Shown: one piece after another, positions 1 through 64,000 of the stretch
How positions within the stretch are numbered: position 1 is the first letter of the stretch
Layout of the letters: each line of letters opens with the position of its first letter
NCBI GenBank assembly: GCA_016183815.1
Contig: JACPDW010000023.1
Location: 1 to 64,000, forward strand
Reading direction: 5' to 3'
Source of the DNA: Flavobacteriia bacterium
Lineage (GTDB): Bacteria > Bacteroidota > Bacteroidia > Flavobacteriales_D > Crocinitomicaceae
Length of the DNA: 64,000 nt
Program-made: the position numbers and the translations under genes
Notes under the pieces: model-generated
What the model saw: the letters and a program-made list of their open reading frames with translations, nothing else
What the model was told of the DNA's origin: nothing
Databases searched by the model: none

Positions 1-1
1 A

Positions 2-64
2 AAATTTGATTTTTTCAAATTGGACTATATTATTTGTATAATCGGTGTAAGACCCAAACAGTAA
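2..64 (+). CDS. Possible 3' end of a CDS cut by the left edge
   Basis: Frame 2 is open from the window edge to a TAA at 62-64, giving about 20 residues that end in GVRPKQ. A strong hairpin terminator starts seven bases later, as expected after a gene end. The fragment is too short to assign to a family, and chance openness cannot be excluded. Confidence 0.35.
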   Translation, partial: KFDFFKLDYIICIIGVRPKQ

Positions 65-70
65 TGCAAG

Positions 71-114
71 AAAAAAGCGATAAAGAATCATCAACTTCAT
101 CGCTTTTTTTTAAA
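71..114. terminator. Rho-independent terminator, possibly bidirectional
   Basis: The arms AAAAAAGCGAT and ATCGCTTTTTTTT face each other around a 17-nt loop, so each strand reads a stem followed by a T run. It lies between the possible gene end at 64 and the stop of the minus-strand acetyltransferase at 168, and could serve both. Confidence 0.7.
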
Positions 115-167
115 GCTTTTGTCGACTACTCGGATAAATGTAAAGGCTGCCTTTCTTGTCGTTCGCA

Positions 168-692
168 TTAGTTGTTCAATTTTAATTTCATCATAATGTC
201 GGTCTGCTCGTCGTTGCCTAACTTGAAAACGTGTTTGTCAAATTCTACGAACCCATTTTTTTTATAAAAGTTTATTGCTCTCGGATTTTCTTCCCAAACA
301 CCTAACCAAACATAGTCAGCGTTTTTCTGTCTTGCGATATGTATTGCTTTGTCGTAAAGGATTTGCCCAACGCTTTTTCCGTGAAAGTCCTTTAATACAT
401 AAATACGTTCAATTTCAAGTACTTTGTCGTCTTTTAGTTCTGTTTGAGATTGTCCAAAGTTTAGTTTTAAATAACCAATTACATTGTTGTCAAGTGTTGC
501 AAAATAAAATTCAGCGTTATTGTCGCTAAGTTCAGTCGTTAGTTTTTCAAGGGAAAATCCTTCGTCTAAATATTTTGTCATATTCTCTTCGGAATTTCCT
601 GCTGAAAATGTTTCATAAAAAGTCTGTCTGCCAATTTTTTGCAATTGGTCAATGTCATTAAGCGTTACTTTTTGTATTTCTATGTCAGTCAT
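168..692 (-). CDS. GNAT family N-acetyltransferase
   Basis: The 174-residue protein is a single-domain GNAT fold enzyme that would transfer an acetyl group from acetyl-CoA to an amine; the substrate is unknown. The acetyl-CoA pyrophosphate loop lies around residues 104-112 (FHGKSVGQ), followed by the typical motif B region WEENPRAINFYKKNGF. Length is normal for the family and the ATG start is clear. The gene stands alone, with a terminator downstream and a 480-bp gap upstream. Its coding text is visibly richer in GTCG/TCGTC words than its AT-rich neighbours, and upstream sits a GTTAGTGGCAA motif, so acquisition as a small mobile cassette is possible. That last point is inference. Confidence 0.88.
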   Translation of the reverse strand: MTDIEIQKVTLNDIDQLQKIGRQTFYETFSAGNSEENMTKYLDEGFSLEKLTTELSDNNAEFYFATLDNNVIGYLKLNFGQSQTELKDDKVLEIERIYVLKDFHGKSVGQILYDKAIHIARQKNADYVWLGVWEENPRAINFYKKNGFVEFDKHVFKLGNDEQTDIMMKLKLNN

Positions 693-1173
693 TTTCTCTG
701 TACTGTGTCGTTGTTTAAGGTTGCCACTAACGTCAGTTCGTCTAAAAACCTCTTTTTTTATTTAAATTCAACTCAAAAATAAGCAAATATTTACATTTTA
801 AGCAACATTCATGATTATTTTTTTACTTTTTATAAAAATATCAAATACAAAAAAAGTTGCTTTTATTTGTGAATATTAACAACAAAATCATTTTGTTAGC
901 TTTAGAGTAAATTTTGGTCAATAATGTTGAAAATCAAGATAATAAACAAATATTTAACTCAAGTTATTCACAGTAAAATAGTTAATAAGTTGAAGGAGGT
1001 TTTTAGATAGTTTGACGGACGACATCTTGTGAAGAAGACATGTTTTTGGTTTTTATTAATAAGTTTTTTCTATGCAAAACTTTTTTATCTCATTTTTATA
1101 GAAAATTATAATTTTTAAAAATCTTACTTTCTACTCATTTTTAAAAAATGATTAATTTTGTAAAAAAAACAAA
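693..1173. other. 480-bp AT-rich intergenic region
   Basis: I find no coding region or recognisable RNA gene here. It separates the minus-strand acetyltransferase from the plus-strand isomerase and therefore holds both 5' regions. It contains one sequence matching a DnaA-box consensus (TTATTCACA, 963-971) and a -7-type promoter box just before 1174. The remainder is low-complexity AT-rich DNA. Confidence 0.6.
1153..1160 (+). promoter_or_regulatory. Candidate promoter -7 box (TAATTTTG)
   Basis: It matches the Bacteroidota -7 consensus TAnnTTTG and lies 13 nt before the ATG of the isomerase gene. No clear -33 TTG is seen at the usual distance, so this is a weak call. Confidence 0.35.
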
Positions 1174-2160
1174 ATGGAAAAACTTATTGAAGCATTCACT
1201 GAAAACTTAAAAACTTCTTTAGAAATATCAAATAAAAACAACTTGAGCAACTCAAAAACACCTATTTCCAATGTGTTAATCTGTGGAATGGGCGGCTCAG
1301 GAATTGGCGGGAAATTAATCAATGATTTTATTAAAAATGAAATTGTTGTGCCCATCGTATTGTGTTCAGATTATACAATTCCAAATTTTGTTGATAAAAC
1401 TACTTTAGTAGTTGCTTCTTCCTATTCAGGTAATACTGAAGAAACGTTAAACGCTGTTCATCTTGCGCACAACAAAGGTGCTAACATCGTTGCAATATGC
1501 TCTGGTGGCGAATTAGAATCTTTTTGTAAAAAAAATTCTTACCCCTTCATTCTAGTTCCTGGTGGAAATCAACCAAGAGCGGCTATAGCTTACTCTTTAG
1601 TTCAATTACTTCATGTTTTTTCTTCTTATCAATTGATTAGTAAAAGCTGGATAAGTGAAATTGAGCAATCAATACTGTTACTCGATAGCCATTTATTAGA
1701 AAACAAACAATTAGGAAAAGATATTGCTCATTTCTTATATCAAAAAGTACCTGTTTTATACACAGAATCGTCTTATGAAGGTATAGGAATAAGAGCTCGT
1801 CAACAATTAAATGAAAACAGTAAATCACTTGGTTGGAGCCATTTTATCCCTGAAATGAACCACAATGAATTAGTGGGATGGGGAACAGGTGATGATCGTT
1901 TTGCGGTACTTTTCATTTATACTGAAGACATGAATCCAAGAAATAGAAAAAGAATGGATTTAACTAAACAAATTGTTCAAAATAAAACCCAATTTACTTT
2001 TACCCTTAACGCAAAAGGTTCAAGTTTAATTCAACGTTCACTCTATTTGATTAATGTTTTAGATTGGGCTTCTTTTTATCTTCATCAACTAAATGAAGTT
2101 GACGTATTTGATATTAAAGTGATCAATCATTTAAAAGCTGAACTTTCTAAAGTAGATTAA
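1174..2160 (+). CDS. Bifunctional phosphoglucose/phosphomannose isomerase, SIS domain
   Basis: The 328-residue cytoplasmic enzyme is predicted to interconvert fructose-6-phosphate with glucose-6-phosphate and mannose-6-phosphate. The first SIS domain (residues about 35-150) shows the sugar-phosphate loop GMGGSGIGGKL and the SSYSGNTEETL motif. The C-terminal half carries ARQQLNENSK and the conserved EMNHNELVGW segment, which contains the catalytic Glu/His region of the bact-PGI_C family. Length matches the small archaeal/Bacteroidota-type enzyme rather than the 550-aa classical Pgi. It is monocistronic and converges with tilS 18 bp downstream. Whether both activities are present in vivo cannot be told from sequence. 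Confidence 0.9.
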   Translation: MEKLIEAFTENLKTSLEISNKNNLSNSKTPISNVLICGMGGSGIGGKLINDFIKNEIVVPIVLCSDYTIPNFVDKTTLVVASSYSGNTEETLNAVHLAHNKGANIVAICSGGELESFCKKNSYPFILVPGGNQPRAAIAYSLVQLLHVFSSYQLISKSWISEIEQSILLLDSHLLENKQLGKDIAHFLYQKVPVLYTESSYEGIGIRARQQLNENSKSLGWSHFIPEMNHNELVGWGTGDDRFAVLFIYTEDMNPRNRKRMDLTKQIVQNKTQFTFTLNAKGSSLIQRSLYLINVLDWASFYLHQLNEVDVFDIKVINHLKAELSKVD

Positions 2161-2178
2161 ATTTAATTTTTAAAATCC

Positions 2179-3423
2179 TTACTTTTTAAGAGAGATTTTC
2201 AAAATATTTTCAGAATTTTTGTCTGCAAGTGCCTCTTTACCAACGGCTAACCCAACACATAAATGGATATTGCTGTCATCGTGGACAACGATAATTTGAT
2301 TTTTCAAATATGATGCAACTAGATTGTCCTTTATAATATCTGAAACTAATTTTTTCCCATTAGTTCCAAGAATACTTATTTTATCGCCTTCATTCCAAAT
2401 ACGATGGTGTAATTTTCCAATGATTTTTGTCGGATCTAAAAAAATCTCCTCTTTGTTGAAAGTTGTAGGTAATTCATAAACTTTATCGATAATTAAACGT
2501 GGTAAAGGCGTTTTTTTCTTTAAATTGACAAATGAAAATCCATTTTTTTCCCTATAAACTATAAATTTTTTAGAAGAAATTTTTTTCCCTTTTTGACAAT
2601 TTAATAGTTTTTCCCATTCTCCCAATTGTGAAGCTAAAAAATTAAAATGTTCAATAAATTTGACTTTCTGATCGTCATTTAACTCATTCCATTCCTCACT
2701 TGTTAAAAGTTCATCAATTTTTACTTTATAAACAAGTTTATTGATGATTTTTGTATTTTCAGCGTCTGTATTTTGACAAACTGAAATAAATTCAAGAATG
2801 GATTTTTTTAAAGTAGAATTGTTTTTAAATAAATTAGGAAGAATTTCATTTCTCAGTTTGTTTCTATTGTATTTTAAGGTGGAATTAGAGGAATCTTCTC
2901 TCCATTCTAAGTTGCAGGCATTAGCATATTTTAAAATACTATTTTTTGAGCAATGTAACAATGGCCGAAACACTTTTTTTGATTTAAATTTCATGCAAGA
3001 CAATCCTTTAACACCAGATTTTCGAGCTAAATTCATATAAAATGTTTCAATTTGATCGTCTAAATGATGGGCCAACAAAAGCAAACTATTTCTGTCTTTT
3101 AAAAAGGTATTAAACCAATTGTATCTAATTTTTCTAGCTTTTTCTTGTAAGTTACTTTTTAACAAGTCGTTTTTTTGTTCGTTTGTTATTTTTAAAACAT
3201 TAACGGGAATATTTTTATTTTTACAATAATCAACAACAAATTTTTCATCCAATTCAGATTCAATTGCTCTTAATTGATAATTTACATGTAAAACGGTACA
3301 ATTTAATCCACTTTTCAATAGTAAATCTAACAAAACCATTGAATCTACTCCCCCACTACAAGCAAGATAAATCGTTTTATTTAATAATGATTTTTTTTTA
3401 AGAATTTGTAGTGCTTTATTCAT
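2179..3423 (-). CDS. tilS: tRNA(Ile)-lysidine synthase TilS
   Basis: TilS attaches lysine to C34 of tRNA-Ile(CAU), changing its specificity from AUG to AUA. The 414-residue protein has the N-type ATP pyrophosphatase PP-loop SGGVDSM at residues 24-30, the HHLDDQIET signature near 120 and a C-terminal TilS domain after about residue 330. Length is normal for the family. Its ATG overlaps the 3' end of pabB by 8 nt, so the two are probably translationally coupled. In such an AT-rich genome AUA codons are frequent, so this is an essential gene. Confidence 0.95.
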   Translation of the reverse strand: MNKALQILKKKSLLNKTIYLACSGGVDSMVLLDLLLKSGLNCTVLHVNYQLRAIESELDEKFVVDYCKNKNIPVNVLKITNEQKNDLLKSNLQEKARKIRYNWFNTFLKDRNSLLLLAHHLDDQIETFYMNLARKSGVKGLSCMKFKSKKVFRPLLHCSKNSILKYANACNLEWREDSSNSTLKYNRNKLRNEILPNLFKNNSTLKKSILEFISVCQNTDAENTKIINKLVYKVKIDELLTSEEWNELNDDQKVKFIEHFNFLASQLGEWEKLLNCQKGKKISSKKFIVYREKNGFSFVNLKKKTPLPRLIIDKVYELPTTFNKEEIFLDPTKIIGKLHHRIWNEGDKISILGTNGKKLVSDIIKDNLVASYLKNQIIVVHDDSNIHLCVGLAVGKEALADKNSENILKISLKK

Positions 3424-4618
3424 TAAAGAGGGAGAGTAATTTTGCTATTTTAACTAAACATTCTTCATATTCCATATCGGGTATCGAAGCCGAAGTGATT
3501 GCTCCTCCAACAGGACAAAAAATTGTATTGGTTTTTTTATCACGAAACAACGAACGAATAACAACATTAAAGTCCATGTCTCCATTAGGTTTAATAAATC
3601 CAACTGAACCAGAATACAATCCTCTTTTAAACCCTTCATGTTCCTCAATAATTTTCATAGTACTCAATTTTGGTGCTCCTGTCATTGAACCCATTGGAAA
3701 AAGTGCTTTTAAAATAGTTGAAAAATCAATGTTTTTATCAAATAAACAAGAAATAGTAGAAATCATTTGATGAACATTTGTAAAGGAATATACAGCACAC
3801 AATTCTTCCACTTTAACACTATTTTTTAAAGCAAATTTAGACAAATCGTTTCTCACTAAATCAGTGATCATTCTGTTTTCAGACAATTCTTTTTCATTGG
3901 TTTTCAATTTTTGATAAAGCATTTCGTCTTCAATCTGATTTTTTCCTCTAGGACTTGTTCCTTTCATCGGTTGAGAAATAATTTTGTTTCCTTCTGTTTT
4001 AAAAAATCTTTCAGGTGAAGCACAAAATAACTCAAAATTATCCCAATTTAAATAACAAGAAAATGGAGCTTTAAGTTCTTTACTAATTTTTCCATAAAAA
4101 GCCAGAGAATCACTAATATTGGTGTTTTTATCACTTCTGAACAATTGGCAAAAATTTACTTCATAAGTATTACCTAACTGAATTTCATTTTGAATATTTT
4201 TTACTTTTTCAATATATTCTTTTTTTGAAATTTGTGGAAAAAAATTTCCTTTGTTAGTGCTTTTTAGTTCTGTAAAGAACTTTTTTATACAATTGTTTAT
4301 GTTTTTGTTGAATTGAATTTTATCCCCTTCTAAGAATTTTTTTGATTTTTCATCGAATAGAACCACAGATTTGGCCGTCCAAAAACACAAAAGAGGTAAA
4401 TCAAACATTTGAGGATTTAAGCTGTTTAACACTTCTATTTGATTTTTAAAATCATAGGTTATAAAAGAAAAAATATGTTTTCCTTTATTAGATTGTATAA
4501 AAAAATCAAGTGAAGAAAAAGTACTTTTCGAATCCCAAATAAAGACATTTTCTATTGAATAAGCAAGAAGAAATTTATTTTTTTCATACCAATTACAAAT
4601 CAAAAACGAACTATTCAT
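3416..4618 (-). CDS. pabB: Aminodeoxychorismate synthase component I (PabB-type chorismate-binding enzyme)
   Basis: This 400-residue member of the anthranilate/aminodeoxychorismate synthase family is expected to convert chorismate to aminodeoxychorismate for folate synthesis. The C-terminal chorismate-binding domain shows PMKGTSPRG, SENRMITDLVRNDL, GAPKLSTMKIIEEHEG and PVGGAITSAS. The lysine in PMKGT corresponds to the PIKGT lysine typical of PabB; TrpE enzymes usually have PIAGT. That favours PabB over TrpE. No glutamine amidotransferase partner is adjacent. It follows pyrG after 68 nt and overlaps tilS by 8 nt. An isochorismate-type role is unlikely, since menF is present elsewhere in the window. 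Confidence 0.88.
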   Translation of the reverse strand: MNSSFLICNWYEKNKFLLAYSIENVFIWDSKSTFSSLDFFIQSNKGKHIFSFITYDFKNQIEVLNSLNPQMFDLPLLCFWTAKSVVLFDEKSKKFLEGDKIQFNKNINNCIKKFFTELKSTNKGNFFPQISKKEYIEKVKNIQNEIQLGNTYEVNFCQLFRSDKNTNISDSLAFYGKISKELKAPFSCYLNWDNFELFCASPERFFKTEGNKIISQPMKGTSPRGKNQIEDEMLYQKLKTNEKELSENRMITDLVRNDLSKFALKNSVKVEELCAVYSFTNVHQMISTISCLFDKNIDFSTILKALFPMGSMTGAPKLSTMKIIEEHEGFKRGLYSGSVGFIKPNGDMDFNVVIRSLFRDKKTNTIFCPVGGAITSASIPDMEYEECLVKIAKLLSLFNE

Positions 4619-4686
4619 TATTCTTTTAAATGGTCAATATTTGAAAATTATTCCATTCAAAATTAAAGAAAAAAGCGTAATTGAGT

Positions 4687-6348
<1,662 letters not shown>

Positions 6349-6358
6349 CTACGGGATA

Positions 6359-6366
6359 CAAAGTTA
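6359..6366 (-). promoter_or_regulatory. Candidate pyrG promoter -7 box (TAACTTTG)
   Basis: Read on the minus strand this matches TAnnTTTG and lies 26 bases upstream of the pyrG ATG, implying a short leader. No clear -33 TTG is visible. Confidence 0.45.
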
Positions 6367-6500
6367 TACTATTTTTTTGATATATTTAAAACTTTATTTA
6401 AACGGTTTAGTTTGGGTTTAAATTTGTAGTATTACTAATTTTAAAAATCTGCCTCAACGAATAAATGTAAAAGATGCTTTTCCATTTAAATATAAAAAAG

Positions 6501-6508
6501 TACTTTTG
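6501..6508 (+). promoter_or_regulatory. Candidate nadA promoter -7 box (TACTTTTG)
   Basis: It matches TAnnTTTG and ends 23 nt before the nadA ATG. The -33 element is not obvious. The identical octamer precedes the tRNA-Ser gene, where the -33 element is also present. Confidence 0.5.
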
Positions 6509-6531
6509 CAGATTATTCTTATAAATAAAAA

Positions 6532-7470
6532 ATGCCAAAAGAGCAAATCATTGCTGAAATAAAAAAATTAAAGAAAGAAAAAAATGTCTTGATTTTAGCA
6601 CACTATTATCAAGACAAAGACATTCAAGACTTAGCTGATTTTGTTGGAGACAGTTACAATCTTTCTGTAAAAGCTGCTGAAACCAGTCAGGATATTATCC
6701 TTTTTTGTGGTGTACATTTTATGGCTGAAACAGCTAAAATTTTAAATCCAAATAAAAAAGTCATTCTTCCTGATACAAACGCAGGTTGTTCTTTAGCGTC
6801 TTCTTGCACTTATGAGGAGTTTAACGCTTTTAAAGCCTTACATCCAAATGCAGTTGTAGTAACGTATATCAATTGTACTGCGGATATTAAAACATTAAGC
6901 GATTATATTTGCACTTCTTCCAATGCAGTTAAAATAGTAAATAGCATTCCATTAGACAAAGACATAATATTTGCTCCTGATAAAAACTTAGGTGCTTATG
7001 TTCAAAAAGAATGTAATCGTCCACTTATTCTTTGGAATGGTACTTGTATTGTTCATGAAGCTTTTTCATTTCAAAAAGTCTTAAATTTATATCTAGAAAA
7101 TCCAAATTCAAAAATAATTGCTCATCCAGAATCTGAAGCACATATACTAGAAATGGCTCATTTTATCGGCTCAACCTCCGCCATGATACAATTTATGAAA
7201 ACCGATAATACTAAAACATATATAATTGCTACTGAAGCTGGAATTTTACATCAACTTGAAAAAGAAATCCCTCATAAAAAATTAATACCAGCCCCAATTC
7301 ATGAAGAAAACACGTGTGCTTGCAGCGAATGTGCATTTATGAAAGTAAATACACTAGAAAAAGTGTTGAATTGCCTTAAAAATGAAGTACCAGAAATTAT
7401 TCTAGACAAGGAAACAATGGATAAAGCCAGACTACCCCTTCAACGAATGATTGAACTTTGCAAAAGCTAA
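6532..7470 (+). CDS. nadA: Quinolinate synthase A
   Basis: NadA condenses iminoaspartate with dihydroxyacetone phosphate to quinolinate, the second step of de novo NAD synthesis, using a [4Fe-4S] cluster. The 312-residue protein shows LAHYYQ near residue 22, DSYNLSVKAA, a cysteine in AGCSLASSC, another in YINCTADIK and a C-terminal CACSECAFMK motif. These supply the cluster ligands seen in the family. Length is normal. It is followed after 4 nt by nadB, the enzyme that makes its substrate, so the two form an operon. Confidence 0.96.
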   Translation: MPKEQIIAEIKKLKKEKNVLILAHYYQDKDIQDLADFVGDSYNLSVKAAETSQDIILFCGVHFMAETAKILNPNKKVILPDTNAGCSLASSCTYEEFNAFKALHPNAVVVTYINCTADIKTLSDYICTSSNAVKIVNSIPLDKDIIFAPDKNLGAYVQKECNRPLILWNGTCIVHEAFSFQKVLNLYLENPNSKIIAHPESEAHILEMAHFIGSTSAMIQFMKTDNTKTYIIATEAGILHQLEKEIPHKKLIPAPIHEENTCACSECAFMKVNTLEKVLNCLKNEVPEIILDKETMDKARLPLQRMIELCKS

Positions 7471-7474
7471 CAAA

Positions 7475-8941
7475 ATGTATTCATTTGATGTTTGTATAAT
7501 TGGGACAGGTATTGCTGGTTTAACTACTGCGATTAAACTCTCTGAACAAAATCCCTCTCTACAAATAGCTTGTTTTTCTAAAGAAAGAAAAAAAGAGACA
7601 AATACGCGTTTGGCCCAAGGTGGAATTGCTTGTGTGATTGATAAAGAGGATGATTTCGAACTACATATACAAGATACACTTAAAGCGGGCAAATACAAAA
7701 ACAATACCGAAGTAGTACAATTAGTTGTTCAAAACTCTCCTAACTGTATAAATACTTTAATAGAATGGGGTGTTCCTTTCAATAGAAATAAAAGTGGACA
7801 ATTAGCTTTGGGCTTAGAAGGTGGACATAGCAAAAACAGAATTGTTCATGTGAACGATTATACTGGTAAAGCAATTCAAGATGTATTGATAAAAAAATCT
7901 CAACTTTATCCAAACATTCATTTTTTTACTAATCAAATTGTGTTTGAAATCATTTCAATAAATCAACAAGTTGTTGGGTTTTATTCTTTCGACAATCAAA
8001 AACAGGAAATATCAACATTTAAATCCTCATTTGTCGTGCTAGCAACTGGTGGAATGGGACATTTTTTCAACAAAAGCACCAATTCAGTTTATGCAACAGG
8101 AGATGGGATAATTTTAGCACATCAAGTAGGTGCTGATATAAAAAATTTAAATTCTATACAATTTCATCCCACTGCTTTATATGAAAAAAGGAAAAAAAAA
8201 TTATTTCTAATTTCTGAAGCTGTAAGAGGTTATGGTGCACATATTGTAAACAAAAAAGGGGAAAGATTTTTATTTCAATACGATGAAAGGGGAGAATTGG
8301 CTACCAGAGATATTATTTCTAAGGCAATTTATCAAGAAATGAAAAAAAACAATGAGAAATGTGTGTACATGGATTTAAAACATTTACAACATTTTTCTGA
8401 GGAATTCCCAATGATTGCTCAAGAATTAATTGATAAAGGATTTTCTATAAAAGAAGACTTAATTCCTATTGTTCCTGCTGCTCATTATCAATGTGGTGGT
8501 ATAAATGTCAACACAAATGCTCAAACAAATATAAAAAACTTATACGCCGTCGGTGAATGTTCAGAAACAGGTTTACATGGATTAAATCGTTTGGCTTCCA
8601 ATTCGTTGTTAGAGGCCTTTGTATATGCAGGTCAATGTTCAAAACATATATTGTCAGAAATAAATGACAATAATCACAAACCATTGGAGTTTTCCTTTAA
8701 AAAATATACGATTGAAAATAAAATAAGTAAAATACATCAAAAAATTTTACTATTACATAAAGAATACCTCAAAAGTTTTGGATTAAATGAAATTCCAGAT
8801 GATTTGAAAAATAAAATAATTAATCTTATTCAAGAAATTAATAAGACTTTTAAAAAAAATAAATTTTCACTTTCTTTCCATAACGATAAAAACATTTTAG
8901 AATTGATTCTATTACTTGAAAATCAAACTTATCGATTTTAA
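7475..8941 (+). CDS. nadB: L-aspartate oxidase
   Basis: NadB oxidises L-aspartate to iminoaspartate with FAD. I choose the ATG at 7475 (MYSFDVCIIGTGIAG), which places the dinucleotide-binding GxGxxG at the N terminus; an in-frame TTG at 7451 would overlap nadA. Other landmarks are RLAQGGIACV, HVNDYTGKAIQ, ATGGMG, IQFHPTALYE, SEAVRGYGAH and the C-terminal FAD motif GLNRLASNSLLEA. At 488 residues it is somewhat shorter than the 540-residue E. coli enzyme, mainly in the helical C-terminal part. The last codons and the TAA stop lie inside a 23-bp sequence identical to the end of the inverted-repeat element near 52.6 kb. Confidence 0.95.
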   Translation: MYSFDVCIIGTGIAGLTTAIKLSEQNPSLQIACFSKERKKETNTRLAQGGIACVIDKEDDFELHIQDTLKAGKYKNNTEVVQLVVQNSPNCINTLIEWGVPFNRNKSGQLALGLEGGHSKNRIVHVNDYTGKAIQDVLIKKSQLYPNIHFFTNQIVFEIISINQQVVGFYSFDNQKQEISTFKSSFVVLATGGMGHFFNKSTNSVYATGDGIILAHQVGADIKNLNSIQFHPTALYEKRKKKLFLISEAVRGYGAHIVNKKGERFLFQYDERGELATRDIISKAIYQEMKKNNEKCVYMDLKHLQHFSEEFPMIAQELIDKGFSIKEDLIPIVPAAHYQCGGINVNTNAQTNIKNLYAVGECSETGLHGLNRLASNSLLEAFVYAGQCSKHILSEINDNNHKPLEFSFKKYTIENKISKIHQKILLLHKEYLKSFGLNEIPDDLKNKIINLIQEINKTFKKNKFSLSFHNDKNILELILLLENQTYRF

Positions 8942-8957
8942 TAATCGAACTCAGGTT
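8935..8957. repeat. Solo copy of a mobile-element terminal repeat
   Basis: These 23 bp are identical, without gaps, to positions 52613-52635, the right end of the MITE-like element. The core is ATCGAACTCAGGTT. The copy overlaps the nadB stop codon. No matching inverted partner is seen nearby, so it looks like a solo terminal repeat or an excision or recombination scar. Confidence 0.7.
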
Positions 8958-8958
8958 T

Positions 8959-10989
8959 TTAATAAATAGAAAATTCAAAGTCATCATAATACAAATCTGA
9001 ATTTCCTGTATTCCATAAAAAAAAAGAAAACTCATAATTTTCACTATTAATTTGTGGCAAATGATATAAAAGTGAAACTTTTTCCCATTTCCCCTCTTCT
9101 TTTATTAAATTTTCAAGATTATTTGCTTTGTAACAAACATTTTTTCCATCAATATATACTGAAACAACCAAGTCAATCTTTAATGCTGCTTTTTTTAATA
9201 AATAAGAAGAAATTAATAAAGTGTGTTCCTTTTTTTTCAAATTTTTAATCTTTTTTGTTTGGTAAGTTAATCCATAGACAACATTTGATTTATGATGTCC
9301 AGAAAATTTTCCATTAAAAGAATACTCGTCCGTAATAGTATAGTTTTTCCAAGATGTATCAGATAGAGAATTTTCAAAGTTTAATGATTTACTAAGAATT
9401 GGTTTTTTCTTTTTTAAATCTAAAAAGTCTATCAAATCTTGTTTCTTATAATTAGTATAAGTACAAATTGATATTTTACCATTATCCGCAATTTTATTCA
9501 GTTTTGAAAGTATTTCAGGATGTTTTGAATAAATTTCAGAAAGAAAAAATTCGTTTTGCAAAACAATATAATCGTATTTCCATTTTAGTGCATTCTCAAT
9601 TTGTTCTTTTTCATTAACATACATCAAAGCAAATCCTTTTCTTTTCATTAAAATAAAAGGCATATTGGGTGCAACTGCATCAATTACTAAAAATTTTGAA
9701 GATTTTGGAATACCTAAAGATTCAATAAATTTATCAGAGTTTGAATAATTATTTATAATTGCCTTTGTTCTGTCCCAACTTCCTGTTTCTCTTCTTTTTT
9801 CCTGATTTTTAGGTACTTGTAGAATTAAACCAAAAGAAACAATACACAAAATCAAAAATGCAATTAATTTATAAGTAAGCTTTTTTGATACTGGTATCAA
9901 TGAAAGAAAAAATATTAAAAACAGTACAATAGGTAGGTAAAAAGTGTCCAAAAAATAATAATCGTGGGCAGAAAACTGTTTTAACATTGCAATGGTAAAA
10001 ATCAAACATGTAATAAAATAAGTTAGTGCTAAAAATCCAAAATAGTTTGTTGTTTTTTGAACTTTTATTTTTCGAATTAAAACAAAATAAATGAAACTAA
10101 AAATTAGAGTTATTAAGATAAAATAATGAAAAACAGTGAAATAGTCAAAAAACCAATTATTATATACTTTTAAAAATATTTCTTTAGCTTCTTTAAGGTT
10201 TTCTGCTGGCATTAAATGATTTAAAAATATTGAACCATATTTTTCTCTCAAATAAGCGTTATATAAATAGTATGAAAAAATTAAAATTATTGATAATCCA
10301 ACTGGAATCCATTTCGAGATTATTTTTATTTCTTTTTTTAAAATTCTTATAAATTCAATAAATAAAACTGCTACTAAAACAATTGCAAAAGTAGTTCTAG
10401 CAAGTGTTGCTAAAGTAATTAATAGCAAACTAAGGTGAAAATATTTATTCTTATTTTCCTTTAAATATTTATTATAAAAATAAATCCCAATTATGGCATT
10501 GGATAATGAAGGAATGGTAGGAAGAAAGCCACTTTGATAATATACAAAAACGGGTGAAGTCGATGCAAAAACAACTACAAAAAGAGATTTAAAATAATCA
10601 TTTGTGATGTTGTGTGCTAATTTAAATAAAAAAAATAGCCCTAAAAAACTGTAAATTAAAATATACGAACGAAAAACCCAAGGTGATGTATTTCCATAAA
10701 TTTTCATTAAAATAGAACAAATAAAATCATGAATTGGAAAATCCACTGCTGTTACCGTTTTTTCTTCAGGCACACTCCAATTGTTTGGAAATTGATGATT
10801 ATAAACGAATGTTTGTGGTGTAAAAAAATTAAAATCATTGTCTAAAAATCCTAAAGACAAAGCATACCTATCTGATTGAGCCCAAGCATGAATGTGTGAG
10901 GGAAATTCATTGATGTATTTGTGTTGAAATAAAATCCCAAGAAAAATGATTACAAGTAAAACAAGATATTTTTTCAAATTATTTCTCAT
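8959..10989 (-). CDS. Polytopic membrane glycosyltransferase-like protein (GT-C fold) with C-terminal beta-sandwich
   Basis: The 676-residue protein starts with a membrane segment (residues about 8-24), followed by an acidic loop containing WAQSDRY and about ten further hydrophobic segments to residue 390. This layout resembles GT-C enzymes of the dolichyl-phosphate mannosyltransferase/ArnT class, which move a sugar from a polyprenyl carrier. The last 150 residues (about 525-676) lack membrane segments and look like a carbohydrate-binding-module-type jelly roll (FENSLSDTSWKNYT, then KWEKVSLLYHLP). Donor and acceptor are unknown. It lies 34 nt downstream of menD on the same strand and converges with nadB. 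The family assignment is tentative. Confidence 0.6.
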   Translation of the reverse strand: MRNNLKKYLVLLVIIFLGILFQHKYINEFPSHIHAWAQSDRYALSLGFLDNDFNFFTPQTFVYNHQFPNNWSVPEEKTVTAVDFPIHDFICSILMKIYGNTSPWVFRSYILIYSFLGLFFLFKLAHNITNDYFKSLFVVVFASTSPVFVYYQSGFLPTIPSLSNAIIGIYFYNKYLKENKNKYFHLSLLLITLATLARTTFAIVLVAVLFIEFIRILKKEIKIISKWIPVGLSIILIFSYYLYNAYLREKYGSIFLNHLMPAENLKEAKEIFLKVYNNWFFDYFTVFHYFILITLIFSFIYFVLIRKIKVQKTTNYFGFLALTYFITCLIFTIAMLKQFSAHDYYFLDTFYLPIVLFLIFFLSLIPVSKKLTYKLIAFLILCIVSFGLILQVPKNQEKRRETGSWDRTKAIINNYSNSDKFIESLGIPKSSKFLVIDAVAPNMPFILMKRKGFALMYVNEKEQIENALKWKYDYIVLQNEFFLSEIYSKHPEILSKLNKIADNGKISICTYTNYKKQDLIDFLDLKKKKPILSKSLNFENSLSDTSWKNYTITDEYSFNGKFSGHHKSNVVYGLTYQTKKIKNLKKKEHTLLISSYLLKKAALKIDLVVSVYIDGKNVCYKANNLENLIKEEGKWEKVSLLYHLPQINSENYEFSFFLWNTGNSDLYYDDFEFSIY

Positions 10990-11023
10990 GTATTCATTTA
11001 AATGAATTTAAAAAAAGTGATAT

Positions 11024-12709
11024 TTATATTTTTATAAACTTGAAATAATTTTTCAAAATATTTTCATTCTCTTTGTTTTTTGTGTCGATTTCTAAAACAC
11101 AAATTTTTGAATTTTGAGACGAATAAAAACCATTCCAAACATTTTCTAATTCATTGAAATCAGAAGCATAAAAATAGTTTAAGTCATATAAAACACATAA
11201 TTTTTCAATAGAAAAGGAATGTTCAAAAACAAAAGACTTTTCGAAATTTTCAACTTCTGATGGACCATCAATTATTTTAAAAATACTTCCACCTCCATTA
11301 TTTATAACAATTATTTTTAAGTTGGGAACTTCCAGTTGATTCCAAAAAGCATTACTGTCATAAAAAAAAGATAAATCTCCCGTAATAAAAACATGCTTTT
11401 CATTAGCACTCGCATAAGCCGAACCAATGGCAGTACTACTTGAACCATCAATCCCACTCGTACCTCTGTTGCTCCAAATGGATAAAAACTGCTTATGCTC
11501 AAACAATTGTGCATACCTAATTACAGAACTATTGGATAAATGTAAATGAACATTTCTAGACAAATTTTGAAATATCCAATTATAAACAGTAATATCTGAA
11601 AATTCTTTTTCCTTAACAAAAAAAGCACTTTGTTTCTCTTTAATTTTCTCAAATAAAGAGTGAAAATTAGAAGAAAAGGTTCTCTTATTATTTAAATTAA
11701 TCGGTAAAAAAGACAAAAAAGTACTTGGTTCACAATTAAAGATATGAGTCAATTTTTGGTAAGTGTCCATAAATGGAAACAACTGATTAATTCTCCACAA
11801 CAATTGAGGTGGATATTTTCTAAAATATGATTTTATTTTTTTTGAGACTACAGCTCCACCTAAAGTCAGCAAAATATCAGGACATAATTCCTTGTCATTT
11901 AAAGAATTAAGCAAACAATCAATGTTTGAAATTGAAAAATTTCCATAAATATTTGAACTACATTCAGATAAAATCAATACACTTTTATCTTTTGAAATTT
12001 CTTTTAACAATTCATTAACCTCATTTGAGAAACTCATTTGTCCAATTAAGATTATTTTTTTTTCAGCTTGATTCCACATTTTTGAAATGGTCTCTTTTTG
12101 CATTTCATTTAAAGTGTTCGCTTGTTCTATATAATTAAATGAAGTTATCTTAGGTAAATTATTAATATTATTTATTTCGTATAAAGGTTCATTTAATCCT
12201 AAATTGATATGTACTGGTCCTTTTTTAGTTATGCAATAATGAAAAGCGATAGACAACTCTCTATTCATTTCCCAAATTTTTTCTTCATTTAGCGGTTGAT
12301 CATCTAATTGAACAAAGTAATGGCAATGATTTTTAAACACATTTTCTTGAACTATCGTTTGTCCATCTCCTTGATTTACCCAAGCTTTAGGTCTATCGGC
12401 ACTTAAAACAAGTAAAGGGATTTCACGATAAAAACTTTCAGCAATTGCAGGATAATAGTTTAATAAAGCAGAGCCAGAGGTACAAACTAATGCTACTGGT
12501 TTTTGGGTTTGTTGTGCTATTCCTAATGCAATAAAAGCCGCCGATCTCTCATCAGGTATGGTTTCGCAAATAAAATTTGAATTTTGCGAAAATGTAATGA
12601 TAAGCGGTGCGTTTCTTGATCCTGGTGAAAGGATTACATGTTTTATCTGATTTATCAAACAAAAATGGACTAAGTATTGAACGTTTAATTTATCGCTTAT
12701 CGTAATCAT
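11024..12709 (-). CDS. menD: 2-succinyl-5-enolpyruvyl-6-hydroxy-3-cyclohexene-1-carboxylate synthase
   Basis: MenD is a thiamine-diphosphate enzyme that joins 2-oxoglutarate to isochorismate in menaquinone synthesis. The 561-residue protein has the N-terminal motif SPGSRNAPL (residues 29-37), TSGSALLNYYPAIAES and the ThDP/Mg motif GDLSFFYDSNAF followed by NNGGGSIF. Length matches the family. Its ATG lies inside the 3' end of menF (20-nt overlap), and menF makes its substrate isochorismate, so coupling is clear. Confidence 0.96.
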   Translation of the reverse strand: MITISDKLNVQYLVHFCLINQIKHVILSPGSRNAPLIITFSQNSNFICETIPDERSAAFIALGIAQQTQKPVALVCTSGSALLNYYPAIAESFYREIPLLVLSADRPKAWVNQGDGQTIVQENVFKNHCHYFVQLDDQPLNEEKIWEMNRELSIAFHYCITKKGPVHINLGLNEPLYEINNINNLPKITSFNYIEQANTLNEMQKETISKMWNQAEKKIILIGQMSFSNEVNELLKEISKDKSVLILSECSSNIYGNFSISNIDCLLNSLNDKELCPDILLTLGGAVVSKKIKSYFRKYPPQLLWRINQLFPFMDTYQKLTHIFNCEPSTFLSFLPINLNNKRTFSSNFHSLFEKIKEKQSAFFVKEKEFSDITVYNWIFQNLSRNVHLHLSNSSVIRYAQLFEHKQFLSIWSNRGTSGIDGSSSTAIGSAYASANEKHVFITGDLSFFYDSNAFWNQLEVPNLKIIVINNGGGSIFKIIDGPSEVENFEKSFVFEHSFSIEKLCVLYDLNYFYASDFNELENVWNGFYSSQNSKICVLEIDTKNKENENILKNYFKFIKI

Positions 12710-13667
12710 TTCTTATACAATGTATAATTGTTTTGCTTTTATTTTCAGTTTCTATCCACTCCAATTCGGGAATAGACTCCAAAGTATATCCTCCTCCAAT
12801 ATAAAGGTATAATGAATTTTCAAAAGACTGTGCACAACGTATATTTACATACAATTTGCTATAATTATTTTCTACCCAACCTAAATATCCTGTATAAAAT
12901 CTTCGTCTTTGTTGCTCAACAGTCTGAATTAATTGTAATGCTTGCACGTATGGGTATCCACAAACAGCTGGTGTTGGATGAAGAAAATTTGCTATTTCAA
13001 GGGCTGAAAGACCTTTTGGAATAGTAGCTGCAATGTCTGTTCTTAAATGTTTCACTGGTCCTGCTAAAAAATCATAAGTTTCAGAACATTCCACTTCATT
13101 CAATTTTAATTCTTTAAAACATTGGACAATATCCTCTTTTACAATTTCTTGTTCTGTCTTTTCTTTATTTGTCCATTGTCTGTTTTCATCACTTTTTTGT
13201 GTACCAGCCATTGCACAAGTAAAAAGGTTTTGTCTATGTGATTCAATTAAAATTTCAGGAGTTGCTCCAATCCAAGTGCCTAATTTTTTTCCACTAAAAA
13301 GATATACTAACGATTGAGGATACTTTTGACATAAATCCTCATATAAATAAAACAAATTTTTTGCTGAAAACTCAACTTTTTTTACTCTTGAAAAAACAGC
13401 TTTTTCCATTTGCATAAAATTGAGCCCGTTTAATAATTCATGCGCTTGCATATAATATTCACGAGCGTTTACACAATAAGGAATCTCCTCTGAAAAGCTA
13501 AATTCTAAACTTGATTCTTTTTGTTCATTAAATCCAAATATTTCGTCGTCAGCAAAAGAACTTATTATAAACCCTTTATACTCTTTGATGCTTTTTAAAG
13601 GGTAAAATTCTCCACATAAAGTTTCTTTTTCTTTTCCTGGAAAACGATATTTAATAAAATCACTCAA
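12690..13667 (-). CDS. menF: Isochorismate synthase
   Basis: MenF isomerises chorismate to isochorismate, the committed step to menaquinone. The 325-residue protein is compact compared with about 430 residues in E. coli and keeps mainly the chorismate-binding core: GATPEILIE, CAMAGTQ, LRTDIAATIP, HPTPAVCGYP, FYTGYLGW and the final Mg-binding ETENKSK region. The best start is a TTG at 13667, which overlaps the stop of the upstream thioesterase gene by 8 nt. menD overlaps its end. The neighbouring menD decides the assignment against salicylate or siderophore isochorismate synthases. Confidence 0.93.
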   Translation of the reverse strand: MSDFIKYRFPGKEKETLCGEFYPLKSIKEYKGFIISSFADDEIFGFNEQKESSLEFSFSEEIPYCVNAREYYMQAHELLNGLNFMQMEKAVFSRVKKVEFSAKNLFYLYEDLCQKYPQSLVYLFSGKKLGTWIGATPEILIESHRQNLFTCAMAGTQKSDENRQWTNKEKTEQEIVKEDIVQCFKELKLNEVECSETYDFLAGPVKHLRTDIAATIPKGLSALEIANFLHPTPAVCGYPYVQALQLIQTVEQQRRRFYTGYLGWVENNYSKLYVNIRCAQSFENSLYLYIGGGYTLESIPELEWIETENKSKTIIHCIRNDYDKR

Positions 13668-14121
13668 AATCTTTTTTTACAATCATTGTAGTGATTCTAC
13701 CTGTACAAATAAGTTTGTTAGAGTCTTCATTAAAAACATCAACGTTCCAAATATGAGTTTGACGACCAAGATGGATGGGTTTAGCAACAGCAGTTACGAA
13801 ACCACTTTTTACAGTTCGAATATGATTCGCATTAATTTCTAAACCAATAGGAAAAAAACCCTCTTTACACAATAAATCTGACCCAATAGATGCAAGAGAT
13901 TCAATAAGGACGACACTTGCTCCACCATGTAACCAACCCAAAGGTTGATGAGTTCTAAAATCAACGGGCATCTTGGCTTCTATACTATTGTTGTTTAGCT
14001 GAGTAACTTCAATGCCAATGTGTTCCATCATGGTATTTTTACATAATGCATTAATTTGAGAAATATCTGTTGTTTTCCAATTTAAATCTTCCTTGTATTT
14101 GATGAACTTTTTTATTTCCAC
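13660..14121 (-). CDS. menI: Hotdog-fold acyl-CoA thioesterase, probable DHNA-CoA thioesterase
   Basis: The 153-residue PaaI/YdiI-like hotdog thioesterase contains the signature HQPLGWLHGGASVVLIES near residues 79-96, including the HGG and the acidic residue used in catalysis. Because it sits immediately before menF and menD, its likely role is hydrolysis of 1,4-dihydroxy-2-naphthoyl-CoA in menaquinone synthesis. That role is inference from context, and the symbol menI is tentative. The start is a GTG at 14121, 12 nt after the bamA stop. Other members of this family act on phenylacetyl-CoA or entCoA-type substrates, so the enzyme could be broader. Confidence 0.82.
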   Translation of the reverse strand: MEIKKFIKYKEDLNWKTTDISQINALCKNTMMEHIGIEVTQLNNNSIEAKMPVDFRTHQPLGWLHGGASVVLIESLASIGSDLLCKEGFFPIGLEINANHIRTVKSGFVTAVAKPIHLGRQTHIWNVDVFNEDSNKLICTGRITTMIVKKDFE

Positions 14122-14133
14122 TCTTTTAAAAAA

Positions 14134-16704
14134 TTATAATTCTCCCAAATTCATTCCAATCGTAAAGTTTAATTTCCCAAAATATCCTTTATTAAAAATA
14201 GATTGATCACTTTCGCCTTTATAGCCATCTGAATGTGCATCCAAATAATCGAAACCAAATCCATAATCCAAACCAAGCATACCAAACATTGGCAAAAACA
14301 CCCTTATACCAATTCCAGCAGCTCTTTTAACATGAAAAGGATTGAAAGATTTAATGGTAGGATAGGTATTCCCAGCTTCTCCAAAAGCCAAGAGATAAAA
14401 AGTTGCCTGAGGATTTAAAGAAATAGGATATCTTAATTCAAGAGTGTATTTGGTAATGATTGGGTCTCCACCTGAAGAATTCAAGGAATTGTCGTCATAT
14501 CCTCTTAAAGCGATAATTTCACGACCTCCAAACTGCTGCATTCCACTCAATCCATTTCCACCTAGATAAAATCTTTCAAAAGGTGTTAAACCTTTTTTAG
14601 CATTATAAAATCCCATAAATCCAAAGCCAATTCTCGGCATCAAAACTAATTTTTTATCATTTGTAAGCGGCAAAAACCATTCACCAGTAAATTTAATTTT
14701 ATAGTACTCTAAATATTGGAATTTATCTTTATTTGTCAATTCTGTTTTTGATTGAAAAGACTTGTCCATATAAGAATAAGGAAGAGTACCTTTAGCATTA
14801 AAGGCAATTTTAGACCCTTCTTTAGGATAAATTGGATTATCGATTGAATTTCTAGCTAAAATATATTTAAAACTAATGTCGTTGGCAAACCCTTTTTCTT
14901 TTCGAAATAAGTCGAAATAATCAACATAACGAACATCATAATACTGATAAGACAATTCATAATTGACATTAAAATAATCATCTGGTATTTTTTTTCTTCT
15001 ACCATAACCAATTCCTATTCCTGTAATTGATAATCCTTGATAATCAGGATTCTTTTTACTCAAAGAGTTAACACTTTGATTAAGTTGAGTGTGATTTAAC
15101 CAAATTGTAAATGAGTTTGGTTTTTTACCACCCATCCATGGCTCAGTAAATGAAAAAGTGTAACCTTGATAATATCTACCTGTTGATTGAGCTCTTAAAG
15201 ACAAACGCTGACCATCACCTGTAGGCAAAGGCGACCATGCTGATTTATTGAAAAAATTTTGTATCGAAAAGTTATTAAAAGTTAGTCCCAACGTTCCAAT
15301 TAGACCAGCACCTCCACTTGTTCTTTGACCACCATAACCACCAGACAGTTCAATTTGATCAGAGGATTTTTCTTCGACAACATATTCAATATCCACCGTT
15401 CCATCTTGTGGGTTAGGCATTGGATTTACTTGAAAAGCTTGTTCATTAAAATATCCAAGTTGAGCTAATTCCCTTTGCGTTCTAATAATGTCGTTTCTAT
15501 TAAACAAATCACCAGGTTTTGTACGTATCTCACGACGAATTACGTTTTCATTTGTTTTGTCATTTCCTTTGATAATAATTCTTTTTACTCTTGCTTCTTT
15601 CCCTTCAATTATTCTCATCTGATAAGATATGTAATTGTCTTTCACGCCAGCTTCAATAGCATTAATTTGGAAAAACAAATACCCTCTGTCCATATATAGT
15701 GAAGAAATGTCTCGACCGTCTTGACTCATGTTTAATCGTTGGTCAAGCAAAGGTTTGTTATAGGTATCACCATTTTTTATTCCTAAAACAGTATCAAGGT
15801 ATGAGCTTCTATATAAAGTATTTCCTATCCAATCAATTTTGCCAAAAAAGTACTTATTTCCTTCTTCAATTTTTATTCTTACAATCAGATTTTTTTTGTC
15901 TTTGCTGAAAACAGTATCGTTTACAATAGAGGCATCTCTTAAGCCGATGGCATAAAACTTATTTAACAAGGCCTCTTTATCTCTATCATATGCCACTTGT
16001 GTAAACTTAGACCTTTTAAATACTCTCCAAAGAGCTTTTTGTTTGGTGTCTTTCATTGCTAATCTCAGTTTCCAAGTTGGTACAAAATGATTTCCTTCAA
16101 TTTCAATTTTTTTAATTCCAACTTTTTTTCCCTTTACAACTGTAATATCAAAAATTTCAGATTCATTGACAAGTGTGTCATTAATTCTATTGATATTTAC
16201 TTGTACATTATAAAATCCTTTTTCTCTAAAAAACCCTTTGATTTTATTACCGGTAGTAAAAACTAAATTTTCAGTAATTGTTTTCCCTGAAAAAAGGTCG
16301 ATTTCTTCGCGGATTTTATCAACTTCTCTTTTTTTAACCCCTTTAAATTTAAATCGTGAAAGTTTTGGTCTTGCTTGTAAAGTGATTGTTAAATACACCA
16401 CTCCGTTAATTTCTTTTTCAACAGCAAACTCTACATTTGAAAACACCTCTTCTTCCCACAATTTTTTAATGGCATTAGTGATTTTATCACCAGGAATCAT
16501 AATTTTTTGACCTTGACGAAGTCCTGTAATCAATAAAATGGCATTATGATCAAAATGGTCAACCCCTTTAATTTTTATTGGACCTAATTCATACTCTTTT
16601 GGTGTTTTATAAGAAAAATCTGAATTTTCTCCTATGCTTGTTGGCGTTTGTCCAAAAATAAAAATTGGGGAAATTATTAAAAAAAGTAAAATTCGAATGT
16701 TCAT
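14134..16704 (-). CDS. bamA: Outer membrane protein assembly factor BamA (Omp85)
   Basis: BamA inserts beta-barrel proteins into the outer membrane. From the ATG at 16704 the 856-residue product begins with a signal peptide (MNIRILLFLIISPIFIFGQ); an upstream in-frame ATG at 16731 would lie inside uppS and is less likely. Residues about 40-430 hold the POTRA repeats, recognisable by GVDHFDHNAILLITGL, IEGNHFVPTWKL and IKGNDKTNENVIRREI. The rest is the Omp85 barrel, ending in a short beta-strand, LNFTIGMNLGEL. It lies 1 nt after uppS, a common pairing in bacteria. Confidence 0.96.
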   Translation of the reverse strand: MNIRILLFLIISPIFIFGQTPTSIGENSDFSYKTPKEYELGPIKIKGVDHFDHNAILLITGLRQGQKIMIPGDKITNAIKKLWEEEVFSNVEFAVEKEINGVVYLTITLQARPKLSRFKFKGVKKREVDKIREEIDLFSGKTITENLVFTTGNKIKGFFREKGFYNVQVNINRINDTLVNESEIFDITVVKGKKVGIKKIEIEGNHFVPTWKLRLAMKDTKQKALWRVFKRSKFTQVAYDRDKEALLNKFYAIGLRDASIVNDTVFSKDKKNLIVRIKIEEGNKYFFGKIDWIGNTLYRSSYLDTVLGIKNGDTYNKPLLDQRLNMSQDGRDISSLYMDRGYLFFQINAIEAGVKDNYISYQMRIIEGKEARVKRIIIKGNDKTNENVIRREIRTKPGDLFNRNDIIRTQRELAQLGYFNEQAFQVNPMPNPQDGTVDIEYVVEEKSSDQIELSGGYGGQRTSGGAGLIGTLGLTFNNFSIQNFFNKSAWSPLPTGDGQRLSLRAQSTGRYYQGYTFSFTEPWMGGKKPNSFTIWLNHTQLNQSVNSLSKKNPDYQGLSITGIGIGYGRRKKIPDDYFNVNYELSYQYYDVRYVDYFDLFRKEKGFANDISFKYILARNSIDNPIYPKEGSKIAFNAKGTLPYSYMDKSFQSKTELTNKDKFQYLEYYKIKFTGEWFLPLTNDKKLVLMPRIGFGFMGFYNAKKGLTPFERFYLGGNGLSGMQQFGGREIIALRGYDDNSLNSSGGDPIITKYTLELRYPISLNPQATFYLLAFGEAGNTYPTIKSFNPFHVKRAAGIGIRVFLPMFGMLGLDYGFGFDYLDAHSDGYKGESDQSIFNKGYFGKLNFTIGMNLGEL

Positions 16705-16705
16705 G

Positions 16706-17443
16706 TTATAGTTGTTCAGTAATTTTTCCAAAACGTCTTTCTCTGTTTTGATAATCTAAAATGGCTTTATATAGGTCTTCATTTGTGAATTCAGGCCAAA
16801 GCACGTCTGTAAAATGTAATTCAGTATAAGCAATTTGCCAAAGTAAAAAATTGCTGATTCTATATTCACCACTTGTTCTGATTAACAATTCAGGGTCGGG
16901 AAAATGTTTAGTACATAAATAATTAGAAATCAATTCATCATCTATTTTATCTATGGAAATTTTATTGTTTTTTACGTCTTTTGATATCTCTTTAATTGCA
17001 TTTGTAATTTCCCATCTTGAACTATAATTTAAAGCAAAAATCAAATGAATATTGTTATTATTTTTGGTTTTGTCCATTGCAAAATTCATCTCATCTTGTA
17101 ATTCTTTAGATAGTTGTGATTGATTGCCTATAAACCACATTCTAACTTTTTTTGCGTGCAAGTCTTCTAATTCATTAGAAATTGATTGAACTAATAATTC
17201 CATTATTCCATCAACTTCATCTTTTGGTCTATTCCAATTTTCAATTGAAAAGGTATATAATGTCAAATATTTAACACCAATTTCTTCAGCTGCTTTTAAA
17301 GTTTCACGTATAGTTTCTACACCAGCATTATGTCCAAACAATCTAAATTCTCCTTGTTTTTTTGCCCAACGACCATTTCCATCCATTATGATGGCAATAT
17401 GCTTTGGCACATTATTAAGATTAATTTGATCAAATAAACTCAT
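16706..17443 (-). CDS. uppS: Isoprenyl transferase (undecaprenyl diphosphate synthase)
   Basis: UppS extends farnesyl diphosphate with eight isopentenyl units in cis to make the C55 lipid carrier for peptidoglycan and surface glycans. The 245-residue protein shows HIAIIMDGNGRWAK (catalytic Asp, residues 16-29), the FSIENWNRP motif and the C-terminal RTSGEYRISNFLLWQ substrate-binding region. Length is typical. It leads a minus-strand series with bamA and the men genes, and has its own promoter upstream between its ATG and the atpC terminator. Confidence 0.97.
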   Translation of the reverse strand: MSLFDQINLNNVPKHIAIIMDGNGRWAKKQGEFRLFGHNAGVETIRETLKAAEEIGVKYLTLYTFSIENWNRPKDEVDGIMELLVQSISNELEDLHAKKVRMWFIGNQSQLSKELQDEMNFAMDKTKNNNNIHLIFALNYSSRWEITNAIKEISKDVKNNKISIDKIDDELISNYLCTKHFPDPELLIRTSGEYRISNFLLWQIAYTELHFTDVLWPEFTNEDLYKAILDYQNRERRFGKITEQL

Positions 17444-17486
17444 AAAAAGTGCAAGATTACGTTTTTATTTCTACTAAATATGTTAA

Positions 17487-17515
17487 CAAAATTAAATATT
17501 CTTTTGGATTAACAA
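17487..17515 (-). promoter_or_regulatory. Candidate uppS promoter (TTG-N18-TAATTTTG)
   Basis: On the minus strand a TTG (17513-17515) precedes a TAATTTTG box (17487-17494) by 18 nt, matching the Bacteroidota -33/-7 pattern. It lies between the atpC terminator and the uppS ATG, the expected place for a new transcript to begin. Confidence 0.55.
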
Positions 17516-17528
17516 TGCTTAACAAAAA

Positions 17529-17555
17529 AGAGGGAATGGTTTCCCGATTCCCTCT
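17529..17555 (-). terminator. Rho-independent terminator after atpC
   Basis: There is a perfect 8-bp stem GAGGGAAT/ATTCCCTC with a 9-nt loop. On the minus strand it is followed by a T run. It begins 21 nt downstream of the atpC stop and separates the atp transcript from uppS. Confidence 0.88.
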
Positions 17556-17575
17556 CGACTTGATTTCGTTTATTA

Positions 17576-17863
17576 TTACTCTGCAAGAACAATGATTTTA
17601 TTTTGTTGCATTTCAACTACTCCTCCTGTTATTGGAATATAAATGATTTTTGAGTCATTGGTGAATTCAACGCCAACCCATTTTTTATTCTCTTTTTCAA
17701 TTGCGTTGGTAGTATTGACTTTTAACTTTCCATTTGTTAGAGCTGAAATTATTGCAGCATGATTGTTCAATATTTGAAAAGAACCATCAATGCCAGGAAG
17801 TTGAACGGCTTCAATTTCGCCTGCAAAAATTTTATTGTCTGGTGTGATAACTTCTAAATACAT
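17576..17863 (-). CDS. atpC: ATP synthase F1 subunit epsilon
   Basis: The 95-residue protein is the beta-sandwich domain of the epsilon subunit, which links the gamma stalk to the c-ring. It starts MYLEVITPDNKIFAGEIEAV, and the fold includes LPGIDGSFQILNNHAAII. The C-terminal two-helix inhibitory domain present in E. coli epsilon (about 139 aa) is absent, as is common in Bacteroidota. It follows atpD after 5 nt and is closed by a strong terminator. Confidence 0.94.
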   Translation of the reverse strand: MYLEVITPDNKIFAGEIEAVQLPGIDGSFQILNNHAAIISALTNGKLKVNTTNAIEKENKKWVGVEFTNDSKIIYIPITGGVVEMQQNKIIVLAE

Positions 17864-17868
17864 AAATA

Positions 17869-19380
<1,512 letters not shown>

Positions 19381-19408
19381 TTATATTTTTTTGTTTTTAA
19401 ATCGGGTG

Positions 19409-19416
19409 CAAAATTA
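19409..19416 (-). promoter_or_regulatory. Candidate atpD promoter -7 box (TAATTTTG)
   Basis: It matches TAnnTTTG on the minus strand, about 35 nt upstream of the atpD ATG. No convincing -33 TTG is seen at 17-21 nt. Confidence 0.4.
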
Positions 19417-19512
19417 GTGAATTTATTTTATTAAATTAGTGTTTTTTTGAAAAAATATTGGAGTTTTTTTTGAAAAATAATCTCTAAATCTCAGTTCGAA
19501 AATAAAGAATTT

Positions 19513-20049
19513 TTAAAATTTACTGTTTGAACTGGCAAAATTAAAGTCTTCTAAATGCTCGTTTACAATAATTTTAAACCAATGGGTATAATCCCTCGGG
19601 CGTGATGCCATCTCTTTTCTTAGTAGCTCTAAACCTATCCATTTAAAATCAGACACTTCTAATGGATTTGCTTTTATCTCACCTTCATATTCACCAATAT
19701 ACACTTTATCTAACTCGTTTTCAATTAATCCGTTATCTAATTCAATTTTATATATAAAATGATAGGCGAATTGAACTTCAGTAACAATACCCATTTCTTG
19801 TTTTAATTTTTTATTTATTGTATTTTGTTCATTTTCTCCTTCAATAGGGTGCGAACAACAGGTGTTTGACCACAATCCTTTGGAATGATACTTTTCTACA
19901 GCTCTTTTTTGTATTAATAGTTCGCCTTTTGTATTAAAAATTAAAATTGAAAAAGCTCGATGTAAAAGTCCTTTTTGATGTACTTCCAACTTGTTAGATG
20001 TTCCTATTACATTGTCGTTCTCATCGACTAATATTAACTTTTCTTCCAT
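19513..20049 (-). CDS. idi: Isopentenyl-diphosphate delta-isomerase type 1
   Basis: Idi interconverts isopentenyl and dimethylallyl diphosphates, feeding prenyl chains for undecaprenol and menaquinone. The 178-residue Nudix-fold protein shows HRAFSILIFN, LIQKRA, the active-site cysteine motif SNTCCSHP near residues 62-69 and the Nudix-like KLKQEMGI helix. Length matches the family. It is a single gene with a well-formed promoter upstream. Confidence 0.96.
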   Translation of the reverse strand: MEEKLILVDENDNVIGTSNKLEVHQKGLLHRAFSILIFNTKGELLIQKRAVEKYHSKGLWSNTCCSHPIEGENEQNTINKKLKQEMGIVTEVQFAYHFIYKIELDNGLIENELDKVYIGEYEGEIKANPLEVSDFKWIGLELLRKEMASRPRDYTHWFKIIVNEHLEDFNFASSNSKF

Positions 20050-20062
20050 TATTTATTTAGTT

Positions 20063-20092
20063 CAAACTTATTTTTCAATGCCTGAAATCCAA
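20063..20092 (-). promoter_or_regulatory. Candidate idi promoter (TTG-N19-TAAGTTTG)
   Basis: On the minus strand a TTG (20090-20092) precedes TAAGTTTG (20063-20070) by exactly 19 nt, a full match to the Bacteroidota promoter pattern. It lies 14 nt upstream of the idi ATG, so the leader would be very short. Confidence 0.6.
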
Positions 20093-20177
20093 TAGCTTGG
20101 TTTGTAAAATTAAAAATTATTTACAATTTTTGTATTCTATATCTTTTTTTTTTTTAATTTTCAAGTAGTTTTATAAA

Positions 20178-21170
20178 TTGAAAACACTTTTTTACATTTT
20201 TATTTTTTTTAATTGTGCAATATTATTTGCCCAAGATGTTCATTGGTCACAATTTTACGACAATCCACTTTTTATTAGTCCTTCAAATACTGGAAATCAC
20301 GATGGAGAACATCGAATCATCACTTCATATAAAGATCAATGGAGATCAGTTACCAAAGCTTTTCAAACATTTTCTTTGTCTTACGATAAAAAACTTAAAA
20401 ATGAAGATCTTAGATTAGGTGCCGTTTTTCTGAGTGATCAAGTAGGCGATGGAAAATTTAAAACTATGGAATTGTTACTCAGCTCCTCTTATTTTATTCC
20501 TCTCAACCAAAAAAAAACACATAATTTTTTAACAGGCATTCAATTAGGTTGGAATCATCGCTCATTCGATTTTAATCAATTTTATTTTGATGAACAATAC
20601 AATGGAGTTACCTACGACCCATCTATTCAAAACACTGAAGATTTGGCTCAAGATAAAAAAAACAACTTTACACTTTCTGCTGGTGTCAAATATCAAGCAG
20701 TTTTGAAAAATAAATCATTATTTGAATTCTCCTATTCTACTTTTAATTTAAATCAAGCTAATAATAGTTTTTATCAAAGTAAGGTGAAAAGAGACTTAAG
20801 ACACACACTTTTTGTTCAATATTTTTGGAATTATGATAAAAAATTCAAAATACTTCCTTCCATCATTTTTCAAAAACAAGGGGAGTTTAATGAATTTCTA
20901 TTTGGAAGTAATTTTCAAACTCATTTTATAAAAAAAAGATCGACTCAAGTTGTTCATTTTGGAGTTTTTATGCGTCTTAAAGACGCTTTTATTGTCAAAA
21001 CTGGACTTCAATACAATTCATGGTATTTGGGCTTAAGTTATGACGTAAATATTTCTTCTTTACAAACTGCTAGCAATAAAAGAGGTGGATTTGAGATAAA
21101 TTTAAGATATATTCTTTACAAATTACGAACAGAAAATAAAATTTACCAACAATGTCCAGATTTCTTATAA
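20178..21170 (+). CDS. PorP/SprF family type IX secretion-associated outer membrane protein
   Basis: The 330-residue protein has a signal peptide (residues 1-19, ending ILFAQ) and then the family hallmark DVHWSQFYDNPLFISPSNTG. It would form an outer-membrane beta-barrel of the PorP/SprF family, members of which anchor or help export T9SS cargo. The start is a TTG at 20178; no ATG fits the signal peptide better. The following OmpA-like gene overlaps its end by 19 nt, the usual pairing for this family. Paralogues are common, so this need not be the core PorP. Confidence 0.88.
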   Translation: MKTLFYIFIFFNCAILFAQDVHWSQFYDNPLFISPSNTGNHDGEHRIITSYKDQWRSVTKAFQTFSLSYDKKLKNEDLRLGAVFLSDQVGDGKFKTMELLLSSSYFIPLNQKKTHNFLTGIQLGWNHRSFDFNQFYFDEQYNGVTYDPSIQNTEDLAQDKKNNFTLSAGVKYQAVLKNKSLFEFSYSTFNLNQANNSFYQSKVKRDLRHTLFVQYFWNYDKKFKILPSIIFQKQGEFNEFLFGSNFQTHFIKKRSTQVVHFGVFMRLKDAFIVKTGLQYNSWYLGLSYDVNISSLQTASNKRGGFEINLRYILYKLRTENKIYQQCPDFL

Positions 21171-23401
21171 TTATTGTTTTGTTTATTTTCTCCTTTCAGT
21201 ATTATTCACAAGATTTTACTCAAGATTATTTTCTTCATGCTCAAAATGAAAAAGAAAAAGGTGATTTTAAAGAAGGCATTGAATATATGAAAAAATTGTT
21301 TGAAATAGACTCAAATAAAGTGGACTATTTATGGTTATATGCTGAACTTTTAAGATTGGAAAAAAATTACTCATTGGCAGAATATTATTATAAAAAAGTT
21401 TATGACAAAGAGGAGTCAAGAATTTATTTGAGGTCTCTTTTTTACCTCGCTGAAATGAAAAAAATGAACGGCAAATACGACGAAGCGTTAGAATTATACA
21501 AAAAATGTAAAAAAAAATACGCTTATGACAAAAAGGAATATTTGTATTTAAAATCTACACAAGAAATGGAATCCTGTTTATGGTTAAAAAAAGCAAAGAT
21601 GGACAGTGCTTCTGTTTCATTTAATAAAACACTTCCATTTAATTCTTCAGAAAGTGAGTTTGCACCAATGATCAATGACAATAAATTTTATTTTTCATCT
21701 CTTAGAGCAGATTCCATTTCTAAAAGCGGAGAAATCATTTCCAAAAATTATAAAAGTAACATCTATTTTTTAGAAGGGAAAGACAGTTCGACTTTAACTT
21801 TACTTTTTGAAACCAACTCTTTAAAAGAGCATCATGCAAACATTACTTTTTCTCTCGATGGTAAAAGAATTTATTTTTCTTCCTGTAAGGAAAACTTAAA
21901 CGAACCTTCTTGTAAAATACTAATGGCTTATCTTGTGAAAGACAAAGTTTTAGAAATTGACACATTAGACGAAATAGTAAACGAAGCCGATGCCAATACG
22001 AGCATGCCTTACATTGCACATTTTGACGACAAGGAAGTTCTTTTTTTCTCATCAAATAGAGCTGGCGGAAAAGGAGGGATGGATTTATATTATTCCTATA
22101 TTGAAGACGAAGGTAAGAAATACTCCATGCCTTTTCCTGTGGACAAAGTAAATTCTCCAGGAAACGAAGTAACTCCTTTTTATGATAGTATTGACAAAAA
22201 ATTGTATTTTTCCTCCGATTGGCACTTTGGCTTTGGTGGTTACGATTTGTTTTGTTCACCATTTTTGAATTATTCGTTTCAAAAACCTGAAAACTTAATG
22301 CTGCCTGTTAACAGCACAAACAATGATTTATATCTAGTACGTTATAATAAACAATACTATTTTTCAAGTAATCGTTCTGAAAACAACAATTCAACTTGTT
22401 GCAGTAATATTTACACTTTTAAATACAAAGAAAAAGAAATAGAACATCAAGTGCTCGCTACTAATGAACTACGTACTTTTAAAAGTTTAGAAGATTTAAA
22501 TAAAAAACTTCCCGTTACTTTATTTTTTCATAACGACATGCCAAATCCTAAATCGTTAGATACAATTTCTAATGTGAGTTATATGACATCATATAATGAC
22601 TATGTCCAATTGATTCCAAAATATAAAAAAGAATATTCAAGCGGACTTGCAAAAGAAAAAATATCTGATGCTGAAGAAGATATTGAAAGTTTTTTTATTG
22701 AATATGTAAATCAAGGTGTTGAAGATTTAGAAGTGTTCTGCAAACTTCTATTAAAAGAATTAGAAAACAAATCCTCTGTTATTTTAACAGTTAAAGGATT
22801 TGCAAGCCCTCTTGCCAAAAGTGATTATAATGTCAATTTAACAAAAAGACGGATTTCCTCTTTAGTAAATTATTTAAAAGTTTATGAAAACGGAATTTTT
22901 CAAAAATATTTATTTCCTGTTCATGTAGATAGTACAAAATTATTGATACAAGAGGTTCCTTTTGGAGAATATGTAGCTGAGAAATGGGTAAGTGACAACC
23001 CTAACGATTCAAAAAATTCGATTTATTCGCGAGCAGCTGCTTTAGAACGAAAAATTGAAATTCAAAGTGTTAATTATCTCACTCAAGACACCAGTTTATT
23101 GTTAAGTGCCAAAAAACAATTACTTAATTTAGGTTCCATTTCAAAAAATAATAAATTAAAAATAGCTTTTGAAGTAAAAAACATCGGACACCTTCCTGTT
23201 GAAATAGATTCAATTGGTGTTCCTTGCAAATGCAACAGTGCAGAATCCACATTTTCAATACTTAAACCAAATGAAACTGGAATCATTTATTTATATTTTG
23301 ACCCAATAGATTATATTGGTAAAACAGTAAAATCAATTTATGTTTATACAAAAAACAGCAAAACACCTTTACGTTTGGTAATTACTGCAGAAACAAATTA
23401 G
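21152..23401 (+). CDS. OmpA-like envelope protein with TPR, WD40-like, OmpA and DUF1573 domains
   Basis: The 749-residue exported protein has a signal peptide (residues 1-20). Residues about 25-130 form tetratricopeptide-like helices, and 165-425 are PD40/WD40-like propeller repeats with FSSLRAD, IYFSSCKE, LFFSSNRAGGKGGMDLYY and LYFSSDWHFGFGGYDLF. An OmpA-like peptidoglycan-binding segment at about 540-590 shows GFASPLAKSDYNVNLTKRR. The final 90 residues match DUF1573 (NIGHLPVEIDSIGVPCKC). PorE-type T9SS proteins share the first three parts; the extra C-terminal DUF1573 domain is unusual. It overlaps the PorP/SprF-like gene and probably works with it at the outer membrane. Confidence 0.8.
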   Translation: MSRFLIIIVLFIFSFQYYSQDFTQDYFLHAQNEKEKGDFKEGIEYMKKLFEIDSNKVDYLWLYAELLRLEKNYSLAEYYYKKVYDKEESRIYLRSLFYLAEMKKMNGKYDEALELYKKCKKKYAYDKKEYLYLKSTQEMESCLWLKKAKMDSASVSFNKTLPFNSSESEFAPMINDNKFYFSSLRADSISKSGEIISKNYKSNIYFLEGKDSSTLTLLFETNSLKEHHANITFSLDGKRIYFSSCKENLNEPSCKILMAYLVKDKVLEIDTLDEIVNEADANTSMPYIAHFDDKEVLFFSSNRAGGKGGMDLYYSYIEDEGKKYSMPFPVDKVNSPGNEVTPFYDSIDKKLYFSSDWHFGFGGYDLFCSPFLNYSFQKPENLMLPVNSTNNDLYLVRYNKQYYFSSNRSENNNSTCCSNIYTFKYKEKEIEHQVLATNELRTFKSLEDLNKKLPVTLFFHNDMPNPKSLDTISNVSYMTSYNDYVQLIPKYKKEYSSGLAKEKISDAEEDIESFFIEYVNQGVEDLEVFCKLLLKELENKSSVILTVKGFASPLAKSDYNVNLTKRRISSLVNYLKVYENGIFQKYLFPVHVDSTKLLIQEVPFGEYVAEKWVSDNPNDSKNSIYSRAAALERKIEIQSVNYLTQDTSLLLSAKKQLLNLGSISKNNKLKIAFEVKNIGHLPVEIDSIGVPCKCNSAESTFSILKPNETGIIYLYFDPIDYIGKTVKSIYVYTKNSKTPLRLVITAETN

Positions 23402-23537
23402 AAATTAACCATTAGATTAGTTATTGCGAATTATGTTGGTAACTCAATTTTTAAAATCCATAATGTACATAATTTTATTATGTAAATTTTTTTATTTTTA
23501 CCCATTATTCTGACAATTGATATTTTTAATTTTTTAA

Positions 23538-24932
23538 ATGGAACGCCCTAAAAGAATTTTATTTTTAGATTTAATGAGAGTCTTGGCCTTGTTCATGATG
23601 ATTCAAGGGCATACAACCTATGATTTTTTAGATTTAAGTGTAAGAGATGGTCAAAGTATTGGAATTTTTATTTGGACTAGTTTAAGGGGATATACTGCAC
23701 CATTCTTTATGATGGTATCGGGTACTGTTTTTACATTTTTAATGTTGTCTCAAGAAAAACCTGATGGAACAAATCCGAGAATAAAAGCTGGAAGTAAACG
23801 TATTATTACTTTACTATTTTGGGGTTATTTTCTTAATTTTCCTATTTATATTATATGGAAAATTTTTACAACTGAAGGTCTAAATCAAATTATGGAAATT
23901 GGTTTGTTAGAAACACTTTTAACAATTGGATGGATTGCTCTTTCTTTATTTGTGTATATCACTTTACAAGACGACAATGACCTTAAAAGAAAAAAATTGA
24001 TAAAAAAAGTATTTCGTGAAGGTGCTTTAAAAAACTCACGTTATCGTGGTGCAATTTTTAATACTAAAAATTTAAAAAGAGAAGAGTTGAAAAACAGACT
24101 TTTTAAATCAGTATTTTATTCTGTATTGATCAGTATTCCTTATTTAATTATATCAAACCTTCTTACTCTCGAAGAAAAACAACGTGCTTTAAGGGTGGAT
24201 GTTTTACATATTATAGCATTAGGTTTATTAAGTATAATGTTGTTTTATTTTATTTCAAGACATATTCGTTGGATTTTAAGTATTTTAGTTTTTTTGATGT
24301 TATTATTTATCATTTCTCTTTATCCATTATTAAACAAAGTTGATTTTATTGATTTACCGGTTTTTTTAGCTCCATATTTAAATAGTTTTGAAACAAAATC
24401 AATGTTTCCATTAACTCCCTGGCTTGCATATGTATTTGCAGGATCAATTATGGGTATATGGTTAAGTCTTGAAATTAAAAAAGATAATTTTGAAAAAATT
24501 ATTGGTTTTAAATTAGCAGCTTTAGGTTTGGGTTTTATTCTCTTATCCATTATTGGTGATTTTTTAGAAATCGCATATTATGGGAAAAGTTATTATTGGT
24601 TAGATAGTCCAAATTTATTGTATCATAGAATTGGAATAGTTTTATCCGTCGGTTCAATAATGGCGTTTTTAAGTCTGTATATTAAAGATTTACCTGTATT
24701 TATTAAGCAAATGAGTAGAAACACGCTTTGGTTATACGTAGGTCATTTAATTATTATTTATCAAATTGTTAAACCAATAATTGGTTATCAAACAAGATTT
24801 TCAATAGGAATTACTATTTGTTGTGTTGTTACAATGTTTGTTTTAATGTATTTCCAATCTCAAATAATTGTATTTATTCAGAAAAAAGGGGGATATTTTT
24901 CTTTTTTTAAAGGTCTTTTAAGAAAGAAATAA
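23538..24932 (+). CDS. Integral membrane acyltransferase-like protein (HGSNAT/DUF1624-type)
   Basis: The 464-residue protein has about ten membrane segments. It begins with a basic N terminus and the family-like segment FLDLMRVLALFMMIQGHT, carrying an Asp and a His characteristic of heparan-alpha-glucosaminide N-acetyltransferase-type and related acyltransferase-3-like proteins. These move acetyl groups across the membrane to sugars. A highly basic cytoplasmic loop (about residues 150-195) separates the fourth and fifth helices. The substrate is unknown. It is monocistronic and faces the HIT gene end-on. Confidence 0.65.
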   Translation: MERPKRILFLDLMRVLALFMMIQGHTTYDFLDLSVRDGQSIGIFIWTSLRGYTAPFFMMVSGTVFTFLMLSQEKPDGTNPRIKAGSKRIITLLFWGYFLNFPIYIIWKIFTTEGLNQIMEIGLLETLLTIGWIALSLFVYITLQDDNDLKRKKLIKKVFREGALKNSRYRGAIFNTKNLKREELKNRLFKSVFYSVLISIPYLIISNLLTLEEKQRALRVDVLHIIALGLLSIMLFYFISRHIRWILSILVFLMLLFIISLYPLLNKVDFIDLPVFLAPYLNSFETKSMFPLTPWLAYVFAGSIMGIWLSLEIKKDNFEKIIGFKLAALGLGFILLSIIGDFLEIAYYGKSYYWLDSPNLLYHRIGIVLSVGSIMAFLSLYIKDLPVFIKQMSRNTLWLYVGHLIIIYQIVKPIIGYQTRFSIGITICCVVTMFVLMYFQSQIIVFIQKKGGYFSFFKGLLRKK

Positions 24933-24985
24933 TTTAATTCTTCTACAATATTAAAAGTTTAACTGTCGATATAAATCTTAATTTT

Positions 24986-25375
24986 TTACCCATTTACAAT
25001 CTTCTCAGCTATTTCTTCTAATTCTTGTTTAGTTAAATTTAGCTTTGGGTTTGAAAAACTCATGTCATTAATAGTGGAAATTGGAATTAAATGAATATGT
25101 GCATGGGGCACTTCTAAGCCAACTATTGTCATTCCTACCCTTTTACAATCAAATGCTTTTTCTATTTTTTTCACTATTTTTTTTGAAAACAAAATTAACT
25201 CACTTAGCAAATCATCGTTTAAATCATAAAACTTATCCACTTCCACTTTAGGTATGACAAGTACATGACCTTTTTTTAATGGGTTGATGTCTAAAAAAGC
25301 CAAACAATGTTCATTTTCAGCAATTTTATAACAAGGAATTTCTCCATTTACTATTTTACTAAAAATGCTACTCAT
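24986..25375 (-). CDS. HIT family (histidine triad) nucleotide hydrolase
   Basis: The 129-residue protein is a small HINT-like purine nucleoside phosphoramidase. It starts SSIFSKIVNGEIPCYKI, has KKGHVLVIPK around residues 36-45 and ends with the triad HAHIHLIP near residues 103-110. Length is typical. Its ATG shares one base with the greA stop codon (TAATG), so it is translated from the greA transcript. Physiological substrate is unknown. Confidence 0.93.
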   Translation of the reverse strand: MSSIFSKIVNGEIPCYKIAENEHCLAFLDINPLKKGHVLVIPKVEVDKFYDLNDDLLSELILFSKKIVKKIEKAFDCKRVGMTIVGLEVPHAHIHLIPISTINDMSFSNPKLNLTKQELEEIAEKIVNG

Positions 25376-25848
25376 TATCTAGAGATGTCCATGATTTCAA
25401 ATTTTACAATTCCATTGGGTGTTTGAATTTCAGCAACTTCACTAACTTTTTTACCTAACAATCCTTTACCGATAGGAGAATCGACAGAAATTTTCTTTAA
25501 TTTCAAATCTGCTTCATTTTCTGCTACTAATGTGTATTCAAGCATCATGTTGTTGAGTAAATTTTTAATTTTTACTTTTGACAAAATAAGCACTTTGGAA
25601 TTATCAATGTGGCTATCGTCAATAACTCTAGCATTTGCAACAATTGCTTCCAATTTAGCTATTTTCATTTCTAAAATTCCTTGAGCTTCTTTAGCAGCAT
25701 CATATTCAGCATTTTCAGACAAATCTCCTTTATCACGAGCTTCAGCGATTTGATTAGAAATAGAAGGCCTTTGCACTGTTTTCATTTCATGCAATTCATC
25801 TTTTAATTTTTTTAAACCTTCTTTTGTATAATATGTAATTTGTGACAT
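25375..25848 (-). CDS. greA: Transcription elongation factor GreA
   Basis: GreA rescues backtracked RNA polymerase by stimulating transcript cleavage. The 157-residue protein has the N-terminal coiled coil (residues about 1-75) with the acidic tip DLSENAEYDAAKEAQG, and a C-terminal FKBP-like domain containing SPIGKGLLGKKVSEVAEIQTP. Length is standard. It is coupled to the HIT gene downstream and isolated from the envelope operon upstream by a strong terminator. Confidence 0.97.
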   Translation of the reverse strand: MSQITYYTKEGLKKLKDELHEMKTVQRPSISNQIAEARDKGDLSENAEYDAAKEAQGILEMKIAKLEAIVANARVIDDSHIDNSKVLILSKVKIKNLLNNMMLEYTLVAENEADLKLKKISVDSPIGKGLLGKKVSEVAEIQTPNGIVKFEIMDISR

Positions 25849-25868
25849 AGTTTCTTATTATAATAACG

Positions 25869-25900
25869 AAAACAAGAGAGCCGTTTGACCCTCTTGTTTT
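25869..25900 (-). terminator. Rho-independent terminator of the envelope operon
   Basis: The inverted repeat AAAACAAGAG/CTCTTGTTTT has a 12-nt loop. On the minus strand the second arm ends in a T run. It lies just downstream of the PorV-like stop at 25921 and before greA. Confidence 0.85.
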
Positions 25901-25920
25901 ACAAAATTAATAAAAAAATT

Positions 25921-26976
25921 TTATTTTAATCCAACTGCAACACCAAAGGTATGAACAAACCCAAAAGGACCAGCCATACGCATGCCGTATTCAATACCAA
26001 GAGGATTTTTATTTTTACCAGTTAAAAAATCTAAAGAAAACCCTGCTGTCGGGCCAATTAATGCATTGGTTCTGTTTTCTGTACTAAATATATTTTTCTC
26101 ATATACGTAACCCAAACGAATGTTTAAAGCGATTTTTTCTTTTACTAAAGCATAATCAAATGCTAAACGATACTGATCGCTAAAAAATGAATTTGCTGTG
26201 AAACCAAAAATAGCAGTTAATTTACTCATCTCATTTAAAATAAAGTCATACGAAGCACCAATATTTAATAATGAAGGCATTTCAAAACTTTGAGAACGTT
26301 GTTCTAGTGAAGCAATACTACCTGTTTCTACATAAGTAGCTTGATAAGCCAAACCATCACCTTTATATTTCATTGTAGGACCAACATTTTTTAAAGAAAT
26401 TCCTAATTTAAACTGTTCTTTATCTCCAGTTACATATTTAATCCCTGCATCAACAGCCATTCCAGTAGCTTTTAAATCTGCTATGGCTTCAGAAATCACT
26501 TTAAAATTGATACCACCAGAAATTGAATTTGAAAACTTTTTGGCATACCCCACATTAAAAACATTTAAACGAGGCGAAAAAAATCCGATACCTCCTTCTG
26601 GATTTTCAACTGTTGTTCTCTGAATATCACCAAAATTCATGGATTGAATACTTACAGCTATAACACTTGATTCAGATAATCTTTGAGCTAAACCTGCAGC
26701 AAAAAATTTAATTTCAGCATTGCCTAACCAATTGGTCATATTAAATTTAATCTGAGTTTTATCACAAGTTGTTAATCCACCCATGTTTAAATAACTTGCT
26801 TCTAAGCCAGTTGCATTAGCAAAACCAGCACTTGCAGTACCTGTTGTTCTTGCCCATGGATTTATTAACAATTGTTGAGCCCCTGCTGAACCAACACGGT
26901 CTTCATTTCCAGCAAAACCTATTGTTCCAATTAAAATCGAACCAACAAGAGAAAAATTAATTAATATTTTATTCAT
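25921..26976 (-). CDS. PorV/PorQ-like outer membrane beta-barrel protein
   Basis: The 351-residue protein has a signal peptide (residues 1-22) followed by an N-terminal segment typical of PorV/PorQ proteins: SAGAQQLLINPWARTTG and the LNMGGLT region. The rest is alternating amphipathic strands consistent with a FadL-like 14-strand barrel. PorV shuttles folded T9SS cargo from the translocon to the attachment machinery. This gene follows a giant T9SS cargo gene after 20 nt, which suggests a dedicated partner. I do not claim it is the core PorV, since paralogues occur. Confidence 0.8.
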   Translation of the reverse strand: MNKILINFSLVGSILIGTIGFAGNEDRVGSAGAQQLLINPWARTTGTASAGFANATGLEASYLNMGGLTTCDKTQIKFNMTNWLGNAEIKFFAAGLAQRLSESSVIAVSIQSMNFGDIQRTTVENPEGGIGFFSPRLNVFNVGYAKKFSNSISGGINFKVISEAIADLKATGMAVDAGIKYVTGDKEQFKLGISLKNVGPTMKYKGDGLAYQATYVETGSIASLEQRSQSFEMPSLLNIGASYDFILNEMSKLTAIFGFTANSFFSDQYRLAFDYALVKEKIALNIRLGYVYEKNIFSTENRTNALIGPTAGFSLDFLTGKNKNPLGIEYGMRMAGPFGFVHTFGVAVGLK

Positions 26977-26996
26977 ATCTTTTAATTTACTTTATT

Positions 26997-29900
26997 TTAA
27001 ATGTTTTCTAAGTCAATTGCACGTACTCCACCAAAAAACTTAATTACTCTTTCACCAGCATCTGGTACTTCTACATGAATTAGATATACACCACTTGCAA
27101 TTGGAATTCCTTTAGAATTTTTCATGTCCCAATCTACTGAAGTAACAGGACTATCTTTTTTGAATGTACGTATTAATTTTCCAGAAATGTTATAAATTTT
27201 TACTGTACATTTATCAGGTAAGTTGGTAATTTTAACTCTTGTATCTAAACGATTTCTTTCATACTCTGAAAATGCATAATATGGGTTTGGCACAACATTA
27301 ATCATATCTAAAGCCGATTTTAGTTGGTCTAAACTTCCTACTTCCGTCATGTATTGATCCATATTCCAAGAATACATTGGTCGTCCATCGTTTTCACCAG
27401 TCGCAACATAATCATTGTATTCTTTATTTACTCGTAATCTGATCTTTACATCTGTTTCTAATAATGTACGACCTTCGGAAAGAATAGGATTAAATACCCA
27501 ACTTAAATTAGAAAATAAGTCTAAATAATCTGAATTAGCTGCAGCAACATATTTGTCATAAACCCAATTTGTTGTAGAATTTGGATCGTAATGAGGACAA
27601 TTTTTAGCACTACTTGCATCTCCAGAAATATTGTTTCCAAACACATAGAAAGCATGTTGTCCACCTAATAATGGGGCTTGAGCAGGATTTCCAAAATTTG
27701 AACTTGGATTCCAAATCATATCAGCTCCATTTTCCTTTCCTAAGAATGAATTTTCACCAAACGCCATATATAATCTTACACCCGTTTCTACATCAATTGC
27801 ATATCCAGGAAACCAACCCATGCCAGTTCCAGTGCCATCTGGTTTTCCATCTTTGTCAACACTTTGACTTCTTCTAAGCGTTCCAGCTGGAGCATCTCCG
27901 ATGTTTAAGGTTGCGTCTCTACCAAGTTCTAATACAGGACATCTAGTCCATTTACTTTTGTCAGAAGTAATATATACATCAACACTAGGTAGTTTCATTA
28001 AAGTATTTTTTTGTCTAGCTTGAGTCAAGGTTCCTGATGTTGATGGATTAGCAAATGGCATAAAAGGCCCTTGATAACCTACCAATCTAAAAGGAGCTAC
28101 ACCTCCACTTAACAATTTACTAAACTGATCTTTATAATCAATAGATTTATCAGAAAATACTTCATCAGGATAATCACATGGATTTGTATATTTATCTTCT
28201 GTACAATCATCAGTTGTAGGAGCATAAGTACCACTTCTTATCCAGTTTGTTGGGTCAAATGAATTTTGATCTGATATTGGTAATATCCACATTTTAGATG
28301 AATCTTTAAACTCAATTGTTGCTTCTAAAGGAGAGGTAATTCTTCTTTCCCCATCTGTTGAAGTTTCTGCATTTCTCAAATACATCTCTTGAGTAATTTG
28401 AATAGAAACACCCCATTCTGGTACTAATTGCTCATTAAGAGAAGATGTCTGAGGATTGTCCACTGTAAATAAATTAGGACTTTGTATTCTTAAAGAGTCA
28501 GCTAAATTACCAATTGTTACATCTGAAGTAATTGAATCTAAAATTGTACCACCCATTTGGTCGTATCTATATACAACCCAACTTGCAGTATCTATTCCTT
28601 TTCCATTTTTAGCTTCATTAGTTTCTTCATTGATATAATTATTGAATTTTAATTCAAAGTAACCAGGAGCAACATTTAAAGGATCCACCACTTTTACTTT
28701 AATTGGCCCTTTTGATTGTGCATAAGTAATTTTACTTACTTTACCAGAATTACATATTTCATCAATTGATGCTTGAGTTAAATCTACTGCAAGACCACCA
28801 TTGCCTCGTCCGTCCAATCTTGTAATCTCAGGGCCTTCACCGTAATTTAATTTTGAAATAGTACCCATTAGTTCAGGTGCAGGGTGGTGAGGGATTGCAG
28901 GAATTGTTTTTACTGCTCCTAAATCATATCCATTTCTTGAAGAAACATATCTTCTTTTTTGACCATCTAACTGATTCGGGTCGTTTGGATCGTAATTTTT
29001 AAAATTATTGTGTGCATAAGCGATGGCAAAATAATAATAAGTTTTGTGGTTTACTAAAGTTCTAACTCCAGAAGCAAATACATCTTCAGTGATTCTAAAA
29101 CTATGTTGTATCCCTTTGTTTGCACCATTTACACGTTCAACCGCTAAATCATAACCAATTTCATCGTCGAATTCAAAATTAACTATTCGGTCAATGTCAT
29201 TTTTTATATCACATTGAGCAACTAATCTCACTTTAGATAAATCTCCAATATCAGCTGGAGTAACGTTTTCATCAGTAGTTTGATAAATTTGATACCCTTC
29301 AAAATTGTAATAACGGTCATAATTAAATCCAAATGGAATATTTATCTCATCTTCCACATTATATTCTTCATCAACATTATTCCCACTTGGATTGTCTATC
29401 ATTAATATCAATTCATTTTCTAATTCTTGAATTGTTAATCTAGGAGCTGTTGGTGGGTCAAATATTTTAAAACAATTGTCAAATAAAGCTTGGGCCTTTG
29501 TATCCCCAGTTTTTAATCCACGAACAGAAGCCAATAAATCTCCTTTTGAGCTAGCAAATACAATTCCAACAGTAATGTTATTAATAGCACCAGGTTTTAA
29601 GGTAAAAGGACCAGCGGATTGAACGAAACGACGGTCACCTGATTGATTACCAGCCTGTACTTCATCCCACGAGAAACCAGGGTCTGTACCCCCAGTTGCC
29701 CAAAATAATGTATCTGAATCAGCAGGTAACATATAAGAAGATGGGATTGAAGTTCCAGAACCTGGATAACCAGTACCACCATAAACAGGCTGTGCACCGT
29801 CTCTCCATAAACCTTGCATATAATTGTAATGATGTGAAGCTGATTGAGGATCTGATTGTGCTGTAGGTGCTGTAGAGGTATAATAAGCAAAATTTCGCAT

Positions 29901-31229
29901 TCCAAAACGCTCATTGTCAATTACTCCATCACCATAACCTATACCTAAACCAAAATATACAATACCTTTTAAAGCAATAGCTTCAGCTACTGTAGGTAAT
30001 TCCAATACTAATGTTCCATTTTGATCTACATATCTTGGACCAGGATTATCAACTCCATCTGCATCTTGGTAAGGTCCCTCAAAAAAGTCAACACCAATCG
30101 CTGGAGGGTCTTCACCATATCCCAAACTGTTTGCGTTTGGTTCATCTACTTCATCACCATTGTAACAATAACCTAAACCTCTAGTTACATCACAACCTAC
30201 ATAATCGTCAGAATAATTACCTAAATCGGTATCAACATACTGTGAAAAGTATGTATTTGTCAATGTTTGTGTTCCTCTATTAATTAACTCATAATTATAA
30301 AAAGTCATTCTATTTACTTCATCACTGGTATTAAAAGTAAAGGCTTGAGCTCTAATTTCCATACCAATTGGGTCACCTCCAGTTTCACCATGTATATTTC
30401 CTTTGTCATTGAATACCCACCAAATGGTATTGTCACCAAAAAGTGTAATACGTCTGTCCACTCCACATTCTACGTCGTCTCTTCCCATAATATCATCGTA
30501 CCAAGGAGAATCTCCATCATCTGAATTATACGCTCCATCGTTATTTCTATCGTAAAAAGGTGCTAAATAATAATCTTGTCCCATAGAAGTATTTCCATGT
30601 GCTGGCCAATTTGCAATTCTATTGATGGATTCATTACTAGGTACCAAAACATCGTCACAATTATCAGGAGCTGGAGTAATATTGCCATCACATTCCCACC
30701 ACATTGTATATTGTATAGCTTCTGCTTTTGACATAGGAAAAAAGCGATCATATTCCAAACAAGTTTCTGGAGTAATTGTTGCTTCTCCAAAATCTCTTCT
30801 AGCTAAATCTCCTACTGGGTATCTTGGATCGTAATCACCGCTACCAGCAGTAACAGTTAAAGGACCAGTCCAAAAGTCAACTCCTGAATCTCTAAATCTC
30901 TGAGCTGCTAATTTAAGCTGACCATTGACATCTGTTCCTCCCATCCACAAACTTCCTGCATATATTGCAGAAACCTTTCCACCTTTAGGCACTTCGTAAG
31001 AAGCTCTACCTGCAGCTCTGTCTAAAAACATCAAACCAGCTGGTTCTAATAATGCACTTACATCATTATAATCCATTTTAATTTGAGCACGAGCAGGAGC
31101 ACAATTGGCTTTATTATAAACTCCATCTCCTCCTTTTCCACCAGTTTTTGGTTTTCCATCATAATAAGCATACGAACTGATGCTTATACAAAGAAGAGAA
31201 ATAACTAAACTACTTTTCATCGTTTTCAT
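26997..31229 (-). CDS. Large secreted protein with T9SS type A C-terminal sorting domain
   Basis: The 1410-residue product has a signal peptide (ending SSYAYYDG) and a long extracellular region rich in Asp, Gly and aromatic residues without a recognised enzyme domain. Its last 90 residues look like a FlgD-like/T9SS sorting domain: VVPNPYYAFSEYERN, VKITNLPDKCTVKIYNISG and GIPIASGVYLIHVE. The repeated WWECDG, YYLAPFYDRNNDGAYN and similar motifs resemble proteins common in Bacteroidota and encoded between a TonB receptor and a PorV-like barrel. It would be surface-exposed or released; the function is unknown. Spacing to both neighbours is about 20 nt. Confidence 0.82.
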   Translation of the reverse strand: MKTMKSSLVISLLCISISSYAYYDGKPKTGGKGGDGVYNKANCAPARAQIKMDYNDVSALLEPAGLMFLDRAAGRASYEVPKGGKVSAIYAGSLWMGGTDVNGQLKLAAQRFRDSGVDFWTGPLTVTAGSGDYDPRYPVGDLARRDFGEATITPETCLEYDRFFPMSKAEAIQYTMWWECDGNITPAPDNCDDVLVPSNESINRIANWPAHGNTSMGQDYYLAPFYDRNNDGAYNSDDGDSPWYDDIMGRDDVECGVDRRITLFGDNTIWWVFNDKGNIHGETGGDPIGMEIRAQAFTFNTSDEVNRMTFYNYELINRGTQTLTNTYFSQYVDTDLGNYSDDYVGCDVTRGLGYCYNGDEVDEPNANSLGYGEDPPAIGVDFFEGPYQDADGVDNPGPRYVDQNGTLVLELPTVAEAIALKGIVYFGLGIGYGDGVIDNERFGMRNFAYYTSTAPTAQSDPQSASHHYNYMQGLWRDGAQPVYGGTGYPGSGTSIPSSYMLPADSDTLFWATGGTDPGFSWDEVQAGNQSGDRRFVQSAGPFTLKPGAINNITVGIVFASSKGDLLASVRGLKTGDTKAQALFDNCFKIFDPPTAPRLTIQELENELILMIDNPSGNNVDEEYNVEDEINIPFGFNYDRYYNFEGYQIYQTTDENVTPADIGDLSKVRLVAQCDIKNDIDRIVNFEFDDEIGYDLAVERVNGANKGIQHSFRITEDVFASGVRTLVNHKTYYYFAIAYAHNNFKNYDPNDPNQLDGQKRRYVSSRNGYDLGAVKTIPAIPHHPAPELMGTISKLNYGEGPEITRLDGRGNGGLAVDLTQASIDEICNSGKVSKITYAQSKGPIKVKVVDPLNVAPGYFELKFNNYINEETNEAKNGKGIDTASWVVYRYDQMGGTILDSITSDVTIGNLADSLRIQSPNLFTVDNPQTSSLNEQLVPEWGVSIQITQEMYLRNAETSTDGERRITSPLEATIEFKDSSKMWILPISDQNSFDPTNWIRSGTYAPTTDDCTEDKYTNPCDYPDEVFSDKSIDYKDQFSKLLSGGVAPFRLVGYQGPFMPFANPSTSGTLTQARQKNTLMKLPSVDVYITSDKSKWTRCPVLELGRDATLNIGDAPAGTLRRSQSVDKDGKPDGTGTGMGWFPGYAIDVETGVRLYMAFGENSFLGKENGADMIWNPSSNFGNPAQAPLLGGQHAFYVFGNNISGDASSAKNCPHYDPNSTTNWVYDKYVAAANSDYLDLFSNLSWVFNPILSEGRTLLETDVKIRLRVNKEYNDYVATGENDGRPMYSWNMDQYMTEVGSLDQLKSALDMINVVPNPYYAFSEYERNRLDTRVKITNLPDKCTVKIYNISGKLIRTFKKDSPVTSVDWDMKNSKGIPIASGVYLIHVEVPDAGERVIKFFGGVRAIDLENI

Positions 31230-31247
31230 TTTTCAAATTTTTTTGTG

Positions 31248-34200
31248 TTAGAAATCAAATTTCAACCCTAGTCTTATAGTTCTTGGAATACTTATGTTGT
31301 ATGGATTTTGAATCTTCATTTGATAATAATCTCTGAAAGATTGCTCATCCAACTGATTTTGAATTGCATTTTGATACTGAGCAGCAGCTAAGTATCCATC
31401 GTCATCCCAGTTACCTGTTGCACGATATACATCTATAATATTTAATTGATTAAATAAGTTTGTGACTCTTATATAAACATTCAAAAAGGTTTCTTTCTTT
31501 TTATTTTCATCTTTACCCATTTTTAAAGTAAAAGAACGATCCACCTGAAGGTCTAAACGGTATTGCCAAGGCAGTCTTGAACCATTTCTAGTACCTGTCA
31601 AACCAAAACTTAAAGGGCTAAAAACTCCTTCATTCGAGATTTCTGTTTGATTTGAGTAAGGCGAACCAGAATATATATTTGTAATAAGGTTAATACCCGT
31701 ATTTTCAAATAATTTTACACCGGCTATTGATGGACCATTATACTCTTCACCTTCTCCATAACGATAATCAGCAGAAATATTAATGGCGTGTCTTTGGTCA
31801 TAATCATAAGGGAAAATACTTCTAAAATTAGGTAATCCTGCATTAATTATCCCTTGTTGAGAGGTTGCATCTGAACCAGTACCTTCAGCAAATTGAAGTG
31901 TATAATTCGCTGTCATTCTAAAGTTACCTGTTTGTCTCAAATCATAAGAAATTGTTAATCCTTTAACTGTTCCAAAGTCTCTATTTCCATAAGTTTTGTA
32001 TGTAACAGGATAGGCTTGAAATACATTGATTAATTGCACTTGATTTCTTTGTTCTCTATAAAAAGCCGATATTTTAATAGCAGACGTTTTACCTAAAACT
32101 TGTTGGAAACCTAATTCATAATCAATAGTTGTTTCAGGTTTTAGATTTGGGTTACTAAATATTGAAGAAGAACGTTCTCTAATAAATTGGTATTCAAAAG
32201 GATCAAATCTAAATCCAGAAGTAGGTCTTTTGGTTAAGATATCATAATGAGCAAAGAAAGACGCTTCATCAGATATCGGGAAAGAGAAAGCAACCCTTGG
32301 CATCACATTTATTTGAGTTTTATAATCTTCAAAAGCTTTTTCAGATATTTTACCTGTAGCAGCTAAATCAGGATCTAACAACCAAGGTGCTATTCCATTT
32401 GAACCAGCTATTGTTTGTGCATTTTCAATTTCAATACCATTTTTGTCATACCAAATATCTTCTTTTCTAAATCCATTAATTTGAGTTGGATTTTCAACAT
32501 TATCCACATATACCACATAATCATCTTCCATACTTGTTGGAATGTTTACCCAAGAATACGAATTTGGGTTTTTAGAAACAAGATCTTTTGCCTCTTTAAC
32601 AGTGTTTGCTTCGTACAACAAATACTTATCTTTCAATACAGGTTGATTAGCGTTAAACGCATCTACACGAACCCCAACGTTAAAAACTATATCTTTGAAA
32701 GCAAATTTATCCATAATGTAACCAGACACATAAACTGGCTGAAATGCTCCAATTTTACGAACATAGTTGCCGTTTTCATCTAACTCATTAAAATATTTGT
32801 TAATATCGGTATTTCCTTTAACTTTTTTCCCTGTATGGTCATATCCCCAATAAGAAACATAAGAATTACCGCTGTTAAATAACTCATCGGGAGTAAACAT
32901 ATCTAAAGAAAACATATTGGGATCTAAAGCATCGATATTTACAAAATCATTACCTGCTACATTATATCCTAATTTTTCTCTCAAATTATAATCAAAAAAG
33001 GATTGGTCGTCATTATATCCACCATAATTACCAGTTCCACTTTGATAAGCATATCCTGAATTTAATCTTTCATATCTGATATGTGGAATAGTACCCCTAT
33101 AAAAAACATAAGGTTTAGAAGTATCTAACTCAGCTATATGTTTATTTGCTAACTGACGAGCCGTTGTCCAAAGACCAGTAGGACCATTATCATTCCCGTT
33201 AGTATTTGTACCATTTTCAAATCCTCTGTCTGTTCTTTTTTCGTATTCAAATCCAAGAGAGATGGAATGGTCACCAATGTTTACTGATCCAGAACCAGTA
33301 ATACGGAATTGTGAATTATCTCTTTTCAAAAAACCATTGTATGGAGCTCCAATATTTGACCATATTGAATACACACTGCTTGGTAAATCTCCATTTCTTA
33401 GAGCATTTCCTTGTTGAATTTGGAATAAATTTTCATAAACTCCAGCGGGTTCTCTATCTGAAAAGATATTAAAATATTGAGTTGTAATTGCAGCTAACTC
33501 TGGATTAATATCAGAAGGAGTATAAGTTACACTAACATCTGTTGGTATTGCTTCTTGAAATTTAAATTCTGTAAACTGAAAACTTGCATTTCTCGGGTCT
33601 GTATAAAACCCTGTTGTGTACATTGTTTCTTGTTGAATATCAAAATAACCAACATGACCATAATTAAACAAATTATATTTGTGGTCTTTGTCGTATTGTT
33701 TAATGTTTTGTTTTGAGAAGTCAACATTTAAGGTATAAAAAGCGGATTTAATTTTAGAACTACTACCTTCTTTGTCATTTGTAAATCGCTGAGTTAAACG
33801 ACCATACACCCTCCAGTCAATTCTTTCATCAAAACCAAAGTTTGTAAAATTAAGCAATGAATTAGATCTATTATAAATAGTGCCATTGTCATAATTTAAT
33901 GAACCACCAAACGACAAGTTTACAGATGGCCCAGTATTAACATCAATTTTTCCTGAAGCTGAAATTGTTTTTTGGCGGGCATTCATTCTCCATTTAACCA
34001 GTTCAAAATCATCTTTTCTTAAATAATTTGCTGAGCTTAGAGGAACATCAGCAACTCTAACTAAAGGATTATTTATTAATTCTTCTCTTACTTCTTTTTT
34101 TACACGATAAGAACCACCAGAAAGTGGACGGTCATCTAACTGATCAGTAAAGTTTAACGAAACTAAAAATCCCAATCTTGGTTTTGTTTTTCTTCCTGTA

Positions 34201-35063
34201 GAATCTTTCTGCATCCAAAGTGGACCAGACAACATACCTTCAACGAGATTGTAACCGTATTTATCTAAACCATAAACTTTTCCATCATAGCCCAATTCGT
34301 CTTTACCTTTAAAATAAAAACCTGAAGAAACGGCTTCAACACTTCCGAAAAATTTAGAAGATGGTCCCCTTGTAGTTACGGAAATAATTCCACCCGTTGC
34401 ATCTCCATAATTTGCAGGCAAACCACCTGTAATTACAGAAACCTCTTCAATGGCTGATTTTGGTAAATTGGAAGATCCTCTAACCTTGATACCATCAATA
34501 TAAAAATAGGTGTCGTCAGAACGAGAACCTCTGATACTAATATCACCTGACCCCTCTTGGACATTTACACCACCAACAGTACTTGCCACTCCAGTAGCAC
34601 TACGAGCAGGCAAACGAGCTATATCTTCACGAGTGATGGTAGAGCCTGAAGCACCACCATCTTTATTAATTAAAGGCACTTTATAGGCAACCACAACAAC
34701 CTCCTCAATTTCTTTCACACTTGAAGCTTTTGCTAAAGTTAGATCGTCTAGGAAAGTAATTTTATCACCATTTACAACCACTCCTGTAGTCAAAGCAGCT
34801 TGATAACCTTCCCCTTCGTTTCTAACTTCTACATCATACTCACCTGCAGCAATGGAGTTGATTTGAAATTTACCATCAAAATCAGTATTGGCACCACCTT
34901 TTATTGTGTTATTTTGCTTCAATAAAACTTTACAACCAAAGATGGGTTGCTTGGTTTTTTCGTCTTTAATAACACCTTTTATGGTTCCCAAACCTGTTTG
35001 AGAATATGCGTAAGTCATTGTCAACAATACACTTACTAATCCAAATTTTAATTTTCTTAACAT
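31248..35063 (-). CDS. TonB-dependent outer membrane receptor with carboxypeptidase-regulatory-like domain
   Basis: The 1271-residue protein has a signal peptide (residues 1-21), a carboxypeptidase-regulatory-like beta-sandwich (about 25-105, GTIKGVIKDEKTKQPIFGCKV), a plug domain (about 140-240, DISIRGSRSDDTYFYIDGIKV and ITGGLPANYGDATGGII) and a large barrel ending in an aromatic residue (LGLKFDF). It imports or senses a large ligand using TonB energy. No SusD-like lipoprotein gene is next to it; instead a T9SS cargo and a PorV-like barrel follow, which is unlike a classical polysaccharide utilisation locus. The ligand cannot be deduced. Confidence 0.9.
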   Translation of the reverse strand: MLRKLKFGLVSVLLTMTYAYSQTGLGTIKGVIKDEKTKQPIFGCKVLLKQNNTIKGGANTDFDGKFQINSIAAGEYDVEVRNEGEGYQAALTTGVVVNGDKITFLDDLTLAKASSVKEIEEVVVVAYKVPLINKDGGASGSTITREDIARLPARSATGVASTVGGVNVQEGSGDISIRGSRSDDTYFYIDGIKVRGSSNLPKSAIEEVSVITGGLPANYGDATGGIISVTTRGPSSKFFGSVEAVSSGFYFKGKDELGYDGKVYGLDKYGYNLVEGMLSGPLWMQKDSTGRKTKPRLGFLVSLNFTDQLDDRPLSGGSYRVKKEVREELINNPLVRVADVPLSSANYLRKDDFELVKWRMNARQKTISASGKIDVNTGPSVNLSFGGSLNYDNGTIYNRSNSLLNFTNFGFDERIDWRVYGRLTQRFTNDKEGSSSKIKSAFYTLNVDFSKQNIKQYDKDHKYNLFNYGHVGYFDIQQETMYTTGFYTDPRNASFQFTEFKFQEAIPTDVSVTYTPSDINPELAAITTQYFNIFSDREPAGVYENLFQIQQGNALRNGDLPSSVYSIWSNIGAPYNGFLKRDNSQFRITGSGSVNIGDHSISLGFEYEKRTDRGFENGTNTNGNDNGPTGLWTTARQLANKHIAELDTSKPYVFYRGTIPHIRYERLNSGYAYQSGTGNYGGYNDDQSFFDYNLREKLGYNVAGNDFVNIDALDPNMFSLDMFTPDELFNSGNSYVSYWGYDHTGKKVKGNTDINKYFNELDENGNYVRKIGAFQPVYVSGYIMDKFAFKDIVFNVGVRVDAFNANQPVLKDKYLLYEANTVKEAKDLVSKNPNSYSWVNIPTSMEDDYVVYVDNVENPTQINGFRKEDIWYDKNGIEIENAQTIAGSNGIAPWLLDPDLAATGKISEKAFEDYKTQINVMPRVAFSFPISDEASFFAHYDILTKRPTSGFRFDPFEYQFIRERSSSIFSNPNLKPETTIDYELGFQQVLGKTSAIKISAFYREQRNQVQLINVFQAYPVTYKTYGNRDFGTVKGLTISYDLRQTGNFRMTANYTLQFAEGTGSDATSQQGIINAGLPNFRSIFPYDYDQRHAINISADYRYGEGEEYNGPSIAGVKLFENTGINLITNIYSGSPYSNQTEISNEGVFSPLSFGLTGTRNGSRLPWQYRLDLQVDRSFTLKMGKDENKKKETFLNVYIRVTNLFNQLNIIDVYRATGNWDDDGYLAAAQYQNAIQNQLDEQSFRDYYQMKIQNPYNISIPRTIRLGLKFDF

Positions 35064-35260
35064 AAGTACACCTTATTTTTTATACTATATTAGCGATTTA
35101 AAGGTCGTAAATATAGTTATTTCTTATTTATTAATATCAAATTGTTAATTTTTTTTAAAAATTTTTTCTTTTTATATTTTTAACAAATTTACATGATTCG
35201 TTTTAAATCTTAACTAAGATAAATGTTTTAATTTTTTTATTTTTATACCCATCTAAAAAA

Positions 35261-35288
35261 AAAGACCATCAATAATTTGACAGTCTTT
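35261..35288 (-). terminator. Rho-independent terminator after tsf
   Basis: The arms AAAGAC and GTCTTT, with an inner TCA/TGA pair, form a hairpin. On the minus strand it is followed by a long T run. It begins 23 nt downstream of the tsf stop. Confidence 0.75.
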
Positions 35289-35310
35289 CATTTATAAAAT
35301 TAATTTTTAT

Positions 35311-36141
35311 TTATCTAAGTGAAAAACGATAAAATTGTTCTACTGTTAAACCTTTTTCTGTATTTTGCAAAAATTGTTCCACAGTAATTTTATTATCTCT
35401 AATAAAAGCTTGGCTTAACAATGTATTTTCTTGAAAAAATTTATTTAATCTACCGATAGATATTTTTTCAGCCATATCAGCAGGTTTACCTTCTTGTATA
35501 GCCAATTCTTTACCTATTTCGATTTCTCTATCAATGGTATGTTGATCTACGCCCTCTTTATTCAATGCCAAAGGATTCATAGCTGCAACTTGCATTGCCA
35601 CTTGACGACCAGCTTCTTCTGCGTCTTTACTATCAGAATTGACAGATACCAAAGTAGCCAATTGATTACCTGGATGGTTATAAGAAACCACTTTTTTGCC
35701 TGTTAATAAGGCGTACTTTGACAAATCTAATTTTTCTCCAATAACACCAATTTGTTCTGTAATTTTTTCTTCAACAGACAATTTATTATCAAATGGTAAA
35801 GCTTTTAATTCATCTATAGTTGTAGGTAAATTTTGGATTGCAACATCCATAATATTTTGAACAAAAGAACGGAAATTGTCGTTTTTAGCAACGAAATCTG
35901 TTTCACAATTTAAAGCTAGAATTACTCCTTCTTTACCTGAATCACTAGACTGAGCAAAAATCACTCCTTCTCTAGCTTCATTTTCACCTCTTTTAGCAGC
36001 AATTTTTTGACCTTTTTTTCTAAGGATATCGATTGCTGTTTCAAAATCACCATTAGATTCAACTAATGCATTTTTACAATCCATCATACCTGCACCAGTT
36101 TGTTGGCGCAATTTATTCACATCTGCAGCTGTAATTGCCAT
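35311..36141 (-). CDS. tsf: Translation elongation factor Ts
   Basis: EF-Ts exchanges GDP for GTP on EF-Tu. I use the ATG at 36141 (MAITAADVNKLRQQTGAGMM), which gives 276 residues; a longer frame to 36183 runs into rpsB. The UBA-like N-terminal domain holds TGAGMMDCKNAL, followed by the core domain with ALNCETDFVAKND, which contacts EF-Tu. It lies 10 nt after rpsB, the usual pairing, and is followed by a terminator. Confidence 0.97.
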   Translation of the reverse strand: MAITAADVNKLRQQTGAGMMDCKNALVESNGDFETAIDILRKKGQKIAAKRGENEAREGVIFAQSSDSGKEGVILALNCETDFVAKNDNFRSFVQNIMDVAIQNLPTTIDELKALPFDNKLSVEEKITEQIGVIGEKLDLSKYALLTGKKVVSYNHPGNQLATLVSVNSDSKDAEEAGRQVAMQVAAMNPLALNKEGVDQHTIDREIEIGKELAIQEGKPADMAEKISIGRLNKFFQENTLLSQAFIRDNKITVEQFLQNTEKGLTVEQFYRFSLR

Positions 36142-36151
36142 AAAATAAAAT

Positions 36152-36928
36152 TTATTCGTTTGTATCTTGTTCTGTTGAAACACTCACTTCTTTAGTTTCA
36201 AGCACTTCTTCTTTTTCTTTATCTACTTTTTCTTTGCTATTTTTTCTATCTTCTAAACCATTTTTAATGGAATCACATACTTGATCTAAAAGAATAGAGA
36301 TAGATTTTGTAGCATCATCATTAGCTGGGATTGGGAAATCTACCGGTTTTGGATTAGTATTGGTATCGACAATTGCAAATACAGGAATATTTAATCTTTT
36401 GGCTTCTTGAAGAGCAATGTGTTCTTTCAAAATATCTACAATAAAAATTGCAGCAGGAAGTCTAGTCATATCGACAATTGAACCAAAGTTTTTTTCCAAT
36501 TTTTCTCTTTGACGAGTTTTAAATAATTTTTCACGTTTATTTAAAGTTTCCCAAGTTCCATCAGTTTTCATTTTGTCTATTGAGGCCATTTTACGAATAG
36601 ACTTTCTAGTAGTTTGAAAGTTTGTCAACATTCCACCAGTCCATCTTTCAGTAATATACGGCATATTTATGGGTTTGATTCTTTCCGCAACTATTTCTTT
36701 TGCTTGTTTTTTGGTTGCAACAAATAAAACTTTTTTACCTGATTTAGCAATTTGAGTCATTGCTGCACAAACTTGTTCTAAATGAGCTAAGGTTTTATTT
36801 AAATCGATGATATGAATTCCTTTTTTTTCTCCAAAAATATAAGGAGCCATAGCAGGATTCCACTTTCTTTTTTGATGACCGAAATGTACTCCGGCATCTA
36901 ACAAATCTTGAAAATTTAATTTTGACAT
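36152..36928 (-). CDS. rpsB: 30S ribosomal protein S2
   Basis: The 258-residue S2 protein starts with LLDAGVHFGHQKRKWNP. It has the central GKKVLFVATKKQAK and TERWTGGMLTNFQTTRKSI segments, and the C-terminal AIVDTNTNPKPVDFPIPANDDA signature lies near residue 195. An acidic, Lys/Glu-rich tail follows, as in other Bacteroidota. It lies 102 nt downstream of rpsI and 10 nt before tsf. Confidence 0.98.
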   Translation of the reverse strand: MSKLNFQDLLDAGVHFGHQKRKWNPAMAPYIFGEKKGIHIIDLNKTLAHLEQVCAAMTQIAKSGKKVLFVATKKQAKEIVAERIKPINMPYITERWTGGMLTNFQTTRKSIRKMASIDKMKTDGTWETLNKREKLFKTRQREKLEKNFGSIVDMTRLPAAIFIVDILKEHIALQEAKRLNIPVFAIVDTNTNPKPVDFPIPANDDATKSISILLDQVCDSIKNGLEDRKNSKEKVDKEKEEVLETKEVSVSTEQDTNE

Positions 36929-37030
36929 ATATTTATTTTGTTTACTTTCCTATAATTAATCAGCAAAAAGAGGGTCTTTAAAAGAATTTGCTCTAGTGCT
37001 TGGATTCTAAACTGTAATCTTTTAAAAAGA

Positions 37031-37417
37031 TTAACGTTTGGAGAATTGGAATCTTTTACGTGCTTTAGGGCGTCCTGGTTTTTTACGTTCAACCATTCTC
37101 GGGTCTCTTGTCATTAAACCATCTGCTTTTAACACAATTTTAAATTCTTCAGATGCTTTTACTAAAGCTCTTGAAATACCTAAACGAATTGCTTCCGCTT
37201 GTCCATTATAACCACCACCCATCACATTAACAGTAACATCGTATTGATTAGTTGTTTCTGTTAAACTAAATGGTTGTAATACTTTGCTTTGTAGCATTGG
37301 CACAGGAAAAAATTCTTTAAAATCTTTACTGTTTACAGTAATTTTACCTGTTCCTTTTGATAGATATACTCTTGCTATTGAGGTTTTTCTTCTTCCTAAT
37401 GAGTTAATTCTTTCCAT
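37031..37417 (-). CDS. rpsI: 30S ribosomal protein S9
   Basis: The 128-residue S9 protein contains GRRKTSIARVYLSKGTG at residues 8-24 and ends in the basic tail KKPGRPKARKRFQFSKR, whose terminal Lys-Arg contacts the P-site tRNA. Length is standard. It follows rplM after only 2 nt, forming the conserved rplM-rpsI pair. Confidence 0.98.
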   Translation of the reverse strand: MERINSLGRRKTSIARVYLSKGTGKITVNSKDFKEFFPVPMLQSKVLQPFSLTETTNQYDVTVNVMGGGYNGQAEAIRLGISRALVKASEEFKIVLKADGLMTRDPRMVERKKPGRPKARKRFQFSKR

Positions 37418-37419
37418 AT

Positions 37420-37875
37420 TTAATTAAAAGTATCTAAATTGATTATTTCTGGTTTTTGAGCTTCATGTTTATGAGCACTTCCAACAACAACTTTTAGGTT
37501 TGAATGTAAAGCTCTACCTAATTTATTTTTAGGTAACATCCCTTTAATTGCTTTTTCAATAACTCTTTGTGGACTCTTTTTCAACAACTCTTGAGCTGTC
37601 AAACTACGTTGACCACCAGGGTAACCTGTGTATCTAACATAATTTTTGTCTTCCAACTTAGTGCCAGAAAACGCGATTTTTTCAGCATTTATTACTATGA
37701 CATTGTCGCCACAGTCCGCATGAGGCGTAAAGTTTGTTTTATGTTTTCCTCTGATAATTTTAGCAACTTTACTTGCTAATCTTCCAACATTTTGACCTTC
37801 AGCATCTACTAAAATCCATTTTTTTGCAGCGGTTTGTTTATTGGCTGAAACGGTCTTATAACTTAATGTATTCAC
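37420..37875 (-). CDS. rplM: 50S ribosomal protein L13
   Basis: L13 is an early assembly protein of the large subunit. I take the GTG at 37875 (VNTLSYKTVSANKQ) as start, giving 151 residues, the length usual in Bacteroidota; a longer frame back to 37950 would include the promoter and an unrelated N-terminal extension. Family motifs are WILVDAEGQNVGRLASKVA, TPHADCGDNVIVINAEK and GMLPKNKLGRALHSNLKV. Confidence 0.95.
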   Translation of the reverse strand: MNTLSYKTVSANKQTAAKKWILVDAEGQNVGRLASKVAKIIRGKHKTNFTPHADCGDNVIVINAEKIAFSGTKLEDKNYVRYTGYPGGQRSLTAQELLKKSPQRVIEKAIKGMLPKNKLGRALHSNLKVVVGSAHKHEAQKPEIINLDTFN

Positions 37876-37920
37876 AATTACAAATATTTGATTAAACAAA
37901 TTAACCCTAAATTGGGGGTG

Positions 37921-37951
37921 CAAAGGTAATAATCTTTTTTTTATTAACAAA
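37921..37951 (-). promoter_or_regulatory. Candidate promoter of the rplM-rpsI-rpsB-tsf genes
   Basis: On the minus strand a TTTG (37948-37951) is followed after 19 nt by TACCTTTG (37921-37928), a full match to the Bacteroidota -33/-7 consensus. It lies about 45 nt upstream of the GTG start chosen for rplM and supports that start. Confidence 0.65.
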
Positions 37952-38008
37952 GATTTTTTAAAAAGTTTTTAATAAATAATTTATAAATTGTAAAATAAAT
38001 TAGTTTTT

Positions 38009-39718
38009 TTAATTAATCGCTGATAAATATTCACTTAAAACAACTGTAGAATTTAAATTTAACTTTCTTTTTAATCTATTTTTAAAAATTTTAACACTGT
38101 CATCAGTAATATTTCTGTATTCTGCAATTTCTTTGTTAGATAAATTGAGTTTTATTAAAGAACAAAGTTCAATTTCTGTTTTAGTTAGTGTAGGGTGCAG
38201 TTGGATTAATTTATTTTTAAAATTTATTAATATGAGTTCTGAATTTTGGTTTAAATCTTCGACTCTTTTATCTAAACTTTGTTTAATTTTCAGTTCGGAA
38301 AGTAGTTTTTTAATTTCTTGTTTTATTTCTGATTCTTTAATAGAAGAGAGGTAAATAAGCTGTGAAACGATTTCCAAATCCATTTCTTTTTTCTTGGAAA
38401 AATCAATCGCAAATTCGGTTAAGTTTTTTTCTTGTTGTCCTATTTTTAACTTCAATTTTTCTTCTTCAAGAAGTAGAAATTCCTTTTCTAAAATGGCTTT
38501 CTTTTGTTTATTTTTAAGGTATTGATATAGGACGTATAAAACAATAATAAATAAAATCAAAAAAGTTATAAAAGCAATTTTAATAAAATAGTTTTCTTTT
38601 TTTTCAAGATCCAATTTTTTCAAGGAATTTTCTTTTTCTTTTTGTTCAATCGTCAAACGAATTTTTGCTTCTGAAACAAGGAATTTTGCCACAATAACAT
38701 TTGAACTATTCAAAGCGATTTTTTTGTCTATTTCAATTTTATTTTGAATTTCCTTGATTTTTTCAAAAACATACTTGGCTTTTTCGAATTTATTTTCGTA
38801 TAAAGCTATTTCATGTTGCAGTGATAAAAAATAATATTTTGAACTATTGTTCATGAGTTTAAAACTTTTTTCGATAGATTTTTCAATCTCTTTGGCTTTT
38901 TTTATTTCATTAATTCTGAGATATATCGAAACTATTAAATTTTGATAAAAAGCTTTTGTTAAATATTTTTTTGTTTTTAGGTCGTTTTCATGAACCAATT
39001 TTAAACTCAAAATAGCTTTTTTAAATTGTTTAAGTTCAAATAAACATCGACCTATGTTTTCTTCTAAACTAAAGTAGAAATCGAGATCTTTTATGTTATT
39101 ATTCATGATTTTTTTTGCTTCATAAAAATTATTTAATGCTTTTTCAAACATTTTTTTTTGAAAATAAGCCAAACCAATATTATTTATTGATGAGGCGTAA
39201 TAAAGTTTATTTTTGATTTTTGAACTGGATTTTGATTGTAAAGTAAAATAAAACAACGCACTATCTAATTGATTGATTTGGTAAAACATTGAACCAACAC
39301 TATTGGCCGCTAGAAATTTCGTAAACTCGTCTTTGGTTTGATTAAATACTTTTTTTTTATATTCAATTGCTGTTGAATATGCTCCAATACTTTGAAATAA
39401 TTCTCCAAAAGCAGAATTGTAAATTTGTTGGTATTTAATTGAATCATTAACGTTTAACTCTTTGGCCGTTATTAATTTATCAAGTGCATCTGAATATTTT
39501 TTATTTTCAATTAAAATTTTAGCATAATTGACATAATAAAAAGTCTTTTCATATTTATTAAACATTGAGATTGATTTATCTCCAATCATTTGCATTGTTT
39601 TTTCAGCTTGTTCATGATTACCTTTTTCAAAATATGACCATGCTTTATTAACTTCAGAGAATTGTGCTTCTACTAAAATAAAAAAGAAAGTATAAAAAGA
39701 CAGCAAAAAGAATTTCAT
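38009..39718 (-). CDS. TPR-containing transcriptional regulator with one membrane segment and LuxR-type HTH
   Basis: The 569-residue protein has a signal peptide or N-terminal anchor (residues 1-18), about seven tetratricopeptide repeats (20-340), one clear membrane helix (about 375-397), a charged coiled coil (400-500) and a C-terminal helix-turn-helix containing LTKTEIELCSLIKLNLSNKEIA followed by RNITDDSVKIFKNRLKRKL. It would sense with its periplasmic TPRs and bind DNA or another partner with the cytoplasmic HTH. This architecture is common in Bacteroidota. Its target genes are not evident; the T9SS protein upstream on the same strand has its own promoter. Confidence 0.82.
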   Translation of the reverse strand: MKFFLLSFYTFFFILVEAQFSEVNKAWSYFEKGNHEQAEKTMQMIGDKSISMFNKYEKTFYYVNYAKILIENKKYSDALDKLITAKELNVNDSIKYQQIYNSAFGELFQSIGAYSTAIEYKKKVFNQTKDEFTKFLAANSVGSMFYQINQLDSALFYFTLQSKSSSKIKNKLYYASSINNIGLAYFQKKMFEKALNNFYEAKKIMNNNIKDLDFYFSLEENIGRCLFELKQFKKAILSLKLVHENDLKTKKYLTKAFYQNLIVSIYLRINEIKKAKEIEKSIEKSFKLMNNSSKYYFLSLQHEIALYENKFEKAKYVFEKIKEIQNKIEIDKKIALNSSNVIVAKFLVSEAKIRLTIEQKEKENSLKKLDLEKKENYFIKIAFITFLILFIIVLYVLYQYLKNKQKKAILEKEFLLLEEEKLKLKIGQQEKNLTEFAIDFSKKKEMDLEIVSQLIYLSSIKESEIKQEIKKLLSELKIKQSLDKRVEDLNQNSELILINFKNKLIQLHPTLTKTEIELCSLIKLNLSNKEIAEYRNITDDSVKIFKNRLKRKLNLNSTVVLSEYLSAIN

Positions 39719-39822
39719 GATTTAAAAGTAATACAAACTTTAATTAATACAATAGAATATCTATGGTTTGTTTTTTTTAAATCAAAATACACCTTCAATA
39801 TTTAAAAATTTGATGTGATTTT

Positions 39823-42800
39823 TTAGTTTTCAATAATAAGTTTTAAAACTTTATTGAAATTCTTTTTGGACAAGAAGACATAATAAATCCCTGATGACAA
39901 TTCTTTTGTATCGACTTCTGCATTTATTTTGCTTTTATTATTAATATTCACAAGTACTTTTTCACCTAGATTATTGTACAAAGATATTTCCATTTCATTG
40001 ATGTCGTCTCCATATACTAAAACAGCTTTATTCGCAGGATTAGGACTTAAAAAATATAGGTCTTTCGCTAACAACTCTACAGTTTTAATCCCACCTAAAG
40101 TAACTAAACCATTGAAATCAGTTTGTTTTAGTTTATAATAATTTGTACCATAATAAGGGGTTTTGTCTTCTAAATAATATTTTTGTGGCGTTGATGTAGT
40201 TCCCGCCCCATCAACATTTTCGAAAAATTCCCAATTTACACCATCATTTGATTTTTCTATTGTAAAATAATCGTTGTCTCTTTCAGAATTTGTTTCCCAA
40301 GTCAAATCCACCATTTCCAAAATGTTTAAATTCGCTTCAAAAGTTAATAATTCTATAGGAAGAGGAGTTGCAATATCAATTGAAGCAATAGTTACAAATC
40401 TAGTAACGTTGTTTGCAATATGCGTATTTGAGATGTTTGAAACTGTAATCACTGGATTTGAATAGGAGATAACGATTCCAGATCCATCACCATTATAAAA
40501 ACAAGTTGTTCCACCATTTGCAAAATTTCCATCATCATCTACCAAAAAGCGTAAATGAGCTGTAGTTACAGAAGCAGGAGCTGCACTATTACTTAATTTA
40601 AAGTCCATATTAAAATTTTCACCAAAATTGGTTTTTTTAATTCTCCATTCTCTTTCTAAACGCGAGGTTAATACACAACTTGCTAATGCAGGGGAAGGCA
40701 CTTCAGCGTTAGAAGATGCAGTTGCACACATTTTACCTGTATTAGCTCCAACAACAACAAAGGATTTATCAACAGAAAAAGTAGCTGCATTTCCAACATT
40801 TGTTGATGATAGAGTTCCTTTATAAATTCGAACTGTATCGTCATAATTATGTGATTGTTTTTGTAGTAAAACAGAAGCGTCATCTCTTCCAATTCCAATT
40901 ATATTATTTTGATAATTAGCATTTCCAGTCCAAATTTGAGTTCCATCTGAGGACAAATAATCTGTTAAATTAGCAGAGGTTCCTAAGGTAATACCATACT
41001 TAATAGCTAAATATGATTCGACTTGTAAATTTTGTGTTGCTGTTAAAACACTCGGAAAAACAATAAATTCTCCAACTCCTCCAGCCAAATATTCACTACC
41101 TTCGTTATTTCGGAAAATACTAATCTGTTCAGCAGCAGTATTTGGTTGGTTGTTTGATGAGTTCACTTTAAGAACCCCATTATATTTACCTGCAGTTAAT
41201 CCAGAAACATGTCCTCTTATGCTTGCCAAGTGAGCCTGAAAAGAAGGGGAAGCTTGTGTGAACTGATTGTTAGTGCCCATTCCTCCAAATTGATTGTTAA
41301 TCGTGTAAATGCCGTCCCCTTTTAATTTTGCCATTCCATTTGGACCTTTCCATTCTATAGAAACAATCCCAGAATTAAATCCTACAATTTGGAACATTGA
41401 AAAACCATTTCCAGCATTTCCATTTCCTATATTAAAACTTCCAATAGCTTGTAAATAATCATTCACTCCATCTGAAAAAATAAATGGATTGTAATTAAAT
41501 CGATTGTCTGTTGTATTTCCCGAACCATCTTTATATAAAGGTTGATTAGCCGCTGTTCCTTGTGTTACCGTAATTGAAGGTAATACTTGAGACGCCCATG
41601 AAGAAACTAAAGTATTATTTGTAGTAGTATTTGTTGAGGCGTTGCTTTTTAACCATAATGTCGAATTAGCAACACCACCTGGGGCTGTACAGATTATTAT
41701 TGTTCTAGTACCAGCAGGATTAGTAACTGTTGGAATTCTATTAACGGCTGATAAAGTAAACTGAGGAATTATAGCATCAACTGTAGTTCCGACAGTTCCT
41801 GTATTATTTAAATCATAAACCAACCAAAAATAATTTGTTCCACTTTGTAAATTTTGTGAACCGTTGATATTGTATATAGCCACAGTTGGTACAGCTGATC
41901 CAAACAAAGTTGAAGTTGAAAAAGTTGTTGATGTACCAGTATAATAAACTTTTGAAAGACTTACATTTGCAGGTAAAGCTGTTCCAGAAAAGTTGGATTG
42001 AATTTGAGTTAATGTGAGTGGGCTACTTAATCCTGCGGTAGTTATTTCTAATCGTATAATTAATTCATTACTAGAACAGTTGGATATGTTAGTGACAGAT
42101 GACTGTGTAACGGTTGAACTTGTAAAAGTCATTGGTGGTGGGCAATTTCCATTTCCAGTTGAACCCCCAGAATTCACAGTACCAGCAACAGGTTCATGAG
42201 AAGCAATAATTGAAGTTAATCCACCATCTAAGATTTGTGTTCTCATTTCAGTTGGAAATGTTCCACCAGCTGTTTCATAAACACGAATTAAATCTCCAGT
42301 AGCAGCATTAAAAGTAAGGTCTGAAGGGCCAAATCCAGCAGCAAGTGTTACATTTGTTAACACATTTACTCCATTTACTGAAACACTCACTGTTCCACCA
42401 TTCCACCCATCTCCAAAAGTATCTGTCAATCTTAAAGTATGTGTACAACCACAACTCACTGCTGAAACAAAATTAGCCACAACTGTTCCATTAGCAAAAC
42501 CAACAATTGTTTCTGTACTTGCTGTTTTAGTGGCACTTTGAGTTGCCGCTCCTGTAATTGCTCTAACTTGTACTCCACTTATAGTTATGACATCATCACC
42601 ATTCGTTCTGTTTGCTTGATTACTTCTATAAGTAACCGTAATGGTTGTAGCAGTTACTACTACTGAAATTGTTGTAATATCAGCACCGTTTGAAGCAACA
42701 GCACCCACACCAGCATTAAATTGAAAATTAGCAGGTGCAGTTAGGGCGAACGTATAATCCGTGTTTGACGCCGTTATTGGAAAATCATTAAGAGCTCCTT

Positions 42801-42942
42801 CATCAACTACTATATTTCCTAAATTTGAATAAGCACTTGGAAAAGCACAGGTATTTATGTTCAAATTAGGAACCGTTATACCAACAGCTGAATAATTATA
42901 AAAGTAAATAAACGAGAAAATAAAAAGTAAAACATTTTTCAT
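39823..42942 (-). CDS. Large secreted protein with T9SS type A sorting domain
   Basis: The 1039-residue product has a signal peptide (residues 1-18) and a Thr/Asn/Ser-rich extracellular region of beta-sandwich character. It includes TDTFGDGWNGGTVSVSVNG (residues about 170-188) and a central concanavalin/LamG-like part (about 430-660) with ATLWLK-type and YLAIKYGITLG motifs. The last 75 residues are a T9SS sorting domain: FLSPNPANKAVLVYG, MEISLYNNLGEKV and LSSGIYYVFLSKKN. It is exported to the surface or medium. Function is unknown, perhaps adhesion or glycan binding. It is monocistronic with a promoter upstream. Confidence 0.82.
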   Translation of the reverse strand: MKNVLLFIFSFIYFYNYSAVGITVPNLNINTCAFPSAYSNLGNIVVDEGALNDFPITASNTDYTFALTAPANFQFNAGVGAVASNGADITTISVVVTATTITVTYRSNQANRTNGDDVITISGVQVRAITGAATQSATKTASTETIVGFANGTVVANFVSAVSCGCTHTLRLTDTFGDGWNGGTVSVSVNGVNVLTNVTLAAGFGPSDLTFNAATGDLIRVYETAGGTFPTEMRTQILDGGLTSIIASHEPVAGTVNSGGSTGNGNCPPPMTFTSSTVTQSSVTNISNCSSNELIIRLEITTAGLSSPLTLTQIQSNFSGTALPANVSLSKVYYTGTSTTFSTSTLFGSAVPTVAIYNINGSQNLQSGTNYFWLVYDLNNTGTVGTTVDAIIPQFTLSAVNRIPTVTNPAGTRTIIICTAPGGVANSTLWLKSNASTNTTTNNTLVSSWASQVLPSITVTQGTAANQPLYKDGSGNTTDNRFNYNPFIFSDGVNDYLQAIGSFNIGNGNAGNGFSMFQIVGFNSGIVSIEWKGPNGMAKLKGDGIYTINNQFGGMGTNNQFTQASPSFQAHLASIRGHVSGLTAGKYNGVLKVNSSNNQPNTAAEQISIFRNNEGSEYLAGGVGEFIVFPSVLTATQNLQVESYLAIKYGITLGTSANLTDYLSSDGTQIWTGNANYQNNIIGIGRDDASVLLQKQSHNYDDTVRIYKGTLSSTNVGNAATFSVDKSFVVVGANTGKMCATASSNAEVPSPALASCVLTSRLEREWRIKKTNFGENFNMDFKLSNSAAPASVTTAHLRFLVDDDGNFANGGTTCFYNGDGSGIVISYSNPVITVSNISNTHIANNVTRFVTIASIDIATPLPIELLTFEANLNILEMVDLTWETNSERDNDYFTIEKSNDGVNWEFFENVDGAGTTSTPQKYYLEDKTPYYGTNYYKLKQTDFNGLVTLGGIKTVELLAKDLYFLSPNPANKAVLVYGDDINEMEISLYNNLGEKVLVNINNKSKINAEVDTKELSSGIYYVFLSKKNFNKVLKLIIEN

Positions 42943-43255
42943 AGTGACATAAATTTGAATAAAATCGTTTTAGCAAAGATATGACAGTAATAAATTTATT
43001 TCCAAACAATAGAGGTTAACAATTGGTAAACACATTTGATTATTAATTAGTTATAGGGTTGTAATTGCTTAGTAGATATAAAAAAGCAACTATTTATTAA
43101 GGGAAAATTAAATTAATTGATACTAATATTTAAACTAATTTAACAATGTAATTTTAGTTTTAAAGAAGAAATGATAATAAATTTTATTGATTAACATCAC
43201 TTTTACCAATAAATCAATTAAATTTTTTTGAGAATTAAAAAATGAGTTTAGTTTC
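42943..43255. other. 313-bp intergenic region
   Basis: It is AT-rich without a coding region. It holds the promoter of the 1039-aa secreted protein at 42974-43006; in the rest I see no hairpin or repeat that I would name. Confidence 0.6.
42974..43006 (-). promoter_or_regulatory. Candidate promoter of the 1039-aa T9SS protein (TTTG-N21-TATCTTTG)
   Basis: On the minus strand TTTG (43003-43006) precedes TATCTTTG (42974-42981) by 21 nt. It lies 32 nt upstream of the ATG at 42942. Confidence 0.5.
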
Positions 43256-44032
43256 TTATTTACTTTTAAACTTGTTTATGGCGTTTTTAGAAAATTCAGA
43301 CAACACCAATTCTCCACTCATTTGGGCTCGTTCAAGTAAAAGAGTATCCCAATTTTCCGTTCCTTTCCAAAAAATGCTTTTCATCATTTTCATAGCCATT
43401 GGATTAGAATTAGACAATTGAAGAGCTAAACGATAAATTTCATCGTCCATTTCTGAAATTTCTTCAAAAACATCAGCGTATAGACCTTTAGATTTTGCCC
43501 AATCAGCTGATCTCCACTCTGTAGCATTAATTGCTAATTGACTAAAGGCAGATGTTCCAATTTTATGCTCAATTACAGGGCCTACAACAAAAGGACCAAT
43601 ACCGACAGCCAACTCTGAAAGTTTCACATCGGCATACTTTGTTGCAAAAGAATAATCACATGCTGCTGCCATGCCTACTCCACCGCCAACGGCTTTTCCG
43701 TGAACACGACCTAAAATAAATTTAGGACATTTTCTACACGCATTTATCACTTTTGCAAATCCTGAAAAAAATGCAGTTCCTTCTTCTGTGTTTTGAATAG
43801 AAATTAATTCATCAAAACTTGCTCCTGCACAAAATGCTTTTTCACCACCTGAAGATAAAATGATAACAGAGCACTTTTGATTGTTTCCTAAGTTTTCAAT
43901 TGTTTCAGCTAATAATGAAAGCACTTTTCCAGGCAAAGAATTACTTAATGGGTGTCCAAATTCAATTGTAGCAATTCCATTGTCATCAATTGAAAAGGTG
44001 ACATAACCTTGATTTATTGCTTCATTTGACAT
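43256..44032 (-). CDS. Enoyl-CoA hydratase/isomerase family protein
   Basis: The 258-residue crotonase-fold enzyme shows the oxyanion-hole segments AFCAGASFDEL (residues about 65-75) and GKAVGGGVGMAAACDYSFAT (about 109-128), then LSELAVGIGPFVVGPVIEHKIG. It acts on a CoA thioester, as in beta-oxidation or phenylacetate-type pathways. The precise substrate is not visible, and the catalytic Glu positions are only partly canonical. It follows the RRM gene after 18 nt on the same strand, but no other fatty-acid gene is adjacent. Confidence 0.88.
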   Translation of the reverse strand: MSNEAINQGYVTFSIDDNGIATIEFGHPLSNSLPGKVLSLLAETIENLGNNQKCSVIILSSGGEKAFCAGASFDELISIQNTEEGTAFFSGFAKVINACRKCPKFILGRVHGKAVGGGVGMAAACDYSFATKYADVKLSELAVGIGPFVVGPVIEHKIGTSAFSQLAINATEWRSADWAKSKGLYADVFEEISEMDDEIYRLALQLSNSNPMAMKMMKSIFWKGTENWDTLLLERAQMSGELVLSEFSKNAINKFKSK

Positions 44033-44050
44033 CTTGAAAGAAATTTAATT

Positions 44051-44362
44051 TTATCGACGATAATTTTTAAAATTTGTGTTTTTTGGGGAGGAATCTACCA
44101 TTTTATTTGGTCTGTTTTCTTTTGGAGAAGCAATTTTTATATCTAATTTTCTACCATTAACTTCAAGTCCAGAAAGAGCTTGAATGGCACTTATTGCCTC
44201 ATCAGTATTTTCCATTTCTATATATCCAAATCCTTTAGATTTTTTGGTTATTTTATCGTAAACTACATGTGCATAAGTTACCTTTCCAAAAGTTGAAAAT
44301 GTAGCTTTTAAATCATCTGATGTGATTTCCCAATCTAAATTAGCAATAAAAATGTTCGTCAT
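44051..44362 (-). CDS. RNA-binding protein with one RRM domain
   Basis: The 103-residue protein is a single RNA recognition motif: RNP2 is NIFIANLDWEI at residues 3-13 and RNP1 is SKGFGYIEM at about 43-51, followed by a short basic tail. Small RRM proteins of this kind are common in Bacteroidota and cyanobacteria and often relate to cold or RNA metabolism; the targets are unknown. A TACCTTTG box lies 19 nt upstream of the ATG. Confidence 0.93.
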   Translation of the reverse strand: MTNIFIANLDWEITSDDLKATFSTFGKVTYAHVVYDKITKKSKGFGYIEMENTDEAISAIQALSGLEVNGRKLDIKIASPKENRPNKMVDSSPKNTNFKNYRR

Positions 44363-44380
44363 TTTGTTTTAATTCAAGCA

Positions 44381-44388
44381 CAAAGGTA
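44381..44388 (-). promoter_or_regulatory. Candidate promoter -7 box of the RRM gene (TACCTTTG)
   Basis: It matches TAnnTTTG on the minus strand, 19 nt before the RRM gene ATG, and is the same octamer as at rplM. No -33 TTG is seen. Confidence 0.45.
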
Positions 44389-44442
44389 AATATTTTTATA
44401 ATATTAACTCGCATTCGATTATTCTCATTAAAATTTTAAAAT

Positions 44443-44450
44443 TAACTTTG
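44443..44450 (+). promoter_or_regulatory. Candidate promoter -7 box of the SGNH hydrolase gene (TAACTTTG)
   Basis: It matches TAnnTTTG, 23 nt before the ATG at 44474. The -33 element is not clear. Confidence 0.45.
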
Positions 44451-44473
44451 TCAAAAAAAAGAAATAAACAACA

Positions 44474-45463
44474 ATGAAACTTTCTCTTTTATTTTTTTTA
44501 ATTATGTTGAATTCTACACTTTTTTCTCAAAAAGAAACCAGTATTTTATTTATTGGAAACAGTTTTACTTTTATGAACGATATGCCCTTTATTTTTAGAG
44601 ATATGGCTCTAAGCAAAGGAAAAAAAGTTATAGTTGACACGGTTGTGGAGGGAGGAAAAAGTTTTAAATTTCATTCCGAACAAAAAGAGACCTACGAAAA
44701 AATAAAAGAAAGAAATTGGGATTATGTCTTTATTCAAGGTCATAGTAATGAATTGGCTCAACCAGAAGTTAAAGTTGATATTGAAACTTTTCCATACGCA
44801 AAAAAAATTACTGATAGTATTAGATTAAACAGTGCTTGTACACAAATTGTTCTATATATGACCTGGGGTTATAAAAACGGAAATCCAAAATGGAGCGTAA
44901 TAGCCAACTATGATTCAATGCAATATAGAATAAAAAATCAATATTTTCGTTTTGCCGATTTATTAGATGCTAGAATTTCACCTGTCGGAGAGGTGTGGAA
45001 ATCTATTAGAAACGCCCACTCAGGTATAAATCTTTACGATGCTGATTTGCAACACCCAAGTTTAGCTGGTTCCTATTTAGCCGCTTGTACACATTTTGCC
45101 AGTATCTTTGGAGAAAGTCCAATTGGAAATAAAGTTAATGTTGACTTAAATCCGAATGTTCGTTCCATAATAGAATTTAATGCGTCACAAATCGTGTTAA
45201 ACAACTTAAATCAATGGCGATTTGTTAATAAAGAATATGATCTGCAAGCAAATTTTGATGTGATAATAAAAGGAAATGAAGTAAATTTTATCAATAGAAG
45301 TGTTGGTTTTCTTAAATGTAAATGGGATTTTGGCAACGATTCAACAAGCACAGAAGATAATCCCAAGCATGTTTTTTTAGAAAAAGGACGCTATTTAATT
45401 CAGCTTCAGATTGAAAATTTTTGTAAAAGTCTTGAAATAAGTAGAGAGATTTTGATTGAGTGA
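44474..45463 (+). CDS. Secreted SGNH/GDSL-type hydrolase with C-terminal PKD domain
   Basis: The 329-residue protein has a signal peptide (residues 1-18, ending LFSQ) and an SGNH hydrolase fold. Block I is IGNSFTFMNDMP with the probable nucleophile Ser30, and the C-terminal block is DLQHPSLAGSYLAA with the catalytic His. Residues about 250-329 form a PKD-like domain (CKWDFGNDSTSTEDNPKHVF). It probably removes an acyl or acetyl group from a glycan or lipid outside the cytoplasm. No lipobox or T9SS sorting domain is evident, so its final location is uncertain. Confidence 0.85.
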   Translation: MKLSLLFFLIMLNSTLFSQKETSILFIGNSFTFMNDMPFIFRDMALSKGKKVIVDTVVEGGKSFKFHSEQKETYEKIKERNWDYVFIQGHSNELAQPEVKVDIETFPYAKKITDSIRLNSACTQIVLYMTWGYKNGNPKWSVIANYDSMQYRIKNQYFRFADLLDARISPVGEVWKSIRNAHSGINLYDADLQHPSLAGSYLAACTHFASIFGESPIGNKVNVDLNPNVRSIIEFNASQIVLNNLNQWRFVNKEYDLQANFDVIIKGNEVNFINRSVGFLKCKWDFGNDSTSTEDNPKHVFLEKGRYLIQLQIENFCKSLEISREILIE

Positions 45464-45464
45464 A

Positions 45465-45547
45465 CAAAAGTAAAAAGTAAAAAGTTAAAAGTTAAAAGTA
45501 AAAAGTTAAAAGTTAAAAGGAAGAAGATAGAAAAGTTAAAAGGAAAA
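45465..45547. repeat. Short tandem AAAAGTTAAAAGT-type repeat
   Basis: The 83-bp gap between the SGNH gene and gcvT consists almost wholly of imperfect copies of AAAAGT(T/A)A, ending in an A-rich stretch before the gcvT ATG. It includes the whole gcvT leader. Slippage-prone repeats of this type vary in length between strains. Confidence 0.85.
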
Positions 45548-45550
45548 AAA

Positions 45551-46636
45551 ATGAAAAAAACAGCGTTATACGATACACACGTTAAATTAGGGGCAAAGAT
45601 GGTTCCATTTGCAGGATTTGAAATGCCTGTACAATATGAAGGAATAAATATTGAACATGAAACAGTAAGGAATCATCTTGGAATATTTGATGTTTCTCAC
45701 ATGGGTGAATTTCTGATTAGTGGTAAAGAAGCGATTACTTTAATTCAAAGAATTAGTACAAACGATGCTGCCACACTAACTGTTGGTAAAGCACAATATT
45801 CTTGTATGCCCAATGGCAGAGGAGGGATTGTAGATGATTTAATAATTTACAAGATAAAAGAAGAACAATATTTACTCGTAGTCAATGCTTCAAACATTGA
45901 AAAAGACCTTAAATGGATACAATCAAAAAATGATTTTGGAGCTGAAATTAGAGACCTTTCCGACGATTACTCATTGCTTGCAATTCAAGGACCAAAAGCA
46001 GTTGAATCGATGCAAAGTCTTACTTCAGTAAATTTATCTGCCATTCAATATTATCATTTTGAAGTGGGTGATTTTGCTGGAATTCCCCATGTAATCATCT
46101 CTGCAACAGGTTATACTGGATCTGGAGGATTTGAAATTTATTGTAAAAATACTGAAGTTCAACAAGTTTGGGACAAAGTTATGGAAGCTGGTTCTTCTTA
46201 CGGAATTAAACCAATAGGACTTGCTGCAAGAGACACATTAAGACTTGAAATGGGTTACTGTTTGTACGGAAACGATATTGACGATACTACTTCACCAATT
46301 GAAGCAGGTCTGTCATGGATTTGTAAATTGAATAAAGATTTTATTGATGCCGATTCAATAAGAAGACATAAAGAACAAGGTACAAGCAGAAAATTAATCG
46401 CTTTTGAGATGATTGATAGAGGAATTCCTCGACACGATTACGCTGTGATGGACACCGATGGAAATATTATTGGGAAAGTAACTTCTGGAACAATGTCTCC
46501 TAGCAACAAAATCGGAATAGGTTTAGCTTATGTAAATACTCCTTTTAGCCAAATAGATACAGAAATATTAATTGAAATAAGAGAAAAAGGAGTTAAAGCC
46601 AAAGTAGTTAAGTTACCTTTTTATAAAAAATCATAG
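45551..46636 (+). CDS. gcvT: Aminomethyltransferase, glycine cleavage T protein
   Basis: GcvT takes the aminomethyl group from lipoylated H protein and transfers its one-carbon unit to tetrahydrofolate, releasing ammonia. The 361-residue protein shows KMVPFAGFEMPVQY near residues 16-29, GIFDVSHMGEF, the folate/substrate-binding Asp in NGRGGIVDDLI, and the C-terminal AARDTLRLEMGYCLYGNDID. Length is standard. gcvH and gcvP are not in the window. The signalling gene that follows starts 2 nt later, so transcription continues into it. Confidence 0.97.
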   Translation: MKKTALYDTHVKLGAKMVPFAGFEMPVQYEGINIEHETVRNHLGIFDVSHMGEFLISGKEAITLIQRISTNDAATLTVGKAQYSCMPNGRGGIVDDLIIYKIKEEQYLLVVNASNIEKDLKWIQSKNDFGAEIRDLSDDYSLLAIQGPKAVESMQSLTSVNLSAIQYYHFEVGDFAGIPHVIISATGYTGSGGFEIYCKNTEVQQVWDKVMEAGSSYGIKPIGLAARDTLRLEMGYCLYGNDIDDTTSPIEAGLSWICKLNKDFIDADSIRRHKEQGTSRKLIAFEMIDRGIPRHDYAVMDTDGNIIGKVTSGTMSPSNKIGIGLAYVNTPFSQIDTEILIEIREKGVKAKVVKLPFYKKS

Positions 46637-46638
46637 TT

Positions 46639-48330
46639 TTGGAAAGATATATCAATATTTTATTGATAGACAATGAGAAAAATCGCATTTCTGGTTTAAG
46701 GGAGATATTACATGGAGGTGGAAATAACTTACTTTTTAGTGAAGATATTAGTCATGCACTACATCTAATATCAAGCAGAGAAGTTGGCATTGTAATCCTC
46801 AATATTAATGTTTTTTCTAAAGAGTCAATACCATTTTTTGAAGAATTAAATAAAATAGATCATCAGAAAAATTTAAGAACTATTATTTTATGTGAACAAA
46901 ACACCAATTCTAATTTAATTATCAAATACTTGAATTTAGGTGCAATCGATTTTATACATTTTCCATTTACACCAAATTTAATTAAAGCTAAAATAGAGAT
47001 TTATAAGTCTTTATATTTTAAAGATTTAAGAATTAGACAGTTGTTGGCAAATATTTTTCCTGAAAACGTCATAGAATTATTGAACAATAACAGTAAATTT
47101 TCACCGAGAAGAATCAATAATGGTGTGGTTTTATTTACTGATTTTGTTAATTTTTCTCTGAAAGCAAAAAAAATAGACCCTTTAAAATTGCTAAAAAAAT
47201 TAGAAGGATATTTCAACAAATTTGATGAAATCACAGACCGTTATCATTTAGAGAAAATCAAAACTATTGGAGATTCATACATGGCTATTTCTGGGGTTAC
47301 AGAAACACATGCTCATCCTGAGTTAAGAGCTTGCTTGGCTGCTTTAGAAATTAGAAATTTTATGCTAAATGAACAAGCCATCGCACTCACTTTAGGAAAT
47401 GAATATTGGGAAATAAGAATTGGCATTCATTCTGGACCTCTTGTAGCAGGTGTGATAGGAAATAAAAAATTTAGTTTTGATGTTTGGGGTGACACTGTGA
47501 ACATCAGTTCAAGAACAGAACAAGCAGCTCCAACTAATCAAATAATGGTTACAAAATCCATTCAAAAAAAAGTACACGATTATTTTGAAATGACTTTTAT
47601 TTCAAATATGGATATAAAAAAAAGAGGGGGTACAATAGAAATGTATCAAATTAATAGATTAAAACTCGAATGTTGTGTTTATGGTGAAGGAAAAGTTCCT
47701 AAAAAAGAAATATTAAAAAAATGTGACTTATCTGGAATCGATTTTGATCACATGAAAAAAGACATTTTAAACCGTTTAAGAAACAGATTGCAAGAAGAAC
47801 TTGTTTACCATGATATACATCATACTCTTTCTGTTGATAAATCCGCCATTCGATTAGCACATTTAGAAGGCATAAAAGGTGTTGAATTAATTTTATTAAG
47901 AACAGCTGTGTTTTTTCATGACGCTGGATTTTTATACAATTATGAAGACAATGAAAAAGATGCCATTCGTTTGGTTGAAAGCATTCTTCCTTTTTATGGT
48001 TATGAAGAAACAGAAATTGACATTATTTCTAAGCTTATTCTCTCCACTTCATTAAATGTTAAACCAAAAACTTTACTTGAAGAAATCATCATTGATGCAG
48101 ATTTAGATTATTTAGGGAGAAGTGATTATTTTGACTTATCTAATAAATTGCGACAAGAATTGGAATTCCAAAACAAAAGCTATACAGACATAGAATGGAT
48201 CGATTGTCAAATTGATTTTCTGACCAAACATCAATATCATACAGAAACAGCTAGAAATATAAGACAAAAAGGAAAAGAAAATAAAATCTACGAACTTCAA
48301 TTAATGAAAAATAATCTTTGTGGAAATTAG
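46639..48330 (+). CDS. Pseudo-receiver / class III adenylate cyclase / HD-domain fusion
   Basis: The 563-residue soluble protein has three parts. Residues 1-130 are receiver-like, but the phosphorylated Asp position holds Asn55 (IVILNIN) and the conserved Lys is Phe108, so phosphorylation is unlikely. Residues 155-340 are a class III cyclase: metal ligands Asp168 and Asp212, transition-state Asn288 and Arg292, and ATP-selecting Lys208 and Asp281, which favour cAMP over cGMP. Residues 385-540 are an HD domain with His391, His427-Asp428 and Asp486. The start is a TTG 2 nt after gcvT; a kinase and a LytTR regulator gene follow. That one protein may both make and break a cyclic nucleotide is inference. 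Confidence 0.85.
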   Translation: MERYINILLIDNEKNRISGLREILHGGGNNLLFSEDISHALHLISSREVGIVILNINVFSKESIPFFEELNKIDHQKNLRTIILCEQNTNSNLIIKYLNLGAIDFIHFPFTPNLIKAKIEIYKSLYFKDLRIRQLLANIFPENVIELLNNNSKFSPRRINNGVVLFTDFVNFSLKAKKIDPLKLLKKLEGYFNKFDEITDRYHLEKIKTIGDSYMAISGVTETHAHPELRACLAALEIRNFMLNEQAIALTLGNEYWEIRIGIHSGPLVAGVIGNKKFSFDVWGDTVNISSRTEQAAPTNQIMVTKSIQKKVHDYFEMTFISNMDIKKRGGTIEMYQINRLKLECCVYGEGKVPKKEILKKCDLSGIDFDHMKKDILNRLRNRLQEELVYHDIHHTLSVDKSAIRLAHLEGIKGVELILLRTAVFFHDAGFLYNYEDNEKDAIRLVESILPFYGYEETEIDIISKLILSTSLNVKPKTLLEEIIIDADLDYLGRSDYFDLSNKLRQELEFQNKSYTDIEWIDCQIDFLTKHQYHTETARNIRQKGKENKIYELQLMKNNLCGN

Positions 48331-48360
48331 ACAGAAAAATAAAAAAACTTCTGAAATCTT

Positions 48361-48924
48361 ATGAATAATAATAACGACATTCATTGGAAATTAATCAAAG
48401 AACAATTAAATCCTCATTTTTTATTTAATTCATTGAATGTATTGAAATCACTTATTTCTATCGATAAAGAAAAAGCCATACAATATACCATAGATTTAGC
48501 TGAATTACTTCGTTTAAGTATAGATTATCAAGAATCTAATCAAAAAATTGTAGAAGAAATCAAATTAGTTCAGTTATATCTTTCTTTACAAAATCAACGA
48601 TTTAATAGCAATATTTTGGTAAATATACATGTTCAATCAATGTATAATGAGTATCAAATTCCTTTTCTCAGTTTAATTATTCTCGTCGAAAATACTATTA
48701 AACACAATGTTATTTCGAACAATAAAAAGCTTTTTATTCATATTTATATTGAAGGAGATTATTTATGTGTGAAAAATAACTTAAACAAAAAACATCATTC
48801 CAATAACAGGAAGGGCATTGGTTTATCAACAATTCAAGAAAGGGTAAAAAATATCTGTTCTAAAGAAATGTTGATTGATGAAACTTCTGAATATTTTTGT
48901 GTGAAAATACCTTATTATGCTTAA
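48361..48924 (+). CDS. Soluble LytS-type histidine kinase
   Basis: The 187-residue protein consists only of a His_kinase (LytS/YehU-like) core. The phosphoacceptor motif QLNPHFLFNSLN contains His19, followed by a dimerisation helix and a reduced ATPase domain with the N box LVENTIKHNV and G box KGIGLSTIQERV. It has no membrane segment and no sensor domain, unlike typical LytS proteins of 350 aa or more, so its input must come from another protein. It starts 30 nt after the cyclase gene and overlaps the LytTR regulator gene by 8 nt. Confidence 0.9.
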   Translation: MNNNNDIHWKLIKEQLNPHFLFNSLNVLKSLISIDKEKAIQYTIDLAELLRLSIDYQESNQKIVEEIKLVQLYLSLQNQRFNSNILVNIHVQSMYNEYQIPFLSLIILVENTIKHNVISNNKKLFIHIYIEGDYLCVKNNLNKKHHSNNRKGIGLSTIQERVKNICSKEMLIDETSEYFCVKIPYYA

Positions 48925-49621
48925 AGTACTTGTTGTTGAAGACGAATTATTATCTGCTTTAGAGTTAAAAAAAATGCTCAAAGCCATTCGTCCATCTTAC
49001 ATAGTAACAAAACACCTTTCTTCAATTGAGGAATTAAAATTATATTTCAAAACAAATCCCTCACTTGATTTAATGTTTCTTGATATTGAATTACAAGATG
49101 GAAATTCATTAGAAAAAATTAAAAAATTACATATTCAAACTCCAATCATTTATTGCACTGCTTATTCTCAATATGCAATAGAAGCATTTGATACTAATGC
49201 TATTGGTTATTTATTAAAACCTTTTTCACAATTAAAATTATTAGAAGTAATCGAAAAATTTGAAGAAACTCGGTCGTATATTAAGGAAAAAGCAGAATCA
49301 GACAATACTATTTTTATTCAGTCAGAATATAAAAGAGTGCAAATATCTATCGACGACATTCTATATTTAGAGTCATTAAATGATTATATTCATATACATT
49401 TAAAAGGAAATAAATCCTATTCCACTCTTTTAAGCATGAAAAAAATAATGGAAAAACTTCCCGCTAACAAATTTGTTAGAATTCATCGTTCTTATATTGT
49501 TCCATTGTTTAGAATTCAATTTGTGAAAGGAAAAATTGTATCTTTAGGTTATAAAGAATTGCCTTTAGGTATCACTTACGAAAATGAATTTTATAAACAA
49601 TATTTAAAAGAAAATTATTAA
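48917..49621 (+). CDS. LytTR family response regulator
   Basis: The 234-residue regulator has an intact receiver domain (acidic Glu8/Asp9, phosphoacceptor Asp56 in FLDIELQDG, Lys101 in YLLKPFSQ) and a LytTR DNA-binding domain (about 134-234), recognisable by YLESLNDYIHIHLKG and FVRIHRSYIVP. It overlaps the soluble kinase gene by 8 nt and is surely its partner. Its target promoters cannot be named from sequence. The intact receiver here contrasts with the degenerate one in the cyclase fusion upstream. Confidence 0.94.
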   Translation: MLKVLVVEDELLSALELKKMLKAIRPSYIVTKHLSSIEELKLYFKTNPSLDLMFLDIELQDGNSLEKIKKLHIQTPIIYCTAYSQYAIEAFDTNAIGYLLKPFSQLKLLEVIEKFEETRSYIKEKAESDNTIFIQSEYKRVQISIDDILYLESLNDYIHIHLKGNKSYSTLLSMKKIMEKLPANKFVRIHRSYIVPLFRIQFVKGKIVSLGYKELPLGITYENEFYKQYLKENY

Positions 49622-49642
49622 CTTTAACTAAAAAACACTATT

Positions 49643-50407
49643 ATGCTAGCAAATATTCCCTTAAAAAATGTTTTATTTCTTGACATTGAAACTGTGCCTC
49701 AAGTCTATCGTTTTTCTGAACTATCCGACAAAGCAAAAAGTTTGTTTCAATTAAAAAATCGAAATAAGTTTTCAGATTTATATAAAGAAAACAAAGCCAA
49801 TGAACTCGATTTAAGTGATGAAGATCTTTGGGATAAGGTCTATCAAAACGTATCTGGAATTCAAGCTGAATTTGGTAAAATAATCTGTATTTCTGTTGGA
49901 TTTGTAAAAGAAAACCATACTTTCTCAGAAATTAGACTAAAATCTTTTTTTCACGATGATGAAGAAACTTTACTGAAACTTTTTATTCGTTTGCTCAATG
50001 ACAATCCTAATTTTTCTATTTTATGTGGTCATAATGCCAAAGAATTTGATTTCCCATATATTTGTAGAAGATTGTTAATCAACGGTTTAAATTTGCCTCC
50101 ACAATTAGACATTTCAGGTAAAAAACCATGGGAAATTGCCCACATCGACACCATGGATTTATGGAAATTTGGTGATTTTAAAGCTTATACTTCTTTGTCT
50201 CTTTTGTGTCACGTATTTGACATTCCAACTCCAAAAGACGATATTTCTGGTCAAGATGTAGCCAGGGTTTATTACGAAGAAAACAATCTTTTAAGAATCA
50301 AACAATATTGTGAAAAAGATGTATTGGCATTAGCTCAATTGTTATTAAGAATGAAAAGTTTGCCTTTAATTTCAGATGAAAACATACATTTTTCACAAAA
50401 TACCTAA
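49643..50407 (+). CDS. Predicted PolB-like 3'-5' exonuclease
   Basis: The 254-residue DEDD-superfamily nuclease matches the family annotated as 'predicted 3'-5' exonuclease related to DNA polymerase B'. Metal-binding acidic motifs are FLDIETVPQ (ExoI, residues 12-20), GHNAKEFDFPYICRRLL (ExoII) and YCEKDVLALAQLL (ExoIII). It has no polymerase domain. It follows the LytTR regulator after 21 nt and precedes the aminotransferase by 3 nt. Role is probably DNA or RNA end processing; the partner is unknown. Confidence 0.88.
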   Translation: MLANIPLKNVLFLDIETVPQVYRFSELSDKAKSLFQLKNRNKFSDLYKENKANELDLSDEDLWDKVYQNVSGIQAEFGKIICISVGFVKENHTFSEIRLKSFFHDDEETLLKLFIRLLNDNPNFSILCGHNAKEFDFPYICRRLLINGLNLPPQLDISGKKPWEIAHIDTMDLWKFGDFKAYTSLSLLCHVFDIPTPKDDISGQDVARVYYEENNLLRIKQYCEKDVLALAQLLLRMKSLPLISDENIHFSQNT

Positions 50408-50410
50408 AAA

Positions 50411-51538
50411 ATGAATTCTAAATTACCTGATGTAGGCACGAGTATTTTTACAATTATGTCTAAACTTGCTTTAGAACATAATGCTATAAACTTAGCACAA
50501 GGATTCCCTAATTTTCCGGTCGATGAACGCTTAATTGAAATAGTAAAAGAAGTTAGTAGTGAAAATTTTCATCAATACGCAGCAATGGGTGGAAACTTAA
50601 CTCTTTTAGAACAAATTCAAGAACTAACTTTAAATTCTTATCAAAGAAAAATTACTAATGAAGAAATTTTAATTACTGCTGGAGCTACTCAGGGCATTTT
50701 TACTACTATTCAAGCTTTAATTCATACTGAAGATAAAGTAATTATAATCGACCCAGCTTATGATTGTTATGCTCCCGCTGTCCGACTAGCTGGAGGAATA
50801 CCTGTTCACGTTTCGATGCAAGAAGATTTTACTGTAGATTGGAACAAAGTGAACGATTCTATTGACGAAAAGTGTAAAATGTTAATCATCAACAATCCAC
50901 ACAATCCATCAGGGAAAATATTGAACGAAAATGATTTAAATTCGATTTTTCAAATCGTTCAAAAAAATCCTCAATTGTATCTTTTAGCAGACGAAGTGTA
51001 TGAGTACATTGTTTTTGGAGAAAAACATCTTTCGATAAATTTATACAAAAAATTACATGATAAAAGTATCATCGTTTCATCATTTGGAAAAACATTTCAT
51101 GTAACTGGTTGGAAAATAGCTTATCTGATTGCTCCAAAAAATATTATGGAGGAAATAAAAAAAGTACACCAATATTTGGTTTTTTCTGTAAATAGTATTG
51201 CACAAGAAAGTATTCACAGATATTTAAAAATTGTGAATGTCAAAAATTTATCAAAAGAATATTTGATAAAAAGAGATTTTTTTAGTTCTTCTTTAAAACA
51301 GTCGCTTTTTACTCTACTTCCATGTGAAGGAACATATTTTCAATGTGTTAGCTATGAAAAAATAAGTACTCAAACTGATGTTCAGTTCAGTAGAGAATTG
51401 GTTCAAAAACATAGAGTGGCGGTGATTCCTCTAAGTGTTTTTTATAAAACTCCACCAAAAAATCAAATTTTACGATTATGCTTTGCTAAAGATCAGAACA
51501 CTTTAACAAAAGTGGCGGAAATATTAAGCTCAATTTGA
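50411..51538 (+). CDS. PLP-dependent aminotransferase, methionine/kynurenine aminotransferase type
   Basis: The 375-residue class I/II aminotransferase has LAQGFPNFP at the N terminus, the cofactor-contact NNPHNPSGK, LADEVYEYIVF and the Schiff-base lysine in SSFGKTFHVTGWK. It most resembles the YbdL methionine aminotransferase and kynurenine aminotransferase group, using a broad set of amino acids and 2-oxo acids. Length is typical. The preceding exonuclease gene is 3 nt away, but no metabolic link between them is obvious. Confidence 0.9.
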   Translation: MNSKLPDVGTSIFTIMSKLALEHNAINLAQGFPNFPVDERLIEIVKEVSSENFHQYAAMGGNLTLLEQIQELTLNSYQRKITNEEILITAGATQGIFTTIQALIHTEDKVIIIDPAYDCYAPAVRLAGGIPVHVSMQEDFTVDWNKVNDSIDEKCKMLIINNPHNPSGKILNENDLNSIFQIVQKNPQLYLLADEVYEYIVFGEKHLSINLYKKLHDKSIIVSSFGKTFHVTGWKIAYLIAPKNIMEEIKKVHQYLVFSVNSIAQESIHRYLKIVNVKNLSKEYLIKRDFFSSSLKQSLFTLLPCEGTYFQCVSYEKISTQTDVQFSRELVQKHRVAVIPLSVFYKTPPKNQILRLCFAKDQNTLTKVAEILSSI

Positions 51539-51703
51539 TTGGAAAGTTTATTCATCTTTTCTTATTTTAGATTTTTAAGTTAAGATTCTAAAAATAAATA
51601 CTGTTAAAATTCCTAAAATATTTTGATTTCTAAATTTTTTTGTATATTTTTATATCGGAAATGTAAGCCTTTTTAATAAAAGTTACCATTTAAAATAAGA
51701 AAC

Positions 51704-52054
51704 ATGAATTTACAAAAAAATATAGAAGCTTTAAACATCGAATTAGATCATTTTATTTCTTTATTGAATAAAACATTACCAAGATATTCAATGTTGGTTA
51801 AAAAAAATGATTTAAACGAAATGGAATTGCAAGAATTAGGTGAGATGGAATATCATTTAATAGAAATTAACGCAAAAATAAATGATTTAAAGCACAAACT
51901 TCAACACGATTTATTTGGTTTGAGTATTGATACTTACTATAAACTTAAACAAAAAGCACAAAAAGGTGACACCTCAGCACAAGAGAAAATGGACAAAATG
52001 AAAGAAGCATATTTAAAATCTTTTAAGGACAATTCCATTTTTAATTGGAATTAA
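51704..52054 (+). CDS. Hypothetical protein, helical, 116 aa
   Basis: I do not recognise this protein. It is 116 residues, strongly charged and predicted to be helical throughout, with coiled-coil-like heptads in residues 5-70 (KNIEALNIELDHFISLLNKT, then LQELGEMEYHLIEINAKI). There is no signal peptide or membrane segment. The codon text resembles a genuine gene and an ATG starts it. It stands alone, 165 bp after the aminotransferase gene and just before a repeat-rich zone. Confidence 0.65.
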   Translation: MNLQKNIEALNIELDHFISLLNKTLPRYSMLVKKNDLNEMELQELGEMEYHLIEINAKINDLKHKLQHDLFGLSIDTYYKLKQKAQKGDTSAQEKMDKMKEAYLKSFKDNSIFNWN

Positions 52055-52367
52055 AAAGTTCTCATCAAACAATAATATTTATATTAATCCCGATTCAATT
52101 TTCATAGGAGACCAATTAAAAATTTTCTTCGATGTTGTCTTTTTTCATATTGTATAGGCTTTTTATATTCCAGTTTTATTTCGAGGATACCGATTATTTT
52201 GGAATATTAAATAAATGTATGTGGAATAAAACAAAATCGTTACTACTATAATTGAATAATATAAATTATTTTAAACATCTAATACTTCGGCATTACAAAT
52301 ATAAAATGTCAATTAGAAAAAATTTTGGATTTTCTTTATTTCAACTTTTTATATACTTGCGATGTAT
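52055..52367. other. 313-bp gene-free stretch with a degenerate dispersed repeat
   Basis: There is no coding region. Positions 52108-52225 are a diverged copy of the repeat at 55884-55965; shared words are GACCAATTAAAA, CATATTGTAT/TATATTGTAT and GGAATATTAAATAAATGTAT. The rest is AT-rich. Confidence 0.5.
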
Positions 52368-52636
52368 TAACCTGAGTTCGATAGTAAAATTGAAATTCAG
52401 ATTAATATAAAGAACTGTTAGACAAGGATTTTGATCGAAAATTTAGCGGGCTAAATCGAGAGAAAACAACGAAGTATAACAGTTTTTTTTATAAAGTGAA
52501 AAAATATTCAGCTGATAAACAACGATTTACTTCACAACCCTTTATCGATTTATCTCGATAAATTTTCAAAAGTGTCATTCGTAACTCATTGTTTTTTAGC
52601 GGTCTGAATCTTATTTTAATAATCGAACTCAGGTTA
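52368..52636. mobile_element. MITE-like element with inverted terminal repeats
   Basis: A 269-bp segment is bounded by TAACCTGAGTTCGAT at its left end and the exact inverse ATCGAACTCAGGTTA at its right end. The imperfect inverted similarity continues inward to about 33 bp (AAAAT, then ATTCAGA on both arms). Inside are two more hairpins, ATTTAGC/GCTAAAT at 52441-52456 and TTTATCG/CGATAAA at 52541-52562. No transposase is encoded. This is what a non-autonomous insertion element looks like; the parent family is not identified, and I cannot see a clear target-site duplication. A 23-bp copy of its right end lies at 8935-8957. Confidence 0.72.
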
Positions 52637-52658
52637 TAACCATGAAATTTTAAAATAA

Positions 52659-52823
52659 TTTGATTTCGATTTAATTCAAGTTTATGATAAAAACGGAAAA
52701 CTTGTTTTAGAAACAATAAACACTAATGAAATCGATCTAAAACACTTCTCTTATGGAAATTATCAATTGGTAATCAAAGGAAAATCATTTGAAACAACAC
52801 AACAAATTCAAATTACGAAGTAA
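52659..52823 (+). pseudogene. Relic of a T9SS C-terminal sorting domain
   Basis: The plus-strand frame 52659-52823 is open and reads as the last 54 residues of a type A sorting domain: IQVYDKNGKLVLETINT, then LKHFSYGNYQLVIKG and a final IQITK. It has no start codon; an in-frame stop at 52656 and the MITE-like element lie directly upstream. The rest of the gene is missing, so this is the 3' end of a deleted or disrupted secreted-protein gene. A terminator still follows. Confidence 0.72.
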
Positions 52824-52849
52824 AATTGATTTTGATTAGCACTAAGTTT

Positions 52850-52875
52850 AAAAGCCTCACTTTGTGGGGCTTTTT
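52850..52875. terminator. Rho-independent terminator
   Basis: The stem AAAAGCCTCAC/GTGGGGCTTTTT has a small TTT loop and ends next to the stop of the VOC gene. It can serve the decayed T9SS gene on the plus strand and the VOC gene on the minus strand. Confidence 0.85.
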
Positions 52876-53245
52876 AAAATAAAGCAATTACATGAGTATC
52901 TGGATCTGCATAATAAGCCACTTCAACACCCCATGATCTCATTTGAGTTGGACTTACTAAAGTTGCTCCTAAACGATCTAATGTGGAACAAGTTTTACTT
53001 AAATTTTCAACTTTAAGATACAACTCGCAACGAGGCGTGCCATTTGATTGTTTAGGATGATTCAAAATGGGAGTAATAATTTTTGCAATACCTTCTTCAG
53101 GCATAAGACCCAAACGAGTACTTTCATTGATTTGAAAGCTTGTCATTCCTGGCACATCTAAAATGGGAGATTGCTCTAACAATTGTTCATAAAATTCTTT
53201 ACTAATCTTTTGGTCTTTTACATATAAAATAAATTCTATCTCCAT
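52874..53245 (-). CDS. VOC (glyoxalase/bleomycin-resistance) family protein
   Basis: From the ATG at 53245 the protein has 123 residues of the vicinal oxygen chelate fold: the two beta-alpha-beta-beta-beta units begin with IEFILYVKDQKISKEFYEQL and ELYLKVENLSKTCSTLDRLG, and the chain ends in YYADPDTHVIALF. An in-frame TTG at 53254 would add three residues. Function is unknown; members include glyoxalases, dioxygenases and antibiotic-binding proteins. It follows gpsA after 15 nt and is probably cotranscribed. Confidence 0.85.
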   Translation of the reverse strand: MEIEFILYVKDQKISKEFYEQLLEQSPILDVPGMTSFQINESTRLGLMPEEGIAKIITPILNHPKQSNGTPRCELYLKVENLSKTCSTLDRLGATLVSPTQMRSWGVEVAYYADPDTHVIALF

Positions 53246-53260
53246 TATTTCCAAAACTAA

Positions 53261-54259
53261 TTAACACAATTTATCTGACAAAATTCTCATTTCTATTACA
53301 GGAGAAATTTTTTCATATAAAATATTATACACAGCTTCTACTATTGGCATTTCAACTTGAAATTTTTTGTTTATTTCATATACTGATTTGGTGGCATAAT
53401 ATCCTTCTGCAATCATATCCATTTCTAATTGAGCTGATTTAACAGAGTAACCTTTTCCAATCATAAACCCAAAAGTTCTATTTCTAGAGAATTTCGAATA
53501 AGCTGTAACTAATAAATCACCTAAATAAGCACTAGATTTTACGTCACGATGTATTGGACTGACTTCATCAATAAAATTTTCAATTTCTTGTATTGCATTT
53601 GCGATTAATACTGACTGAAAATTATCACCATAGCCTAGTCCAGCACAAATTCCTGACGCTAAAGCATATACATTTTTTAATACTGCAGACAATTCTGTTC
53701 CAAATAAATCATCAGAAACGCTTGTTTTGATGTATCTACAAGCTAACATATCTGCCATTTGATTTGAAATTCTTTCATCTTGACAAGCTATAGTAAGATA
53801 CGAAAGGCGCTCTAAAGCAACTTCTTCTGCATGACAAGGACCACAAATAATACCAATTTTACTGTAAGGAGTTCCAAATGACTTATGGATAAATCTTGCT
53901 GGAATAGCATTGTATTGTGGAATAATTCCTTTGACAGCTGAAAAAACAACTTTTCCTTCAAATATTTTTTTATTCATTGAATCAAAAAGATCGAATAAAA
54001 AAGCTGAAGGTGTAGCAATAATTATTACATCAGAAGGTTCAATTATTTCAATTAAATCAGTAGAAACATTAATTTTATCTAAATTAAACTCAACAGACTG
54101 TAAATATTTTGGATTATGTCGATATTTTAAGATGTGTGCAACAGACTCATTACTTCTCATCCACCAATTTATAACAGTAAGGTTGTTAGAAAGAATTTTA
54201 ACTAAAGCGGTTGCCCAGCTTCCACCACCAATAACAGCAATTTTTTTTATTTTGGTCAT
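53261..54259 (-). CDS. gpsA: Glycerol-3-phosphate dehydrogenase [NAD(P)+]
   Basis: GpsA reduces dihydroxyacetone phosphate to sn-glycerol-3-phosphate for phospholipid synthesis. The 332-residue protein has an N-terminal Rossmann motif AVIGGGSWATALVKIL (residues 8-23), IIATPSAF, SAVKGI, the substrate segment CGPCHAEEVALE and the C-terminal catalytic lysine in AVLKNVYALASGICAGLGYGDN. Length is standard. A TAAGTTTG box lies 12 nt upstream of the ATG. Confidence 0.95.
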   Translation of the reverse strand: MTKIKKIAVIGGGSWATALVKILSNNLTVINWWMRSNESVAHILKYRHNPKYLQSVEFNLDKINVSTDLIEIIEPSDVIIIATPSAFLFDLFDSMNKKIFEGKVVFSAVKGIIPQYNAIPARFIHKSFGTPYSKIGIICGPCHAEEVALERLSYLTIACQDERISNQMADMLACRYIKTSVSDDLFGTELSAVLKNVYALASGICAGLGYGDNFQSVLIANAIQEIENFIDEVSPIHRDVKSSAYLGDLLVTAYSKFSRNRTFGFMIGKGYSVKSAQLEMDMIAEGYYATKSVYEINKKFQVEMPIVEAVYNILYEKISPVIEMRILSDKLC

Positions 54260-54270
54260 AATTAACAGGA

Positions 54271-54278
54271 CAAACTTA
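54271..54278 (-). promoter_or_regulatory. Candidate gpsA promoter -7 box (TAAGTTTG)
   Basis: It matches TAnnTTTG on the minus strand immediately upstream of the gpsA ATG, so the leader would be very short. A TTTG occurs 25 nt further upstream, which is longer than usual spacing. Confidence 0.4.
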
Positions 54279-54333
54279 ATTATTTTTTTTTGAATGATTC
54301 CACCAAAAGATATTTCACAAAGTCAAAATTTAG

Positions 54334-54341
54334 TAAATTTG
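54334..54341 (+). promoter_or_regulatory. Candidate promoter -7 box (TAAATTTG) of the small membrane protein gene
   Basis: It matches TAnnTTTG and ends 23 nt before the ATG at 54365. It supports that start over the in-frame TTG at 54290, which lies upstream of the box. Confidence 0.45.
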
Positions 54342-54364
54342 AACAATTATTTAAAACAAAACAA

Positions 54365-54574
54365 ATGAAAAAAAACATGGGCAAAATAGATCGATTGATA
54401 AGAGTAATCATTGCTTTAATTATTTCAACATTAATTGTTACAAATTTGATTAAAGGAATATTAGCCACTGTTTTATTAATATTGGCAGCAGTTTTTTTGT
54501 TTACAAGTTTTATACAATTTTGTCCTTTGTACACCTTATTTGGGATTAATACTTGCGAAAAAAAACAAAATTAA
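54365..54574 (+). CDS. Small membrane protein of the YgaP/DUF2892 family
   Basis: From the ATG at 54365 the protein has 69 residues: a basic N terminus (MKKNMGKIDRLIRV), two membrane helices (about 14-32 and 35-52) and the short cysteine-containing tail FCPLYTLFGINTC. This matches the DUF2892 family, which also forms the membrane anchor of some rhodanese proteins. The function of the stand-alone form is unknown. It precedes the dehydrogenase gene by 9 nt. Confidence 0.85.
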   Translation: MKKNMGKIDRLIRVIIALIISTLIVTNLIKGILATVLLILAAVFLFTSFIQFCPLYTLFGINTCEKKQN

Positions 54575-54583
54575 TTACAAAGT

Positions 54584-55525
54584 GTGAAAGTACTTTTTGT
54601 AGATGTTGTTCAAGACGTATTAAAAAAGGAATTAAAGTCTAAAGGTTTTGAATGTATTGATGGTGAAAATTTTACTATTAAAGAAATCGAAAATATTATT
54701 CCAAAAGTTGAAGGTATAGTAATAAGAGCAAAGATTATATTAGATCAAAAAATTCTTAAAAAGGCTTTAAAACTTCGTTTCATTGCTCGTTCAGGTGCAG
54801 GATTAGAAAATATAGACGTTGATTATTGTAATAATAACGGAATTCTTGTTTTTAATTCTCCTGAAGGAAATCGAAATGCTGTTGCAGAACATGCTTTAGG
54901 AATGTTACTTTGTCTTTTTAATCATTTACACACTTCACATAGGGAAATTTTAGACGGAAAGTGGGAAAGAGAGCAAAATAGAGGTGTTGAACTAGATGGT
55001 AAAACGGTCGGAATAATTGGCTACGGAAATAATGGAAGTGCGTTTGCGAAAAAATTGAAAGGATTTGATGTAGAAGTTTTAGTTTACGATAAATATAAAA
55101 TAATTGAACAAGATTTTCAGATAAAATGTGCAAGTTTAAATGACATTTTTAATAAAGCTGATGTTGTTAGTTTTCATATTCCTCAAAATGAGGAAACTCT
55201 TTTTTTTGCAAATGATGATTTCTTTAACTCTTTTAAAAAACCTATTTATTTAATCAACTGTTCACGTGGTAAAATTGTTGATAGTAAATCCCTTTTATCG
55301 GCTATTAAAAGCAAAATAGTATTAGGAGCTTGTCTAGATGTTTTGGAATATGAACATACTTCTTTTGAGCAAATTGATTTTTCCAAAAGCCCTAAACCTT
55401 TTATAGAATTAATAAATAGAAAAGAGGTCTTACTTAGTCCACATGTAGCTGGATGGACGGTGGAAAGTTATTATAAACTTAGTAAAATTTTGGCTGAAAA
55501 AATAAAAGAAACGTTTAAAAAATAA
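54584..55525 (+). CDS. D-isomer-specific 2-hydroxyacid dehydrogenase (phosphoglycerate dehydrogenase-like)
   Basis: The 313-residue NAD-dependent enzyme has RSGAGLENIDVDYCNNNGI and NRNAVAEHALGMLL in the substrate region, the Rossmann motif VGIIGYGNNGSAFAKKL (about residues 143-159), INCSRGKIVD with the conserved Arg, and SPHVAGWTVES with the catalytic His. It resembles SerA without a regulatory ACT domain. Serine synthesis is plausible, but other 2-hydroxyacids are possible. The start is GTG. It ends just before the tRNA-Ser promoter. Confidence 0.88.
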   Translation: MKVLFVDVVQDVLKKELKSKGFECIDGENFTIKEIENIIPKVEGIVIRAKIILDQKILKKALKLRFIARSGAGLENIDVDYCNNNGILVFNSPEGNRNAVAEHALGMLLCLFNHLHTSHREILDGKWEREQNRGVELDGKTVGIIGYGNNGSAFAKKLKGFDVEVLVYDKYKIIEQDFQIKCASLNDIFNKADVVSFHIPQNEETLFFANDDFFNSFKKPIYLINCSRGKIVDSKSLLSAIKSKIVLGACLDVLEYEHTSFEQIDFSKSPKPFIELINRKEVLLSPHVAGWTVESYYKLSKILAEKIKETFKK

Positions 55526-55589
55526 GGTTAATTACTTTTTAAAGCTAAGTTGAGTTAAAGACAAACACAAAGAAAAAAAGAAAAAAAAC

Positions 55590-55619
55590 TTGCAGTATTT
55601 CAAAGAATGATTACTTTTG
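55590..55619 (+). promoter_or_regulatory. tRNA-Ser promoter (TTG-N19-TACTTTTG)
   Basis: TTG at 55590-55592 and TACTTTTG at 55612-55619 are spaced by 19 nt, a full match to the Bacteroidota consensus. The tRNA begins 5 nt after the -7 box, so transcription starts almost at the mature 5' end. Confidence 0.75.
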
Positions 55620-55623
55620 CAAC

Positions 55624-55708
55624 GGAGAGTTGGCAGAGTGGTCGATTGCGGCGGTCTTGAAAACCGTTGAACTGTGAGGTTCCGGGGGTTCGAATCCCTC
55701 ACTCTCCG
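55624..55708 (+). tRNA. tRNA-Ser (anticodon TGA)
   Basis: The acceptor stem GGAGAGT pairs with ACTCTCC at 55701-55707. The anticodon loop CTTGAAA gives anticodon TGA at 55658-55660, reading UCA. A long variable arm and the T arm GGGTTCGAATCCC are typical of serine tRNAs. No CCA is encoded. The 3' part, from the T arm onwards, is duplicated at 56968, so the gene served as an integration site. Confidence 0.95.
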
Positions 55709-55779
55709 CAAAATTTCAAATTTCTTTATACAATATTGTAAATCCCTTTGAATTAATCTATAAAGGGGTTTTTTATTTT
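55686..55779 (+). repeat. att-like direct repeat, tRNA-Ser copy
   Basis: This 94-bp segment covers the tRNA T arm, acceptor stem, 3' flank and terminator. It recurs without gaps at 56968-57061 with about four mismatches. It is the junction of an integrated element on the tRNA side. Confidence 0.85.
55740..55775 (+). terminator. Rho-independent terminator of tRNA-Ser
   Basis: The stem ATCCCTTT/AAAGGGGT is followed by a run of six T residues. The duplicated copy at 57022-57057 has a slightly better stem, ATCCCTTT/AAAGGGAT. Confidence 0.8.
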
Positions 55780-56120
55780 TATTATTTAGAGCTTATTATA
55801 CTCTATTAAACTGCTCCGATGGATTTGCAAATGTGTTGTTTGTATTGTTAATAAGTTTTTATACCGAATACATATTCAAGATAGACCAATTAAAATTTGT
55901 CTATTTTTATATTGTATCGGCATAATACAAATTATATTTGGAATATTTAATAAATGTATTTGGTGTTACATTTCTATTAAACCACATGATAATCCCGAAG
56001 TTTAGGGAGTGCAGGAGCTGGGGGTTTTATCTTTATAAACATATAATATTCAATAATTATAATATTATTTTCAAAAAGTATGATTACCTCCCTGGGGCCG
56101 GTGAGAACGCTAAAGCTAAG
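55780..56120. other. Gene-free left part of the integrated remnant
   Basis: There is no convincing coding region. It contains the dispersed repeat at 55884-55965 (words GACCAATTAAAATTTG and GGAATATTTAATAAATGTAT), whose diverged copy is at 52108-52225, and a G-rich stretch at 56000-56025. A 76-aa open frame from 55938 looks accidental. Confidence 0.5.
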
Positions 56121-56669
56121 TTATTTTTTCGTTTTAAATCCTATAGATTCTCTTTCGGGATTTGGTGAATTTAAAAGCTGTTTCAAGTATTTAAAAATCA
56201 CTGTAATATCTTCATCATGTTGATTTACTTTTTCTTGATTTTTTAATAGTTTATTTTCCATTTGTTCTAACTTCAATAAAATATCGCTATTGCTTGAAAC
56301 AATTTCTCTTATTTTACTAAAAATTCTAATAATTTGGATATTCACATCAATTGCAGTTTCACTATTCAAAACACTCGAAAGCATAGCAACACCTTGTTCA
56401 GTGAATACATTAGGAAGTTTTCTAAGTCCCATTTTCTCTTTTGATGAAAGTGTGTTTTGTGATTTCCAATTTTCAAGTTCTTTCTGTGTCATTTGAAACA
56501 TAAAATCATTTGGAAAACGTTTTTCATTTCTTTTTATAGCTTGATTTAAAACTCGTGTTTCAACTCCATAAAGTTCAGCTAAATCTCTATCTAACATCAC
56601 TTTAAAACCTCTAATTAAATAGATTTTACTTGTTATTTTGTCATCTGTTACTTTAATTGAATTACTCAT
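56121..56669 (-). CDS. ORF6N-domain protein (phage/mobile-element type)
   Basis: The 182-residue protein has the ORF6N domain at residues about 12-100: KIYLIRGFKVMLDRDLAELY, VETRVLNQAIKRN and RFPNDFMFQMT, with VFTEQGVAMLSSVL after it. The tail (about 120-165) is a coiled coil. ORF6N/KilA-N-type proteins are frequent in phages and integrated elements of Bacteroidota and probably bind DNA, but their exact role is unknown. It is the only intact gene within the tRNA-Ser remnant. Confidence 0.88.
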   Translation of the reverse strand: MSNSIKVTDDKITSKIYLIRGFKVMLDRDLAELYGVETRVLNQAIKRNEKRFPNDFMFQMTQKELENWKSQNTLSSKEKMGLRKLPNVFTEQGVAMLSSVLNSETAIDVNIQIIRIFSKIREIVSSNSDILLKLEQMENKLLKNQEKVNQHDEDITVIFKYLKQLLNSPNPERESIGFKTKK

Positions 56670-56729
56670 TTTCTGATGTTTAAGTTTGTAAAATTACAAA
56701 TTGGAAGTCACAAATTGTGATATCCAATT

Positions 56730-56969
56730 TTATTTCATCGGTTGATATATTTTTATTGCTTTTTTAAGTGATTCTAAATCTGCTTGTTTATACTTTTCTT
56801 TTGTTGATGGAGTTTTGTGATCTGTAAATACTTGAACTAAGAGTAAATCGTTATTTTGCTTTCAATGAAAGTGCTCTGCTACTGGTTTTTGGTCTTGAAA
56901 AATTAAATCTAATAAACCATTATTCGAAGACGATAAATAAACCGGAAGAATATCCTGAGGAACTTGAGG
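56730..56969 (-). pseudogene. Truncated gene with an internal stop
   Basis: A minus-strand frame ends with TAA at 56730. It reads LLLVQVFTDHKTPSTKEKY and ends in KKAIKIYQPMK, with PQDILPVYLSSSNNGLLDL upstream. The single interruption is an in-frame TGA at 56862-56864, probably from a TGG. The 5' end of the gene is lost at the att-like junction at 56968. I do not recognise the family. The continuous frame on both sides of the stop argues that this was once coding. Confidence 0.6.
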
Positions 56970-57061
56970 GTTCGAATCCCTCACTCTCCGCAAAATTTCA
57001 AATTTCTTTATACAGTATTGTAAATCCCTTTGAATTAATCTTTAAAGGGATTTTTTATTTC
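56968..57061 (+). repeat. att-like direct repeat, distal copy of tRNA-Ser 3' end
   Basis: It copies 55686-55779: the T arm GGGTTCGAATCCC, acceptor ACTCTCC, flanking DNA and terminator, with about four substitutions and no gap. The 5' half of the tRNA is absent, so no tRNA is made here. Confidence 0.85.
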
Positions 57062-57115
57062 TTTTTTTTAGCTTTTAGTAATTTAATGTGTCCCGATATT
57101 AGACCATTTGCTAGA

Positions 57116-58198
57116 CTAAAATTTTTTATCCTTAAACGCAATTGAACTGATACGCTTGCTTACAACTGTGTCGATTTTTTCTTCTTTTATTAAAGATTGA
57201 ATAGCTTTATCATTAAGCACTTCATCTATTTCTTTAATTATTCCAAAAGGTACGTGAAATTCGTTAGCCCAACTTGAAATACTAGTAGATTCTAATTTGA
57301 TAATTTCATTTTGTAGTATTTCAAATAAAATTGTTCTGTTTAATACTCTGTTTTGATTGGTATTAAAACTCTCTTCATCAGGTAAATATTCAAGTCCTAA
57401 AAAATGACATAAACGAACAAAATGCATGTCGCTTCCAATAGCAAAAGTCACCTTCTTATGGTCGGAAGTTATGAAAATTTCTCCATAAGGTGCGATATTT
57501 GGATGCAAACTTCCAATGGGTTTTGCTACCTTTTTCTCCATTAAATAATTTGAGGCTTGGTTCACTAAGCTACACACTGCAGCATCATATAAAGAAACGG
57601 AGATGATTTTTCCTAAATTACTTTTTTCCCTTTCAATTAATGCCAATAATATTCCTTCTTTGAGGTGATGAGCAGCTAAAACATCAATTAAAGCAACAGG
57701 CATTTTTATCGGACCACTGTCTTCTGTCCCATTCATTGACATAAATCCAGACTCTGCTTGTAAAATTAAATCATACGCTACTCTATCGGAATCTTCTCCA
57801 AAACCATTAATTTTTCCATGAATTAGTCGTGGATTAATTTGTTGAAGAATTGAATCCGATAATGAAAACTTTTCTGCATCACCTTTTTTAAAATTTGTAA
57901 TCAGAATGTCGGTCGTTTTAAGTTCTTCAAATAGGATTTTTTTTTCTATTTCATTATTAAGATTTAACTTAAGATAGGTTTTTCCAAAATTTACACTAGA
58001 AAAATATGCTGATATGCTAGAATTAGCGTCTTCAGTTGGCAATTTCCATGTTCGAGTAACATCAGCAATGGTTGGATTTTCATATTTAATAACTGTAGCA
58101 CCTAACTCAGCAAAAAATGTAGCTACTGAAGGCCCTGCTAAAACAGTTGAGAGGTCTATTACTTTTAAATTTGAAAAAATTTTATTGAAGGCTGTCAT
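57116..58198 (-). CDS. CaiB/BaiF family (class III) CoA-transferase
   Basis: The 360-residue enzyme carries the N-terminal family motif LKVIDLSTVLAGPSVATFFAE (first part, residues 12-24) and GATVIKYENP, then an Asp-containing segment (GFMSMNGTEDSGP) close to the expected catalytic aspartate. It would move CoA between organic acids, or racemise a 2-methylacyl-CoA as AMACR does. Acyl groups are unknown. Length is slightly short for the family. Its ATG overlaps the end of the RlpA-like gene by 17 nt, so the two are cotranscribed although functionally unrelated. Confidence 0.88.
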   Translation of the reverse strand: MTAFNKIFSNLKVIDLSTVLAGPSVATFFAELGATVIKYENPTIADVTRTWKLPTEDANSSISAYFSSVNFGKTYLKLNLNNEIEKKILFEELKTTDILITNFKKGDAEKFSLSDSILQQINPRLIHGKINGFGEDSDRVAYDLILQAESGFMSMNGTEDSGPIKMPVALIDVLAAHHLKEGILLALIEREKSNLGKIISVSLYDAAVCSLVNQASNYLMEKKVAKPIGSLHPNIAPYGEIFITSDHKKVTFAIGSDMHFVRLCHFLGLEYLPDEESFNTNQNRVLNRTILFEILQNEIIKLESTSISSWANEFHVPFGIIKEIDEVLNDKAIQSLIKEEKIDTVVSKRISSIAFKDKKF

Positions 58199-58544
58199 TT
58201 GATTGTATTTCTAAACTCACTTTTGTTTTTCCCGATTTTATGAAATTCAATTTTTTTGCTGCAATCAATGATAAATCAATAAGATGTGGTGATGATTTTC
58301 CTAAACGGTCGTTAATTTTAACTACAACCGTTGAGTCGTTTTTAAGGTTTACCACTTTAACGAAAGTTCCAAAAGGTAATTTTTTATGTGCAGCTGTAAA
58401 CAAAGAAGATCGATAAATTTCTCCTGAAGCAGTTCTTCGACCTTCAAATTTATTTGCATAATAACTTGCATATCCTTCTTTTTGATACTCAAGAGGTACC
58501 TTTTGTAAGGAAACTATGAAAAAAGAAAAAAGAAGTAATCTCAA
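58182..58544 (-). CDS. RlpA-like septal ring protein (double-psi beta-barrel)
   Basis: The 120-residue exported protein has a short signal peptide (residues 1-14) and then the RlpA fold: EGYASYYANKFEGRRTASGE, FTAAHKKLPFGTFVKV and VVVKINDRLG. RlpA proteins are glycan strand-cleaving enzymes or peptidoglycan binders at the septum. It lacks the SPOR domain found in many RlpA proteins. The start is a TTG at 58544. No lipobox cysteine is visible. Confidence 0.88.
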   Translation of the reverse strand: MRLLLFSFFIVSLQKVPLEYQKEGYASYYANKFEGRRTASGEIYRSSLFTAAHKKLPFGTFVKVVNLKNDSTVVVKINDRLGKSSPHLIDLSLIAAKKLNFIKSGKTKVSLEIQSNDSLQ

Positions 58545-58595
58545 ATGATGTTTTTAAAGTAAAATTAATAAAAAAATGAAAAAGAATTCCAATTA

Positions 58596-60044
58596 TTATT
58601 CATTAATCCAAACTTGTTTGTCGGGAAGTATAGGAAATTTTTGGTCAAAATATTGATTTAAAACAAGTCTAAACAAGTTGACGTTTGATTGAATTTTTTT
58701 TAGGTTATAATAATTTTGATCTGGAAAATAAACTGACATAAAATTATCACACTTCAACGCATTTGTTTGTTTTTCACCAAGATTTCGGTACCCATGATCA
58801 CTCATTAATATTATTATAGCATTTGGTTCCATTTTTCTGAGATGAGACACAATTTTTTTCATAATTCTATTGGTATTTTTTAAATATTCAATAAAAAATG
58901 ATGGGTTATAACTCTCTAAAGCATTAATTGGATTTATCAATTTTCCATTTTTATCTGTATAATAGGGTTCGTGAGGCATCATAATGTGAGAATAAGTAAA
59001 ATGTTTTTTTTGAAATTTTTTGTTTAAAAGATAACTTATGGCCGTTTGATTTGCATAATGTTGATTCATTATTATAGTTTGATAAAAATAATTTATTTTA
59101 TATTTACCAATTCCAAAATTCCAACCAATATCGGCAATCACTTTTCTATGTAAAACCCCTCTAAAATGAAAATAGTTTGTAGATTGAGCACTAAGAATTT
59201 CTCCTTTTCTTTTTTGATTGTCTATATCAAATATTGAATTATTATTAAAAGTATAAGAATTTTGTTTAAAAAAAGTTACCAACTTAGATTTTTTTATCTG
59301 TTCAGCTACATAAAATCTTTTGTTAAATAATGATGTATTGTAATTTTCTAAATAAGGTAAATATTGCAAATTTAAAATTGAATTAATTGAATGTTGTGTT
59401 TGGTAATAATTGCTTTGAAAAGTGTCGAATACATGAAAATTATTTTGTAATAAAAACTCTTTTATCTCAACGTTTGAGTAAGAAAAATGTTTATTTAAAC
59501 TATGAAAGCCAGGATAAGCATCGAAAACAATAAGATGAATCGATGGTTTTTTATCTGAAATTTTAGTCGTATTAAATTGAATTTTCTCTAGTTTAAATTG
59601 ATCGTGATTAGGGAATGAAAAAAAAACTAAAACAGATTGGTGAAAACACAATATAAACATTGTAAAATTAATGTATCTAAAAAATTCTTGTTTGAATAAC
59701 CTTCTTTTTTTAATAAAAAAATAAAAAACAAAAGGAAATAGAATCAACAAAGGAATAAATACTGGATAACTTCCTAGTTTCGGCAATAACATAAAGGTTT
59801 CTTTCAATTGCCCAAATAATAAATAAACACCTAAAATGTAAAATCCGATTAAATAATAAAATTTTTTTCGAGATACGAAATAAAAAATCGATAAATGAAA
59901 AAGTGCTATTAAAGAAAAAATGAACAAATAATCATTAAATAGACTGAAATATTCTAAATAAAAACCATGTTCCGAAAAACCCTTTAGAAATAACAATATT
60001 GGAAGCAAATAAAGAAAAAAAGGGACAAAATATAATTTTTTCAT
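58596..60044 (-). CDS. Membrane-anchored sulfatase/phosphoethanolamine-transferase-like protein
   Basis: The 482-residue protein has five membrane helices in residues 1-150 and a periplasmic alkaline-phosphatase-fold domain after about residue 165: HLIVFDAYPGFHSLNK with the first metal-binding Asp, a Thr/Gln-rich YQTQHSINSI loop at the nucleophile position, HIMMPHEPYY and IILMSDHGYRN with the metal ligands Asp-His. This layout resembles LtaS/EptA-type transferases that modify surface lipids or glycans. The nucleophile, Thr or Ser, is uncertain. It is divergent from a glycosyltransferase gene 124 bp away. Confidence 0.75.
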   Translation of the reverse strand: MKKLYFVPFFLYLLPILLFLKGFSEHGFYLEYFSLFNDYLFIFSLIALFHLSIFYFVSRKKFYYLIGFYILGVYLLFGQLKETFMLLPKLGSYPVFIPLLILFPFVFYFFIKKRRLFKQEFFRYINFTMFILCFHQSVLVFFSFPNHDQFKLEKIQFNTTKISDKKPSIHLIVFDAYPGFHSLNKHFSYSNVEIKEFLLQNNFHVFDTFQSNYYQTQHSINSILNLQYLPYLENYNTSLFNKRFYVAEQIKKSKLVTFFKQNSYTFNNNSIFDIDNQKRKGEILSAQSTNYFHFRGVLHRKVIADIGWNFGIGKYKINYFYQTIIMNQHYANQTAISYLLNKKFQKKHFTYSHIMMPHEPYYTDKNGKLINPINALESYNPSFFIEYLKNTNRIMKKIVSHLRKMEPNAIIILMSDHGYRNLGEKQTNALKCDNFMSVYFPDQNYYNLKKIQSNVNLFRLVLNQYFDQKFPILPDKQVWINE

Positions 60045-60168
60045 TAATCAAAAAAGTATAAATAAAAATCCTCACAAATGTATTATTTATAATTCATTAG
60101 TTAGGAAAAACAAATCTTAAAATTATTTAATCATGATTTTATTTTAATTTTGGTTTTTTTTTAACGTA

Positions 60169-61191
60169 TTGGATAATCTGTCTATTGTCATATTAAATTG
60201 GAATGGAAAACATTTTTTAAAAGAATATCTTCCGAAGTTAATTCAATACAGTTCTGGTGTACCAATTTATGTAGCAGATAATGCTTCAAATGATGGATCT
60301 GTTGAGTTTATTAAAGAGTATTTTACAGACGTTAAATGTATTTTATTGGATAAAAATTATGGATTTGCCCAAGGTTATAATGAAGCATTAAAAGAAATTA
60401 ATTCAAGGTATTATTTATTGATTAACAGTGATATTGAGGTGAGTCCCTCTTGGATTGACCCCTTGTTAAAAATAATGGAAAACAATGAAATTGCATGCTG
60501 TCAACCAAAAATTTTGTCAATTTCAAATAAAAAACGATTTGAACATGCTGGTGCTTCAGGAGGATTTTTAGATCGAAATTTTTTCCCATTTTGTAGGGGT
60601 AGAATTTTGCATATTACTGAAGAAGATAATGGACAATACGACTCAAAAAAAGAAATATTTTGGGCGAGTGGAGCTTGTTTAATGATACAGTCAGAATTGT
60701 TTCATAAAGTGGGAGGGTTTGACGCTCATTTTTTTGCTCACATGGAAGAGATTGACCTTTGTTGGAGATTAAAATTACTTGGCTATAAAATTTATGTCGA
60801 ACCGACTTCTGTTGTTTATCATGTTGGAGGAGGCACTTTAAAATATATGTCACCATTCAAAACGTATTTAAATTTTAGAAACAGTTTGTTCATGATTACT
60901 AAGAATTATTCAGGTAATTTATTTTTAAAAATTTTCTATCGAATGATTTTAGATGGAATGGCTTCTATGCTTTTTTTATTTCAAGGAAATTTTAGTCATT
61001 TTAATTCTGTATTAAAAGCACATTTTTCTTTTTATAAACACCTTCCGTATTTATTAAATCAAAGAAAAGAAATTCAAAAAAATATTCAACAATTTAATCC
61101 AACAGGTTTATATAAATCCAGTATTTTATGGGCTTTTTATTTTAGAAAAATTAATTCTTACATGAAATTAAATAAAAAATATTTTCAATAA
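60169..61191 (+). CDS. Glycosyltransferase family 2 protein
   Basis: The 340-residue GT-A enzyme starts with LSIVILNWNG, has YVADNASNDGS for nucleotide-sugar binding, the DxD-like INSDIEVSPSW near residue 85, and FWASGACLMIQ followed by FDAHFFAHMEEIDLCWRL, the acceptor/catalytic region of rhamnosyltransferase-like GT2 proteins. The start is a TTG at 60169. It probably builds a surface polysaccharide or glycolipid with the divergent sulfatase-fold enzyme. Two C-terminal hydrophobic stretches may associate with the membrane. Confidence 0.9.
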   Translation: MDNLSIVILNWNGKHFLKEYLPKLIQYSSGVPIYVADNASNDGSVEFIKEYFTDVKCILLDKNYGFAQGYNEALKEINSRYYLLINSDIEVSPSWIDPLLKIMENNEIACCQPKILSISNKKRFEHAGASGGFLDRNFFPFCRGRILHITEEDNGQYDSKKEIFWASGACLMIQSELFHKVGGFDAHFFAHMEEIDLCWRLKLLGYKIYVEPTSVVYHVGGGTLKYMSPFKTYLNFRNSLFMITKNYSGNLFLKIFYRMILDGMASMLFLFQGNFSHFNSVLKAHFSFYKHLPYLLNQRKEIQKNIQQFNPTGLYKSSILWAFYFRKINSYMKLNKKYFQ

Positions 61192-61193
61192 TC

Positions 61194-61925
61194 TTATTTT
61201 TTATCCAAAAGAAGATAGCGTATCGCTTCCGCAGCACCAAATAAACCAAAAAGTGCGGGCATATAACTGTTTGTGCCGTAATATGATTTTTTAAAATTCA
61301 AACCATTTGTCAACTTTAAAGCATTTTTATTTTGAAGTTCTTCTGAAAAAACAGCCCTTACTTTTTTGCAAGAAACACCTTTGGATTTAAGTCTTTTTTT
61401 TAAATAATGACCTAATTTACAGTTATGTGTAACATCAAGTGAAGACACTTTAACCTTGCTCGGGTCCATTTTTCCACCTGCACCTAAGTGAGTTATTACT
61501 TTAATTTTTTTTCTTAAACAAGCAATAATCCATTCCGTTTTAGGGCTTAAAGAGTCGATACATTCTAATACGATATCTGGTTTGTATTGTTCTAATATCT
61601 CCCAAACTCTTTCTGGAACAACAAATTCCTGAAGTACATTGATTTTTATGTCCGAAGAAATATCTTTTATTCTATCCGCCAAAACGCTAGCTTTATTTTT
61701 TCCAATAGTCGAATTTAAAGCAGTTAATTGCCTATTTTTATTTGTTACATCAAAAACGTCACCATCTATAAGAGTTATTTGATTGATTCCACTTCTTGCA
61801 ATAAATTCTGCCGCAAAAGAACCAATCCCTCCTAAGCCAATAATTAAAACATGTTTGTTTCTTAATTTTTCTAAATTACTTTTTTTTATAAGTAATTCTG
61901 TTCTTTCAAGCCAAAAATCTTCCAT
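61194..61925 (-). CDS. tcdA: tRNA threonylcarbamoyladenosine dehydratase (ThiF/E1-like)
   Basis: TcdA cyclises t6A37 of tRNAs to ct6A using ATP. The 243-residue E1-like protein has the Rossmann motif VLIIGLGGIGSFAAEFIARS (residues 26-45), the metal/ATP Asp in LIDGDVFDVTNKNRQL and IVLECIDSLSPK. The C-terminal part has cysteines at about 161 and 174-176. Length and motifs match TcdA rather than ThiF or MoeB. It converges with the GT2 gene 2 bp away. Confidence 0.9.
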   Translation of the reverse strand: MEDFWLERTELLIKKSNLEKLRNKHVLIIGLGGIGSFAAEFIARSGINQITLIDGDVFDVTNKNRQLTALNSTIGKNKASVLADRIKDISSDIKINVLQEFVVPERVWEILEQYKPDIVLECIDSLSPKTEWIIACLRKKIKVITHLGAGGKMDPSKVKVSSLDVTHNCKLGHYLKKRLKSKGVSCKKVRAVFSEELQNKNALKLTNGLNFKKSYYGTNSYMPALFGLFGAAEAIRYLLLDKK

Positions 61926-62120
61926 AAAAACAAATAAAAATTTGGAAATTCTAATAATAAATTTCTTTTATTTTTAATAACGGTATTACTAAAAATAAAT
62001 ACAAAATTATAATTGAAATTCTTAAGTATTTAACAAAATTAACTCAAAGAGATTCAATAATCATATTATCAAATGGTTATATATAATTTAATGTTAAATA
62101 CTTTTTTTTAAGGTTACAGA
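61926..62120. other. Intergenic AT-rich region
   Basis: Nothing recognisable is present between tcdA and the small membrane protein gene: no repeat, hairpin or open frame that I can support. Confidence 0.5.
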
Positions 62121-62300
62121 TTAACTCAATAGAATCATCATCGTTAACATACAAAGACCACATAAAAAACTAACAGCAATAACCCAAAACAGAGTTTTAC
62201 TTACATTCTGATGGTTTAATTTTTTTCCAATATAAAACATTCCTAATGCAAAGGAAACACAAAATAAAAAGGATAAAATAATTAATAAATATAAATTCAT
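62121..62300 (-). CDS. Small two-helix membrane protein, 59 aa
   Basis: An ATG at 62300 opens a 59-residue frame ending with TAA at 62121. It encodes two hydrophobic helices (LYLLIILSFLFCVSFALG and TLFWVIAVSFLCGLCML) linked by the basic turn YIGKKLNHQ. The hairpin topology and the clean frame make it a plausible real gene. I do not recognise a family. It lies 99 bp beyond the end of the antitoxin gene. Confidence 0.55.
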   Translation of the reverse strand: MNLYLLIILSFLFCVSFALGMFYIGKKLNHQNVSKTLFWVIAVSFLCGLCMLTMMILLS

Positions 62301-62347
62301 TGTACAAATTTAGGTCTTTTTGAATTATTTCAAACTTTTTAGATTAC

Positions 62348-62373
62348 AAAAAAGCCCAAAATTAGTTTGAGCT
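62348..62373 (-). terminator. Possible terminator after the antitoxin gene
   Basis: The arms AAGC..AAA and TTT..GCTT form an imperfect hairpin followed on the minus strand by a T run, 27 nt after the antitoxin stop. Confidence 0.5.
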
Positions 62374-62399
62374 TAATTTAAAAGGTTTTTAATAATTAT

Positions 62400-62792
62400 T
62401 TAAGCTACTTCGAGAATGAAGTGAGCATCAATGTTTAACTTTGAATGAAGCTTTTTAGCAAGTTCAATATTTATTTTTCTTTTTCCAGTTAGAAGTTCTG
62501 AAATTCTAGCTTCACTTATTTCAAGTATTTTTGCCAATTGTTTTTGCTTTAAATTCATCTCAAACATTTTGTAGCGAATCATTTCAGTTAGAGTTGAAGG
62601 AGTTTTGATTGGCATCAACGGAATACTGTCTTCATATTGTTCCGCAAGCAATGATAAGCTTTCCAAAGTATCTGCATCCTCTTTTGGTAATTTATCAAAA
62701 CCACCTATTTGAGTAGATTTTTGAAGTAATGCTTCGATTTGTTTCATTACTACTTCATAATCTTTTCTTGTTTTTAATTGATCAGAACCCAT
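62400..62792 (-). CDS. higA: HigA-type antitoxin with HTH XRE domain
   Basis: From the ATG at 62792 the protein has 130 residues. The N-terminal part (residues 1-70, MGSDQLKTRKDYEVVMKQIE) matches HigA antitoxins, and the C-terminal part is a helix-turn-helix (KQKQLAKILEISEARISELL). It should neutralise the HigB-like toxin and repress the shared promoter. A TTG at 62828 is also in frame but less likely. It lies 53 nt downstream of the toxin stop as read, or 36 nt downstream of the stop in the restored frame. Confidence 0.88.
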   Translation of the reverse strand: MGSDQLKTRKDYEVVMKQIEALLQKSTQIGGFDKLPKEDADTLESLSLLAEQYEDSIPLMPIKTPSTLTEMIRYKMFEMNLKQKQLAKILEISEARISELLTGKRKINIELAKKLHSKLNIDAHFILEVA

Positions 62793-62845
62793 GATTTTTA
62801 TTTTAAAGATTTTTAATTTTAAATCCAACTAAATAAGTTTACAAT

Positions 62846-63121
62846 CTATTTTGTCATATTCTTTATGTGTACAACAAACCTTATAAATATCGTTCGAATA
62901 TCAAGAAATATCATTGCTCCAATCCTATATTTATTTCCTTTTATATCAAACACATATCTGTCATTCCCAACATAATCAACTGTATTAAATGTTTTTTTTA
63001 TTTCAACAAAATTCTTCCAATTTGCCTTTTTACATTCATCATACCATTTATTTAAAGCATCAATTGATTCAGAATGAATTAAACCGAATTTGTGTAAAAT
63101 TGCTTTAGAAATTACTACCAT
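62846..63121 (-). CDS. higB: HigB-type mRNA interferase toxin, C-terminally frameshifted
   Basis: From the ATG at 63121 (MVVISKAILHKFG) the frame gives 91 residues. They show the HigB landmarks WYDECKKANWKN, VDYVGNDRYVFDIKGNKYR and IFIRFV. HigB proteins continue after this with a THKEYD motif; here the frame instead reads VHIKNMTK and stops. In the next frame the same DNA encodes THKEYDKIDCKLI and ends at 62829, so a single base seems to be missing near 62867. The toxin may therefore be inactive. A longer TTG start at 63142 is possible but contains the promoter box. Confidence 0.8.
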   Translation of the reverse strand: MVVISKAILHKFGLIHSESIDALNKWYDECKKANWKNFVEIKKTFNTVDYVGNDRYVFDIKGNKYRIGAMIFLDIRTIFIRFVVHIKNMTK

Positions 63122-63139
63122 ATTCTCATAATATGATTT

Positions 63140-63147
63140 CAAATATA
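63140..63147 (-). promoter_or_regulatory. Candidate higBA promoter -7 box (TATATTTG)
   Basis: It matches TAnnTTTG on the minus strand, 18 nt upstream of the toxin ATG at 63121, and supports that start. Confidence 0.45.
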
Positions 63148-63687
63148 CAAATTAAATTACATATTTTGGAATTTAATTACATTTTTTAACAATTTATCCA
63201 AATATCGTAGGATGAATCTTTTTGTTGGTATTGCTAAATATATATTAAATTTATTACAAAGAAAAATTAAAATTCTTATGTGGTTTGTCATAGAAGTCGT
63301 ACTGATGGTAAAATTGTCCTTTTCATTAGATTAAATTTAATATTAAGCACTTTTATTACTTAGAGACAAATAATCAGCATTTGATTAAATATCTGAACAG
63401 ATTTAATGGTTTTATTCTGCTGAAAAACAAATCAAGCGGAGCGGGTTTTTATAGTGGAGCTTTTGAAAAGTTGAAGCTGAATTTGAGTCGCAGGATTAAA
63501 AATTAATGGAGAGTAAGTCTAGAGGATTTAGGGCTATTTTTAACTTTATTTCCTTTTACTTTTTCAAAAAATAAGTAACACTAAGTTTAGTTTTTTTTCA
63601 ATAGTATTAAAATACCATAAAAAAGGTATAATCGATGTTGATTAATAATATTAATTTTGCACTGTTTTAATTTAGTCTAAATAAAAT
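63148..63687. other. 540-bp gene-free region
   Basis: It is AT-rich with a locally GC-richer stretch at 63425-63500 that is briefly open on the plus strand but has no start codon and no recognisable product. It contains the 5' region of the gene at 63688. No terminal repeat or tRNA is visible. Confidence 0.5.
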
Positions 63688-64000
63688 ATGAAAAAAATAC
63701 TGTTTATCACTTTAATGACTTTTTTACATTTTATTAGTGCTGGAGCTGAAATTTTTGGTGAAGTGAAAAATAAAAATAAAGGTATTGAATTCGCAAAAAT
63801 AGTTTTAAAGAAAAATAATAAAATAATAACTGGAGCTTGGTCAAACATAAATGGTAAATATTTCTTAACGAAAGTAGAACCTGGAAAATACCAAGTGTTT
63901 GTAACAGCAGAAAATTATTTTCCAGACTCTATTCAAATAAATATTCTTTCGGATGAAAAAAAAGAAATCAATTTTTCATTAATCGAAAAATCTCAAAACC
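63688..64000 (+). CDS. Exported carboxypeptidase-regulatory-like domain protein, cut by the window edge
   Basis: The frame opens with ATG at 63688 and runs to the window end, 104 codons so far. A signal peptide (MKKILFITLMTFLHFISAGA) is followed by a carboxypeptidase-regulatory-like beta-sandwich: IFGEVKNKNKGIEFAKIVLK, then NINGKYFLTKVEPGKYQVFV. In Bacteroidota such an N terminus usually opens a TonB-dependent receptor or another outer-membrane protein, so a receptor may follow outside the window. That is inference. Confidence 0.85.
   Translation, partial: MKKILFITLMTFLHFISAGAEIFGEVKNKNKGIEFAKIVLKKNNKIITGAWSNINGKYFLTKVEPGKYQVFVTAENYFPDSIQINILSDEKKEINFSLIEKSQN

Follow-up and report, generated by a model that had tools for sequence, protein, structure and literature searches.

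On the minus strand of the window, by which we mean the whole 64,000-nt stretch of a Crocinitomicaceae contig that was analysed, three genes for envelope proteins are read one after the other: a TonB-dependent receptor, a large surface protein of the type IX secretion system (T9SS) kind and an outer-membrane barrel of the PorV family, here named PorVx (Table 1). Gaps of 18 and 20 nt separate the receptor gene from that of the large protein and the latter from PorVx, and the barrel gene is followed by a hairpin (25900-25869) that ends about 20 nt ahead of greA. The ORFs match exactly the three closely spaced envelope genes described in the first-pass annotation of this DNA, and its remark that the operon ends at a terminator agrees with the 14-pair, terminator-like form of this hairpin. 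Matches to a Bacteroidota promoter motif in the window did not exceed the chance level, and the trio has none upstream of it. Elsewhere in the window, a gene for a PorP/SprF barrel followed by one for a 749-aa TPR/PD40/DUF1573 protein (20178-23401) makes up a second T9SS-related pair, and positions 38009-39718 encode a likely regulator, a TPR protein that has a LuxR-type DNA-binding domain at its C-terminus and probably one membrane segment.

Table 1. Features of the trio and its immediate surroundings, in window coordinates
Feature	Position	Strand	Description	Basis
TonB-dependent receptor	31248..35063	-	1271 aa; signal peptide, CarboxypepD_reg, TonB-box-like EVVVVAY, plug, barrel	ORF, Pfam, orthologue alignment
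Large T9SS-type surface protein, mostly beta	26997..31229	-	1410 aa	ORF, homologues, AlphaFold2 of both halves
N-terminal module of large protein, residues 45-570	29520..31097	-	Also in 514-607 aa proteins with ordinary sorting domains	
Middle of large protein, residues 571-1300	27330..29519	-	No recognised domain	
C-terminal sorting domain (CTD), residues 1301-1400	27030..27329	-	Nearer PorZ/PorU than ordinary type A	
Conserved extension past usual sorting-domain end, residues 1401-1410	27000..27029	-	Invariant residues, low model confidence	
PorVx, PorV-family outer-membrane barrel	25921..26976	-	351 aa	ORF, NF033709, tree
Terminator-like hairpin ending trio	25869..25900	-	14 pairs, T-rich tail	
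Terminator-like hairpin separating upstream tsf gene from trio	35260..35289	-		
greA and hit genes	24986..25848	-	Class-level conserved neighbours of trio	

The receptor contains a Pfam Plug domain (46.5 bits, against a cut-off of 23.9) and an N-terminal CarboxypepD_reg domain (40.7 bits). In an alignment of 17 orthologues, with a mean column identity of 57%, the plug and TonB-box-like stretches are present in the consensus, and the C-terminal LKFDF ends in two invariant residues, D1270 and F1271. The plug and the C-terminal barrel ending in F by which a TonB-dependent receptor is recognised are both present. Since plug and TonB-box-like sequences occur in the receptor as well as in the orthologue consensus, active transport is its likeliest role. 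None of its NCBIfam matches up to E = 1 is to a SusC/RagA model, and no SusD lipoprotein is encoded beside it, its immediate neighbours being the large protein and, upstream, tsf. The earlier statement that SusD is absent holds for all neighbouring genes scanned, among which no SusD domain was found.

Homologues of the large protein were detected in 38 of the 40 relatives, including every one of the 34 near-complete genomes of the order; the named near relatives are Fluviicola, Brumimicrobium, Crocinitomix and other Crocinitomicaceae (Flavobacteriales). The three genes keep an identical arrangement, with the receptor first and PorVx last, in 17 loci drawn from nine families of this taxonomic order, followed nearly always by greA and usually by hit (the receptor of one of these loci, L032, reads as two ORFs). 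Within the 80 named loci, the large protein is directly flanked in 42 by the receptor on its upstream side and PorVx on its downstream side, several others are truncated where the contig ends, and 23 are stand-alone, with neither partner adjoining; of the full-length relatives in this set, about a third stand alone. Another family of the class carries the trio in three of three loci, again with greA and hit, and outside the class it occurs in the same order in 32 of 33 loci (10 at first, three more, and 19 of 20 in a second draw), a figure that measures linkage frequency and not the share of genomes, the 33 loci having been found via the large protein. A sample of the phylum gave matches to the large protein in 96 of 296 genomes; many of the 200 without a match belong to the same class. 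The trio is also borne by a plasmid of Rhodothermus marinus DSM 4252. The first-pass annotation had named rare co-occurrence of the three genes as evidence against its reading, and the survey across Bacteroidota finds the opposite: the trio is neither a chance nor a local arrangement, and is a real conserved unit.

The surroundings of the trio are far less constant. In distant loci outside the class greA was not seen next to the trio, from which it follows that conservation is a property of the trio itself and not of the region around it; greA and hit, constant in the class and not in distant classes, mark synteny only, and we discarded them as a functional clue or as part of the machine. Other distant neighbours vary and include histone-deacetylase-like, TPR and aminotransferase genes. 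Several further arrangements were observed. In four distant genomes a gene for a GWxTD-domain protein (PF20094) adjoins the trio or lies one gene off (L141:4489-5871, L145:14143-15516, L146:7046-8413 and L147:6215-7573). On the R. marinus plasmid (pRMAR01, L014) an FG-GAP repeat protein encoded upstream of the trio ends in a trio-like CTD, and genes for a peptidoglycan-recognition protein and a serine hydrolase come after the barrel. Six loci (L021, L027, L028, L055, L087 and L122) encode a second large protein just past PorVx or slightly further, along with a single receptor and a single barrel, as if these second copies were alternative surface subunits for one channel.

Across 30 intact loci, the pairwise distances of the three trio proteins show correlations of 0.86-0.92 with one another and of 0.58-0.67 with those of GreA and HIT, and partial correlations with GreA and HIT regressed out lie at 0.74-0.87; because these control proteins are short, the distance correlations may be inflated and are taken as supportive only. 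The highest value, 0.92, joins the receptor and PorVx, as might be expected if the large protein and PorVx formed an anchored pair and the receptor were a structural or secretion-aiding partner instead of an importer, in the manner of PorF (PG0534), which is needed for gingipain secretion in Porphyromonas. A large exported protein could need such help, and in Cytophaga PorV pulled down SprA together with a PorF-like TonB-dependent receptor (PMC8564354). However, PorF is reported to be without a plug (PMC8564354), and the plug and TonB-box-like stretches retained in the 17-orthologue consensus would be superfluous for a mere scaffold, so that we regard a receptor confined to this role as unlikely.

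The genome in question encodes SprA (2450 bits), a TonB C-terminal domain (TonB_C) and about 150 matches to the type A sorting tail. It also has a genuine PorV away from the trio (425 bits), a genuine PorV2 (471 bits, at G000:C17) and a genuine PorQ (295 bits, at G000:C31:76556); the PorU and PorV genes are adjacent, as are those of PorU2 and PorV2, and PorZ is present too. With SprA, TonB, PorU, PorV, PorQ and PorZ all found, the genome is equipped with the export and energy systems on which the trio would depend.

PorVx belongs to the PorV/PorQ family, with 125.6 bits against the NF033709 cut-off of 90, and is also matched by the Pfam PorV model. It scores well below the equivalog cut-offs of PorV (NF033710, 64.3 bits against 250), PorQ (NF033711, 71.1 against 220) and PorV2 (NF052325, 43.3 against 325), and the Pfam searches returned no match to PorP_SprF or to the FadL/Toluene_X family. 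A tree of 57 barrels unites those of near and distant trios in a single group (support 96/88) beside PorV (100/99), PorV2 (100/100) and PorQ (100/100), in a topology that leaves the branching order among the four clades unsettled and places the R. marinus barrel on a long branch. Judged from family models and this tree, PorVx represents a fourth PorV-family clade next to PorV, PorQ and PorV2. Possibly another pair of this general kind lies at G000:C35:4825-7745 (L133), where a weak PorV-family barrel of 286 aa (36.5 bits) overlaps by 4 nt a 687-aa gene without a family match.

The sorting domain of the large protein is likewise set apart from its better-known counterparts. Its tail exceeds the cut-off of the type A model TIGR04183 marginally (25.2 bits against 23), matching positions 13-62 of 72 and leaving both model ends unmatched, and the PorZ model scores 36.2 bits on the same residues; the Pfam type B model, CHU_C, gives no match. 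A pooled model of PorU, PorU2 and PorZ CTDs is uninformative on its own, and since ordinary CTDs also reach 25 bits with it, we used instead a model of ordinary CTDs, trained on half of those in this genome and scored on the held-out half. Held-out ordinary CTDs obtain 61 bits with this model (5-95%: 52-76), PorU, PorU2 and PorZ CTDs 22 bits (15-30) and CTDs of the trio family a median of 12.9 bits (6-20), which puts the large protein outside the ordinary type A class. The earlier claim that the protein carries a sorting domain stands, with the correction that this domain is not of the ordinary type A. The window also holds an ordinary tail for contrast, on a 1039-aa protein with a BNR_assoc_N domain (39823-42942; 40.6 bits).

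Past the usual end of the domain, the large protein continues for about ten residues, of which R1403, D1406 and L1407 are invariant in 22 sequences and a recognisable version of which is found in distant trios. When the C half is folded alone with AlphaFold2, the pLDDT of the last ten residues falls from 60 to 44; the extension is conserved yet modelled as loose in isolation, which is what one would expect of a binding tail. Foldseek matches of the C half are confined to the CTD, the best being PorZ (5m11, E 2.7e-6, 28% identity), followed by the translocon-bound CTDs of NucA and RemZ (TM 0.69 and 0.68, respectively, by target length) and then by PorU and RgpB.

These properties bear on the simplest account of the locus, namely that the large protein is ordinary type A cargo, cut by PorU and then attached to lipopolysaccharide or released, and that the operon reflects mere co-regulation of unrelated envelope genes. 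The TIGR04183 score just above cut-off and the ordinary CTD of L068, a full-length stand-alone relative (51 bits), are in its favour. The CTDs of the trio nevertheless fall far outside the ordinary class and carry the conserved extension, and co-regulation alone would not be expected to keep the gene order constant from class to class; we consider this account improbable.

The body of the large protein offers fewer clues. AlphaFold2 models its two halves with mean pLDDT values of 90 (N half) and 89 (C half), but structure comparison gave no confident match of the N half to any solved fold, and no clue to a substrate emerged. A weak likeness of this half to beta-supersandwich domains of glycoside hydrolases and phosphorylases (E 6e-4) was set aside as evidence of sugar binding, with a TM of about 0.24 and no catalytic domain. 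Sequence searches of the PDB with all three trio proteins returned no matches. Inspection by eye found no lipobox, the signal being of the plain Sec type. As modelled, the large, mostly beta protein is a plausible capture subunit.

Relatives of the large protein outside the trio inform on the link between sorting domain and barrel. The N-terminal or middle region is shared with proteins of 514-607 aa and with three of 951-1040 aa, which end in ordinary CTDs (35-59 bits) and beside which, in the few kilobases read, no receptor or PorVx gene lies in a linked position; at one of these loci (L161) there is a PorQ-like gene nearby, but with an opposite-strand gene in between. Most full-length stand-alone copies retain the trio-type CTD. 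Among them is a paralogue in this same genome (G000:C16:241896-245873; L015:7807-11883) that is 61% identical, has no adjoining receptor or barrel and comes after aspartate-decarboxylase, LPG-synthase-like and cytidylyltransferase-like genes. Such copies may use PorVx in trans; their existence, that of the 61% paralogue included, implies that the large protein can persist without its own copies of the partners. Relatives of the N-terminal module outside the operon thus carry ordinary CTDs, and those of the trio are atypical. Taken as a whole, the pairing of PorVx with the large protein is well supported. Delivery of the large protein by its own PorV paralogue, as put forward in the first-pass annotation, is probably correct, and a separate PorV-family clade with a matching atypical CTD makes it the best-evidenced part of that proposal.

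A precedent for such pairing exists. The CTD of PorU stays uncleaved on PorV and that of PorZ on PorQ, and the cognate barrels have been proposed to shield them (review PMC10202324); inside SprA, loops of PorV touch the CTDs (PMC10994853). By analogy, the trio fits as a further pair of the PorU-PorV or PorZ-PorQ kind with a receptor added: it likewise joins a barrel of the PorV family to a large surface protein bearing a CTD of the kind retained uncleaved in those pairs, and its genes are adjacent, as are those of PorU and PorV. It differs from both in the unrelated body of the large protein, the separate clade of the barrel, the extension of the CTD tail and the TonB-dependent receptor as third member. 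The same likeness could mean that the trio belongs to the secretion system itself, where it would serve envelope building or surface attachment as a further branch of the PorQ/PorZ or PorU2/PorV2 type, and is not a nutrient system. PorVx groups beside three secretion-system barrels, the CTD of its partner is most like those of PorZ and PorU, the near-universal presence in the order is what a housekeeping part would show, and genes for lipid A acyltransferase and heptosyltransferase occur close to one distant trio. Yet the large protein has neither a sortase nor a PorZ body, the CTD alone being common to them, and 200 of the 296 sampled genomes gave no match to it, which leaves a secretion-system module a rather doubtful explanation.

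The interpretation we favour, to which we assign a probability of about 0.5, is that the trio forms one outer-membrane complex in which PorVx would both deliver the large protein and hold it for good, the two acting together with the receptor. PorVx, as a dedicated carrier, would take the large protein by its CTD, which would stay uncleaved and serve as the permanent anchor. The anchored protein would then sit outside the cell, beside or over the TonB-dependent receptor of the same operon, and would capture or admit the ligand of the receptor, much as SusD serves SusC, although with unrelated parts. In this scheme we infer that PorVx binds the CTD, that the CTD is left uncleaved, that the large protein makes contact with the receptor and that the latter is an importer; receptor binding, the lid function and the nature of the substrate are the more conjectural of its elements. 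Two observations weigh against the scheme: the full-length copies that stand alone, and the loci in which one receptor and one barrel are accompanied by two large proteins. The first-pass description of the trio as a dedicated surface machine is still a reasonable reading.

Comparison with other envelope systems delimits this proposed complex. Like SusC-SusD (RagAB), the trio provides a TonB-dependent receptor and a large surface-exposed partner from one operon. Unlike it, the trio has no SusD and no linked enzymes, its partner is a mostly beta T9SS-type protein instead of a helical lipoprotein, there is an additional barrel and the receptor is unmatched by SusC models, which makes the likeness one of analogy and not homology. 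Type B cargo with PorP/SprF, as in SprB-SprF, also consists of a large T9SS protein with a dedicated barrel next door and a CTD that is probably uncleaved, whereas the barrel of the trio is of the PorV family, its CTD is not type B and a receptor is added. In the Bacteroidota BAM complex, a FadL-superfamily barrel, BamG, holds a large extracellular subunit, BamH (PMC12578637), and the trio could be imagined as a variant of that complex, a barrel with a crescent-shaped surface protein following the same theme. No BamA is present in the trio, however, and BamH is a lipoprotein whereas the large protein combines a plain Sec-type signal with a CTD of the T9SS; BamG belongs to the FadL/Toluene_X family, by which PorVx is unmatched. 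Family membership thus largely refutes the BAM-like reading, which we consider highly improbable. On sequence criteria, then, the trio is not a SusCD system, and its barrel is not a member of PorV, PorQ, PorV2, SprF or BAM.

More tentatively, and as a possibility we hold to be somewhat less probable than its alternatives taken together, the trio may represent a second phylum-wide design for uptake, in which a TonB-dependent receptor works with an extracellular capture subunit that type IX secretion exports and that its own carrier barrel tethers permanently. Such a design would be an independent counterpart of SusC-SusD, and PorV-family carriers would have been turned into anchors repeatedly. 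If the proposed complex is real, TonB-driven import and type IX secretion, thought to be separate, would be joined in one machine. The trio is kept through whole orders and classes and yet seems undescribed in the papers searched, which were open-licence full texts, with subscription journals and preprints outside the search. The trio would also suggest a rule for the many unnamed "PorV/PorQ family" barrels, by which each may serve a single kind of surface protein as its private carrier and anchor. The partner of a barrel would then be readable from the type of sorting domain, and the escape of some type IX domains from cleavage would become directly testable.
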